Assembly (NCBI GenBank): GCA_023313575.1
Contig: JAJTTP010000029.1
Coordinates: 1 to 64,000, forward strand
Length of the DNA stretch: 64,000 nucleotides
Source: Eutypella sp. D-1
Lineage: Eukaryota > Ascomycota > Sordariomycetes > Xylariales > Diatrypaceae
Reading direction: 5' to 3'
A program made the translations under genes and the position numbers. Each line of letters begins with the position of its first letter. Within the stretch, counting starts at the first letter, position 1. The notes beneath the pieces are model-generated. The model had not been told where the DNA came from, did not search any database, and was given only the letters and a program-made list of their open reading frames with translations. Of this stretch, positions 1 through 64,000 are shown one piece after another.

Positions 1-1316
1 TAATAATATTAAATCTTATTTTATTTAATATTAAAATAATATTTTATAATAAAGTATATATTAATAAATATTAAATAATAAAAAACGTTATAAAGGAAAT
101 ATAATATTATACGTTTTAATGAGATAATTAAAAATATAACGTGGAATTATATTTACCGGATACCGTTAATATAATATACGTTAAAAAAAAAGCGGAACTT
201 AGTTTTTAAAATGTTATAAACTTTTTTTATATAATTATTTTCTTTATTTTAAGCTTTTTTAAATTATTTTATAATAATCGATAAATATAATTTATTTAAA
301 ATATTAATCGGCGGGATAATATAATAAATTTATTCTTATTAATTATTAATAAATATAAATATCTGTTTTAATAATAAATTAAATCCCGGGATAAATTTAA
401 GCACCGTTTAAAAAAAGGAATTATAACCTTTTAAAATTTTTATAAGCCCCGGTCCTTTATTTAAGATAATTGCTTAAAAAAGGGGTAACGCTAAAAGCTA
501 ATATAAAAACTGTCCAGGTTTTATAATATATGGATTAATTTAAATTTTAAAAAAGGGAACGGTCCGGTTATCCCTTTTTATTATTAAGTATGGCTATTTA
601 AAAAGTTATTAATTATTTCTTATTAGTTAAAAAAAATAGCCCGGGTAAAACGGATAAATCGGATAACCGTAAAAGTATCCAGGTTAAAAATATTTAAGCT
701 AAAGGTATTTTAAAAAGTATAAATATTAATACGGATATTTTAAATTAACATTTTTTAAAAAAAAAAGGTTATATAAGTTATAAAGGAAAAAGTTACATAA
801 ATTATATAAGCAAAAATTATATAAATTATACGGAAAAAGGTTATTACATAAACGGAATAAATTAAAATTAAATCCGTTTAAAAAAAAAGGGTTATTAAAT
901 ACCGAAAAAACGTTTAATATTTTATAAAGATTTAAACGTTTTAAAACCGGGTTAAGATTTAATAAAGCTATTTATTAAAATAAGGGAAAAAAAATAATTA
1001 ATTTAAATTAAGGGAAAAAAATTAACGCGCGGTTATGTGACGGCTGGTCTATTCCTAACTATTAATCCAGTTAAGGGGTTTATGTTAGCAGGAGTGCTAA
1101 GGTTTTAAGTAATAAATAATTACGTTTAATAATAACAAAAAAAAAATGCTTTAAATAATTAAATTATATTATAAATTGGTAAGTTTAAAAATTATTTAGG
1201 AAAAAAGTAATAAACGTAATTATATACTATTTTATATCTTTTATTCCTAACATTAAAATATATGGTTATTATTAAATCGTTAAGATAATTGGCTATCCTA
1301 GTTATCCTGGATTATT

Positions 1317-1334
1317 AGGATAGCTAGCTATCCT
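1317..1334. repeat. 18-bp perfect palindrome inside the RIP-like block
   Basis: AGGATAGCTAGCTATCCT is its own reverse complement. It sits among several direct copies of CTATCCTGG/TATCCTGG between about 1290 and 1343, so it belongs to a short iterated array that escaped complete AT conversion. It could be a relic of transposon terminal repeats. No function is claimed. Confidence 0.6.
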
Positions 1335-1450
1335 GGCTATCCTTTTTATTACGTAACTCGAACGTGGCTGACCTATTATGACTGGGTTTTCCTAAAAGCC
1401 TCGTTTTTTCGAATAAGATCGTGATTCGTTATTGGCCCCATTTGGCCTTT

Positions 1451-1470
1451 TATGACCTGACCAGGTCATA
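1451..1470. repeat. 9-bp inverted repeat with 2-bp spacer
   Basis: TATGACCTG, a two-base spacer, then CAGGTCATA form an exact inverted repeat in the second GC-richer island of the AT block. It may be a remnant of a mobile element end. Confidence 0.55.
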
Positions 1471-2518
1471 ACAGGTTATAAAAAACGGGCTAACGGGAGT
1501 TATTATTTTTTATAATATAATTTATACCGTTAAAGTTTTTAATTATTATTAAAATTTACCGGGCGGTTTTATAAATATCCCGAGCTATAAATTAAAATAA
1601 ATAAACAGTTTATAAATTTATAAATAAATTAGTTTTTATTCCGTGTTATAAATTAAAACCTTTTATATTAAAACGTTAAATTATCGGCTTTTTATTAACT
1701 TAAACTTTTTAAAATTTTATACCGGAAATTTAGGTTATATAATAAAATTAATTAATATTATTATAAAATTAGCATTATATTTTTTAATATATACGCCTTT
1801 TTATATTAATACGGTTTTTAATATAAACCGAAACGTTTTTAATATAACTTTAAAATTTATTTTTATAAACTTTTAAAAATAATTTTAATATTATTCGAAA
1901 ATCTTTTTAATTATCCGGTTAATTTTTAACCTATTATTAATTTCCTTAAAATTATCGATAATTAATAACGTTTATATTATTTTTTAAAAGTTAATAATTT
2001 ATATTAAGTCGAATTTTATTTAAGTTATAATTATAAAGTTAAATAATAAAATAAATAAAATAGTATATTTTTATAAATAATTAAAAAATCGTAATAACAT
2101 ATTTTTAACTTTTTTTATCTTTTTTTACGTTAATATTTATTAAAAAGCTTCGGTATAAGGTTATTTTTTAACGGCTTTTAAAGATTTGGCTTATTATTAA
2201 TTATTTAATATATTAAGTAATAAAAGTGGTTTTTATAATAATAATAATGTTAATAAATATAAAAAGGTTTATTATTATCCGTTATAAAAACAGATAAAGA
2301 AAAATAATAATAAAGATTTTTTAATAATATTAATGTAAAAAGTTTTTTAAATTATTATAATAATAACTTTTTTAACCTTATTAATTTATATTATTATATT
2401 TATTTAATAACATTAATTAATGTTAATAAGTACGTACGTAAAGGAAAAAGATAATAATATAAAAAGTGGTAAAACTGGTGTTATATTCTGGTCTAAGGTT
2501 TATCTTTTTATCTAAAAG

Positions 2519-2541
2519 GGATACGGGCTTCGCCCGTATCC
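2519..2541. repeat. 10-bp perfect hairpin at the edge of the AT block
   Basis: GGATACGGGC, a TTC loop and GCCCGTATCC form a perfect 10-bp stem at the point where composition switches from AT-saturated to normal. The position suggests an element boundary. No target-site duplication was recognised. Confidence 0.55.
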
Positions 2542-3976
2542 TTATATAAACGGGAGATAGGTACATAGGTACTTCCTACTGGTATGTGGGTCCATACCAG
2601 TGACCACTAATAACTAACACATTCACACTTTAGATGGTATAAATATACTTGCAGTAGTTAATGACAATGGACGAGTGAATCGAAACGCCACATCAGATAG
2701 ATTAAGCAGAGCCCAGTCCGACGTAGAACAGAGAAACGGGTAGTGCCACGGTATATAATAGTTCCTTGGAGAGGGGATTACTAGCCCGGTGTCTCATCAA
2801 AGTAGAAATACAAAGGCCGACGTCGCCCGTCCGACTGAGCGTCGCGGGAACCTCCTTGAACGTAGGACCGCATCGCACCAGCTCCCGACGGGCCACTACT
2901 ACGTTCTCCAAACAAACATACAAGCCCCTCTGTAGTCTTTTGAAGGATTCGTGGGATAGTACCGGTTGCACAAGATTGTCTCAATATGGGCCTAGTCCCG
3001 CGGACTAGGACGAATGAACATTCAGCGTGTGCTACTGTCTCGGTCGAATATGCCCTGGCAACTGGTTCACCCTACGCTCTCGCGCACGATCTTCGATACG
3101 CTGAATAATGCCAAATGCTCGTGACCGAGCCACCGCCCCGAACAAGCCCGACCAGACTTAGCCGTAGCGTAAGATTTCTTTGATACAACGAGCAGAACGC
3201 CCAACCCCCCTTGTCCCCCTAGCTACAGGCAGGGCGTCGAAACAAGCCACCACAAAAATCTCACCTGTACATCTTCCCAGTCCCCCAGGTAAATTTCACG
3301 ACCACAACATAGTACGTATGCATGTGATTAGACATGCAGCTCATGAAGCTCATCCTCCTATCCCTTTGTCGAACACTCTAGATCACATCCCACCCACCAC
3401 CATCAATATGAACATGCACCACCTTACCTAAGTGCACGAGATGGACTCGGAGAGGGATGCATAGACCCTGAATATTGCTTCGAAACCTCGGTCGGCATTT
3501 GGAAACCTGCCTGCCTCGGGGCCTTTCCTAGCTTAATCATCGGCTACACTGCGTATAGCTGAATGTACTCCGTGCGAAACCCGGAAGAACTTGCCCATCG
3601 CGAAGGGCCAGCCAGCTCAATAAAGACATGGTATTATTGACTGAGTTGCTGTTTCTGTGGTTATTCAAGGGCCATTGCGGCCTGCCACTTTGAGTTGTGT
3701 CATATAGGAGAAGGATTTGAGGCTCAGGGGAGGTGGCGCATTTAAAGATCGGGAAGCCGTAAGCCTATGATGTATCTGTGACCTTGATCCCAAGTCTTTT
3801 CTGTGTCGCGCTGCCTGGACGCGCTACCTGGGCAGAGGAGAAGACATCGCCACCACCGTTGTCGACACTGCCTTACCCAAGGAATAAACGAACACGGGCA
3901 AGAAATACAGAACCACTGCCTACTTGTATAAGTATATCTTTATATAGGAAAATTAGAGAATAAGGAGAATATCTCG
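2542..3976. other. Gene-poor intergenic region
   Basis: Only short overlapping open frames without recognisable domains are present (for example 2766-3008 and 3180-3431). The last part, about 3900-3976, leads into the disrupted gene at 3977. I see no RNA gene or clear element. Confidence 0.5.
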
Positions 3977-5058
3977 ATGACAAACCTCGGGCCCTTTACG
4001 ACGACATTCACCCTGGCGGTGGGGTGCAACACCGAGGTCCATGGCATAATCTACACGCAGACCATTAGCGATGGGGAAAACGTCAGCGTCAATCCGTACC
4101 AGCACTACAGCCTCGGCCGCACGGCGACGTCAGAGTGCTATTACCCGCCTGATTTCCTGTTCACTTCCGCGTACTACTCACCCGCATCCATCTGCCCGTC
4201 CGGCTGGGACTCCGCGCACGATTCGCGGATGTCCATCGGTACTATCACCGAGACGCAAGTAACATGCTGTCCTCGGTAAGTACGGGCATAAACTGGTTTC
4301 GGCTAGCTAGCTAGTTGCATCATCCCCCTTTCCCAGACTTCTGGCTCTCGTAGCTATTGGTGCAAGTCAGCTCGTACGCACATGTCCGACATATTCATCC
4401 CACCGCTGAACTCCAACACAGTGGGTACACTTTCACCTCAACCCTAGCAGAGACGTGGTCCATGCTCTCGTGCTCGTCGACGGCGACCTCCACGATCGAG
4501 GCAACAGTCACGGACCTCTTGAGCCAGCACAGCACGGTCATCGTGCTCAAGTCGCTCGTGATCTACGCCGCCCCCATCAGCATCCGGTGGACGAAGCTCG
4601 GCATCCCGGAGACCACGTCTTCCACTGCCGAGCCGTCGTCATCGCTATCGACGCCATCGTCTTTGTCGTCATTATCGGCCGGCGCAGCGCTGAGCTTCCA
4701 TCTGACTCTCCAAGCAGTCAATTATCCGTAGGCGCTAAGATTGGCATGGGTTTGGGCGCCGAAGCTGGGCTTGATCCTGCCGGGCACTATTCTGGGCCTG
4801 ATATACCGCCTTGGGAAATTGAAAACGCCCAAGAAAGGGGGGGAAGGGGAGGGAGAAGGGGGAGGGAGGCAAGAACCAGATGAAAACAGAACAGAGCTAC
4901 CCGGGCAGCGCCAGCTTTTGGCGTCCGTACCGATTCACGAACGGAAACAGGAATTGATCACACCCTATAGCACACATGAGGCGGGGGCGACTTATGTGCA
5001 CGAGGTCCACGGGGTTACACGGCCATCGGAATTGCCGTCTACCCCCTATATTCGGTAG
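3977..5058 (+). pseudogene. Disrupted single-pass membrane protein of a fungal-specific family
   Basis: Exon 1 (3977-4275) opens MTNLGPFTTTFT and ends with a TVTCC-like motif ('TETQVTCCPR'). A GT-AG intron at 4276-4421 joins it in phase to 'GYTFTST...'. This layout recalls a common fungal family of unknown function: N-terminal Thr/Ser/Cys ectodomain, Ser-rich stalk, one membrane helix, charged tail. In exon 2 the ectodomain and Ser-rich stalk run in one frame to a TAG at 4729-4731. The glycine-rich start of the helix (about 4731-4770) reads in a second frame. The rest of the helix and the basic tail (to 5058) read again in the first. Two offsetting small indels explain this best; an unrecognised intron removing the TAG is the alternative. 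Function unknown. Confidence 0.5.
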
Positions 5059-8000
5059 CAGGGCACGGTATGGTCGGTCTGAAAACGTTTCGCCTAAGTA
5101 TCCATATCATCGTATGTGTAGATAATTATATATGTGGCAAGTCGCGATATCACAAAGTATGTGCCCTATAAATTGAAGGTGATTAGCGGCAAGGACAGTC
5201 GATATATAATACGTAGCTAATTAATCACTTATAGTGGAAAGACATACCCCGTTGGAATATAAATAAATACCCCGTACTACTCGCAATATACCCACATCTC
5301 CACCTGCCCCCTATGCACATGGTCTCCATTATGGGGATGGAAGGATTTGCCCAGGGACCTCAATTCTTCCAAGATCTACCACCCCTAATCTTCATAGAGA
5401 CGAACATACCACCCAGCATCTCTGGGCAGTCTGGGCAGCCTAGCCAGCTAACTACCTGGGCAAGATATACCGTATAGCTGGGAACTAGATTACTTCTATA
5501 CTAATACACGGTTACTTCTGAAGCCGCAACGTCTCCCCCGTCCTCGCAACTTTCACTGTGCTGTACGCGTTAGCCACACACTGCGGTGCCTTGTAGCCGC
5601 GTAATACCCAATGCAACATCCATGTCCATGGCGTGCATGTGGTAGATAAGCTTGATAAGGTAGGACCTAAGCGCTAACGGCCAATGGAAAAACATTCATG
5701 GAAGGTCCACAGGTTTCTCTTATCTCCAGCTCACTGGGTTAAGCTGTGCCAATGCGGAGGAAACTCTTAGCAAGCGACCAGGCGAGCTGAGCCCTCCCCC
5801 CTCCACCGAGCATCTGGTTGGGTAATAGTATACACGGATCCTGTAAGCCGATTGTCCTGTTTGGAGTAGAAGCCGTACTCAGCACCTGTCGAAAAGCCAT
5901 TCCTTGCTCTTCTTTTCTCGTAGATGAGCGGTCGGGTTCTCAATCCAGCGACCCATTTATTGTTGTATACCTACCTTATTAGCATTAAACTTCGTGAAAG
6001 CAAATTAGGACGTGGAATTTCCTAGGGGATATGGAATAGTTACTATGGTAAATCTGCAGTCTAACCAGTTTAATCGGCAAGCTGCGCAAGTTAAGACAAA
6101 TTTTTCAATTTTTAATTCAATAAATGCCTGAACTGGCCTTATTAATGCATGCTGAGGATTTAATCATAAGACATCCATGTAAAACCTCAACAGGTAAGCC
6201 AATTGTTTACAGCGGATTAACTCGACAGCCCTTGTTAACTGAGGACTGTCTTTATTAGTGCCTTTTGCGTGTTCGTGGCTACGCTAATCTGGGTAGCCTG
6301 GCTTCTTACCATTCGTACTGTGTGATTTTTAACGACTTTCCTTGGTTCAGTGAATTAATATCAGGGTCTAATTGATCGACGTTGGCCTGGACGGATATTT
6401 AGTAAAAATAGAAGTAAAGCAAAACAATTAGTATAAAGTCGTAGAAGGTGGGAAAGGCAGCAAGTACTGAGTTATAGTTCGGTAATCCAGTGGGGTCGTA
6501 TGCGCGCGAATATGTACAAAGCACGTCTTCGGTGATCTCCAAACCTTGATTCTTCAGTTTCTTCAGTTTCCGACTCGCCGGTAAAGTTACGGCGTTCCAT
6601 CTTTTAAAAGTAAGCTGGCAAGTCAGGTAGTGGTACGCGTATCGGAGCCTCTCGGTCAACTATAAAGCAATTGACTAGCCAATCCCGTCACATATGTGTT
6701 TAATCACTGGTTTGTTATAGAGATGGGTCCCTTTACTTTTGAAAGCTTAAACAAGCACTCTACCATTGCTGATTGCTTGTGCATCGACACTCGTAGATGT
6801 AATTGGGGGAGCATAATGCTAATCCCTCTACCACACAGGCGCCTTAAGGCATTGAACGAAGCACGCTGCGTATAATTACAAGGCAGACCGTGCCGGTATC
6901 CTGTTCGAGCCTGTAGGATGGTAACACGAGAAACCTGGCAATGTGGCACAAAAAGTAGCACATGAGGGGAAAGAAAACTTGACAAACCTCGGGGAATTCA
7001 CAACCCCAAAGGACCAAATCGACGGACCAATTGCCAGACAATTAACTACTATTGAGAGCACCACCAGCGGACCGACAACTTTGCCTGGGCTGCATGGCCT
7101 GATGGCCGAATGGAAAAGTTTCGGCGAGAAAAAAGAATACAGAAACGGCATGCCAAGAAAATCCTATTATCAACAAGCCCATGTTCCCTGTAAAACTACG
7201 TCATAATCCCTGCCTAAGTGGGCTTTCACCTTTCTGGTGGTCGTCTCAAACTTACAACCGGACACATGCTGCTGACTTGCCTATCGGCGGATGTACCTGA
7301 GTACTATGTACACTAAAGGCCCTGGCCCCCGGTATCTGCTTTGTTCGGTCCTCGACGGGGTCCTTCTCTAGCCTTATAAGAGCAGGTGTCCGGCCGGACG
7401 CCGGCAGCCCTGTCGAATCAGATGCGTAAGGATTGCTGCACGGCAGTCTTGGCCAATTAGAATACTTCTGGAGTATGTACCTAGACATGTAGCGGCTCCA
7501 CCGATCCACTACGCTCCATCGAGTAATGTGGGGCGAGGAGAAGGTGGAGGCGGCTGGAGAAATGGGGCATAGTGTGCCTCTTAGTGTGGTGGCCAAGCAC
7601 CTTGGCTCTGGTTAGTGTGCTCCTAAGGCTCCCCGCCCCGTGGTTAACCCCATGGGCTCTTGGGGCTGTCGATGGCTTTCAGGCTTGTCATTCCACATTT
7701 TTGGCGCACCCTACCTAAACCCCGGGGTTTGGTTTACATACATCACATATATAGTAGATATGTTAAACACGCGACCTGCCAAAGTAGATATTGTTTTGAT
7801 GGTGCTTAGCGGAACGCTTCGAGTTATAATCATAATAGTATACATATATTGATAAAGATGTACGTACCAACCCGCCGCAGGGATTGGGTTGCTGTGTGGC
7901 AGCCATGAGCGGGAAAGGCGTTCCAGTTGCATTCGATCGATTCCCTAGGAGGTAAAGAAGGTCAGGAAACAAAGGGGTTACTTCCCGCTTCGCAACCCGG

Positions 8001-9270
8001 CTTCCAGGCTTTCAGGTCGCCATTCTACACCATTACTACTTTGCTCACGTGGGCAGGGAAACTGAATCTGCTACGTAGTATGCAGTTACTTCTTCATATG
8101 TAGGTACAATATTCCATAGATAACGTAAAATACGATACATCGACAAACCAAAAAGAAACGATACGGGTAAATGGGTCTTGCTGTTGTTAAGTGGGTAAGG
8201 GTACCCGGCCACTTATACGGACAATTCAGTGTACTTACTACTAGTAGTAGGTACTTATGAATGTAAGCGGCGGCGAAAATCCCTGGAGAACCCCATTGCC
8301 CCATGGGCGAACTAGGACAATTAACGCTGGCATGTTACAGGACAATGCGGTAACCTCTACTACAGTATGTAGGACATCAACTGGGATATATATCAAGGGC
8401 ATTTGGTTGTTTAGCCCACCATTAGGACAAGCAGGACAACCCTAGATAGTCAGGACAAGACGCTAATAAGAATTCGCCCCACTACCTAGGTGGATAGGAA
8501 AATACATAGGCCTCTTAACCTACAGAGTCAAAGCCCCTCTTGATTGCGGCTGGCAGGCTGGCAGGCTGGAGGGAAAGATACTTCAGTACAAGGATTAAGT
8601 ACTTGGCCTACGTAGGTACCTCCGCCTGTTGGGATATACCTAGACGGTGGCGGATTTAAGTACTCGTAAAACCAGACACACCGTATTCAGTCCATGATTA
8701 TACCTTATCTGTACATTCAAAGTTATATTGAAAGTATCTTAATACGTATACAAGTAACGCAGTAATGGGCTGACACCAGGGTGCCCGGAATGGACCCTGG
8801 TCAAGCCTTGCCCACCCCTGGTTTCTCTTAGTTCCCATTCTACCCTCTTCATAGTAACTATGTACATTCTTATTATTTTTGCCTCTTGAAAAGTCAGAGA
8901 CAGGCGACCCTAGACGCCGGTATCCTTAACTTCTTACCGTCTCCATTCTCTCTCGGCCGTGGGATTACAAAATGACGCACAATTCCACCGTCGCGTGCTA
9001 AATAGAATTCCCTTCTTTCTCCTCCTTCTCGCGTTCTTAATTAGTATATATGGTAACTGGGTAGAATCAGTGACGATCGCTTCTCTCCTTCCTTGGGTAA
9101 AAACAACCCTCTCTCTCTCTCTCTCCCTTCCCCCCCTTAGCCTCCCTTCTTTGCCATTCGGCTTCTTCTTGGAGTTAAATCCAATCATATGCGACCTCAA
9201 TCCCATTATACTTTGAAACCATCGTTTCTTGTTCCGTTGTCTCAACGGAGCTCTTTATCCTGTTCTCAAT
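5059..9270. other. 4.2-kb gene-free region
   Basis: No open frame here has a recognisable domain or a plausible exon chain on either strand. Composition is mixed and moderately AT-rich. Around 8310-8460 the word AGGACAA recurs, GGCTGGCA repeats in tandem near 8555, and a (CT)n run at about 9108-9125 lies in the pyrimidine-rich leader before the permease start at 9271. A minus-strand frame at 6399-6659 with lysine-rich sequence could be old coding debris but is not assignable. Confidence 0.55.
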
Positions 9271-11155
9271 ATGGCGGCAGCACAAGATATCTCACCCGAC
9301 CGGTCTAACTCCGGAAGTGTCGAGAAGAAGGTCAAATATGACGGCGGAGATGCAGCGAGCCAGGAGGGGGTCATCGTGGCGGGGAATGCCGACCAGCTCC
9401 AACGCCACCTGAGTAATCGCCAGATCCAGCTAATCGCCGTAGGCGGTGCCATCGGTACTGCCCTCTTCGTCAGCATCGGAACCGGTCTCGCCCGAGGCGG
9501 CCCCGGTAGTTTGTTCCTCGCATTCACTATCTACTCCATGTTCCTGGCTATGGTCAACAACGGAATGGCTGAGATGTGCGTCTACATGCCCGTCTCAAGT
9601 TCCTTCCTGCGTATGGCTGGAAAGTGGGTGGACGAGTCGTTCGGCCTCATGGCTGGTTGGAATTTCTTCCTTTACGAGTCGTTCCTAATCCCCTACGAGA
9701 TTTCCGCCTTGAACCTGGTCATTGGGTACTGGTCTGACAACGTGCCTGTCCCTGCTGTTTGCATTGGCTGTATTGTCCTATATGGGTAAGAAACCGCAGC
9801 AACGATCCCGCAAGTTTAACAAGTAAAGCTGACATGATTTTTTAGGATAATCAATATCCTTGCTGTGAAATACTTTGGGTAAGTAGCGACGACATAAAAC
9901 CTTCCTACTCGGCCGTTCCCCGTAGCATGTCCATCACCGACCCCTGCCGAACTGCGACTAGATATCGAAATGTCTCAATAAGTTTACTGACGGTTCCAAT
10001 AGTGAAGCAGAGTTTTGGTTGGCGAGCGGTAAGCTGATTCTTATCGGCATCGTCTTCATGTTTACCTTGGTCACGATGTGCGGAGGAAACCCTAGCAACG
10101 ATGCCTTCGGTTTCCGGTACTGGAGAGATCCTGGCGCCTTTGCTGAGTATCTCAGCGATGGTGCGTCGGGCCGCTTCCAGGGATTCCTCGCCGCCGTCTA
10201 CTCAGCTGGTTTCACTGTAGTCGGTCCCGAGTACCTCGCCATGGTCGCCGGTGAGGCGCAGCGACCCCGTACATATCTCAAGGCGGCCTTCAAGACGGTC
10301 TACTGGCGATTCGGTGCTTTCTTCATTGGAGGCGGCTTGGCTGTTAGTATCATCCTGCCGTATACCGATGAGAAGCTCCAGAACAACAATGCCGGAACTG
10401 CTGAGGGCTCTCCGTACGTTATCGCTATGCAGAATATGGGCGTCAAGGTCCTACCCTCGGTCGTCAACGCGCTGCTCTGCACCAGTATCTTCAGTGCTGG
10501 AAATGCTTACACGTACTGCGCTATGCGATCCCTCTACGGTCTTGCCCTCGACGGTCATGCTCCCCGCATCTTCAAGAAGTGCCTTAAGAACGGAATCCCC
10601 ATCTACGCCTTCGCCGCGGTCATGGTCTTCCCGTTCCTGTCATTCATGCAGGTGTCATCAGACGCGGCCGTTGTTGTCACTTGGCTGCAGGCTCTGACGC
10701 AGGGCGCACAGATGATTAACTACATCATCATGTGCGTTACGTACATCTTCTTCTACAAGGCTCTGCAGGCGCAGGGTGTCGACCGCGACACCCTTCCCTA
10801 CAAGGGCTGGTTCCAGCCGTACTGCGCCTATGCGGGATTGTGCTGGATGATCTTCGTGGAGATATCCTACGGCTATACAACGTTCAACTCGAAGGCGACC
10901 GATGACGTGGTGGGCTCATTCTTCTCGCACTACACCATGCTGATCCTGAACGTTATTTTGTACGTTGGCTGGAAGTTGTTCCGGCGCACCAAGATCATCC
11001 CAGCCCATGAGGCCGACCTGGTCTGGGACAAACCCATCATCGACGAGTACGAGGCCTCGCTCACCGGCCCGCCCACCCGCTTCCGCGACGAGTTCCTCGC
11101 CATGTTCGGTATCAAGAAAAAGAAGGTGAACCACATCGGCGAGGACCCGAATTGA
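9271..11155 (+). CDS. Amino acid permease, Dip5-like (APC superfamily)
   Basis: This is a plasma-membrane proton/amino-acid symporter of the fungal YAT family. I assemble it as 9271-9785, 9846-9878 and 10003-11155, giving 566 residues. The introns have GTAAG and GTAAGT donors, and the middle exon is only 33 bp ('IINILAVKYFG'), joining to 'EAEFWLASGK' as in family members. The N-terminal cytosolic tail is followed by 'LSNRQIQLIAVGGAIGTALF', the classic first-helix substrate motif, and about 12 hydrophobic segments. 'AGWNFFLYESFLIPYEISALNLV' resembles acidic amino acid permeases of the Dip5 group more than Gap1. I preferred the ATG at 9271 (MAAAQD) to upstream frame extension, which lacks a convincing start. 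The gene ends convergently with SLD2. Substrate specificity is inferred. Confidence 0.9.
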
Positions 11156-13046
11156 TCCTACTGGTATATGCTGAAAAGAGGTGATGGTAGCGGCGGGGAT
11201 TGCATGTCGTTTCACGGACGGTCATTCGGTCACGACGCCGATCCCTACGCCGCAATCCCGAGCGAGCAATGATGACGACAAAGATACGAAACGCAGTGGA
11301 TGATTTTGGGAATACACGGTTCATGCCTCACGAATCATCAAATGTGTATCATGACTTTTGTGTTTGGTTTTTTTCTACGTGGATACGTCCTATCGGCTGA
11401 TTACCATTAGATTTTACATCTGGAGTATGCATCAACTACTCCTACTTACCTATACCCCCATAACAATTACTTTTCCACGTTCAGCCAACCTCTGTTCCTC
11501 ACGTAATGCATCTGGCTCGTGCCTGCTGGCTCCTAGAGTATGCCATGTGATCATGAATAGCAACATCCTACGTAGTACGGTGGTGGGCCTAGGTATTCTG
11601 GAAAAATGTGCTACATTCATACTTTACCAGTGACTTATTACAACGGCCTGAATTAGAGCAGTGTGTTCATTTTGGGGGGGACTAAAAAGAAGGTTATCTC
11701 GCCGCCTATCTAATAAGACTCAAGCCAGTCCACCCCAAAGACGCCGAACAAGACCCGGTCTCTTCCCCTGTCCTTTTCGTCAGCTCCCATCGCTGAGAGG
11801 GGAAAAAATGCAGAAACGTCTATAAAACATTCTCAATGATGGTTCAAGTAAAGAACTTCCCCTCGCCCTCGCAACCAAACCCCACCCTCGGGTTGTTAGT
11901 AATTGTCCACTTGCGATTGCTTGGGACTCATGGAGGGGGGGGGATAGATAGATAGATAACCTGACTCGGCAAGGTGTGCCCCCCTCCCAATTCAGGGCCG
12001 ACGCTTGCGCTTGGGCCCGCGCGCCCTGGCTTTATCTACATAGATGACGTAGATCCCGAGACTAAACCGACGTCCCACGTTTTTCCCTCGGTCCTCTAAG
12101 TCCATACTCCCCGCTAAACGCCGCGCAAGCGGTCCAGTAGTCCGGTACGCCCGATCACGTGTGTCCCCCACTTCCCCACTAGTGAGCCGGGGCCGGTCCG
12201 GAAACCCCGATCACGTGCCCACCCACCCTTTTTTCCCTTCCGGCGAACGGGGTCCGACGACGACGAAGACGGCGTTCGTTGGGCCCCGGTTTGTTGTTGT
12301 TGTTGGAGAGACCTTGACTCGGACTGGACTAGTAGGGCTACATACATAGGTCGATGGGTCGCGGAGAGTGCAGCATGGTACCTGGCTGGGGTTGTGCTGC
12401 GGCTGCTGCTACATGGGTTTGGTGGAGTAAGGTGACGCTATCTATCTACTTAGGTAGTTGGGTATAATAGAGATAAGAAGAAGTCTGGAACCCCTTTCCC
12501 CATGCCACCGAGTCGAGGACCCACTCGGTGTCTTATCTCGAGATAGTGAATTTTTGTAGATAGTGTGTAGTCCTGCTGATATTCCCACCCCCTTTCTACC
12601 AGCGCTTCTCCATCGTCTCGGCGCCGTGGATAATGCTGCGACGTTATGATGAATTGGGGGGCGTTTGGGTTGCCGAGTACCTTGACCACCTACGCTACGG
12701 ACCTTGGCTTACTCTGTAGGTGATTAATTGTGCGTAATCGGTTGTGGAGTTCTTCATGTAGCTTGCATGCGTGATCGACACCCCAGACTCGGGGTGCATG
12801 AGATCATCCTGCATGCTTGGAACTGCATCTGGTGTCTTACGCTAAGAAGCACTAAACTACATCTCCATCGCGGTGAACCGTAGCGGAGCCATGACGAGGA
12901 TATCTACGCAAGCAGGGCAAGGGGTCCGCGGAGGGAACAAAACTTCACAGGGGGGGGGGGAGCCATCCAATGCGTGTTGTCTACATGGGTTATTATGCAT
13001 GACGGAATCTCATTGCTAGTTCCTAGAACTGAAGTTCTCCGCCGGA
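11156..13046. other. Long intergenic region between convergent genes
   Basis: The permease and SLD2 both end into this 1.9-kb gap, so it should hold only terminators, yet 11990-12420 is GC-rich and promoter-like. A (GATA)n tract lies near 11943-11958 and a run of ten G's near 12950. No coding sequence is convincing. Confidence 0.5.
12151..12217. promoter_or_regulatory. Two CCGATCACGTG E-box sites
   Basis: CCGATCACGTG occurs at about 12151-12161 and again at 12207-12217, each containing the palindromic bHLH core CACGTG (12156-12161 and 12212-12217). In fungi this core is bound by Cbf1/SREBP-type bHLH factors. The duplication makes chance less likely, but there is no obvious gene start nearby to regulate. 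Confidence 0.35.
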
Positions 13047-14742
13047 TTATCTGCGCCGACGGAATCTACTGTTGAAGCCAGGACCGCCCTTAGAGCCGTT
13101 GTTCCGCAACTTCAACCTCTTGAAGTTGGTGTGCGCCAGGGCGTTCACCTTCCTGGCGGCCTTCTTAATCTTATTGCCACCATCCTCGCCCTTCTTCACG
13201 TCCTGGCCACCGCCCTTACCCTTCTTGGACGCCGCCTTCTTCTTTGCGCCGTTCCCGCCCTCGTCCTCCTCGTCCTCGAAGTCCGAGTCGGAGCCGAGAT
13301 CCAGCGGGTCGCTGTTGTCGAGCTTCGTGGCGGCGTCGAACTGCGTCTCGGGGACCGTTGCGTCTTCCTCCTCCGCGTCGCCGTTCTCGCCGTCCTCTGT
13401 TTGCGGGCGCTTCGTACGCGTCGGCCTCATATTGACGCGCCGCGTCGTGCGCTTCTGGCCCTTCTTCTTGTACACTCTAAGAGGCTGACCGTCGCGGCCC
13501 AGCTCCTCCTCAGTCGGGCTGTCGTACATGCCCTCGTCGTCGAATCCGCCGAGGAGCTGCGGCGCCTGGCTGTCCGGCTCCAGGATTTCGTCCTTGGCGG
13601 CTGCGGCGGCAGGTTTCGCGGGCTTGTCATTGTCGTTGTCGTTGTCATCTTTGTCATGGTTGGGTTCCTTGGGCTTCGGGGGAGCCGGCGGTGCAGCATT
13701 GTCATTCTCCATCTCATGCAGGGCCTCTAAGTCCTCATCGAGCTTCTCCTCCTCCAGCTTGCGCAGGCTCGCCACGACGCTGCTGAGGCTGCGGCCGAGC
13801 GGCTTGCGCGGGAGCCGCAGTGGGCGAGGCGACTTGTATGAGCCCTCGTCCTCGCCGATGGGGGGCAGGGGTGCTCTCCGTAAAAACGAGGGCGTCGAGA
13901 ATAGCTGCAGCTTGCTCACCGACATAGGCGTCTTACCGCCAGCGCCGGCGCCACTGTTGCCGTCGCGGGGCTTGAGGGGTGTCATGAAGGTGTCCAGCAT
14001 AGCGCGTTTGCTCGTAGACATGGGTGTCCTGCCGAGCTTGACGTTTTCGATCTCATCGTCGTCGTGGATGTTTCCAATAGTGGCGGACTTCTTACTAGGG
14101 GTAGCCTGTACCTGAACATGGTGTGACTGGTCCTTTAAATGCGCGTTCTCTTCCTCCTCGTCCAAAAGGTCGAATAGACCTAGGACGCGACCATCCTTTT
14201 GCGGAGTCGGACCGATAGATGTGGGCATGGGAGGACTGAACAGCTTGCGGGCAGAAGGCGTCTCGAAGGCTTCCTCCTCCCCATCTACGTCCTCTGCGTC
14301 ATATTGCCGTGGCTTTGAGGGTGTCTGAGCTGGTCTTGATCTTTTCGAGGGCGTCTCAGCCAGAGCGATGCCCTCGTCGGATCTGCGCTTTCGGGACTTG
14401 GAGGGCACCTTGTCCTTTGGAGGCAGCGGCTGTGGCTGTGGCTGTGATTTTCCAGAGAGGATATCCCTGACCTGATTGTACTGCTTATACTTCTTGGCTG
14501 TATAAGAAGAGGAAAGTTAGAGTGTGACTCGTGCAATGCACTAGACAACCTCGAAAGGTTCACAGGTGCTCATTCTGCTTACCTATTTCGGGATTGTTCT
14601 TGATGTCACCGCGACTCGGTTTAGAGCCACCATTTTGCTTAGCCCAGTCGCCTTCGAAATGCTTCAACTCAGCTCGTAATTCCTTGGCGGTGACCTCATA
14701 CTCCTTTCTTTCGTTCTCATCCATATTGTAGGAAGAGGGCAT
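13047..14742 (-). CDS. SLD2: DNA replication regulator SLD2 (DRC1)
   Basis: Sld2 is phosphorylated by S-phase CDK and then binds Dpb11/TopBP1 to help activate the CMG helicase at origins. Exons 14742-14583 and 14497-13047 (intron 14498-14582) give 536 residues. The N-terminus has the conserved Sld2 signature 'LRAELKHFEGDWAKQNGG', then 'KPSRGDIKNNPEI', joined across the intron to 'AKKYKQYNQVRDILSGK'. The middle is rich in minimal CDK sites (ETPSKR, QTPSKPR, ETPSARKLFSPP, FMTPLKPR, FSTPSFLRR). The C-terminus ends in a basic 'NFKRLKLRNNGSKGG...RFRRRR' tail typical of fungal Sld2. An alternative start is the Met at 14724. It is divergent from the RING gene at 15338. Confidence 0.93.
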
Positions 14743-15337
14743 ATAAGAAGTCGTATATCTATAACTTCTAATCCTGGGGAGGGGGGGGGGCAGTGTCGGT
14801 AGGTATTGATCAACTGAATGAAGTGACTACTTTTAAGTAGATTGGATATTTTCGTATGCAGTTTCTTCGTGTTTCTACCGGCTATCAAATTGCCAATGTA
14901 TCAGTACCATAAAGCACCATAAGGTTGTTTCCCTTGTTATTGCTTTTTCAAGGTTCCAAGGTTGTTATGTGTAAAAGGTCGAAGGAGCTCTCACTTAACT
15001 AAATACATGTAGTTGAGTACTTAACTTACTCCCTGTAAATTCCACTAAACGCGTCTTACTCAAGTATCCGCGACATTTTTATTAAATTGAGACGCGGTCC
15101 TACCTATTATGGCTACTTGAGGTTAGGTAATCGCTGTGGGGTTTAAGGCTGCCTATACCTATTTTGTATGGCACACTGACTAGCGTCATCCACCCACGGC
15201 TACAATCTAAGTTACCTGGTTACTTGGTATTCAATTAATAGGAGAGACTAATAGACTTCAACTTCAACTCCGTAACACTCAACCTTTTCCAGAATATCAA
15301 AGGCATTCAAATAACTATATGCATCCAGGTAGCATAG
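14743..15337. promoter_or_regulatory. Shared divergent promoter region, SLD2 / RING gene
   Basis: 595 bp separate the two head-to-head starts. The sequence is AT-rich with no open frame worth calling. Individual elements cannot be assigned. Confidence 0.5.
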
Positions 15338-16567
15338 ATGGATTCACATGTAGTGAATTCTACAGAAGAAGAAGAAGAGGACATCCAAGTTAAGGTTCTC
15401 CAAAACACACTGGCCGAAGTCGCTGCGTCAGAAGAGCAGAAATGTTGCGTCATCTGCCTGGATACCATCGCCGAGGTCTGCGAGGCCAGACCCTGCTGTC
15501 ACCGCCACTTCGATTACCTCTGTCTCTTGAGCTGGTTGCAGCAGCAGACCAAATGTCCTTTATGTAAGAGCGACGTGCGTGAAGTCTGGTACGACTTCCA
15601 AGACGATGGCGTTAGTGAAGATACTTCTAGAGATGATGCGCACAAAGTTTACGTCGTGCCTCAACCTAAGGAAACTTCATTGGGGCAACAGCAGCGACCA
15701 CGGCCACAAACTCAACCTTCAGGAAGAGCTGGACCCACATTCCCACCACTGGATCGTGGTCAAGCTTTCCGTCGGCGTCGTGTTGTCGGCTACCAACCAC
15801 CGCGTCCTGTCACTGAGGACGAGGCCCTCGTACGCCGCCGTCGCGTTTATCGAGAGCAACTCTACTCGCTACATGTGGGTACAAGCCTGAGGACCGGCTA
15901 CCGCGATCTGACACCACAGGTCTTCGAGTCTGATCCGGAGCTAGTATCACGTGCGCGCAAATGGTTAAGGCGGGAGCTACAGGTATTTCAGTTTCTCCGC
16001 CCCGACACCGACACCGGCACCAGCAGCGCCAGCCTTGCCACTGGCAGTTCTGGCGCTAGCAATAATGCCCCTAGCGGACCAGGCGTGGGTGACCGCCTGG
16101 CAAGGAGGCGTGCCAACAATGCCGAGTTTCTTCTCGAGTACATCGTGGCGATCCTGAAGACGGTAGATATTCGGGGTAGCCAGGGCCAGGCCGAGGAAAT
16201 GCTCAAGGACTTCCTTGGCCGCGAGAACACGCGTCTCCTACTTCACGAGCTCGCGAGCTTCCTGCGAAGCCCCTACTCCATCGAGGTCTGGGACCGTAAG
16301 GTTCAGTACCCACTCGCGTCATCGCTGCCCTCTGGGTCGAAAAGGAGAAGGGAGAGGACACGCCACTACAACCACGAAAGCGAGGGCGAGCAGGAAGAGG
16401 ACGAAGAGGGCGGCTGGCAAGAAGGGCACAGGTGGCCAAGGCGGAGGCGCTTGATGGACGAGACAAACCCGGACGAAGTCTCTTCGTCTATGATTCGGCG
16501 AGGAATGGATACTTATCGTCCTGACCACTCTCGATATTACGACAGACGGAGGCATGTAAGTCGCTAA
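15338..16567 (+). CDS. RING-finger E3 ligase with TOPORS-like C-terminal domain
   Basis: Single-exon gene, 409 residues. A RING domain lies at about 36-77: CVIC, 'PCCHRHFDYLCLLSWL', then CPLC, giving the cysteines and histidine for two zinc ions, so ubiquitin (or SUMO) ligase activity is expected. About residues 170-330 contain 'RRRRVYREQLYSLHVG', 'YRDLTPQVFESDPELVSRARKWLRRELQVF' split by short linkers, and 'LLLHELASFLRSPYSIEVWDR'. That order matches the region after the RING in animal TOPORS (flat RING, then an HEF-SFARSPF-like segment). The tail is acidic and Arg-rich, suggesting a nuclear protein. The start at 15338 is the first ATG in frame. Fungal orthologues exist but are poorly characterised, so substrates are unknown. 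Confidence 0.8.
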   Translation: MDSHVVNSTEEEEEDIQVKVLQNTLAEVAASEEQKCCVICLDTIAEVCEARPCCHRHFDYLCLLSWLQQQTKCPLCKSDVREVWYDFQDDGVSEDTSRDDAHKVYVVPQPKETSLGQQQRPRPQTQPSGRAGPTFPPLDRGQAFRRRRVVGYQPPRPVTEDEALVRRRRVYREQLYSLHVGTSLRTGYRDLTPQVFESDPELVSRARKWLRRELQVFQFLRPDTDTGTSSASLATGSSGASNNAPSGPGVGDRLARRRANNAEFLLEYIVAILKTVDIRGSQGQAEEMLKDFLGRENTRLLLHELASFLRSPYSIEVWDRKVQYPLASSLPSGSKRRRERTRHYNHESEGEQEEDEEGGWQEGHRWPRRRRLMDETNPDEVSSSMIRRGMDTYRPDHSRYYDRRRHVSR

Positions 16568-17289
16568 GGCTAGATAAAATACGAAAGCAGAGTTGAATCA
16601 AAGTTCTGCTCAACTGCAACTTTTGGAGGAAATCCCTATGCATTATGCATAAGATTGTTAAACGCCTTTGAATCTTATTTATAGTTCTGAGGACGTGAAA
16701 TACGTAACGGATGTATCCTTGATCATTTGTGCCAGATGCTAACCCAAGTCTAACGTACAAATAGGACTGTTGGAGGTGACCGATGGATAGTATGAGGACA
16801 CATAAGGTTACCATATGCCGGTGCCTCAGACTCCAAGATGCGGCATTGAGCTTAAACCCACGACAGTTCAAATATAACTCGCAAAAGCACCCAGGTTGCA
16901 TTAGAACTTACATCGCAGACTTCATCCTACGCAATAATAAACTCTGGTTAAAAAACCCCGACAGTTCCCCGTCTTCCCTCCTCGAACACTCCCCTTTAAT
17001 ACCTATCCCACTTCAGAAACTTCCCCCGAAACCTTTCCCGAAACCTTCCCCCAAATATTATTTTTCAAAGCAATCAGTTAGCAAGCCAAGCTGTGAACAT
17101 CTTGTTTCTACTCTGTCATCTCTTAGAGCACGCAGTGATCAAAACATTCGTTACTCTTCACTTCACTGAACTCGTTTGCTAACTCCCATCCGCAAACACA
17201 CAAAACAATCACAAACCCCAAAACAGCTCCTCGCTGCTCTTCAAAGTTGAAAGCCTGGGAGAAAATAAAACAATCCTTACCAGATCATC
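16568..17289. other. Intergenic region / 5' leader of the 17290 gene
   Basis: No supported gene. A short tandem of CCCGAAACCTT occurs at about 17020-17055, and the last 100 bp are CA-rich, as is usual for fungal 5' leaders. Confidence 0.45.
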
Positions 17290-19446
17290 ATGATGAACGG
17301 TCCTTACCCCCAAGTCTCCGCTCCAGGAGGAAACGGAAAGTCGTCATCTTCGCAAGGCGGGCCACCTGACCCCCTCCGCAATGGACCTCGCACCGGCACA
17401 GGCTACATGGCCGAGGTTCCCTATAAAGGCCCTGACTCGAGTGGGTACTACGGCGGGGGAACGCTACCGCCACACCCAGCGAGCCAACGTCGTGACCGTC
17501 CGCCGCCGTATTCGTTCTCCTCGAACGGTGGTAGAGCTGGTCCCAGACCCGGCCCCTCCCACCACCGTGACCTGGCGTCTAGTTCGCGAGCCAGCCACGG
17601 TTTCCTAGGCGGCATCCGCGACCGTCTACGGCAGGCGCGGGCTAACCAGCCGCCGCCTGGGTACGGCTCGCGACACTTTGACGGCCGCGGCCGCCGGCCG
17701 CAGCGTCACCGCGGCCACCACGGTGAGAAGGGACCGCTGCCCGCCGCCAAGAACGAGGGCACGTCCGTCGTCGTGGAGGGCGCCGAGTGGGGCCCTGAAG
17801 TCCAGGGCGCGCTGGCCTTCATGCGTCAGATAGAAGCTGAGGAAACCAAGGAGGCTGCTGCTACCAAGGGTAAAGCTAACAGCAAACCCCCTCACCCGCC
17901 GCCTCCACCCCTTCCACATTCTCGAGCCGGGAACCCAGCGCTCCGCCACAAGGAAAGCTTCGTGCCCTACGGCGTCAACAGTGGTAGTGCTAGCGGCGGC
18001 AGGGGTAACACCTATAATACCGCCGGCTCTTATCACCGTGACGTGCCTCCCCAGCAGCCTATGGCCAACATACCACTTCGTAGAAGTAGCATCAAGAGCC
18101 GAGATTTCCAAAGGGAGAAGCGACCCGTAGCGCCTTCACCGCCGCGGCAACCACCGCACCCATCGCCCGTGAACCCGTATTACGAGAGCGGCAATGGATC
18201 CGCGAACACGACGGCTAGCTCGATCGGGGGCGAGACCGTGTGTTCCGTCTACGGTCACGGCAACGACTCAGCAGCTACGGCGACGAGCACGTTCGGCGGC
18301 GACATCACGTCGCGCCGCAGGGCCGTCCAGTACCGCTCGGTCGGGACCCAGACGGACATGCAACATTCGGACCAATTTTACAAGCTGTCGGTCTGGCCAA
18401 GAAGTGCCGCCGCTCGCCTGGGCCTGGACGGCGGTAGCTGCGACGTCTACGACAGTAGCAGCAGCAGCCATGGCCCGCCCTCCTCTATGTTACCCATCAT
18501 GTCGCCATCTTACACCGCCGCCTACAACTCCACCGCCACAGCATCACCACCGTCCACGTCACCATCTCCACCCCCAAAGCCCCCACAATTCATATCCCGT
18601 GCCCTGGCTCGGCTGGCGGAGAAGATAGGAGGCCGTTGCGCGAGCCCGTCCGCCCCCACCGACCGCAGAACCACCGGCACATATGACGCCTCCGACAGCG
18701 ACTTGCCGTTCGAGGAGGAGCAGTTGGAGACACGTGACCAGAGCTTGGACCAAGGCAACCAACAAGATGCCGGCGAGAATAGTCAGCGGGAGGCGGCGCG
18801 CAGGTTCGAGGAAGACGTCGTCGCGGAGCTGCCGCCCGGCCATGCCGTCACCGAGGCCCTCCTGCGCCAGAATCTCGAGGTCTATGGCAGCGGCACTCTA
18901 CCATCACCCTACCCTGCTGCGGCTGATTCTCGCCCGAGCGACGCCACTACCATTTCCGCCGCAGTCGCCGCCTTCCATGCTGAAGTGGCCGCACATATCG
19001 AGGGTGAGATCGAGGGTGACGACGAGGGTTCCGTCGCAACGCCCATCACTCCCGCCGGTGCCGAGAAGAACACGGATTCTGGCGCGGACGGCTGCGTCCG
19101 TGATGGCGGTTCTGATTCTGGTGCCGATTCCGACGCTACCGCAGTCCTTGCAGACGATGGCTCTGGGACCGCGCAGGCGGAAGTAGCCGATCGCCACAGC
19201 GACGACTGTGATCTGAGTAGCGGGGATGTAGAAGTCGTCGCCCCTGGCGCCGCGGACGGCGGCGACGCATATGACGAAGCTGGAGATGACAGTGATGACT
19301 CCAGTTTCTGGTACGACGAGGATGATGATGACGAGTATGAGAACGAGAAGGAACACGGGGATCGGGATGTAGACGAGGGCTGTCCACCCCCGCATGCCGC
19401 GAGGAAGAGCCGCCTCGAGACTATCATCGAGGACGCAGAGCAGTAG
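17290..19446 (+). CDS. Large disordered Pro/Gly/Ser-rich protein with an LC8-type TQT motif
   Basis: A single open frame of 718 codons starts at ATGATG; residue 1 or 2 may be used. No globular domain is recognised. The first half is Pro/Gly/Arg-rich with 'RDRPPPYSF' and 'PPHPPPPPLPHSR'. Residues 350-356 read SVGTQTD, a good match to the TQT motif bound by dynein light chain LC8. A short, possibly helical element 'FISRALARLAEKIGG' follows near 435-455. The final 120 residues are strongly acidic with an Asp/Glu/Tyr run and a basic end 'ARKSRLETIIEDAEQ'. Long uninterrupted reading, GC-rich codon use and a CA-rich leader support a real gene. Function unknown; a scaffold or cytoskeletal adaptor is only a guess from the TQT motif. 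Confidence 0.75.
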   Translation: MMNGPYPQVSAPGGNGKSSSSQGGPPDPLRNGPRTGTGYMAEVPYKGPDSSGYYGGGTLPPHPASQRRDRPPPYSFSSNGGRAGPRPGPSHHRDLASSSRASHGFLGGIRDRLRQARANQPPPGYGSRHFDGRGRRPQRHRGHHGEKGPLPAAKNEGTSVVVEGAEWGPEVQGALAFMRQIEAEETKEAAATKGKANSKPPHPPPPPLPHSRAGNPALRHKESFVPYGVNSGSASGGRGNTYNTAGSYHRDVPPQQPMANIPLRRSSIKSRDFQREKRPVAPSPPRQPPHPSPVNPYYESGNGSANTTASSIGGETVCSVYGHGNDSAATATSTFGGDITSRRRAVQYRSVGTQTDMQHSDQFYKLSVWPRSAAARLGLDGGSCDVYDSSSSSHGPPSSMLPIMSPSYTAAYNSTATASPPSTSPSPPPKPPQFISRALARLAEKIGGRCASPSAPTDRRTTGTYDASDSDLPFEEEQLETRDQSLDQGNQQDAGENSQREAARRFEEDVVAELPPGHAVTEALLRQNLEVYGSGTLPSPYPAAADSRPSDATTISAAVAAFHAEVAAHIEGEIEGDDEGSVATPITPAGAEKNTDSGADGCVRDGGSDSGADSDATAVLADDGSGTAQAEVADRHSDDCDLSSGDVEVVAPGAADGGDAYDEAGDDSDDSSFWYDEDDDDEYENEKEHGDRDVDEGCPPPHAARKSRLETIIEDAEQ

Positions 19447-20345
19447 CGAAATATAAGCGGTAGATAAAATAGAAAACCAATAAAAAGAGAGATTCCGGGA
19501 AAAGAAGAAAAGACATAAAAAAATGGTTCGGGCACTTGCTAGTGCTATCTCAGCTGGGCGTGAAAGCGATCATGAAAAGGAAAAAAGGGGGTATAGGTGG
19601 ATGGATAAATGCATGCGTGCGTAGCGGGTGGTGGTGTTTTTGCTTTACTCCCCCCTTTTCAAGTGGGGTTGGATTTTCTGGGTCTTGTTTCTCTGCCTTT
19701 CATGTATAACATACTTTTGGGGGAACCCGTCAGCTAGGCGTGCGGTTAGTGCGTTCTCAAGCGGCAGACATCCTTTTCTTGTCTTTTCCACTAGCGAACT
19801 TGTATTATTATTAGTAATACATGAAGGCTTTTTGCTTTTAATACTTCTTCAGATGCAAGTAGAAATGTCAGATGTGCTTAGTTCCCGAGACTGTTGAGGT
19901 ACTAGCTAGGATCGACGCCTCTCTCTTCGTAGGTGGGAAAGCTCGTACACTGTACAGTATTTACCTAGGTAGCAATGGAATTTCCATCCTAGGTCATTGA
20001 TTTCACCATTGTGAGTTCTGCTTGATGAAAAATTGATCGATTAGTCTTCGCGAGCCACTTATCATACGAGAATATATGAGAAGGAAACATGATGCGGGGG
20101 CTTTCTATGAGAGTGCCTCCGCCATATAACGGGTTGATTAACTGCACTATGATAAATCATGATATGTGACTGGTATTTGGATAGATTTAGAGCAACTAGC
20201 TGGAGTAATATCCTAACGGTACATCCTGAACATGGTATCTAGCAAGAACGCCGCCCTTCCTATCCGCAGGCAGAGAGAAGCCCGTCGACTATAGCATACT
20301 TTTACATGGCCACCCATATCACGCCGCTGTCATATTGTTGATTTC
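19447..20345. other. Intergenic region between convergent genes
   Basis: The 17290 gene and the minus-strand 20346 gene both end here. Short hydrophobic frames such as 19628-19897 lack homology-like features. Nothing else seen. Confidence 0.5.
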
Positions 20346-20810
20346 TTACGCCTTTGCTCCAGTGACAGGACACACGGCGTCCGCGTTATGCTGGACCTGG
20401 GGATGGGTGATGACCTTGTCCTTGTGATGGCCGACCTTGGCCTTAGTGACGGGGCAAGCGTCGGCGTCATCGAGGCCGACGGTGGCGGGGTGGTCGGGAG
20501 GTAGGACGGTGGTGACGGGGCCGACGACGGGGCACACCTTGTCATCCATCTCGCGGCTCTTAGGCTCACCAACGACGGCCTTCAGGGCCGGGCAAGCCTG
20601 GGCATCAGAGGACCTTACGGACTGCGTGGTCGGAGCGGAGGGAGCGACGGCGCTCGCCACGGACGGGTGCTTGGATAGGTTGTGGTGATGCTCGGTCGTC
20701 GCTCCCACCACGGGGCACTTCTGGCCCGGCTGGCTCAGGTCCACGTCCGGATGAGAAGGCGGGAGGGTGTGGTTGGTAGTGCCAACAACAGGGCAGACTT
20801 GAGCGGCCAT
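20346..20810 (-). CDS. Small protein with six Cys-Pro motifs (CPVVG/CPVTK repeats)
   Basis: Single exon, 154 residues, starting MAAQVCPVVG. All six cysteines are followed by proline: C6, C32, C73, C93, C119 and C147, mostly as CPVVG, CPVTK or CPVTG. Between them are His-rich links ('TEHHHNLSKHP', 'KVGHHKDKV') and 'LPPSHP/LPPDHP'. So it is a loose repeat of about 26-28 residues: CP(V)(V/T)(G/K), then LPP.HP. No signal peptide or membrane helix is visible. CP followed by a hydrophobic residue is the core of heme-regulatory motifs, and His can supply the second ligand; heme or metal binding is therefore an inference. Similar CPVVG proteins occur in other Pezizomycotina as uncharacterised genes, as far as I recall. 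Confidence 0.75.
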   Translation of the reverse strand: MAAQVCPVVGTTNHTLPPSHPDVDLSQPGQKCPVVGATTEHHHNLSKHPSVASAVAPSAPTTQSVRSSDAQACPALKAVVGEPKSREMDDKVCPVVGPVTTVLPPDHPATVGLDDADACPVTKAKVGHHKDKVITHPQVQHNADAVCPVTGAKA

Positions 20811-22207
20811 GGTTATAGATAAGATGTGTGTGTATGTGTGTGGTCGTTAAGATTGCTGTTATTGATGGTTTTGATAGGTTTTAGGCCTCTTAGACGAGTT
20901 TGAATGATGATTCTTGTCGTAATCTGATGAAACGTTCGACTTTTTCAAGGTGGTGTGATATATCAAAGGAATGAAGTTCGCCGATTTGATTGAAAACGAA
21001 AAGACACAAAGGAAACACTCAAGAATCGCCTACTCTAATGAGTCTAATCTGCCTAAAAGCCTAAAGTTTGTGTTATGCATCTAAACCAAACGTTTGTACA
21101 TTCTTCGTGCCATCCATCCTCCTGGGCGGGCTGCCACTGCCACTACTAGGACATCAACTCTTTCCAATAAGCCCATCATCGTCTGCTCTTTCCCATTACT
21201 CGAGCCGCATCCTGGTACTTCCCTGCGCCTAGCAGCTTCCCCTTCGATACACAGCTAGAGCTCCTTGGGTCTGGACCCGCCTACGTCATGCTTAGACGAA
21301 TCAGGAAGGGAGCTGAGGGGCCTGGGCTGATTGGATTTGATTCATCTCGATGTCTATTGGTCTTTAATTTCAGAGGTGGGGCTTTAAGTGCCTAACGGAT
21401 TAACCTCCGTCTCTATTACTAGGTCTTGGCATTCCTACCTAGCTCTATTATATAACATCTACGTACCACTACCACCAACTTGCGAACCACTACCACCATC
21501 ACTACCACCACATTCTTTTAATTCCATGGCTCTTGATAGGGTAGAAAGGCAGTATACATTGTAATAACTATCCACACCAGCATGCAATACCCCCCAGAGA
21601 AAGGACAGCTTCAAGAGCCTACCCAGTTGTCAGGAAGTTAAGTACTGGATACATGCATATCTGCGATGGCTCGATGCATGCGCGTCAGGGCGGGACAAAC
21701 TTGTCTGTGACTATTGTAAGGCTGCATGTGCGCCACAAACTGCACGATGACTCCGTCAACCGTCAGTACCCATACAGAACACTGACGGGTAGGCCAAGCG
21801 GGGATGCAACGTAGGGAGTACTGATAGGTGCACAAATACATGTCATAAGGTATGCACGTTGTCACTGTATCTACCAACCAGGTAAAGGTATTTACTTACT
21901 TAGGTACCTACTAGTAGTTTCTACCTTAGGTGTGGTAGTTTCAAATATATGGAGGTATCGAATAGGAGTTGACGCTCATATAAGCGTTAATACCTGGGGC
22001 ATAGGCAGGCTGTAGCAGATCCTGACCAGGCAGCAGGTCACAGCTTGCACTGCTCTATAACACTTACACTTGATGCTCTTTTTCAACAACCGATCAAGTC
22101 CTTATAACAACATACCGCAAAGAAAAAGAAAGGAAAACGAAAAGAAAAAATCTCTAGACTAAGCTCCCATAGAACGGAGAGAAAGCGACAAAACGGCATA
22201 AGTAACG
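20811..22207. other. Intergenic region with divergent promoters
   Basis: It holds the upstream regions of the 20346 (minus) and 22208 (plus) genes. A CACCACTACCACCA-type repeat lies near 21465-21512. No coding sequence supported. Confidence 0.5.
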
Positions 22208-22754
22208 ATGGAGTTATCTCCGGCGTTTTACTTATTTATCTTCCTGCCTCTGTTCGCCACACCGGCGACCGCCGTGTACCGCTATATGGGGTGCTTCCAG
22301 GAGCCGGCGGGGACATACGGCATACTACATCAACAGCCTGCCACGACGTTCCAGAGCGTCGGGCTCTGCAAGAACCGGTGCGGCTCAGCCGACTGGCCCG
22401 TCGCCGCTCTCACCAATGGCACCGAATGCTTCTGCGCCACCGCCATGCCGCCCTGGAGCCAGCAAGCATACGCGGGCGGTTTATGCGACTCCCCGTGTCC
22501 CGGGTACCCCAGGGAATACTGTAGGTGATGCCCTCTCTTTCCCGACAGTTTCACTGTTCTGATAATTAATTGATTTGCATGCAGGCGGCGGCAAAGGTTT
22601 CTACTCCGTCTACTTGGACCAACAGTACGAATCCCGAGAGGACCGTGTGCCGGGGCAGCCGGGCCAACCGACTGCTGAGCCAGTGGCGACCCGCGTGGCG
22701 ATCTCCGACGCACGTGCGTTCGGGGCCTTGCCACACGGCGGTTCTGGGCTCTAA
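22208..22754 (+). CDS. Secreted WSC-domain protein, short form
   Basis: WSC domains are Cys-rich carbohydrate-binding modules of fungal wall sensors and secreted enzymes. A signal peptide (MELSPAFYLFIFLPLFATPATA) precedes 'YRYMGCFQEPAG', and the domain continues with 'LCKNRCGSADWPVAAL', 'GTECFCATAMPP', 'CDSPCPGYPREYC'. Using the GTAGGT donor at 22521 and acceptor before 22585 continues the domain as 'CGGGKGFYSVY', its usual end. The alternative donor at 22525 breaks it. The protein (160 residues) then runs only about 45 residues to a TAA at 22752, with no Ser/Thr stalk or membrane helix, so it appears to be soluble and secreted. Either a short family member or a 3'-truncated gene. Confidence 0.75.
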
Positions 22755-23242
22755 GCCGAACAAGCTGCAGCCTTCAGCAACTCGGATACGAACATCTCAT
22801 GCCTGGATTGGAGGTGCCGAGGAAGGATGGTGCACTTCAGTTGTCGCGGGCGGCATGGACTTCGTCGTTGGTATTAGTCTGCCAGTTGAAGTGAATGGAC
22901 TCAATGTGCGAGCCGCCCAGACTGTTACGGAGCTGTGCGAAAGCGAGCATGGATATTTCTCGGCGCAAATAAGCAGATACTGTTGCTAGGAAGGAATGCA
23001 TTACGTCTCATGCGTAGCTAAGAGGAGCCCACCCATTTTAAGCAGTGATCGATCTGTCTCAGTGACTCTATTCAGAAAAGCAGGGAGGCGGTAAACATTA
23101 ATCCAATTCTAATTCCCGATTCTGCCACGGCCCTATCTAGCATTAGATTGAAAAGAAAAAAGCAGGCCTACAGTGGCATCGGGTTGACGGATGAAATGCA
23201 TCTCGCTGATAACCCCCTTCCTTCAACCCCTGCGCGTATCCT
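22755..23242. other. Short intergenic region between convergent genes
   Basis: It carries the 3' ends of the WSC gene and the RNase gene. An open frame overlaps the WSC second exon and extends to 22989 in a different frame; it has no domain and is treated as spurious. Confidence 0.5.
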
Positions 23243-23776
23243 TTAACTTGTGCCGGAGCAGCCGACGAAGTTGTTACCGCTCGCGCCGGTATGCGTGATC
23301 TCCCCAGCGAGCTTGCAGGAGGTGTTGATGACGACGCGGTCAGGACCCGGCGATCCTTTTCACTTGATGTTAGCCATTGTCACTGTCATTCGCATGCGTA
23401 TATTCTCCCTGCTTCATCCAACTCTTCCACTCCCGCCCCGCTCCCTCGCTTACACGCCCCGCCATTTATCATACTTACCGCCGGTATACACGCTGCCGCT
23501 AGCAAGCAGCGGGAACTCAAGGTAAGGGCCCGCGACGGCGAAGGAGAAGCCCTCGTAGTTGTTGTAGGTGTGGGGGTAGCCGCCCGGCGCGTCGCCCGCC
23601 CGGTAATACGTGCACGCCTTCTGCGCCGCCTGGTTCACTCGCTCCGCCGTGTAGTACGTCGAGCCGCAGGTCGTCGCTGCCAGTGGCGCCACCACCTCCG
23701 CCGGTGCCTCTTCCAGCGGCGCGGCGGAGGTGACGGCGCTTAGGAGCACTGCTGCTGTTAGGGTGAGGATGCGCAT
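23243..23776 (-). CDS. Secreted guanyl-specific ribonuclease (RNase T1/N1/F1 family)
   Basis: Extracellular endoribonuclease cutting single-stranded RNA 3' of guanosine. Exons 23776-23479 and 23355-23243 (intron 23356-23478) encode 136 residues: signal peptide ([18 protein letters not shown]), a short pro-like segment, then the mature domain from '[13 protein letters not shown]'. The full catalytic set of RNase T1 is visible: His69 in 'YPHTYNN', Glu87 in 'YLEFPLL', Arg106 in 'GPDRVVIN' and His121 in 'EITHTGAS'. Four cysteines (37, 55, 113, 132) fit two disulfides. The size matches the family and there is no sign of the longer loops of ribotoxins. The acceptor at 23356 was chosen because it gives '[11 protein letters not shown]' in phase. 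Confidence 0.92.
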
Positions 23777-25375
23777 TGTTGGTTCGTTGATTCGATTTGA
23801 TGGATACTGAGTCTTCCGTGACTACTGGGGCTGATGTAAGAGATCTGGGACAATTGGTTTTAGGGCCACTGACTGGCTAGGGCCGATGACCAGGTGGAAG
23901 GGGGTGAAGGGCTTCTTATACTCAGGAAATCATCGCCTTTCATGACCGCCCGGCCATACTCAACCTGCCCATTAGATATCAAGCGGGAGACGGAGAAGAA
24001 TCTAGTAAAGGGAACTATTCCCCGTGGTCCTGAACATGGCGACAGACATATCCAATAGACCTTGAACTCCGCACACCCTCCAAAGAGAGCCGGGAATGTA
24101 TCTCCTCGTTTTCAGCGCCTATGCCCGATATCCCACGGCCAATCGCTCGAGGATATCGAGACCTAATGCGGAAGGTAGCAATGTTGGCGATGAAAACGTG
24201 GCGATAAGGTTGGTGGAGATTGAGTTGATGTAGATAGGAGGGAGAGAAAGGGGGGGGGGAAAGATACGGGTGGGGCCGCGGGCAGCCCGATTTTGGACAT
24301 GCTCCGGGTCGGGGGGTGGGTCTCGAGGCGTGGTATTATCGTGAATATGCCTAAGTGCCAAATTGCTTCACCCTTAAATGTAAAATGCATAGTACAATCA
24401 TCTCAATAAGGGGTCCTTGTCAAGTGTTTGATAGCTACCATGAATTTTACAAAATCCAGTATTCATTGCTGGTTTAATCCTATGTGTGCAAAAAGATTGA
24501 CGCTAGATGCCCAAGCTACGCACAGAATAGCTTTCGAAATACCGTCGCCTTCTCGTTGCACGCTCGTAGATAATAATCGATTTAGGTTTATATAACCAAA
24601 TGGAGAGGTATGACTGAGTGAGCTAAGCACGTTGACCCCGGTACGGATTTATCCCCAGACCATATGGAGTCTTAGACGCTTTTAGGGCATGTACAACAGC
24701 ATAAACCGAGGCACCCAATCTGGAGCTCATCCCTAAGATTCCAGGTGTGGCGCGTGTTCAATGCACCAAGTTGTATTCCTTCTTATCAGAAACCAACAAC
24801 ATCATGAATGCCAAGCAGACTTTCATGTACCCGGTGATGGGCTGGATTTTAGGGTGCGAAAAGACTGTGCGTAGATAAGAGGCATGGAGGGAGATAAACA
24901 GGAGTAAAACCAATCGATACTGACTAACATTATCTAGTATAGGCCTCGGTCCTATAATGGTCACAATGGAAACCATCGTTAAGAAAAGGAGTAGAACTGT
25001 CTATCTTAGGGGTTGGCAGTAAAGTGATGAGTCTATCGGTTAGTGCGGTAGGCGAGAAGGGCGCGATTGAACCCGACGTAGTATTTCGCTCTAGAAGCTT
25101 TCGCGAAGCCATTCAGCTAAAGGGTCTCTAAATCCTATTTAAATTGAATCTCGCAGACTGATACGCTAGTAGATCCTTCGGTCGTGGACTCCGTGACCTC
25201 GTACAAAATTTATATATCCCCTGACACCGTTAAGGATCTCGCAATAGTGGCATAACCATATCGATTATACGCACATCCACGAATCTTACATCCACTGTTC
25301 CAATGTGCCTCGCAGAGACGCTTTGCTCAAATCCACACCATGGATTCATGCAACGAGCAGTACCGTCCTATGATC
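23777..25375. other. Intergenic region
   Basis: It contains the upstream region of the RNase gene (CA/T-rich to about 23900) and the 3' flank of the copper-protein gene. Short frames such as 24119-24361 show nothing recognisable. Confidence 0.5.
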
Positions 25376-26480
25376 CTAGTTCCGCAGGCTGCTGACAGAG
25401 GGAACCTCGCGCATGGCCTTGGCCTGGTGGCCGGAGGCGGCGCTCTCGTGGTCTCCAGGCACGGCCCTGCGGCGGCGAAGCACCACAAAGGCGATTCCAC
25501 CGACGATGGCGAGCGAGGCTACGATCACGCCGACGGCAATGCCTGCCTTGGCGCCCTTGGAGAGACCCGAGCCAAAGTCGCTGTCATTTCCGGAGGGAGC
25601 CGCGGTAGGTGACGACTCGCTCTTGTCAGTGCTGGACTCGTTGTCGTCGCCGTCGTCCGTGTCTGAGGACGAGCCGGAGTCATCCGGAAGGTCAAAGTCC
25701 GAGGACGTCACGTTGAAGCAAGGAACCTGGATGTCGAAGTCAGAGGCCTCGACGAAGGTCTTCCCAGGAAGCACGTAGGTTAGCAGCCCGTACAAGAGAA
25801 CAAATAAAAGGTCACACGACAGCGATGCCTTGAACGTGAGACGTGAAAATATAACTTACAACATCGGCACAGGCGTAGAAGGTCTGATTCCGGCCGTCGA
25901 GCTCGTTATCCATGCTCGACCAGTACTCGAGCTGGATCGTGGCGTTAGAGCCCGGCTCCACGTCCTTGGAGATGTCGGCGATCTTGTAGCACTGGTGGCC
26001 CGGCTCGATAGCCGCGATGCCACCAACGACCTGCTGCGAGAACTGACTCTGCGTGGTTGGGTCTGAATTATTATGTTAGAGTATGGGTGTATATGACTGA
26101 TGAGTACTATGCGTGAAAGGGACAATGCTCACTGTTGTCGTACGCGATAGAAAAGGCGACGTTCCAGGCATCGTCCGCGATGGAGAGGGCAACGGAGCCC
26201 TGAGCTGACGGGACGTTAGTAAGTCATGTTCGTTAATCACTGACCCGCACTTTTCATAACTGGACTCACAGAGTGGGAAATTCGTCCGGTTGCTAACACC
26301 GGCGGTGCTGCCGCAGGGGGCAGTGTTGTCGGCGGTGGCACTCCAGGGCCGATCACTCGGCCACATGAAGGCGACGGGGCCCATCTCAGTGCCGACGAGG
26401 CCTTCGCCGTGAGCCTCCTGGGCCGTAGCAAGGCGACTACCGGCCAGTGCAGCCAGGTACGACAGCTGATTGAACTTCAT
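25376..26480 (-). CDS. BIM1/X325-like copper-binding surface protein with membrane anchor
   Basis: The family shares the fold of lytic polysaccharide monooxygenases but is implicated in copper handling (Cryptococcus Bim1) rather than polysaccharide cleavage. Exons 26480-26270, 26204-26133, 26062-25860 and 25759-25376 give 289 residues; all junctions are in phase and restore family motifs ('TNFPLSQGSVALSIADDAW', 'YDNNPTTQSQF', 'FYACADVTFVEASDFD'). The last acceptor (AAG before 25759) has a CTAAC branch-like sequence upstream. Cleavage after Ala23 would expose His24 (mature HGEGLVG), the copper-coordinating N-terminal His. 'RPWSATADNTAPCGS' and 'QVPCFNVT' are typical. An acidic Ser-rich stalk, one membrane helix (about 235-256) and RRRR then follow, so it is anchored by a helix instead of the GPI signal common in this family. 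Confidence 0.87.
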
Positions 26481-29141
26481 CTTGGCCTTATAATTTAGTC
26501 AGTCGGGAACGCAAGAGAGCTTGGAATGAAAGTCAACTGGGCCGTTAGGAACACAGAATGACCAGGCTGTGGGAGGATTGCTTTCTCGCAGCTGAAGGAA
26601 AAAGGGGCTGCCATGCAGAACAAGTGGCAGATGTAGGTTGATCTTATAAGCATGGGTCTGGGCAAAACCATAGCCCAATACTGCAGCTCTAGATTCTAGC
26701 CACATGCAAGATTCCAACGTCCTGTAAGGAGCCGATGTACCCATTACCAATCTAGAATTCCCCTCACCAGTCCTTGGCTTCGAATATGGTACGTAGTTGA
26801 GTAGCTAAGCTGACCGGGTCTCCAAAGGCCCTGTTTTTCCGAATGGTGCCACCCATTTCTAGCGTTTCCCACCAACACAGGGTTATAAGCCGTGGGTCTA
26901 AGTAACGCTAGTCATGGGTAGTTTGACGTTTAGTTATCTGATCGATCTGATAAAGGCAAGCAGTGCGGAGCTAACGTCGGCTCCCGCTGTCAAAGGGACC
27001 TATTTGAGCACGTGAAAGAAGTCACTTGCTTATAAATGAGAAAGCTATATAGCTCTACTCTACTTCATACTATATAGCATATACAATGAATGGTTTTACG
27101 CCCCGTTTGGCTTGGATTCCTCTTCATCAAGGAAATGTTCAGAAGCCCAAGTCCTATTCATACACTTTATATCGTGTGTTCGTATAAACATTAGGAGGTA
27201 CAATTGCACTAACAAAGAGTCGGGGTAGGCCATAGTCTTGGGTCTCGAGAGTTCACATGTGACACTCGGTAAGTGTGGGAGGAAGCCCATAGCTGAAGCG
27301 AAGATAATCAAGACGAAGATACCAAAAGCAGAGACAGAGAGAGCTAGCCAGTCTTTTGCCAATACCTGCCAAGAGGGACTATAGACGCCCATCGCGAGAC
27401 CGAATGAGTACTACAGACCCCCTCATCCAATGAAATGCTTAGAGGTGGCCGGGAGACCTGTGGATCAGAAGCGATGTCGTACAGGAACGAAGCCAATCGC
27501 GGAAGGTCGCGCGGAGCTTCTTGCTGCCCCTGTCCTTCCTGCAATCCCTGTATCCCTTGCGTTCTCGGGAATACGAGATTGCCCGAGTCGGAGACAGCAA
27601 CTGTTCGATCTCATTCAAGCTTATGACGGACCAAGTAACCTGCGGCATTTCTCACCTGTCTATTCAGGAATCTCAATCACCGTTTCCTTGATCTACGCTG
27701 TCAACTAACTAGTCCGTTAGGTGGAGCCTGACGGGTGCCGGTAGTATCAGCGGGCGAAGTTTTTTTTTTCCGTCGATTGTTAGCTGGGTGCAGAATCAAG
27801 TACGGTGAATGGATCTAGTGTTATTGGTGTTCTTGGCAAGGTGACTCGGCCGGATAGGTGGTGTGATTTCGGAGTAGCCCTTGGATATGCAGGGGACGAA
27901 ATAAGGGATTCTGGTCTTACATCTATGAGGCCTTCTGACAGAGTAGTCCGATTCCACAAAGAGTGACCAGCAAAAAGCCTAACAGAGGCTTGATGCATGA
28001 GCCATGAAGCCACCACGAACCAGTTCGTCTAACTTTGACGATTTTCAGGTTCACATATGACGAGTGAATTTGTGTGGGAAAAGCGGCTGGGGCGATCTTC
28101 TCGCCGACCCTCAAGCTGGTAAACTGGGTTATCTGATGGCGCTAATAGCCAACCTAAGGGGAACATGGCATGTTTGGCTTCCTTTAGTGTGGGTGGATCG
28201 ACAGCGGGGGAATATGGAGAGACAGGGGGGCTTGATAGGTCGATCCATCTAATCTAATCAATCTAATCTAATCAGATGTGTCAATAACAATCCCTTTTAG
28301 GAAGTCGGCACGTCCGCTGTCGGCGGATTCGTCCTTGGCGGAGGATGGTGAGAAGAGGCGGGTCTGGACGGGGTTACGGGGTCTCACGGGTGGCAACAGA
28401 AACCAAGCTACTTACCTATTTCCGGCTCTTCCATCGTGGAATTTTCGCCGCGCTGGGTCATTCACCTGAGCCAAGTCCTAGTCCATGAATCCGGCTTTCT
28501 GGTGAATCGCCATAGTCCTCGGCGTTAGATCTCGTATCTATCTCCATTAGTATTTTGACCGGCTCTCTTGACAAGGCCCGACCAACATCTTGGCGGGGCT
28601 CGATACAGAGAGGGTCATCGTCCCACAGCAGCTAGGCCGCTCGGATGGCATCGGGCCAGACTCCTCATCATTGGGTCCAGCCTTTACCCGGGCAACAGGG
28701 GCCACTTCCCCGCCCAGGGTGCCCCAGCTGGGAAGCAAAGTCCGTTTAAGCAGTCTAGTATCTTCATACATACGGGCACAGCTTCTTCTCTTTTTGGACA
28801 CAGGATCCAATTTCCGAGCATCGGTCAGGATTAGCCCAAGAGAATGCATTCCTTGTTTGGCCCTGGTAAGTTAGTTAGTCGTACTCTCCTCTAGATGGCC
28901 GGCTTGATCTGGACAGGGATGTATACGCGTCTCGCCCTGTATCATGCATGTGCCCGCATGTAGGAGGTAGATATAAGGTATACTGACCACCCTCCATTAT
29001 TCCCAGCACATCTCCCCTTTTTCAATTGGCAATCTAAAGGAGTTATCTTTCGTTCACTCGTTCGTCTTGTAAAGCCTCTCTCACGATCGTGATTACCGTT
29101 CGCTCGCTTTTATAAACACATAACACGATACCTCTATCAAG
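26481..29141. other. 2.7-kb gene-free region
   Basis: No exon chain could be built. A minus-strand frame at 27096-27392 has one hydrophobic stretch ('LALSVSAFGIFVLIIFASAMGF') that could be a membrane helix from an old gene, but flanking sequence gives no family. ATCTAATCTAATC repeats near 28247-28275. The last 100 bp form the leader of the 29142 gene. Confidence 0.5.
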
Positions 29142-30221
29142 ATGATTACCGTCCGTTGGGCCCTGGGCGTCATTGTCGCCGCTAGCGCCGCGTCCGCGTC
29201 TACGGACGAACTTCAGCTCTTCTCGCGCCTGCTGAAGCGCCAGGAGCCGGGAACGCCCGAGTACAACTGCCATGACAACTGCGGTAAGATTGACACCAGA
29301 AACACATGAAGAAGAAGCGTGGGCTGCTCGATACAAGGCGATGTCTTCACCAAGAAAGGTTGATTGACAGCAAGCTGATGACTCGCTTCATTTCCTCATA
29401 ATACAGGTCAGGCCATCATCCAGGCCCGCAATAGCGACGACGTCTGCAACGACGAGATCTTCGTGACGGACTACGAGAACTGCCTGCAGTGCGCGGGGCC
29501 CGACAACGTCGACATCTGGCGGTTCTACGGGAACTCGCTGTCGAGGGCCGCCGAGGGTTGCGGGCTGCCGACCACACCGCTCTCGGGCGAGCAGCCTGAC
29601 GTGGGTCCTGCGGTGCCCGCCGGTTCCTCCAGTGGCGGCGGCGACGACGAGAGCTCCTCCGCTGAGCCTACCGAAGCCCCTACCTCCACCGCCGACGAGG
29701 AGAAGCCGACTGCTACCACGACTGAGGAGGAGCAGCCGACGGCTACCTCTGACGAGGGCGCGCCGTCTGAGACTACGGCCGAGTCCACGCCTACTGAGGC
29801 CCCCACTGAGGCCCCCACCGAGGGCGGAGAGTCCTACCCGACCGCCGTCCCGAGCACCTCGACCGAGCAGGGCGCCCCCTCCGCCTCTGCTACCGCCACC
29901 GAAAGCAGTGGCTACCCTGTGACGCCGGCCCCGACGGCCAGCACCACGCACGGCGGTAATGGCACTGTCAGCAGCGGTACCCCTGATGTAAGTCTCGCTT
30001 GTCTTTCTCGCTCATCTCTCGCCCTATCTTTTCCCAAACGCATCCTGTAGTCTTAATAGAAAGTGAGTTCCCCAAATGAATACCGGAAGGCTGACCTCGG
30101 GTTACGTCAGGCCTCCTCCACGGGTGTCGTGCCAGTTGCTGGTGCCGTGACACTGTCCGGAAGCTCGCTCGGATTCTACGGCGTGCTCGCACTCGGCGCT
30201 CTGCTGGCCTTCGCGCAGTAG
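29142..30221 (+). CDS. GPI-anchor-like secreted protein with a small Cys-rich domain
   Basis: Exons 29142-29283, 29407-29987 and 30111-30221 encode 277 residues. A signal peptide (MITVRWALGVIVAASAASA) is followed by a compact Cys domain: 'YNCHDNC', 'GQAIIQARNSDDVCND', 'ENCLQCAG', 'IWRFYGNSLSRAAEGCGL'. This pattern recurs in fungal cell-surface proteins of unknown function (a DUF7707-like module, from memory). A long Thr/Ser/Pro/Glu-rich stalk ('EAPTEAPTEGG') follows, suited to O-glycosylation, and then a hydrophobic C-terminus ('LGFYGVLALGALLAFAQ') typical of a GPI-transfer signal. The third exon supplies that signal; reading through its intron would remove it. Likely wall- or membrane-attached; function unknown. 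Confidence 0.82.
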
Positions 30222-31462
30222 GTCTTTCTACCTGGAATAAACAGGGCAGATCGAGTAGGCGAGGGTTGTAAGATAGCTCTGTCGTGCCACGTACCTGGTG
30301 TCCTACCAGGGGTAATGTTTCTTAATTGGGAGCTGGTACATGATGTCTAATGACGGGGATGGGGCAGGCGGGTGCGAAAATTTATGGCCCAACCTCATTC
30401 GTGATCAAATACATAGCTGGGCCATAAATTTTCGCGGGGGCCTGTGGGGGAAGGAAAATAATGTGGATGTACATATGATAAGATACAACCTTGATAATAT
30501 TGGCCCGCTTATATGGACGCGTAGCTGTCTAATGTGACGGATCTGTTGTCCCGTTGATGATTAAGAATTGGGGGTTTGTAATGAGATGACTTACGGTACA
30601 GCTTTGTCGTGCTGAACTGAACTTTGAATAACTTTCTGATTACACTTGAACTTCAGTAGTCTACACACTAGGTAATCAAGACTCGTCGATCCCCTGGAGC
30701 TGAGCGCTAATCACCAAGGCCGCACCCTACGTCTCTTGCCCTTGCACTTATTCCTCCGTGGTTGATTTTACAGAAGTCATGATTGAGTGTCAATAGCATG
30801 AAGTAGTTATTTAGCTATCAAAGGGGGCCCATTTAATGGCCTCGCCACACAAGGAGAGACACCAGCTACCCAAACTACATCCTAGTCAACATGATACGAA
30901 CAAGCGGCCCTTCATTTGCAAACAGTTCACGAGAATTTCACAGCAAGACACGGTTTGGAGCTGCAAATCGAAGACGCGCATCTCTGTGAGGTTAGCTGCG
31001 AAAACAAGTGGCGGGCTCCCCTCCCGGTAACCATTAAAAGACGGAGGGGAGCGGGGCAAGCAGAATAGGGTCGACATTCGAATTGATCCAGTCGTACTGT
31101 GTGGTGATTATCGACATCCGAAATCAGAGTGGAAATGGAAACGAGGACCTGCAGCAGTTGATAAACACAAACTCCGCGGAACGAGAAAAAGCTAGATAAA
31201 GCAATAGCAGACCCGATCGGGGATGTGGGTATTTTCCCCAAGACCATTCCCAAATGTTCATAACGCCCTTTTCGCCATGCTGCCTTAGTATCCAATCTAA
31301 AGTGCTTGTCTGTTTTGCGTTCCGTCGCTTTTCTCGGCTCTCGTATACAGTCAGAACAGTAATAAGTCGCATTTTGAGTAATCCAGAATAATGAAGTGGA
31401 GCGCGGAGGGCGGAACGCGTCGTAGGTAGTCGAATATTTTTGGTGCGTCGGTTTGTTCTAAA
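30222..31462. other. Intergenic region between convergent genes
   Basis: No supported gene. It contains the inverted repeat at 30374-30435, listed separately. Confidence 0.5.
30374..30435. repeat. 18-bp perfect inverted repeat, 26-nt loop
   Basis: GCGAAAATTTATGGCCCA (30374-30391) and its exact reverse complement (30418-30435) could form a hairpin. A second short pair, CAGGC at 30365-30369 and GCCTG at 30440-30444, could extend the stem past a small internal loop. It lies about 150 bp downstream of the GPI-protein stop codon. It may be a small MITE-like remnant, a 3'-end structure or a small-RNA source. Confidence 0.6.
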
Positions 31463-33235
31463 TTAGAGGAAGCTATTCAAAAGCGTGACGACGGTCGTGT
31501 ACACCATTCCAACAAAGCCAACAACCATAAAGACGATGTCGCCCGCCTTGACAGGCCACGACGTCGCTACGCCCTTGTAGTGTAGGTAGGCCGGGTAGAT
31601 GTATACGAGCGGGACGCAGGCGAAGGAGCCAATGAGGGCGACGAATCGATCGAGGTTCCCGGCGCCAAGAATGGCGATGCACCCACACATGGCGACAACG
31701 AGGCCACGAAAGATATTCTTCGTCCACTTGGTGCGGAGGCTCCTCTTGCCAGAGTGCGCGCCAAAAAGGTTGCCCTCCATGATTCGCAGGGCGGGGAAAA
31801 GTTGCACGGGGTTGCCGACAAGCACTGCGAGAGAATATATGAACTGCACAGCGTTGACAAACCGGCTGTCTTGCGGATAGTTTGTGATGATTTCGATGGA
31901 TGTGGCCTCCCCAAAGGTTGCGTAGCAGAGCGCACCGACAGACGTGAAGAGGATCGTGATGATGAACATCACCGTACCCAGAAGCGGCTCGAAGCGTTCC
32001 GGCTTGGCCATTGAGGATTCGATCGGTAGGATGAGCCCTATACCCTCAAAAGTGAAGATAGCGGAGCCGACGGTGAGGGTATACGCTTCCGGATTAAACA
32101 ACTTCACGGAAGGCTCTAAGCCCTCTGTGACGAGGTAGGAGATGTCGTACCAGTATATATAGCCGACGCCAATTAGAATGAAGACGTCTGCAATCAAAGC
32201 GGCGGGGCCAAGCTTAGCAATGTTCCGCACGAACGAGAGCGGAATCAGGACAAGGACCTGTAGGAGGACCAGAGTCATGGTGGAGAGAGGACTCGGGCCA
32301 TTGCAGACGGCTTTGAGGAAGGAGGTCAGGTTCTCGGCGACGAACACAATACCGGCACAAACAAACCCAATCTGCGAGAGGGTGATGGAAGACATAATAA
32401 GACTACGCATCCGATCTCCAGCGATGGCTTGTCCGATCTCTCCATAACCGCCCCCATATTTTTTCTTGCAGATGAGCAGAAGGTGAAACGCCAGCATGGT
32501 TATACATGAGACAACGATCAGGGTCATGGAAGAGAACAGGATACCACCGTTCCGAAAGGCGCGGGGAAGGAACATGATGCCGGTTCCAATAAAGGCCTTT
32601 AGCAGCGTGAAGAAGGTCTTGGATGTGCTGGCCGTGGCGGCCCGGGCGCCATGAGAACTCCTCCGGCGGGGCAAGAGGGGTCTAGTCTCCGGGGGCCGCT
32701 CTTCGTCATCCTCTTCATCGTCGATAGCCTCCTCATCACTGTCGGCAAGGTCTTCACCGGCGAAGCTTCCGTATAGATCTAAGAACTCGACAAAATTTCT
32801 GGTTATAGGCATACGGGAGCCCCACACCTTGTCCTGTTGCTTCTGAAGTAGAAATGCCCTGCGGAAGCCACCGGGCGCTAACTGATTATTGACGGTCAAG
32901 CCCTCGATGCCCTCACCACGTAGCGAAGGGGACGGCGGGTAGTGGAAAGTAGCCGTACGCCTGTGGTACTTGATCCGGGATGCAGTCTTGAAGATCCCAC
33001 GGTGAATATCGCCGCCCTGTAATTTGAGCGACGAGGTTTGGTGGTTGGAGTCGCTGTCACCGGCCGAGTCATCAGCTGCAGGGTCGCCGGATGAGGCGGC
33101 CGGTTGTGAGGAAGACGGTTCGGCATAGGGTCTCCCATCAAAATCGGCAGAATAACCCTCGGGAAGATGATCCGAGATGACCTGGGCCTCGTGGGTCTCC
33201 TGGTTCGCCTGGGACGGCAATGGTGTGTCAATCAT
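31463..33235 (-). CDS. Vacuolar amino acid transporter (AVT3/AVT4-like, AAAP family)
   Basis: Uninterrupted 590-residue protein. The first 190 residues are hydrophilic and disordered, as in fungal Avt3/Avt4, and contain an acidic run 'DSDEEAIDDEEDDEERPPETRPLLPRR' split around residue 175. The transporter core opens with 'SKTFFTLLKAFIGTGIMFLP', the conserved first helix of AAAP/SLC36-type carriers, and continues through about 11 hydrophobic segments ending 'VVTLLNSF'. Yeast Avt3 and Avt4 export neutral amino acids from the vacuole; that role is inferred by family. The start ATG at 33235 is the first in frame. It may complement the plasma-membrane permease at 9271 in amino acid handling, but they are not linked operonically. 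Confidence 0.9.
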   Translation of the reverse strand: MIDTPLPSQANQETHEAQVISDHLPEGYSADFDGRPYAEPSSSQPAASSGDPAADDSAGDSDSNHQTSSLKLQGGDIHRGIFKTASRIKYHRRTATFHYPPSPSLRGEGIEGLTVNNQLAPGGFRRAFLLQKQQDKVWGSRMPITRNFVEFLDLYGSFAGEDLADSDEEAIDDEEDDEERPPETRPLLPRRRSSHGARAATASTSKTFFTLLKAFIGTGIMFLPRAFRNGGILFSSMTLIVVSCITMLAFHLLLICKKKYGGGYGEIGQAIAGDRMRSLIMSSITLSQIGFVCAGIVFVAENLTSFLKAVCNGPSPLSTMTLVLLQVLVLIPLSFVRNIAKLGPAALIADVFILIGVGYIYWYDISYLVTEGLEPSVKLFNPEAYTLTVGSAIFTFEGIGLILPIESSMAKPERFEPLLGTVMFIITILFTSVGALCYATFGEATSIEIITNYPQDSRFVNAVQFIYSLAVLVGNPVQLFPALRIMEGNLFGAHSGKRSLRTKWTKNIFRGLVVAMCGCIAILGAGNLDRFVALIGSFACVPLVYIYPAYLHYKGVATSWPVKAGDIVFMVVGFVGMVYTTVVTLLNSFL

Positions 33236-35513
33236 GGCGACAAATAAACTATGGGAAAATTAAATAAATAAATTGTTAAAAACGCGTTCACTTGATTTTC
33301 GTTTCCATTTAACTCTGTATTTAATGAGCCAATGGGATTAATTCGTTATTCATACAATTATAAGTCACGGAGCAATGCTGACAGTTGTCCTCGCTTATAG
33401 AGCTCAAAGTTGTAGATAGATGAGTAAGTACTAAGGTTGAGTTGTATGGAAAGGAGATGTGATGTTTAAAGGTGGAAATTACATTTAGAGGGAGAAAATC
33501 CCAGATAAATCGCCCCTGGTGCAAGCCAAAAAGCTACCTAGGGTTTATTTAGCGGGGGACAGCTGGGGTTTAGGGGCTTTACCGCCTAACTGCTTGATCG
33601 GCTCATGTAGCCATCGTCAACCAGTACGATCACCCGGCGAGCAGCTGCAGGCGGTTGGGGAAGTGGGGCAATATTCTTTGGAATTGGTCCCACATGCCCC
33701 GCACGGTCCCCATAAGAGCTTGGAAGCGACCGAAGAGGTACATAGGTCGGGTGCTATTCAATGACGTCGCGTAACGTGACGCCCTGTCAGGGCAAAGCCA
33801 CCCTTGGAAGCTGGCTCATTTGATATGTGATTGGTGTATATTAAGCAGAATAGGCCCGGGGGCGACTATTGATCCGTGATTGGAATTAGCTGGTTTCACG
33901 TGATAAATGGCGTCATTTATATGCCTGCATCCTTCGGTACTCATGTATGCTCATTCCACCTTTACGTGGACGCAATTTCTAGTCACATCCATACAGTTTC
34001 TATACAGTTCTCGACTTCCAGGATCAATCTCAATTTCAATATTGCTATTCGGGTTCATCGAATTGGATGTGTATATGGATATTATCGTGAGCTAATCTTT
34101 ATTGCTCGACGTAATCCAGATTCCCGGATCGAGGTACTCGGCTTATATATAAAATGGTCATCACCTAGGTACTTCAAAAGTTCTCTTACATTTAATCTAC
34201 AGATAGCATACTGAAGTTTGACCGCCTCATCTACCGCCGCCGCCGTGGTAAGCGATCGGCCGTTCGGATGACCCAATGGGGCGTATCCGGGACCCTTGTG
34301 GGGATCAATAGGCCCTGGAGGGTTCCGATAGGTGGCCCCGCCCGGGCGGGCGGCGGTATACATACGATGGGTTGATAGCTGATGGGTATCAACGGCATAA
34401 CAAAAACATCAGGAGACGACGACCTTTCTTTAGAGCTAGGACACAAACGTACCGCTGTTTTACTCCGTAGACGTACGTAAGTTCATAAGTATAGCCATAG
34501 TGAATGAAACGTCGGAGAATACCATACAGAATATGAAAATTCCTAGGATTGACAGGGGGTATGAATTAGCCCATATCTGTTGCAGATTCCAGCCGCCGCG
34601 CAACGACGTAGACATTGTTGGATTGACCTGCTACGCCGACTCAACAATACTTCCGACTTCAAACTTCGGCTCATCGGAACTTCATTACAACCACTTCCAT
34701 AATACCTCTAATTAAGAGCTGGAATCAATCCGTGGGATAGTCCTCTTCTAATCGGCGTTTTTGGCATGCGAATGCGACCGATAGGTGTTAAGCGACGAAG
34801 TAAAACGTCGACGTATGATCGGCGCTGGAAAAATGTTCGATTGGTTGGAGGGAAGTCTGTGCGGCTAATGAAATAGAGAAGAGTAGATATCTTCTACAGC
34901 ACATAAAGTGTTGAGGGCCTCAACTTACAATCGTGCGTCCACGATAAGCAGCTTCCCATCCAAGATATAGACTTAGCAACGTCCGTACCAATGAGGTATT
35001 ACCCTGCATGCGAATGCTGCACCCTACCCATCATGGAGATTGAAACATCACGATGGCTTCAATGGAACGCTAGTCAATGATAAGCAAACGATAGATTAAT
35101 GGGGTTTCCTTGGCGTTGGATCGATTTGACATTCAATTCATCGAATAAGTAAAAGTAGCTCCACGCTTTAATACTACCAACGCGATATATGACCGGCAAA
35201 TTAGTTAACGCGAACACTAGGAATTAGGATCGTGACAGCATCGTTTCCCGTTACTACCACCATTGTCCAATCTTTCTCAAGGCATGCTTTCAGAACAAGC
35301 TTGGTCGTCAGGGGAGAAAATGGGTATATAAGGCCTCGATGTCGTTCCCTTGTTTCTCTAGCATCTTCTCGTGCATCAACAACGAACCACAAACTCTCTC
35401 CTCCTGACCGTCCTTACCTTAGGAAATTCAATCGAAGATCTTAGAACCACTTGGTCTATTTTCACTCTTATTCCCTATTTGTAGCCCGATTACTCGACCC
35501 TAGGACCCTAAAA
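33236..35513. other. 2.3-kb gene-free region
   Basis: Moderately AT-rich sequence with frequent stops; none of the short frames has recognisable content. The last 190 bp carry a TATA-like box and a pyrimidine/CA-rich leader that belong with the relic at 35514. Confidence 0.5.
35325..35332 (+). promoter_or_regulatory. TATA box upstream of the broken secreted-protein gene
   Basis: TATATAAG lies about 185 bp before the ATG at 35514 and is followed by CT- and CAAC-rich sequence resembling a fungal 5' leader. It suggests that a promoter once (or still) served the relic. Confidence 0.35.
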
Positions 35514-35682
35514 ATGTAGTTTCCCCTCATCATTGCCTCGGCCCTCACAGCTCTCATGGCTACCGCCCGCCCTCGCTTGCAAGTGCGTCGTCACAGGAGT
35601 CCGCCCGGGAGACACCGATGTCACGCTGGCAACCAAGATCGACCCCTATTTATGTCGGAGCGGGGAAGGCTTATTTCGGTGA
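35514..35682 (+). pseudogene. Relic of a small secreted Cys-containing protein
   Basis: ATG is followed at once by TAG, then by an in-frame signal-peptide-like stretch (FPLIIASALTALMATARP). One base out of frame, at 35575, the reading continues ACKCVVTGVRPGDTDVTLAT, then 'KIDPYLC', and stops at 35680-35682. A CAG to TAG change at codon 2 would be a single CpA to TpA transition, as RIP makes, and one small indel accounts for the frame change. Effector-like small secreted proteins have this architecture, but the family is not recognised. The alternative is chance, since the stretch is short. Confidence 0.4.
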
Positions 35683-37503
35683 TGAAAGTGTGCTGGCTGC
35701 GCTATCTAGTTTCCCTTCATACTTATATTTTGAAACATCTTGATGTTACGATGTGCCCGCTTAGCGGAGTTGACGACGAACTACTTACTTATTTTTACCT
35801 TTAGAATATTATTTCACTTATAAGCACAGCGATGCATCGGTCTATTATTCAGGCATCAACTATTTTCTTCTAAGGGTTAATTTAACCGTATTTTGATCAT
35901 TGATGAAGAACATTGATTTGCGAACAGCCCAGTGAGAGGTGGAGCTCACTACCATTTCGTGTTATGGCACTTATATCATTTTATATCATCACGAGTGGCA
36001 AGCTTGATCAATTATAATACATTGTTACTATCAATGGTGGATCATTCCTGTGCGCGCAGGAAAGGAGAACATAGAATAAAATATAGCATTGAGCCACGCA
36101 CGAATGCGTATTTACAGTCTAATATATAAGGCTGATGCAGTGTAACCATCTATGACGCTATTGCCAGCCTTATACATCAGCCGCAACTTAGCTCTCCGTC
36201 CTAAAGATTCTCGCGCCTTTGGCGCCGACAATTAATACCTACAAGCCATCCTATCCCTGTTCTCATTGGCGTTACTGAGATAGGGGTCAACAAGTGGGGC
36301 ATTCACACCCTCCTTGACCCCTCCTGAAGCTGCAAGATGCAGTGCTGCCCGAAGCGCACATGACCGATGTAACCTACTGATAACTGCGGAAAGGAAAGTC
36401 TGCTACGGAACCATGGCTTATTGCCCACAGAACAATATCATGACATGCATGTTATTGGCCAATGAGACAGGGTAGGAGGGATTCACGCTATAAAAATGTC
36501 TTATCCGCCAGGCCAGTATCGCACAATTCGGAGGGGCTTTTCTGATGGATCTGAAAATTATCGACCCGGGAGGTACTTTGGCCGGGTTATGAATTCTTCT
36601 CACATGCCTCATATCTATAATTAAGTAGTTATACATGATTGGAACTTTAGGCTCCTCAGCCAGCCTGATGAGCGGAGTTACCATCCCCCAGAATATGAAC
36701 TATATTAACAGTATAGAAAATGTTGATGGGACAGGGTAGGAATGCAGTATATGCCAAAAGTAGTAATAATAAACAGTTGAAATAGTTCTCGAGGTCACGA
36801 GAGGCGAGGATTTGCGTCGGGTTTACTTCCGAATCCGAAGGTAGAGGGGTCTCACGATCTACGCATAACGCAAATTGGTAGCACGATCTGGCAAGCAGAA
36901 TCACAAGCAGAAGCCACAGAATACGAAAGAAAATATTCAGTTTCCTGCTACGACAGTTTTGGTTAGTGTTGCCCCTCCAAGAGTTGAATCATTAGCGGTG
37001 AGCTCACGGCAGCGTCGCCTTCGGGTAGCGAGGGAGAACTCGCTTTTCTTCGAGATCAAAACGAGGTACCAACACAGTGGTAGCGGTCATGTTTGGCGCA
37101 AGGAGGGCGGAGTTGTAGTTCATGGCAATTGATTACCAAAGAGTGTAGTATTTAGCCAAGAATGATTTACAGGGAAAGCAATCCTTGACCTCGGCGCTGA
37201 GATGACAGCCTGCACACACAAGTATATATACATAGACAGAAGGGGGCAGACCTCCACGGGCACCCAAAGTTGGGCAGCAATAAGTCCGTGTTACAATACT
37301 TACTCCAAACAGTACGTACACGTCAAAATTTCAGAGTGTATTGTGTGTGTGCTTATCGGGGTGTGGTAGGAAAAGAAGAACGGTGTCGCTGGTTGTTGTG
37401 GCTATGTTTTTTGTAGGAGGGATATACTTGGGTCTTATCTCTACGTGGAAACTCATTTGACAATAAGGTGGAGTATGGGAATTATTTCTGGTAGGAAGGT
37501 GTC
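35683..37503. other. Gene-free region
   Basis: AT-rich with only short frames. I looked here for an NLR-type partner of the SesB-like gene and could read no P-loop or repeat domain. Confidence 0.5.
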
Positions 37504-38852
37504 TCAAGCCCCTGAGCTTCGCTGTGTCGTGATGTTGCCCTTGCCATGTGTCGCGCCTCTGTTGTTAACCCCGAACTGGTGTGTCTCGTTGGCATCGCCG
37601 TTCGTCCAGCAGTGATTTGCCGTCCCAGTCTGGCTGGTCTCGTTCCCGTTACCACAGATATAAGATACGTTGCCGCCGTCATGACCGGACCGTGGCGCAA
37701 TATGGGAAGGGTACCCGAGGTGTGGCGAAGCCGTCGCGTTGTCCGCCATCATGCCTATGTTATCCGCGACTTGTACGTACCCGGGATCCGTGTCGTTTTC
37801 AAACTTGCAAATGCTCCTGTGATCGGCGTCCAGCGCGATCTGCTTCTCTCTTGTGCCCGGTAGCCCAAGAGTCGCTGACCGCTGGTCGACGACCTAGCAA
37901 CACCTCTCAGTCTGACTTTCCAGTAAGCTCATCACGGGGCACCAGTACTCACAAGTCCGATCGGGTACACGGGCCGGGTCTCGTAAAAGCTTAGAATCTG
38001 GAAGTCTTCGAGTAGCTGACGAAAGTCATCCGAGATATGCTCTAGGAACCAAGACCGAGCCTTTAGCGCTTTCATAAATGTGTTTTCGGGGGAGCCGGTT
38101 ATTGACCGGGCGATACTGGATGCTATGTCGCCAAGCTCAGCATGGTTACCCCCTCTATGTGGTGTGCCGAAAAAGGTGATGCCAAATGTGGAACCCCAGA
38201 TAGTTTCGTAGGTCCTGTCGCACTTGGCATGGACCAAAGCCTGGGATAGGTTCAGAGTAGAGTTCGGCCTCGCGCCGTCCCATATTCAGCCGGGGCACTT
38301 ACTCTCTTCACTACAATTCCGCCCAGGCTGTGGCAGACGAATATCAATGGGCGGTGAGGTTCTTCCTGTTATCATGGTAAGCGCTGGGAACTCTTCGATG
38401 CCGTGGCGCACGCACGATGCGAAACTTTTCTAGCCGGTCAAGCAGATTCTCCGCCTGTTCCCTAACCCCTGAGGATGCTGTCTGAAATGCGACGTTCGAG
38501 TTGTACCCGAAGAGGAAGATGCGGGCACTGGGGATACGTGCGGGCAGGAAGTCCCGGAGCCATAGCTTGTCTCGGGCAGTCCAGGTAGCCTCCGCATGAC
38601 ACTGCTTGTTGAGCGGGTTCAGACCATGTACAGCCACGATGCTGGTAAAATTGTATCAATTAGACATGCCCAAGCGAGGATCGTAGGCACGTACTCAACG
38701 TTGGGCTTCGAGGGATCAACCAAAATATCCAGGAAATTTTTCGTCCTACTGTCCCTCTGGCAGTCTGCCTGCTGGTGATCGGGTACTGCAGCCGGTGACC
38801 GTGACCTTACCCGGCCCGTAGATTTGGGCCAAAGCCAAGTAAATTTCGTCAT
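37504..38852 (-). CDS. SesB-like alpha/beta hydrolase with C-terminal G/N/Q 18-residue repeats
   Basis: Exons 38852-38695, 38641-38416, 38365-38303, 38240-37953 and 37893-37504 encode 374 residues. Every junction is in phase and restores family motifs: 'NVDIVAVHGLNPL' across intron 1, 'FRIEEPHRPLIFVCHSLGG' across a 50-bp intron 2 (GTGCGT donor, CTTAC branch-like), 'VVKRALVHAKCD' across intron 3, 'PIGLVVDQRSATLGLPG' across intron 4. The CHSLGG nucleophile elbow, 'FFGTPHRGGNHAELG' and 'DDFRQLLEDFQILSFYET' identify the SesB/SERAC1-like lipase domain often found as the effector module of fungal NLR receptors. Here no NB-ARC follows. Instead residues 317-370 form three 18-residue units with invariant Asn, Gly, Asn and Gln, shared with the divergent gene at 39690. 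The first 40 residues are less certain: an in-frame 39-42 bp segment may be spliced. Confidence 0.85.
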
Positions 38853-39689
38853 TGGGAGGAGGGTGAGGGGAAAATGTAACCCCAGCACGAAAAGTGACTC
38901 TGCTTCTACCTAATGAAACTGCGTCGATCTTGGGTATGAAAGACGAAGGAGGGGGAGTGCTAGGAGGGAGGGAAGGAGAAAAGAAAGGGAAAAAGGGGTA
39001 AGTCTTGCTATATAAAACTGCTGAAAGAACTTTTCAGGGGCCCTCGGGCACATGCACCGCGAATCAGCGTGAAGCTTTCCTATGTACGATGTCGTGTCAA
39101 CTGCAGCTGGCATAGTGACTGAATGTGAAGCATACGTCGGTAGGGCTGGCACTGTCGCAATATTGGTAGTATGCGATTGCTGAGTGGTTGCCTCGCATCC
39201 AGATCCATGGCACTGCGGCCATCCCGTTAACGATGGAGGGGAGTGTTTGGGGGAGGGGGAGGGGGCGCTGCCTTATGGGGATAGATAATCTCTACCATGA
39301 ACTTGGCTGGGGTCATTCAATTGGAACTAAGGAAGTATGTGCTTCTACTGCCCCTGACTGAGGCAACCCCTTGGGCAATGTGAGCAAGCTGGTCCCTTGT
39401 GCCTGACCGTAAAAAGCAATACAATCTAGCGATGAGGCTCTTCCCTTCCAAGTCAGGAAATATGACCATCATAAATCGTATATTAAGGCCATGGCTTCCA
39501 CATACTTTAGCACTACATATCCCACCTTAACAAGCAACTTATCCAAATAGGTTTACCGTCAACGCACCCCGAACAAAGCCCTTGCAAACTCATACGTAAG
39601 TAGCTAGGTCATCCCACCCCGCCCCCTAAAAAGTTTATATCGTGCATTAACAACCCGAACAGAAGACTATCAGACACGCACTTTCCAAC
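38853..39689. promoter_or_regulatory. Divergent promoter region of the SesB-like / small membrane protein pair
   Basis: 837 bp separate the two head-to-head ATGs. TATATAAAA at 39010-39018 lies about 155 bp upstream of the SesB-like start, and TTTATAT at 39634-39640 lies about 50 bp upstream of the small gene. A GGGGGAGGGGGAGGGGG tract lies near 39250. No open frame is convincing, so shared regulation from this stretch is plausible. Confidence 0.45.
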
Positions 39690-40025
39690 ATGGATTCAGA
39701 GACTAAGTCCTCGCCACCACCGCCCTACACGCCCTGCACGCAGTCTCCAAAAGACGGGAACCATACCACAATCTACGGGCACAAGAACCAGACCGACCAG
39801 TGGGGCGACAACAACCACAACCGCATCAACGGCAACGAGAACAAGGTGGTGCAGGCCCTGACCCGGGCCCCGACCCCGGCCCCGACCCCGGCCCCAGTTC
39901 CGACCATACCCAGGAAGACGCTGGTCCGGGCCTGGGCGCGGATGATGTTCGCCGTGATCCTGATCTTCGTCGCCTGGGAGCTGCAGAATCTCTTGAGTGC
40001 TTGGATGCTTGACCGCAAAAGCTGA
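39690..40025 (+). CDS. Small single-pass membrane protein with two SesB-shared G/N/Q repeats
   Basis: Single exon, 111 residues, with no signal peptide. The order is: Pro-rich N-terminus (SSPPPPYTP); two 18-residue units (21-38 and 39-56, for example GHKNQTDQWGDNNHNRINGN); a flexible linker of repeated APTP (about 59-73); then a basic patch and one C-terminal helix (about 82-105, 'MMFAVILIFVAWELQNLLSA') ending in LDRKS. The two units keep the same invariant Asn4, Gly10, Asn13 and Gln17 as the three units at the C-terminus of the neighbouring SesB-like hydrolase. Divergent arrangement and motif sharing suggest a two-component device in which repeat-repeat contact brings the proteins together at a membrane. 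By analogy with HET-s/HELLP-type effectors, membrane damage is a possible output, but this is inference. Confidence 0.75.
   Translation: MDSETKSSPPPPYTPCTQSPKDGNHTTIYGHKNQTDQWGDNNHNRINGNENKVVQALTRAPTPAPTPAPVPTIPRKTLVRAWARMMFAVILIFVAWELQNLLSAWMLDRKS
39866..39897. repeat. 12-bp tandem repeat encoding the APTP linker
   Basis: GCCCCGACCCCG is repeated in tandem within the 39690 gene. The unit is a multiple of three, so copy-number change alters linker length without a frameshift. Confidence 0.6.
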
Positions 40026-41608
40026 AGGCATCGGCGCTCGAAGCCCTATGCGGTGCGAGGAGAACAGGGCCACGGTCGAACGGAGGACGTACAAGTCGTC
40101 TGGATGTATCGCTATTTATTGTACAGTGTGGTTGAGTCTAGTGTGCTATATACTGTGGGAAAGCATAGCTGTATTATTAAGGCTTAAAGTGGAAAGGGGA
40201 GGCTGGTCAGGTAGAGGGGCTGTCTGTGTATTGTATTAGCGTGTATGCAGGTGGGTGGGTGGGTTGGCGGACTAGATATTTTAGACACAGTACCACTACA
40301 CAGGAGGATATAATGTAATTCATGAACCCCAAAAGATTCCAGAGTAACATACGATAACGGAGGAGAAATACAACAAAGCTAGAGATCCTACATGGAAACC
40401 ATCATGTTGCCGGGATTGTGAGAACACTTCAGCAATGAACCAACATAAATGCGGGGCTGGGCTCCGTCCGGGATGGGGGCCGCGGCGTCCTGCATAAGAC
40501 CCAAAACGGGCCGGCCCGACGTAACTCTTCGAAATTCTCTCGAAGAAGCGCACGCATTGATTCCTACCGCCGTCCACGTAGGCAGCGGCCACCCGTCTGC
40601 AAGCAGCCGGTACAGGGGAACGCGCGGGGGGCTCAAAGGAAGGCAACATGCGGACTCAGTTTGCCTAGGCCAGAGCGTGCCTTTAACTCAAGTAAAATGC
40701 GTAGGCAGCTGGACCGCGGGTCAAGTTTATGTGCAATCCCTTCCGTCGCCTGTACACTGGGTCAGGGAACTGCGCCGTTCTCCGAATGCCAACCCCGGAA
40801 TTTGGTTCAAGCCCCCCCTGTCATGCTCGCAACATTTCGGAAAGCGGTAGATGGCAGCCCCAGCGGGGAGGAACGGGATGAGTTGTCCCGAGTTTTGCCC
40901 CGATAGCAGCTCTGCGGCCCCCAAAACGGTATAAATCACCATAGATTTGCCGGGTAAAGGACCTCACTTCTGTGGTGTGTTCTGCTCTAGTAGGCCGGTT
41001 TGGAGTAGGGGGATAAGGTTTCGGTAGTGGCCAAGTCAGTTCGATACCGGGTGCCGCAAAGAGCGAGTAGAGATGGCGAGTTTTGTACTTGGTGGTTTAG
41101 ACCCTGTCCGCTCTTGTCTTCCTTGCCTATACCCTGTGATCGCGGGGCGGGGGTCACTGCTATCCGATTAAATGCATCAATCAAAACCTGCCAGGATATT
41201 CAATAGCACGTTAACTGTCCCAGGTTACATAGTCAATTATACTCGACTACTTCGTACGAATCAACACACAATATACTATACTATACACGCACGTAACTCA
41301 CCAATCAAAAGGAGCAGCGCATATCGCATCACGTGTTTATGATCTCGTATAATCGCATCAAAGGAACCGAATCAAGTCGCAGGCAGCATGTTCCAGCGTA
41401 TAGATGATTGATTATTTTCCTTTTTTTCCTTCTACGGTTCGACTGTTCCGACCATTCCATGCATGTGTTGCATGGCCAGCCGCCGGCCGTTCTTTCTAGC
41501 TAGCTACGTAGCTTGTCTATGTAGGTGGCACGTTTCCAGCTCGTGCCATCCCGTGGGTGGTAAGTGGTAACCTGACCAGAATCTGCCCTGACTCTAGTTG
41601 TTCCCAAC
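40026..41608. other. Intergenic region between convergent genes
   Basis: GC-richer sequence at 40440-40920 gives several overlapping frames on both strands (for example 40320-40649 minus and 40449-40850 plus), but none has a domain or agrees with another. Treated as noncoding or decayed. Confidence 0.45.
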
Positions 41609-43798
41609 CTAGGAACGTAGCTGTCTCTCCAAGGCATCCAGTTCCTTCGCCACGGCATCCTTGGTGGCCATCTTCTTAAGCTGGGTATCCTCCAGCTTCT
41701 CGCCCGCGCCCTGCCTCATCTCTAGATCCTCGATGGCTCGCAGCTTCTTCTGTAAGCCGCGGAGCTTCTTGGCATCGGGGTGCTGCGCGGCGGAGTTCGG
41801 GGGCTCCACGATGGACGGCTGGGTGCCGTTCACCTGCTGAGGAGCTAGCGGGGCGCCGCCGTCCTGGCTCTGATTGTAGCCCTGGCTTTGGTGATTCCGG
41901 TGTTGGTGGGCGCTGCTGCGGTTTCTGCTGTGGCTGTTTCCCTGGTGCTGGTGGTAATTCTGTCGGGAACGGCTGCGGTTGTGGCGCTGATTGCCGTGCT
42001 GGCCCCGGCGCTCGGGACTACGGCCCTCATTTCCTGAACCGGAACCTTGATCATTAGCCGGAGGCGCCAAGCCGGTATTCTTAGCCTCGCTCCTGGCCTC
42101 GGCATCCTTCGCCTTCTTGTTGTTCCGCTTCTTCTTGTTCTTAAGGGCGGCCTTCGACAGGTTCTCGTCTCCGTCGGCACCATCGGCCGGGGCCGCTCCG
42201 GGAATTGACCGAGAGCCCGACTTGAGCAGGTCCGCGCCAGGAACGTGATTACGGGATCTCCCAAAGCCATTGGAACCCACGTTGGAGGTACCGTTGCTCA
42301 TGACATGAGCGGCACCACCCTCATCTTCACGTCTGAAGTGGAGCGGCGTGGACATGCCACGGGCACCGGGCGGGCGGTAAGCTCCAACCGGTTTCGACGG
42401 GGTCTTCACGTTGCCCAGATATGTGACGGCCGACGAATGCGGGGTTGGGACTGGGCTCAGCGGGTCCCCACTGGGAAGGTTCTCCGGTAAGATAGGCCTC
42501 CAAGAGACGTTGTAGAGCTCGACCATGTCCTCGTTATACATGATGCTTCCCCCAACATGCCACAGCTTGACACCATTGTCGACACGAAGGCGCGGGGACG
42601 TAGTGGCAGTCATTATATAGCGACTATCGGGGCTCCACTGACACACGCTAGGGTTGCCACTCTCGATCGTGCAGACCTTGCGGTAGTCTTTCTGTAAGTC
42701 ATACACATCGATTTGCCCCGCCAGGTTACCAAAGCCAGCAACCAATACGAATCGACCAGTCGGCGAAAAGATGATCGTGTTGCGGGGCGCAATGGCAAAC
42801 GAATGCTGCGCAATCGCACGGTGGCTGAAGATGGTGGTCTTTGCGGGCATGTATCCGTATATGACGCCGAACTCCTTGCCATTGGGAGACCAGCTAACAT
42901 CATGGATGGGCCCCTCCTTGTCCAGGGTCACGCGGGCATCGACAGTCCCATTGGAACTGAGAAGGTAGAGGGTCGTCTCGCCATAGTAGCTCTTGTTCGA
43001 TTTGTCGACATCGGTCTGCGCCAGAACGAGTATAGAGGTGCCTAGGCTATTCCACTTCAGCTGCACCTTGTCTCCTTTGAAGAAAGTCTTCTGGGAGATG
43101 GGGGCGTTGAACTGCGGAACGTTGAAGACCTTGACCGCAGCGGGTTGACCCTGAAGATAAGACGTTAGTTGTTTGGCTATTGACTACAATCGGCGGGGAT
43201 TCGGAATGCCTACCTTGCGCTCGGGGATGAAAACTGCCACGTTGTGGCTCTGGCCAGGAGCGACGGCGAAGTCGGTTACGCCTTCGACCCTCAGCTTGTT
43301 CCAAACGGTTGCGAGGTCGTTGCTGTTGTAGAACTGGACCTCATTGGTAACAAGACGCGCACATAATTTCTCATCCGAGGTGTACTGGAGGTTCCAGCCG
43401 GTCTGGGATTTCTGGACGAATTTCCCGACGGGCTGTTTCTCGGCATCCTCGGGGAGGTCCTCGACGGTGTGCCAAATCTTGAAGTTCTTAGTCGCATCGC
43501 CGGCCTCATCCTTGGCGGGTCTTTCCCAGGTACTCAGGTAAGAGCCGCGGGGGGAGAAACCGAGCTCAAAGACATTGGGAAGATTTATTGTGGTCAGGGT
43601 ACGGCCGGCAGATGTATCGACTACACAGACGCGCTCGTTAGACGCCCAGGCGAGATATCGGCCACAAGGCGAATAAACACAGCATCGCAGATTCCCTTCT
43701 GGCTTAACGAAACCCTCTAGAGGTTCATAGACAGGCTCGGCATCAAAGATACCAATGGCCTTCTGGGTTCGATAAGCGAACTGCAACGGACTCGCCAT
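41609..43798 (-). CDS. eIF2A: Translation initiation factor eIF2A
   Basis: eIF2A binds Met-tRNA and the 40S subunit and is used in alternative initiation. Exons 43798-43214 and 43150-41609 (intron 43151-43213, phase 0) encode 708 residues. The N-terminal half is the beta-propeller: 'FAYRTQKAIGIFDAEP', 'YSPCGRYLAWASNE', 'LPNVFELGFSPRGSYLSTW', 'GPIHDVSWSPNGKEFGVIYGYMPAK', 'IIFSPTGRFVLVAGFGNLAG', 'ELYNVSWRPILPENLP'. The 'GFGNLAG' and 'YGYMPAK' segments are diagnostic. The C-terminal half is low-complexity, with Lys-rich 'KAALKNKKKRNNKKAK' and a His/Asn/Gln/Ser/Arg region, closing with a helical segment ('DAKKLRGLQKKLRAIEDLE...LDALERQLRS') that matches the conserved eIF2A tail. Length is normal for filamentous fungi. 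Confidence 0.95.
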
Positions 43799-45856
43799 GA
43801 CTAGTTAAAGCCACAGAAAAACCAGATTGCAGGGAGGAGGATATGGATATTTCTTTTCAGTGTTGATCTCGAAATTCTTCGTCAGGTAACCGGAGAGGAT
43901 ACCACGAGTCAAGGTAAGGTAGGGTTGGTTGTTAAGGTAATCGCGTGAGGGAGCCCGAAGTAATAGAAACTTGGGGGGTTCAGGGTTCAGTTGGCAGTCA
44001 AGGGAAATCGCTATCCTATAAAGATTTTTCGTCGGTGAAAAATCAGCCTAGTAGGATAGGGGGCAGACAGGACGAGAGGATGACAAAGAGAGCCGAGTAG
44101 AATAGGAGAATAGGATAGGCAGATTAATGAGTTGGTAAGCCTTCCGTGATAAGCTTTCTGTGGTAAGCCTCCTGTAGTTTTGTGGTTCGTAGTTTGGTTT
44201 GGTTGGGTTGGTGCTCTTTGTTTCGTGCGACGGTTGGTTGCTCTGCAGTTACTACACTGTAGGCTGTAACTGTAGGCTGTAACTGTAGCTATAACTGTAG
44301 CTATAACTCTGTAGCCGTATTGTCACTTTGATAGCCTCAACAGATTATCAAGATTATCAAGTTCACAGAACAGAATGTGGATGATTCTGTGGTTCTGTGA
44401 TTCCCTTATCGGTATCCAACTACCTTTTTTTCTTCCCTTGTCCAGCCTGTTATTGTTTTCGCTTTGCCTTGCCTTTGCCTTGCGATGCCTTGCGATGATT
44501 TTGCGTTATGCCGTTGCCTAACCTTGGCGAAGAATCCAAATCGCGGAAGAAAAGAATTAAGAAAATAAGAATTCCGAATTGATTGGAGGAGAGGTGTCGG
44601 AAGAGGAGGAGAGAAGAAGGGAAATCTGGCAACCCGAACGGAATTTAGAAAAAATTGACGTAGGACCGTTAGGTACGGGTTGAGGGTGTTGACGTGACGT
44701 GACTTGTCCGGAGCGTGCGAAAGTGGGCTGAAGAAAAGAAAGAAGAAGAAGAAGAAGAAAAAGAGAAAAAAGAAAAATACAAGAAGCCCATCTAACGTAT
44801 GAATGTGTACGCTAGGGAAGTACCAACTTGGACCAAAACGTACTTTCGTACTCCCGTACTTAGTAACATTCAAAAGGTTGGGAAGGTTTTTTTTTTTTTC
44901 CCCTTCCCATTTTTAACTTTTCCTATTGTTCCCACCTGGCAGTCCCGACAGCCCTGCCCTGGCAGCCGCCTACTTGTAGGCAAATCCTTGTTCAGGTTGC
45001 GCCTAACCCCCCTTGACCCCCCTCAACCCTGTACGTATTACCGGTAGTCGGTTGGGCTAGACCGCATTAGCGCAGCTTTTATGGTGGATTCACACAAGGT
45101 TAAGCCACATATTTACCGATGATTTACGGACTGACGTGGCTGCTGCCAGTGCCAAGCCACCCTTAAGCAGGTGTCCAGGCAGCCCACATGTAAGTGCAAC
45201 CCAACTTTGATCTTGACTTAACTAGTAGGTACCTACAATCTGAAGCCTAGAGCTATAGATTCTTGCTTACCAGAACGTACCTATTAACAACACTTAAATG
45301 CTTCAAGAATATGCATCTCCCATCCTGATAATGTCATATTAAAAACAATTCTAGACGTATTCTCCCACCACTTGAGGTATACGAAGTATTATGTGGCGCT
45401 TATGGCAGGTTATCGTAATACCTAGTATCTAACGACCAGCTGCTATGCGCTAAGAATAGGGGATGGAGGGGCTTGGCAAGACCGAGCGAAACTACCCAGA
45501 CACATGGTAAAATAGGAGCCCCTATTATATGACAAGGTACAGATATACATACCTTCCCATTGCAGATTCACAAGAACTATGGGAGTTAAGGCACATTTTC
45601 ACATTCGTTAACAAGTGGAAAAAAAGATTATTTGGTTAAGATCGGCTTTCTTCATTATTGTGATTCATTGCCTGATTGCGTATACAAAGTGATAAGGAAC
45701 CTACCACAGAGCTACCAACTCGAAAACAAGAAGGCAAAACGAGAAACAGGTAAAACAATAAGCAGCGCTGGAGCAAGAGCCGCGAACAGGCTCAAGGTGG
45801 CATGGCCGAACTTACCACATATCTTCGGGGGGGCGGGGGAGGTTTATTTATGTCTC
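43799..45856. other. Upstream region of eIF2A and intergenic DNA
   Basis: No supported gene. It contains short tandem repeats (44255-44315), a purine run (AAGAAG)n near 44737-44775 and a T-tract near 44888. Confidence 0.5.
44255..44315. repeat. Tandem CTGTAGGCTGTAA / CTGTAGCTATAA repeats
   Basis: Two copies of CTGTAGGCTGTAA are followed by two of CTGTAGCTATAA and a partial copy. Minisatellite-like; no function assigned. Confidence 0.6.
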
Positions 45857-46543
45857 CTAAATCGTCAGTATGCATTCGGAGGTGGGTATGGGGAGATGCA
45901 AGATATACGTGCACGCAACCGCGAAGCCCAAGAGCGTGAAGCCGGCCAAAATAGTCCATTTTGCGACCGTGATCGGATTCGTCCCCATAGCGAGGATTAT
46001 CTTCTCCATCATGTCGACATCGCTCTTTTTGTCATTCGTCTTCGTTGTGGTGGACCTACGTCGACGCTCTCCTGCTACTACTGGTGGTGGTGGTGGTGGC
46101 GCCGTCGCCTTAGCAGCCTCCGCCCGATGGTAGTCGCGGCATTGCCGGCAGGGACAAGGATGGGGCCGGGGAGGGTGTGTGTCACTAAGGGGATCAGAGA
46201 GCGGGTATGAGCGGCGGTCTTCGGGAGGAGTACGCTCTTGTTTAACGGGAACCCCATTATAAGTCCCGTGGGTGGGACATTTCGAACAAAAATCGCATTG
46301 GTCGAAGTCGTCCACGTACCGCTCCCTCTCAACGTACACCCTGCGTCCAGGGACACCGCGATCGTCGGAAGGGCGCCCACGCTTGGGGTACGCATCTGGG
46401 GGGTTCGGGACGTTATAGTCTTCGGCATCAGATGGGTAGTCGTACCAGTACTGGCGATGGATGTCTGTCGTCCTGTACACGAGGCGCGCCGACCGCCCCT
46501 GGCCACTTCCGGAAGAGGTTCCGCTGGGTTCTAGGGAAGACAT
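45857..46543 (-). CDS. Tail-anchored-like membrane protein with Cys pairs
   Basis: Single exon, 228 residues, starting MSSLEPSGTSSG. The cytosolic part is Arg/Asp/Tyr/Pro-rich and disordered, with two clustered cysteine sets: 'CDFCSKCPTHG' near 85-95 and 'HPCPCRQCRDYH' near 133-144. These could bind a metal such as zinc, though spacing matches no finger I know. A poly-Pro run and a basic segment 'GERRRRSTTTKTNDKK' precede one hydrophobic helix (about 195-217, 'TVAKWTILAGFTLLGFAVACTYIL') close to the C-terminus. No signal peptide, so C-terminal insertion is likely. Not recognised by name; function unknown. Confidence 0.7.
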   Translation of the reverse strand: MSSLEPSGTSSGSGQGRSARLVYRTTDIHRQYWYDYPSDAEDYNVPNPPDAYPKRGRPSDDRGVPGRRVYVERERYVDDFDQCDFCSKCPTHGTYNGVPVKQERTPPEDRRSYPLSDPLSDTHPPRPHPCPCRQCRDYHRAEAAKATAPPPPPPVVAGERRRRSTTTKTNDKKSDVDMMEKIILAMGTNPITVAKWTILAGFTLLGFAVACTYILHLPIPTSECILTI

Positions 46544-47986
46544 AGTAGCTTTGGTTTCCGGGATTCTCTTATTCGATATGCGCTAGCGTGGCGGATTTAT
46601 TGGCTGTACTATGTATGTATTGTTAGTCTCAACCGGTCAATGGATTCCCTCAGATGTGAAGATCGATGAGGTAACTCTCGTTGCTTCAGATTGAGCGCTG
46701 ACGAGAATTAATAACCAAAAACAAACGACACCACCTAGTCAGATACAACATCTTTGTTCGCCTATAATTATATTGTTATGGATCATGATGCTTATCCAAT
46801 GGACGCCATCAAAGAGACAATAGACACAAGAAGGTTGAAAGGTAACTCTTCATTTTTCCATTGTCGGTGCGGGAACAGTTCCCTATTCGTGTTCAAACGA
46901 ACGTGGAGTCATATGCATACTCGCCAGAAACCCTCTCGGTACTGACTTGAAAAATAGAAGGAGAGGGGGAAGAAAATCGATGCACAAGGGATCGGAAAGG
47001 TTGTTCATATTTTGGGGATCGGAGGTCGAAATTCAGTTATGAGGCTCATTACTCCTTAGTGCGCCCGAAATGTTAGTGAGCCACCAACTAACTGGGGGCT
47101 AGGACTAGGGGCCCGGAGAGAACGGTGCAAGGGTGCAAGGGTGCTGTTGTCATGGCTGACGCCGGGCTCCGCGCACAAGCTTGGGTTCATTTTTAGAACA
47201 GATCAGATCGTATCTACCTATCAAAAAGGTAGCCAACCAGGAAATTGAATAGAATCTTCACAGTGTAGGATGGGGTCAACTTGAGTCCGTTTTAAATTCA
47301 ATGTAAACTACGGAGTAAAAGTTCGAAATCGATGTGCGTGTGTACGACCTCTGTGGGCCTTTTCGGGTCAGGCTTGGCAGATCGACGTTCGAAGAAAGCC
47401 TTACTGGCAGCCATACAACGCTGCGAGACTCTTTTTGACAGCCTTATAACAATTTAGAGACAAATCAATAAAGTCAAAGAGCGAAACCCCTTTAATGTGT
47501 CATTAACCCATAATTCAGCACATTCCACCTGACACCCCCCGGTATCAAGGACGCTTTCTAGAAGCCAACAAGGCCACGTGACTGGCTCGGATGGCGGCAT
47601 TCTTTCGACGTCCACATGCCGGCCGAGCCGACTTGGCACGGGCGTCAGCTTATGACGCAGAAAGATGGGGAGTCGCCGTGTAACTGTTGGCCAGCGTTTA
47701 ATCTCGAGAACAAAATGAGATTCTTCTGATGAGATCCCTTCTGCAAATTCATTTCTCCTGTGGGGACTCCCGGTAGTTAGTGGGTATGTGCGTCACCAGG
47801 CTCGAAGACCACATCCGCACTTACTTCTAGATGCATTTTTTTGCCCGCTTTGTCTTCTACCTAACCGTCTTTATCATCACATTCTTTTTACATTCTAGAA
47901 TCTAGCCCTTTCGCGGCAGTGGTTTTTTTTCTTTTTCTTTTCTTTCCCTTACATGAATTGGAAGCGGTAAGCTATCGGATCGGGAT
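46544..47986. other. Intergenic region with divergent promoters
   Basis: Upstream regions of the 45857 and 47987 genes. The last 120 bp are T/C-rich (TTTTTTTTCTTTTTCTTTTC near 47923), typical of a strong fungal promoter or leader. No coding sequence seen. Confidence 0.5.
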
Positions 47987-50288
47987 ATGCATCTCACAGT
48001 AGATCAGGGCAAGGTCCCAAGGGCCGAGCCTGCGCAAGCGCAACCACTTCGGTCTTACAACGACACGTACGTGATCCACTACGATTTCAGTGAGATAGGT
48101 ATGTTCGCAATCCCAAAGTACCAAAATTAACTAAATGGGTTATTTATTGACCTTTTTTTTCTTCCTTTTTCCAGATGAGAGCACCGCTGTAAAGGAGTTC
48201 CGGTGTCTATGCCGTGATCTCCGCGAAGTCGGTCTCCAAATCGATGTCCGGTCCGGTCAAGCGCAGTCGCTCCTCATTTTTGCCAAAGCGCCCAAGGATC
48301 TTCTTGGCATCACGGTCTATCAGTCAAGGTGCGTTAAACTAACTGATGCAAGGCCGGGGGGGGGCATATGTGATTATTGACAGCGCCATTACAGGGTGAA
48401 GGACTACCTATACGGCATCACCAGCACCGCTCCGGATCCCGTCAAAAATTATGTTGCCGGTGACTTTGAGGCGGAGGATGTCCTGTCGATGTACCACCTC
48501 GTCAATTGGACTAAGGAGAATGGTGGGGCTGGCATTACGCCTGGTTCCGGCCAGTGGCAGAACGTCAAGTCCATCTTCCCGGTGCATAACGAGGAGGTAA
48601 ATACAACATTGATGAAGCACCTAGGTCGGCGCTTCTTCCTGACTACGGAGGACCTCGACCGTATACGTGACCTCTTCGGATCAAAGGTCGCCTTCTATTT
48701 CGCTTACATGCAAACCTACCTGCGCTTCCTATCCTTTTCGGCCACCACGGGCGCTCTGGCATGGGCCTTCCTCCCCAAGTACTCCCTCGTGTACGCCATC
48801 TTCACACTATTCGGATCCACCGTGTTTCTGGAGTACTGGAAGATCCGGCAAATCGACCTTGGCGTGCGGTGGCATGTGAAGGGTGTGGGAACCCTGAAGC
48901 TTAACCAGCCGAAGTTCCGGTACGAGAAGATCATCGTGGACGCCGCCGGCAGGACTAAGCACTACTTTCCCAAGTGGAAGACCGTAACCCGGCAGCTACT
49001 TCAGATTCCCTTTTTCATCACGGCGTTGTTTATGCTAGGAGCTATCATCACTTCCGTGTTTGCAGTCGAGATCGTCATTAGTGAAGTGTACGACGGACCC
49101 TATAAATGGTATCTGGAATACTTACCTACATTGCTCCTTGCTGCTTGCCTCCCATATATCAACTCGTGTATGGAGGACATCGCGGCTGCGCTTGCCGACT
49201 ACGAGAACCATCGCACGTTCGACTACTACGAGATGTCGGTTACTCAGAAGGTCTTCGGTCTTGCCTTCATTGCCAACTACCTGCCGATCCTACTGACCGC
49301 GTTCGTGTATATACCGATGGGCGACCTTGTCGTCCCGCAGATCAAGTCTTTCCTGGGCAGCATGTTCGGAGAGGCGCTAAGTCGCCATCTGGCCAACGAC
49401 ACCTTCAAGACAGACCACGACAGGTTGCGCAACGAACTCATCGCCCTCACCATTACCGGTCAAATTTCGGATATGTTCGAGGAGTTTATCCTGCCATACA
49501 TCATGCACAGGGTGAGGAGCTGGTACGAGGACTATCGATCTCACATACCGCAATCGGCATCGTTCGGGTCACTGACCCCCGACGACCCGGATGAGAAGGC
49601 CTTCCTGGAGAGCGTACAGCGGCAAGCGAGTCTGCCGCCCTATAATGTACAAGACGACATCTCAGAGATGGTAATCCAGTTCGGATATCTAGCGCTGTTC
49701 TCTCCGGTGTGGCCGCTCGTGTCGATCGGCTTCTTTATCAACAACTGGATTGAGTTGCGGTCCGACTTCATCAAGATCTGCATCGAGCACCGGCGCCCCC
49801 ACCCGGTGCGCACGGATGGTCTCGGGCCCTGGATCGGCGGGCTTGACACGCTGACCTGGCTGGGCAGCATCTCCACTGCGGCCATCGTGCACGTATTCGG
49901 CACCGAGGCCGGCGACGACAACACGGTTCTGGGCCAGGTGTTCGGGCGCGTCTCGTGGTGGTCGCTGCCCGTCACGGTGTGGGTAATCGAGCACATCTTC
50001 CTGGCCTGGAGGTCGCTCGTGCAGTTCGTCCTGCAGCGCATCGGCTCCGATCAGGTCCGCCAGGAGCGGGTCGAGCGCTACGTGCGCCGCAAAAAGTACG
50101 TGGAGAGCCTGGAAGCCGCGGCCGGCGGCCACGGAGAGGCGGACAGGGACGACAATTTTGACACCGTCGAACGCCGCAAATCCATAGTCCCCGGCATGGC
50201 GGGGGCCAGTTTCTTCATGAGGCAGGCCGAGATGGCCAGGGCAGAAGACACAGCCGTCCGGTTTATCAAGACAGTTAAACAAGACTGA
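47987..50288 (+). CDS. Anoctamin / TMEM16 family protein (Ist2-like)
   Basis: Anoctamins are calcium-activated scramblases or channels; yeast Ist2 tethers cortical ER to the plasma membrane. Exons 47987-48098, 48175-48328 and 48395-50288 give 719 residues. Junctions yield 'HYDFSEIDESTAVKEF' and 'GITVYQSRVKDYLYGI'. An N-terminal regulatory domain ('FRCLCRDLREVGLQIDVR', 'SLLIFAKAP') is followed by 'FGSKVAFYFAYMQTYLRFL' at the start of the membrane domain. Further family marks are 'FLEYWKIRQIDLGVRWHVKG', 'FDYYEMSVTQKVFGLAFIANYLPIL' and 'MVIQFGYLALFSPVWPLV', the conserved core around the ion/lipid groove. The C-terminal cytosolic part is short (about 75 residues) and lacks the long basic tail of yeast Ist2. 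The long third exon holds all helices. Confidence 0.93.
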
Positions 50289-51038
50289 GCACTCAGGGGT
50301 TAGCAACCTTTCTTTTGTACACTATTAAGTAACGCTGATTGACTGCAGCATATTCTTTACGTAGCGGACGCTTTAATTCTGAACCTTGAGACTTTTACTA
50401 AACTCGACTGTAGTTTATTCAAAACATGAATAGTGCCACAGGCATTGTTTGCCTCGAAGGAAGTGAGGCGGGTAAAATGTGAGAACAGGGTTAAAATTTC
50501 AGTTGGCCGTGCCAGGCACAAGCCTACAAGGAATTTGTTTGTTGTAAGGTAATGCAGCAGGGGTAAAGCATCCTTGACACTTCCCGAGTAACATTCCAAG
50601 GCTTGCAAGGCCTACATGTAAAGGGCTTCGCCACCGTACTCGATACGGGCTAAGCCATCATACCAACCATGCTCAAGCCCGATACTACGATCGCTACAAG
50701 CCTCGATCGTATGCGTGATGGCTACCACCCCGGGTACCCTTGTTGCCTGACATATCTCTCCTAATAGTTTGTTTCAAGAGTCGATCAACGAGTTGCGCCG
50801 CTCACTATTTTAAGGCATGGGGTGGTCCGTTCAGCCGAGAGACTGTGAAACGCGCATCTTAATTCATTAAAGAGAATAGAATGTAACGCATCATGGCGGC
50901 TAACCTAAGTTTTCAATAGCTCCAGTTCTGCTTGCGTGGGAAGGGGGTGGGCCTCTGCGATAAAAAAGATAAAAAGAGTCTCTGTGCCCAGTGAATGAAC
51001 CAAGGGGCCATCCTTCCAGCTGGTAGCAAATGAAGATC
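50289..51038. other. Intergenic region between convergent genes
   Basis: No supported gene or RNA. Contains the 3' flanks of the anoctamin and the 51039 gene. Confidence 0.5.
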
Positions 51039-51743
51039 CTAGTACCCTCTTTCCCTCATAGCTTCATAGAATCCTTCCCATGCTCTTCTTTTTTCTTCGG
51101 CGGTGGCGGGCGGTAAGGGTTGATATTTAGCCTTCCTGACCAGCTTTACCTTGCCTTCCTCGAAATCCCGGGGTTCTACATCCCGGGGTGCGTTGTTATC
51201 GTTATGAAACTTCTTGTCAGAAAAGCCTTTCGCCTATTATGGAATATGTCAATAACATTGAAAGCCTTCTCGTTTTTATCGTCAAATGGAGTGAATACTT
51301 ACTAGGCATTCATAGCAGCTAGTTCCGATTATGCTCACCCAATTATCACAATAGGTGTGCCTGGGATCCTGAGTCTTGATATAATACCACTGGCACCGAT
51401 GTATCACGATGAAGTTGTCGGGGTCGGAGGATTCAGATTGGCTACCGCTTTGGAAGGCTTCCTGGCTGGTTGAGGCCCCATCGTATCCTTGGACACCTTC
51501 GGTTTCCGTACCGACGTTGATCCAGCCAGGGTACATGTATGTGCACTTGTCACAGAAGGATCCTGGGGTATCCACCTTACCATCGACACAGGACCATGAG
51601 CCAGATTCGTCATCCACATTCTCACACGAATATTTCAATGGTTTGGATGATTTGGGGGCATAGTTCTCCTGAAAGGTCTCTACGGTGTAGTTCTCCGAAG
51701 TGCTCTTGCCGGTCCTGCCGCTATTTAAGTTGTAGGGCTCCAT
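51039..51743 (-). CDS. Hypothetical soluble Cys-containing protein
   Basis: I assemble two exons, 51743-51303 and 51233-51039 (69-bp intron with GTAAGT donor and TAATAG acceptor), giving 211 residues. Translation of the second exon stays open to a TAG and is well structured: 'AKGFSDKKFHNDNN', 'EEGKVKLVRKAKYQPLPP', 'EEKRRAWEGFYEAMRERGY'. The first exon starts at ATG 51743 (MEPYNLNSGRTG); the upstream frame extension lacks an ATG. It has paired cysteines: 'YSCENVDDESGSWSCVDG', 'SFCDKCTYMYPGW', 'HRCQWYY', 'TYCDNWVSIIGTSCYECL'. There is no signal peptide and no membrane helix. The C-terminal 'RRAWEGFYEAM' recalls segments of fungal proteins of unknown function. Not recognised. Confidence 0.65.
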
Positions 51744-52986
51744 GTTGTGTGCTGGATTTTCCGTCAATCTCTGTTGCGATAATCTAATTTTGCTTGTGAA
51801 ATAAGATTCTGTGCTTGTGAAATGGGATTCTCTCTCAAATTGATTCTTCAAACGAGGCCGTCAGGGTCACCTTTTATAGCCGTAGTGACCCTCTATCATT
51901 GCACACTTCAAAAGCTTTCCAAGATCATACTTAGCTCACTGTACCACCAGAGAGTAGTTTGTTTCTTCAGTTGCTATTTATTCGCATTATTGTGTTACTA
52001 CTATGGCCATACAATCCGGTTTTCATACCCATGATCTATACCGGCAATATCTCGGTGTAGACAAGCGATCTAAAACATACAAAGAGCGTATGTAACATCA
52101 TTACTCCCACCTGAAAATCTCTGTCAGACAACAGTAGCAACTGCAGGGTGGAGTGTACAAACTCTGCCTTGTTTAGGTTCCGTTGGGCTGCCTGTTGCTT
52201 TTCAACCGGTATAAACCCTGAACCGATGTGATGGTTGCTAAATCTTTGTGTTCCTCTTTCCCGAGTTAACAATGTCTAATCTGGGGTTACTCAACTTAGA
52301 TTTCCCAACTCAAGGATTGCTGCGTAATGAAACAAATGCAACCGGCCAGGTTGGACTGTTGGAACTTGACAAAAACAAGATTTTTCACTTCCTCCAATCA
52401 CATGATTGTCATCGCTTCGCGCCTTTATTACACGTATACCCACCCTTAACGGATCATTATGCTCCAGTGCAGACTCAGGGTATACTTTCGCCCTTACGCA
52501 GCTTATATAGGACAGATCTCAGCGACCAAGTTGTGCTTCAAGAGCTCGCCTAAGTGCAGCTAGAATATCTAATATTTGGTCTCCAGTAAGAAGGGGGTCG
52601 TTCGCATTGAGTAGCTACACGACCTTAATAAACATATGTTAGCTCTTCAATCATTATACGTAGCAGCTACACTCTGAGCCTCAACAGGGGCTTGTGTGGT
52701 ATATTGCTACTATGCACACAGGCTGTGCCTTTGTTTCGTCTATAGCATCAGAATTCTATGCATAGTCTAAAGAACTACTCTCGTAGCGGCGCGAAATCCA
52801 CCGTAGTCGAAAATGGTACCCGCATGTGGTTAGCGAGGATTGGTATTTAGGTACAGTATAAGCGCCCTGTAATGTTTCAAAAAGCTATAATAGGTCTCTC
52901 CACTAATTACTATTATTATATACTGTCCAATGTCTAACTACATCCTGCGAAGTCATCGTTCATAACAGGAGCTTTGTGGGAGTATA
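51744..52986. other. Intergenic region
   Basis: Frames at 52036-52272 (minus) and 52248-52553 (plus) are short and unremarkable. Nothing supported. Confidence 0.5.
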
Positions 52987-54207
52987 TTAGATCTTGTGCA
53001 TAGCGCTGCTAACTTCCCATCCTTGTGTAATAGTGATGCTGTCCCCACTCTGCTTCATGTGCCCTCTGCGGTGAGCAGATACGTTCGTTAGAGGAATTTC
53101 GTCACCAAGTCTCTCGAAACCGTGACCCGGGTTGTCGCCTGTGGACGAGGGATGAGAGCCCTGGCCTGTCGCAACCGTGGATCTCTTAACGCTGCTGATT
53201 GTTTTCTTGGTCCAGCCTAAAGCTTGAGTGGGAAATATGCGTATAAGCGCGGGCTTCATGACCGGAAGACAGGCGTTGGAGATGCCTAATAAGGGCTCAA
53301 GACCGGACCATATAGTTCCTTCGCCAACTCCGAATAGCAAGTCATTCATGTCCAACTTCGCGACCCATAAAACCCTCATCAAAGAGAAAACGCAAATGCT
53401 AAAGTCATACAGTTAGCCGCTGATGTGAACAACATGACTGCCATTAATACTCACAGTGCTCCAAGTCCAAACATTGCTGCAATCCCAATCCGTTTTGGTA
53501 GCGTCATCTGCAAGCGGAACAACATAGGCATCGGCAAAATGACGATGACAGCATCTAGGACGAGATTCATAATCCCGGCAATGATAAATGCCAGACCCTG
53601 GTTGCCACACTTTCCCGGTATCGACTTGTTCCAGTTAAATTCAACCGGTTGGCAAAACGCAAAGGCCTCTATCAGAACGCTTGTGAAGTAGGTAAAGGTG
53701 ATCCCCATGATAGAATAGCACACATGAACGAAACGCTTATTAGGAAATATATGGGTATATAGCGAAAGTATCGAAAGTTTCACACAGCTGTTACAGGCAG
53801 CCCAGAGTATTTGCGACGGTAGGAATGTCTGGAATATAATAGTGATTAGAAAATAGACATTGAATACAGCGCAGCTACACAACTAACTTTCAAGTAGAAA
53901 GGAAGGACCCAAGGTGAATCTCGCATAAGGGGGCCGATATGGACTCCAAGTCCACCCGTCGAATACTCTGAGGCTGTATATTAATAAATATACTTCATTA
54001 GCTAAGATAAGATCACTTACGTATCATGGCATTGGCATAAACACCGATGCCCAGGACTGTTGCAACGATTACCATGTAGTCGCTGAATAGAAGACGGGCC
54101 CCTTTGAGATGTCTCGACCATATGCGAAGACCGACAGAAATCAGAGCTAAGGCCATGCTGAGTGTCAACACGATAACGCCCTGTTTAGCGATTAATGTGA
54201 GTCCCAT
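52987..54207 (-). CDS. Seven-helix fungal rhodopsin-like integral membrane protein (Pth11-related fold)
   Basis: Exons 54207-54021, 53973-53888, 53828-53455 and 53398-52987 give 352 residues. The start MGLTLIAKQGVIVL lies directly before helix 1; 'SVGLRIWSRHLKGARLLFSDYMVIVA' is the hallmark of the family (RxxxR..KG...SDY). Helix 3 reads 'QILWAACNSCVKLSILSLYTHIF', followed by 'FCQPVEFNWNKSIPGKC' and 'NLVLDAVIVILPMPMLFRLQM', and after the last intron 'DMNDLLFGVGEGTIWSGLEPLLGISNACLP'. There is no CFEM domain at the N-terminus. The acceptor of exon 2 is ambiguous by six in-frame bases (53973 or 53967). Such genes are often embedded in secondary metabolite clusters, but their role is rarely known. 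Confidence 0.85.
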
Positions 54208-54939
54208 CGTGAACTTTACTGGAGACCTGTCTTCAAGACAGGCCACGTCCGTCCGTGAAAGTCTTGATCGAAAGGGAGACAAAAGAGTGTGATAATCGCG
54301 GCATTGAACAGTGAACGATCCAGACCTGGGAGACCAAGTCTTCAAGATACATGTAGGCAGGTCAGCCGCGATTACTTAACCTTTACGTCCCCACACACAC
54401 CTGTCTCCTAACCTGTCTCCTAGGAGCCCTCGATCTGAGCATGCATATACTCCAAGCCCAGCTTACCCCTGCTTCTCGAACCCCTTGTCGTCTTCCATTT
54501 TATGATCCATGCAGACGCGCAATTTGCTTCGCAATTTTTGCCCTGTTCTTTACTGTATCTTACAAGTTCCAAGCACCGAGGTAGTATTTTATCATGATGA
54601 TAGTACGATCGAGCTCCACCGTCAAACGGCGACTTTTCGTTTCCCGCTACTTCAGGGATGGACATGACGTTGGGATAATACAAGGGTCATATCGACTGGC
54701 CCCCACAGAAGCCAAGATAGCCAGAATCCATTTACTCCTTGCATCTACTCCTTGCATCCTCTAGGTTGAACATTATAAATCAGTAGATGGTATAACATTC
54801 TGCCCCCCAGAACGCTCTAGGCACGAAGTATTTGTGCGTATACTTCAGCAGCCCATCCCGACCTTTTCTTTCAATCATTTTTACATTTGTATCATCCATT
54901 CCAAATCAACACTACACCGAAGATCCCTTCTCTTTCACC
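54208..54939. promoter_or_regulatory. Divergent promoter region, rhodopsin-like / GMC genes
   Basis: 732 bp between the two head-to-head starts. A duplicated CACCTGTCTCCTAACCTGTCTCCTA element lies near 54400-54422, and TACTCCTTGCATC is repeated at about 54732-54758. Co-regulation is plausible but not shown. Confidence 0.45.
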
Positions 54940-56991
54940 ATGGCTTCGAACGCATATGATTTCATCATAGTCGGCGGCGGCACTGCTGGACTAATAGTCG
55001 CCGCTCGACTCTCCGAAGATCCTAACCAGCGCGTCTTAGTCATAGAAGCTGGTGCTGACCTCACGTCAACCCCACAGATTAAGACCCCGGCCGCGTGGGT
55101 GTCCTTGCAAGGCACCGATGCCGATTGGGGATTTAAGACTGAAGTCCAGGTTAGATATTCATTCCTTTAATTACTACTCCTTCTCAGCGACAGTGCCTGT
55201 CGATATGTCTTAACTCGAGCTAATAATGAGGGTAAAAGCCGCGTCTTAATGGAAGAACCATCGGCGTTAGCCAGGGAAAGCTCCTTGGAGGATCAAGTGC
55301 CATCAATGCCCAGGTATTTGTTCCCTGCAACCCATCGGTGATCAACCACTGGGGCGCTACCCTCGGGAACCCTGGCTGGAACTGGGAGACTATCCGCCCA
55401 TACTTCGCCAAGGCTTATACTTCCCCTCCCGTCGATAAATCCCTGACGGAGACCCTTGGCATCGACGGCTGGACCGGCCATAGCAGCACCCATGGTCCCC
55501 TGCAGACTTCCTTTCCGGGGGACCCGACCCACCCCGTTAGGAAGGCATGGGCAGATACCTTTCGCTCAAATGGTTACTACCATACCCAGGATCCTTTCAT
55601 TGATGGGTCCCTGGGTAGCTTTACCTGCATTGCCACTGTTGACCCGATCACGAAGGAGCGGACCCACTCTGCGTCTGCGTACTACGAACCATCGAAATCG
55701 AGAGAAAACCTCCATGTGATCACGAACGCTACCGTCGAGAGAATTCTCTTCGATAAGGAGCGCCCCAGTGGCGGGGACAAGCCGGCCAAAGCCACTGGTG
55801 TTCTGTATAGCCTTAACGGAAGCACCCAGACGGTCACTTGTGATAAAGAGGTAATTGTCGCTGCAGGCACGCTCCAATCGCCCAAGGTTTTGGAGTTGTC
55901 TGGGATCGGCAATGCGGAGCTTTTGAAAAAGCACGATATCGAGCCTATTGTGGATCTTCCCGGCGTCGGTGAGAACCTCTTCGATCACCTCATTGGCACT
56001 ATCAGCTTTGAGGGGGTCGATGATCTGGAGACCTTCGACGGACTCATTTTGGACCCCGCCGTGCAGGAACAGGCGGGGAAGCAATATGCCGAGAGCAAGT
56101 CTGGCCTGCTCACTTCCATGGGAGTGTATACGTATGCATACCTGCCTATCATTGAGCACCTCAAGGATGAGGGCAAGGAGCGGCTGAAGAAACTTCTTGC
56201 CGCTGAGCAACCCTCGCTGAGCGATAGTCGAGATCAGGCTCGTGCCGAAGCCTACTACAAGGTGGCCGAGGGAACATTGCTTGATCCCAAAGAAGCCACT
56301 GGCTCGTATCTCTCGTTCATTGGTCCTTGGGGAGGACCGGCCGAAAAAGGTAGCAAGACCTTGACTCTTTGCACCATGCTTTCGCAACCGCTGTCTCGCG
56401 GCAGTGTCCACATCCGATCTAAGGACACTTCTGCCCATCCCATTATTGACCCCAACTATCTATCGAACCCGCTTGATTTGGATGTGTATGCAGAGCATAT
56501 ACTGTACCTCGAGACGATCGCTCGCTCGCCGCCGCTGTCCAATCTGCTCAAGCAGCCGCCGATCCACCGAGACCCGGACTCCAACGTCACCGACTTGGAA
56601 TCAGCCAAGAAATGGATTCGTAAGAATGCGGCGTCTATGTGGCACCTAGGCGGCAGTTGCTCAAGTAAGTGACACTATAAGACGACTCAGCGGCGTACTC
56701 ACCCATCCCCAAGAGAAGCCCAAGGCTACTGTGGGTGGGGAGCAACTAGCTGATCCCTAACGAGTATCACGATATCTGATGCCAGCAGCTAACCCATAAT
56801 CCTTTTTAGTGTTACCGCGAGAGCTCAACGGCGTCGTGGACTCCACCCTCAAGGTTCACGGCGTTGAAAATGTCAGGGTAGTGGATGCAAGCGCGATCCC
56901 GCTGATCAGCACCGCTAACCTCCAGGCCACGGTCTATGCATTTGCCGAGCGGGCTGCGGACTTGATCAAGGAGTCTTGGGGCACAAAATGA
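54940..56991 (+). CDS. GMC-family FAD-dependent oxidoreductase
   Basis: Exons 54940-55149, 55239-56664 and 56810-56991 encode 605 residues. The N-terminal ADP-binding loop 'FIIVGGGTAGLIVAARLSE' is followed by 'VLVIEAG'. The second exon begins 'PRLNGRTIGVSQGKLLGGSSAINA', the GMC signature 1 region, and 'AAGTLQSPKVLELSGIG' is signature 2. The C-terminus carries the active-site His in 'WHLGGSC' (joined across intron 2 to 'SMLPRELNGVVD') and an Asn in 'STANLQATVYAFAERAA'. No signal peptide, so it is probably intracellular, in keeping with a biosynthetic alcohol or polyol oxidase rather than a lignocellulose enzyme. The substrate cannot be read from sequence. Lies between the rhodopsin-like gene and the P450. 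Confidence 0.92.
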
Positions 56992-59378
56992 GAGATCACG
57001 TAATCTTTACTTGTCGATAGCAATTTAATCCACTGACAACAAAAGGGTCCTTTTGGCACCCCCACCATCTTTTGATGCCCTACTTAGGCTTAGTCATAGA
57101 CGTGGCTCCCTCCATAACTTTCACCACGTGGGAATGATCTGCATTTTGTCGGCCTTTGCTAGTGTATTGCTTGTTAATTAACTCCGGGGCTAGGGCATTG
57201 TCAAGTTCCCGTGGAAAATCTTAATCCGCATTCAGGTTGGCATTGACCACACAAGGATCTAGTGTGGGGATATCATCGGTGACGCTATTGATACCGGGTC
57301 CAAAGAGGAGGACGGGGGTGGGTAGGGACGCGCCTCTGGCAAAGATATACAGGGGCCCCTTCGATAACTATGTAGGCAAGCCAGGTATTTTTTTTTTCGC
57401 ATGCGTTGATTCTAGTACGAATCCGACTACCGAGTGGTTCAACTTAATACTTAGAGTTATTAACGCTGTCGAACTCTAGAGTCATCTACCTAATTGAATT
57501 GTCGAAAATGCCAGGTACTTGATCGACAAACAAAGAACCTGCACGGCCATTCGTATACATCCCGTCGAATACAGCTTTTTGTAGACATTAACTTCCGTCT
57601 TAAGGAGTAGGCCGACCGACCACCACTTTGTAGTAAGTCCCGCTAAGCCGTTATCGGAAGGGTCGTAGATTTGTGGCATAATTATGCGACTGGCGATCCG
57701 GCTCACTAGGCAGACTGGGTTAAGTTGCTTTCATATCATAGGCGGCGCCCTTGTCGATCGTCTTGTCAGCTTGTTAACTCCCGCAGCTAGCCTTTAGCTA
57801 TAGTTACCTTGTTTATATTGACTAGTATACATACTTAGGTACTGACGTATTGGTCCTTTGTTGCTGCGTGTAACCGTATATGGAATGTGAGCCGTGGAAG
57901 GAATGCAATGCTTATGTATCTATGCAAAGGCAGGGGTTAAGATGAATCGTCAGCTGTTGCTGTTACATTTCATGAAACCCCTCAGCCCTTTAGCCCTTCT
58001 TGACTTACCATCGCATTAGTGAATACTACGCTTACTATACACAATGTTGCAGAGCCGGGTTTCACTACTGCTGGTTCTACAGGTGTGTAACCCGTTCCGT
58101 CGGTCGGTCTGATAGTGTATAATTGCTTGGGGATGTTCAGCAACTGCCGAACCTTTCCCTTTGGTGGCACGATTCGCCGGATCTAGCTTCTATCAAACTG
58201 GCCCAAACGCTCGGCGACTGAGACGATCTTGTGAACATTGCGGGAAAGGAACGATGTAGATCTGGACTAGTAAAGCGAGCTCAAGAGAGTCGATCCATAT
58301 TCGTAAACGTAAATCTTGCTTATATCGCCGGTATAGGCAATGCATACTCGCTTAAAGAGGAAAGAACTCTTCCTTTTGAGCGTACCAATCAGGCTTGGCA
58401 TTTGCTAAAGGGTCCAGTGGCCTTTCGTAGATAATGTGGTACTTCATCCTGCGGAAATACCTCAACTACTAAGCGCTTAACACAGCTCAACGAACGCATG
58501 GTTAAAAACAAAATGAATAATAATATCAACGATTTTTTTATCTATCTGCCTTAAGAAAAAGAGTAATGAAATACAGACAGGCATAACCAGATTCCGTACA
58601 AGTACTTGTAGTCCCAAACTAGTACATAGTAGGTACTCTTCAAGGAACCAAGTGAAGCAGTGAAGGTCCCGACTTAGAGCTAGTGTGCCTTATTTGACTT
58701 TACTCTATGGTTCGGGCCGACCCTAAGGGGTAACTATAAGTAGCATCACCACGTGTACTTAACTGTAACTAGTAACTGTCTCTATAAGGCGCCTCCATTT
58801 TTGTGCATCAAGACGGTCTGCGTGGATCGGACTAACTGTACACTAGGTGAGGGCTACTTAGCATAAGTAGGTACACCAGTGTAGGAACTTCCTGGTATTG
58901 GTGTTCTGTAAAAGTCCCTGGCATGTACTATTAGAGCAGCCCCCCGCACTAAACAAGTAGCCGCAAGACAATTTTGTAAATGACCGTACGTCTTAACATC
59001 CGTGGATGTTGGTCATAACACTTTTTTACTAAGGTACTAGGTATAGTACGAAATACCGGTTGGAATAATCAGCCTTGTAAAAAGGTACCCGAATATTTTA
59101 CCAGGAGCTCTTCCTAACCAACTTCGTATAACAGATTGAACCAGGTCGGGACTTTCGCGAACTAAAACCGAGCTAATTTAGGTCCCTTCTGATTACCCGT
59201 TCCCAAGACTTCTTTAAACCTGCAGGGTGTTCATCGCTAACCGTATGCAGTTATGTTCATAGCAGGGTTCTTCAAAGCGGACCTCTACAGGTACGTACGA
59301 TCTACGAACTCCATCCACTTGACACGTTGACACGATAGTTTGCTATCAGGCAAATGCTTTCTGCAAAGATATTCCTAA
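56992..59378. other. 2.4-kb gene-free region
   Basis: It separates the convergent GMC and P450 genes. Short frames (57237-57479, 58231-58434) have no recognisable content. If a cluster gene once lay here it is no longer readable. Confidence 0.5.
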
Positions 59379-61037
59379 CTAATCTTGTCCCCACAGAGTG
59401 CATTTCTCTGAAGCGTCCCGAATCATACGCTCATGTGCTGGGCTCCTAACGGTCGCCTTTATTGGGAACGGCGCTCCGATGCCGGGAGTATCGACTTTAG
59501 TTGCAGCGTCGAACTCCCCGACGGGGAGGATGTCGAAGCAGTAGAAAAGACGGGCAAATGCCAGGAAGATCTCTTTCTGTGCAAGCTTGTAGCCCACGCA
59601 CGACCTTTTCCCGGCGGCGAACGCAAAATGCCAGAGGCCCTGCCCCACGCCCGCATCGCCCCCAACTCCCTGCTGCTGCTGATCGATGCCAGGCTGATCG
59701 AGCCAACGCTCAGGGTAGAAGTCTGCCGCCCTTTCCCGACCCTGCCTGTTCACGGCTAGCATGTTCACCATAAATTCAGTTCCTGCGGGGAGATGATATC
59801 CCTCAATTGCAAGGTCCTCGGTCAACACGCGGGGCGGGAGGAGTGGGACCACCGGCCGCCATCTGAGGGCCTCCTTAACGAGGGCACAGGTATATGGTAG
59901 GTCAGGCATGTCGTCCAGGGTCGGGAGTCGAAGGGACTCTGTCCCGCAAAGACGATCAAGCTCCTCACGCGCACGCTGTATTGCCTCAGGGTATGCCACG
60001 CAGGCCGCGATTCCAGTGTGCATAGTTATTCGCGTATTATCGCTCCCCGCCGCCATGACAGCCATGATGAGATACATCGCCTCATCCTCGGTGCCGCTGA
60101 ATTCTCTTATGACGGAGTCGAGGAAGGATGGCTCGGCATCCCGGTTCGTTAAGCCCTTCATCCCTGTCCACCAATGCTTGAAGACGTTGTAGTGGAACGT
60201 CCCTACCTTCTCCCATTGCGGGCGCCAGGGCTGCATGAACTTAGGTAGCAGACTCAGCTGCGGAAAGAAGTCAACCATGCTCTTGCTAATAGATTGTATG
60301 AAGGAGATGGTGACCTCCTGCAGGTCATTAAGCTCCTGTTTCGACTTGTCGATTGTGTTGTTGGTGATGACCTTATACACAATGGCAATAGCGTAACGAT
60401 AGTGATGCGCATACCAATCGTCGGGTTCATCTAGGTAGGCACGGAGTAGCCCGAGGCTGGCGTCCTCTACGATCGGCCCATGGTTTGCCGAGGGTGCGCC
60501 CATGATGAACTGGTGCACAAGACGTCGGCCGTCCTTCCAGTCCGCGGCGCTCTTCAGAAAAGGGCGCAGGTCCCGGCTGACGAGCCCCCCGACGATGGGA
60601 AGATACGGCCTTTCGTGTGTATATTTCGTTCGTTTGGCGAAGATCTCGTTGAGCATGCGCCCGCTGTTGATTAAAACCCATGTCTTCGAGCCCATACTTA
60701 GCGTGGCCAGCTCTCCATGTCGAGCCTGCTCCATAACCTGGTGTTGCGGGCAAAGCGCCGTCAGTGAGCAGTTCATGGGCTCTACGCGCGAGATGGTACT
60801 TACCCATGACTTTGCCCGCCCGCTGTTTCGTGCCCGGAGCCAACTTCGCAAACTCCCAAAGAGCAGCTCCCCGTGGGGTCCCGGCGGCATAACATATTGC
60901 TTGCCAAAAAAGAATCCCTTCTTATGAGGCGGAAGAAGCGAGGTAAATAATGCCGTACATAGAAAAGATATGAACACAGTGAGAATTACCACATACAGCG
61001 AATAGCTATATGTGTCCATCGTAGCGACATCTATCAT
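59379..61037 (-). CDS. Cytochrome P450 monooxygenase
   Basis: Exons 61037-60804 and 60737-59379 give 530 residues. The frame is open through the 66-bp intron (60738-60803), but it has GTAAGT and CACCAG ends, and removal joins 'SGRAKSW' to 'VMEQARHGELATLSMG', the normal P450 beta-sheet region. An N-terminal membrane anchor ('YVVILTVFISFLCTALFTSLL') precedes a Pro-rich hinge 'MPPGPHGE'. Further marks are 'AAGSDNTRI' (I-helix), 'EALRWRP' (ExxR), 'FYPERWLD' and the heme loop 'FAAGKRSCVG' with its Cys at about 458. An alternative start is Met at 61019. It resembles the CYP families common in fungal secondary metabolism (for example 'oxidoreductase... O-methylsterigmatocystin-like' annotations), but subfamily is not claimed. 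It likely acts on the product of the neighbouring prenyltransferase pathway. Confidence 0.92.
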   Translation of the reverse strand: MIDVATMDTYSYSLYVVILTVFISFLCTALFTSLLPPHKKGFFFGKQYVMPPGPHGELLFGSLRSWLRARNSGRAKSWVSTISRVEPMNCSLTALCPQHQVMEQARHGELATLSMGSKTWVLINSGRMLNEIFAKRTKYTHERPYLPIVGGLVSRDLRPFLKSAADWKDGRRLVHQFIMGAPSANHGPIVEDASLGLLRAYLDEPDDWYAHHYRYAIAIVYKVITNNTIDKSKQELNDLQEVTISFIQSISKSMVDFFPQLSLLPKFMQPWRPQWEKVGTFHYNVFKHWWTGMKGLTNRDAEPSFLDSVIREFSGTEDEAMYLIMAVMAAGSDNTRITMHTGIAACVAYPEAIQRAREELDRLCGTESLRLPTLDDMPDLPYTCALVKEALRWRPVVPLLPPRVLTEDLAIEGYHLPAGTEFMVNMLAVNRQGRERAADFYPERWLDQPGIDQQQQGVGGDAGVGQGLWHFAFAAGKRSCVGYKLAQKEIFLAFARLFYCFDILPVGEFDAATKVDTPGIGAPFPIKATVRSPAHERMIRDASEKCTLWGQD

Positions 61038-62908
61038 AGTGACGGTAGTCTAACGATTGTTCTGCTCAGTGGACGAGAGCGTGTGAGCACACACGGCAAG
61101 CTTCAGCAGGTCATGAGGAGAAGTCCCTCTTCGCAACGATCAGGTGGACATGCTTAGGCTTTACTCATACAATTCACCATCGTCCAAAAAACCATCCACC
61201 CCTGAATATTGGGGTCCAAAACAACTCCACCCCCTCCCCTGCGGCGCCGCTTTTCGTGGACCATGCCAACGGTAATGCATCACTAGCCAGCAATTAGTAA
61301 GTCGTAGGCACGGGAAATAAGTTAGTAGGACCAGCTTCTCCCATTACCAGGGATTCCACAGGCTCATTTCTTGTGTCCACGATTTTGATTAGGTAGTCAT
61401 CCACACAAGATCTTACGCTTTTGGCGCCATTATCCACTGTCTTCTCCCCAGCCGAAGCAAGGATGTCATTTCTCCTAGTCTCGGCGATTTAGTTGCCATG
61501 TCCAGACCACACTTCTCGTGATCATGTTGAAGAACCATGGCCGATGGACGATATTTGATACAACCTAGTCATAGTAAACTTTATCTGTACGGAATCCTGA
61601 GCCTAAATCATTATTAGGGCCTGATAAAAACTCTCAATATTTACCTTGCGAATTTGATCCTGGACTCCTATGCAGTACCATCCTAGACAGACGACTATCA
61701 CCCTGGCTGCTGTTGAGCGTAAGAGCCGAGATGTAGCAAGCATCACACTTACTCCACCATACTAGTCTCGGATGGATGATGACAAGGAATATTACTTGAA
61801 GATCCACACTGAACGCCTATCAGAGCAATCGTATACCAGGTGATGTCTAGGGTGCCCATTTTATTTTAACCTTTCTCGCGTAGCGTTTCTTCCTTCAACA
61901 TCGTGCTGATACGCATACATATCCAATACCAACCAAGTTGATATGCTGGTTAAGTAGCATTGACTAAAAAGCTAGTAATATAAGACACCTCGAGCAAGCA
62001 ATATAGTTGCATCACTTGCACTGCCTAGGCTTCGGTGCATGTGAGTCGAACGTATGAGTAAGACGTGAGGAGACGCAAACCCTCCAGGGCTGGGTGTATT
62101 GCTAGTGGTCTAGATACGTTATGGGCTGCATTCATGAAGGCTCAGCAACTTACTATCATGTCGCAATGGGTAAGGTATCGCGGACAAGTCCTCGAAAACT
62201 TATGTATCATTATCTTCTACACAATGTGACCTAGGCCTGCAGGACCCTATAGGCTTTGAGACATTTTCGCACAACCCCCACTTTGGACAGACCCATTCCT
62301 CCTGAGAACTACTTTGTGGAATCTGACAGTTTCTTCCTGCAGATGTGATATGGAGTCACGACAACGTCCTTTCAGAATAGGGATAGACTAAGCACCAGTT
62401 TAGTAATCACTAATGTGTGTGACTGGAGAAGGCGGGCATCGAGGAAGATTTTGGGAGTACACGAGAGTAGTGGCGTCATTCCGAAAGTCCGATGCAGCTC
62501 GGAATGCCCGATATATGGTAGAGCCTCGTAGTAATTGAAGTTGATCCAACGGCTCAAGCGGTACCGAGAGTCGATGTCTGACTTAATGAAGCTAGAAGAT
62601 CGTCCCCTGTGTCAGAAGAGGCGGCTAGACGGCCGGCAGTTCGGTACCCATCTTCATGGTAAGACCTTGTCACATAAAGGTGCTCAAGAATTCCCGCTAC
62701 TTAACTACCGAGGATTGAACTACGGCTTACACGGTGTAGAGACTAATCAGCTTGGCTTCATCCTCTCAAACGGTCTCTCGTCTTGCTTAAACCTCAGTGA
62801 CTCCTGGTCGTCCATTGCAGTTAGAAAGCCCAGTAGGCAAGAGACTTGTAAACCTTTGCAACCACTCACCAGAGACTACGCTTGCACTTTGTCTAGAGAA
62901 TCGCGAAC
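61038..62908. other. Intergenic region, divergent promoters of P450 and prenyltransferase
   Basis: 1.9 kb between head-to-head starts. The frame at 62535-63170 overlaps the prenyltransferase start out of frame and is spurious. No other gene seen. Confidence 0.5.
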
Positions 62909-63994
62909 ATGGCTTCTACGACCATTGCCAGATCCCAGTCGTCGGAGATCCGAGCACGGCCGGCCAGATCGACAACTTACCAGGAGGAATCTCCATCAAC
63001 ATCCCAGAAAGTACCGCCCTCCAGCATCAACTACTTCCCTCATCTGCCGCCATACTATCACCCTACGACAGGGGTACTGTCCAAGCTCCCTTCGCCATGG
63101 ATCCCGTATGCGCAGCTCATGCGCATTGACCGCCCGGCGGGACTTTACGCCTTCTACTTCCCCTATCTGATAGGCATCATGCACGCAGCGTGTATTTCGC
63201 CCACCACGCCCGAGCTCTCTACCGTTCTCAAGCTCGCTGGTATCCTCCTGCCCTACAATGTTCTCCTGCGCGGTGCGGCATGCTGCTGGAATGACACCGT
63301 GGACCAGGACTTCGACAGGCAAGTTGAGCGGTGCCGCCACCGGCCGGTGGCACGGGGTGCGGTGTCGACCACGCAGGCTCACCTCTTCACCCTTGCCCTC
63401 TTGGCAGCTCAATACCCGATTCTGGCGGCCTACTTCCCGGCCGCCTGCGGCGTGCATGCACTGATAGCTGACGTGCTGTTTGGCATCTACGCGCTCATGA
63501 AGCGCGTCACCTACTATCCGCAGGTAGTGCTCGGCTTTCCGTTCGCCTGGGCCATCCTGTTCTGCTGCGCGGCGCTGGGCACGGATCCGTTAAGTGGATC
63601 AGCTCTGGCTCCAACCGCGGCTCTCTTCGCCGCGAACATCCTTTGGACCATCACGTATGATACCATCTATGCCCACCAGGACATCGCGGACGATGAGAAC
63701 GCCGGCGTGAAGAGCATGGCGGTGCGCTTCAAGAATAGCACCAAGCTTCTGGCAAGCGTCCTGTCCGTTGGCCAAGTTGGGCTCCTTGCGCTCTCTGGTC
63801 TATGGGCGGGCTTCGGGCCTGTTTATTATGTTGGTACTGTGGGTGGTGTTGCGGTTGCTATGGCGTATTATATCTGGGATGTCGACCTCAAGAACCCGGC
63901 AAGCTGTGGCGCCTGGTTTCACAGACAGTTCTGGGTTGTAGGCATTGCGTTTATGTGCGGACTTGTTGGAGAGTATGCTACGCGACTTGTGTAG
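62909..63994 (+). CDS. UbiA-type aromatic prenyltransferase
   Basis: Integral membrane enzyme that transfers an isoprenoid chain to an aromatic or quinone-like acceptor. Single exon of 361 residues, complete, ending six bases before the window edge. Both Asp-rich diphosphate/Mg sites are present: 'NDTVDQDFDRQVERCRHRP' at about 128-146 and 'YDTIYAHQDIADDENAGVKS' at about 249-268. The opening 'YAQLMRIDRPAGLYAFYFPYLIG' is the usual first helix. The N-terminal 50 residues are Ser/Thr/Arg-rich and could be a weak mitochondrial targeting signal, so mitochondrial COQ2 is an alternative. The P450 and GMC genes beside it, and the close match to cluster-type enzymes in the 'PPTTGVLS' lead, favour a meroterpenoid pathway enzyme. 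Confidence 0.92.
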   Translation: MASTTIARSQSSEIRARPARSTTYQEESPSTSQKVPPSSINYFPHLPPYYHPTTGVLSKLPSPWIPYAQLMRIDRPAGLYAFYFPYLIGIMHAACISPTTPELSTVLKLAGILLPYNVLLRGAACCWNDTVDQDFDRQVERCRHRPVARGAVSTTQAHLFTLALLAAQYPILAAYFPAACGVHALIADVLFGIYALMKRVTYYPQVVLGFPFAWAILFCCAALGTDPLSGSALAPTAALFAANILWTITYDTIYAHQDIADDENAGVKSMAVRFKNSTKLLASVLSVGQVGLLALSGLWAGFGPVYYVGTVGGVAVAMAYYIWDVDLKNPASCGAWFHRQFWVVGIAFMCGLVGEYATRLV

Positions 63995-64000
63995 ATTTTG

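Follow-up and report, generated by a model that had tools for sequence, protein, structure and literature searches.

A SesB-like lipase gene and a divergent gene for a predicted one-helix membrane protein share a solenoid-like repeat

Two genes that lie head to head in the window (the whole 64,000-nucleotide stretch of Eutypella sp. D-1 DNA that was analysed) encode a SesB-like lipase and a small protein with one predicted membrane helix, and a repeat is common to both products. We propose that the genes form a homotypic pair, in which stacking of solenoids would tether the lipase to a tail-anchored partner, and we put the probability of this reading at about 0.43. By analogy, the pair would work as fungal amyloid signalling does, a lipase effector being captured by homotypic contact of solenoids; it is not a canonical NLR pair. 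Papers are cited by PMC number.

Table 1. Positions of the two genes, their repeats and adjoining features in the window.
Feature	Position	Strand	Basis
SesB-like lipase gene	37504..38852	-	GT..AG splice model, homologues, Pfam DUF676
SesB exons 1-3	38852-38811, 38756-38695, 38641-38416	-	splice model
SesB exons 4-6	38365-38303, 38240-37953, 37893-37504	-	splice model
SesB C-terminal repeat, six 9-residue units (three coils), residues 299-352 of 356	37519..37680	-	
In-frame 16 codons past the SesB stop, mostly for hydrophobic residues	37456..37503	-	three-frame reading
Intergenic region between the divergent start codons, 837 bases	38853..39689	.	gene models
Small gene, 111 amino acids, single open frame	39690..40025	+	ORF reading
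Small-protein repeat, residues 22-55, about two coils (about four units)	39753..39854	+	HMM and MAFFT alignments
Hydrophobic core of the predicted C-terminal helix, residues about 85-102	39942..39995	+	AlphaFold2, hydropathy

Results

The lipase gene

A model of the lipase gene with six exons (Table 1) and five GT..AG introns of 50-62 bases each yields a protein of 356 amino acids, while retention of the first intron leaves five exons and 374 amino acids. The original prediction had placed the gene at this position, with five exons and three 18-residue units at residues 317-334, 335-352 and 353-370. The position and the units were recovered, the latter in the 374-residue model; the five exons hold with the first intron retained, the number of exons being five or six. 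A protein search returned 460 homologues, the best of which is 64% identical over 95% of the protein, and the four best show 61-64% identity over 95-99%. The homologue figures rest on the best 120 of the 460 matches.

Pfam matched the protein to DUF676 at 21.2 bits, just above the cut-off of 20.3, and exon 4 encodes CHSLGG with a nucleophile-elbow serine, so that both marks of a SesB-like lipase, a DUF676-related alpha/beta hydrolase core and the elbow serine, are present. Judged by profile, the protein is a SesB-like hydrolase that lies outside the sigma, PP and HET-s motif families. Its lipase activity is predicted. The serine of CHSLGG is presumably the catalytic one, and SesB is likewise a putative name.

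The SesB repeat and its conservation

The repeat unit is nine residues long, GxxNx[ST]xxx alternating with GxxNxTxQx, and two units make one 18-residue coil. The 18-residue repeat first described thus stands as a periodicity, with 9 residues as the finer unit. AlphaFold2 folds the SesB repeat into a beta-solenoid of six beta-strands; residues 81-120 of the exon 6 product are modelled at pLDDT 92-93.

The repeat was found in 54 of the best 120 SesB homologues by a simple pattern count, in which the 54 carriers score at least 16 and the remaining 66 at most 9. Three ladder columns stand out among the 54. From the second unit to the sixth, 53 or 54 carriers have Gly as the first residue; 51-54 have Asn as the fourth residue of each unit, and 53 or 54 have Gln as the eighth residue of each alternate unit. 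The positions between these columns vary. Carriers among the matches listed include members of the Hypoxylaceae and other Xylariales, Gaeumannomyces (Magnaporthales), Pyrenochaeta (Dothideomycetes) and Fusarium; the lineage was checked for one example from each of the first three groups. Generic low complexity, the outcome named in advance as fatal to the original prediction, is contradicted by the near-invariance of Gly, Asn and Gln in these homologues, and the repeat looks like a structural ladder rather than low complexity. Twenty-five motif sequences compared with Pfam gave no significant family match; one of them matches Curlin_rpt (PF07012) weakly, at E 0.21.

These properties also bear on a different function for the repeat. 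It could be a stable beta-solenoid used for oligomerisation or for substrate or membrane binding, never forming amyloid, with the small protein docking by the same fold. Such a solenoid is favoured by the three-coil length, by ladders that are near-invariant across orders and by the confident single-chain model, and the block of 54 residues is longer than the NLR-side amyloid-like motifs of 12-30 residues tabulated in the available part of PMC9815663. We hold this explanation to be unlikely.

The end of the lipase

The window SesB stops four residues past the motif, while 53 of the 54 carriers continue for at least 17 residues and the remaining one for 12. A separate record, P0124, is identical to the window SesB at 81 of 82 residues and has the same end point, and therefore the absence of the tail is not a slip of one assembly. 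The hydrophobic in-frame stretch that follows the stop codon (Table 1) sits where homologues have their C-terminal tail, and may reflect a tail lost recently or, with lower probability, readthrough of the stop.

The small gene

From its N-terminus, which contains PPPPY, the product of the small gene runs through the repeat and a linker of Pro/Thr/Ala to a single predicted hydrophobic helix at the C-terminus. AlphaFold2 places the helix at residues 75-110, and the hydropathy maximum falls at residues 77-95 (1.85 over 19). The repeat of the small protein, modelled by AlphaFold2 from the single sequence, has no strands and a pLDDT of about 50. Both the solenoid fold of the repeat and the C-terminal helix are predictions of modelling. 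A 111-residue one-helix protein with repeat units at residues 21-38 and 39-56 is just what had been described, and the Pfam scan agreed with the accompanying claim that it has no HeLo-like domain. The PPPPY stretch (39714-39728, plus strand) presumably resembles ligands of WW domains of the Nedd4/Rsp5 type.

Protein searches with the small protein returned two related records only, with 91% and 89% identity, and no match from the named species whose SesB bears the motif. A general partnership with motif-bearing SesB proteins is therefore unsupported, as is conserved synteny of the two genes, which the original prediction had named as a test; this narrow occurrence is the chief weakness of our reading. 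Compared with the two relatives, the small protein shows 0/68 differences within residues 22-55 and 15/154 elsewhere (Fisher p = 0.0065); with the borders set at 21-56 the counts become 2/72 inside versus 13/150 outside (p = 0.15). One relative has an eight-residue insertion, which these counts leave out. From this comparison the small gene looks coding, and special constraint on its motif is only suggested, being dependent on where the borders are set.

Sharing of the repeat

A 36-column HMM was built from 24 SesB motifs, hand-picked from the 54 carriers with the window row excluded, and gave the small protein a score of 34.4 bits. The best score was 12.8 bits when the Asn/Gly-rich stretch was shuffled (18,792 scored of 20,000) and 10.0 bits when the whole protein was shuffled (14,329 scored of 20,000); shuffles without a score are those that HMMER did not report, and the scored total is 33,121. 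With an HMM of all 54 carriers the small protein scored 31.3 bits, the best of 33,675 scored shuffles being 13.8. The 9-residue period of Gly/Asn was also analysed by shuffling, and the SesB value was reached in 0 of 100,000 shuffles and the small-protein value in 4 of 100,000. A six-frame scan of 108 loci (289,145 bases, 9,188 ORFs) with the 24-motif HMM returned, at E below 0.3, the window SesB and the small gene only. We conclude that the repeat is real and common to both proteins, as the original prediction had it. A chance likeness of two Asn/Gly-rich stretches, for which the biased composition of both would speak, is contradicted by the composition-keeping shuffles, all far below the observed score, and by the scan, in which no other ORF fell below the same E value; we consider it highly improbable.

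In both the HMM and the MAFFT alignments the repeat of the small protein aligns to coils 2-3 of SesB. It retains 8 of the 9 columns that are invariant in these coils, plus a nearly invariant tenth; the one column that it lacks, coil 2's first Gly, falls at the border of the match. Its identity is 24% to the window SesB and 22-30% to the other ten aligned SesB rows. In sigma clusters, motifs within one cluster resemble each other most (PMC3321046), and the window pair is unlike them in that the small-protein repeat resembles the window SesB no more than it does other SesBs, a difference that counts against the proposed pair.

Search for a receptor

The original claim that the window holds no NLR was confirmed and can be extended, since neither the window nor the 344,411-base contig that contains it (C22) has a match to NPHP3_N, NACHT or NB-ARC. 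Pfam analysis of the 26 other ORFs scanned in the window showed no NLR; those with a match are ordinary genes, among them amino-acid transporters, anoctamin, eIF2A and P450, and the rest gave no match. Proteins with NLR domains that occur among the listed SesB matches do not carry the motif. The neighbour of the lipase gene encodes, in place of the NLR of a two-gene NLR system, the protein of 111 residues and one helix.

Elsewhere, the genome contains 85 NPHP3_N, 41 NACHT and 12 NB-ARC places at E <= 0.001, which largely overlap. Flanks of these places were scanned with the motif HMM, taking in all 85 NPHP3_N and 12 NB-ARC places and the one NACHT place unique to NACHT (the other 40 overlap NPHP3_N or NB-ARC places). 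The flanks measured 1.5 kb on each side for 30 NPHP3_N and the 12 NB-ARC places, about 1.3 kb upstream for 39 further NPHP3_N places, and 0.8 kb upstream for 12 weak places (11 NPHP3_N and one NACHT); the last 5 NPHP3_N places lie within loci already scanned or are second pieces of covered genes. This search for NLR N-termini that carry the repeat, a check proposed at the outset and run here on the NLR flanks of this genome, found nothing at E below 0.3 apart from the window pair itself. Only about 0.2-0.6 kb separate the match to the nucleotide-binding domain (NBD) from the N-terminal PP and HET-s motifs of this genome and from a sub-threshold sigma match on C72, and the scanned flanks would therefore catch typical receptor motifs.

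Such distances weigh against the explanation by a canonical NLR-controlled system with its receptor elsewhere, in which SesB and the small protein would be two outputs, as HELLP and SBP are for PNT1, and the motif of the distant receptor would be diverged, split by an intron or far upstream. SesB homologues with sigma or PP tails do adjoin NLR genes and are proposed effectors (PMC3321046, PMC5485727), and the genome is rich in NLR-type places. Against this stand the contig with no NLR-family match, flanks without the motif in a genome whose known motifs are found no more than about 0.6 kb from the NBD, and the listed NLR-domain proteins that lack it. We regard a canonical system of this kind as unlikely.

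Motif pairs elsewhere in the genome

Three other head-to-head motif pairs were found. On C34, a minus-strand HET-s effector of 297 residues (HeLo 180.5 bits, HET-s_218-289 75.0 bits) lies opposite a divergent partner with an N-terminal HET-s match of 22.8 bits, below the cut-off, just before an NB-ARC/TPR frame; the locus (C34:2151684-2154800) is a canonical HET-S/NLR pair. On C6, a PP effector split over two frames (PF17111 at 61.5 bits and a PP-like end) faces an NB-ARC/TPR gene that starts with a PP-like motif, the two PP matches of 16.9 and 21.0 bits both being under the 23.2 cut-off; this locus (C6:435936-438820) is a HELLP/PNT1-type pair with a HeLo-like (PF17111) effector. On C1, two above-cut-off sigma matches lie on opposite strands, 1.7 kb apart (C1:489353-491158), with no NACHT, NPHP3_N or NB-ARC match listed nearby; with receptor and effector sides not assigned, they may be another unusual pair. 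The sub-threshold sigma match on C72 (C72:366924-368042) has 9-residue GSGTQ-type repeats and precedes an NPHP3_N domain by about 0.6 kb.

Genome searches at E <= 10 gave three places for the sigma motif (PF17106; two on C1 and one on C72), two for the PP motif (PF17046, both on C6) and two for the HET-s motif (PF11558, both on C34). The window was not among them, and identity of its motif with any of the three was rejected. The same three families were absent, at E <= 10, when the 25 motif sequences were compared with Pfam, a comparison in which most weak matches are removed by the HMMER filters. The name SesB given to PF17046 is a misnomer for the PP motif (PMC12261475).

In the HET-s, PP and sigma pairs alike, the minus-strand motif lies to the left of the plus-strand motif, and in the HET-s and PP pairs the motif is C-terminal on the effector and N-terminal on the NLR. 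The window pair is like these pairs in its head-to-head geometry, with the one-helix protein at the NLR position; its motif, too, is C-terminal on the putative effector and near the N-terminus of the neighbour.

Discussion

Among the closest known systems is the sigma system sesA/sesB/het-eN of Nectria haematococca, in which a SesB hydrolase has a Gly/Asn/Gln-rich C-terminal repeat common to its neighbour, and unit A of sigma, GxGxQFNxx, likewise spans nine residues (PMC3321046). The window motif differs from sigma in its pattern, GxxNx[ST]xxx / GxxNxTxQx in six units, unmatched by PF17106, and in the one-helix nature of the neighbour, no NLR or SesA being seen in the window. Homologues of sesB with C-terminal sigma or PP extensions adjoin STAND genes, with one sigma-bearing protein reported as not adjacent to a STAND gene (PMC3321046). 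The original reading of the locus as an amyloid-signalling module stands as far as the shared, conserved repeat and the NLR-free contig are concerned. It had also treated the C-terminal position of the SesB motif as a departure from known systems, and that part is lost, since this is a documented, not an atypical, arrangement (PMC3321046).

HELLP/SBP/PNT1 resembles the window pair in combining a putative lipase, SBP, and a membrane-acting protein through one common motif (PMC5485727); it differs in that PP is about 20 residues long, whereas the window has a multi-coil block and a small protein with no HeLo-like domain. HET-S/NWD2 similarly has solenoid repeats at the C-terminus of the effector and the N-terminus of its divergent partner, but these form 21-residue triangular rungs (PMC5485727) in place of 18-residue two-strand coils, and the partner is an NLR. 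In the literature searched, including the available parts of PMC3321046, PMC5485727, PMC9815663, PMC12261475, PMC12258605 and PMC12881547, the window motif is undescribed. PMC9815663 lists 16 NLR-side motif classes and PUASM, and the window motif may overlap with one of its unnamed classes; a new GDQN motif with SesA (PMC12261475) has another pattern than the window motif. Curlin (CsgA) and the RTX-type beta-roll (AlgE R-modules), which are repetitive beta-solenoids too, were among the top structural neighbours, with no significant sequence or structure match. RTX repeats carry Asp; set beside the RTX and curlin consensus, the nine-residue unit of the window is without the Asp of RTX repeats.

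In the mechanism that we propose, each product of the homotypic pair would carry a two-strand beta-solenoid module of 18-residue coils, with ladders of Asn, Thr/Ser and Gln to hold it together; the lipase would have three coils and the small protein about two. The solenoids of the two proteins would join by their ends into one stack, possibly an amyloid. Anchored in a membrane through the C-terminal helix, and with its repeat in the cytosol, the small protein would tether and cluster the soluble SesB-like lipase at that membrane, thereby controlling the timing of lipid attack; by analogy with other SesB systems, the likely outcome would be altered growth or cell death. This topology, the co-assembly, the recruitment to the membrane, the lipase activity, the formation of amyloid by the repeat and the killing of cells are what we infer from the predicted features of the two proteins. 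In this lineage the small protein would also supply in trans the membrane attachment that homologue tails may give in cis. That these tails act at membranes, and that the small protein takes over this role, is guesswork based on a single lineage, because only 11 of the 54 carriers have a 17-residue tail stretch with a mean hydropathy above 1.5.

We read the small protein as a membrane tether or a stand-in for the receptor rather than as a second effector, because its motif lies near the N-terminus, as in NLR receptors, and not at the C-terminus, as in effectors. It might instead be a brake, whose two coils cap the lipase solenoid and keep the lipase inactive at the membrane. The fewer coils of the small protein would fit a cap, as would divergent genes that are possibly co-regulated and a window SesB without the tail that might cap the solenoids of homologues. 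No precedent for a brake was found in the available literature, where the described motif-sharing pairs are activating, and we think a brake quite improbable. Tethering or seeding of the lipase at the membrane is the most economical mechanism.

In fungal amyloid signalling as described in the sources available, an NLR receptor templates the effector. An NLR-free, amyloid-type circuit, in which the tail-anchored protein in the NLR position uses its solenoid to seed or capture the SesB-like lipase, is in our judgement doubtful. A membrane-anchored peptide as the only detected partner of a lipase solenoid would mean that the receptor is replaceable. If such a circuit exists, its sensor would be a membrane event instead of an NLR, and the solenoid family would work elsewhere in the Xylariales on lipases with a C-terminal tail of their own. 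The window motif would also add a motif family that scans starting at NLR N-termini could miss. Whatever becomes of the pair, the repeat block is of use as a structural target, being carried by 54 of the best 120 SesB homologues and matching no Pfam family significantly.
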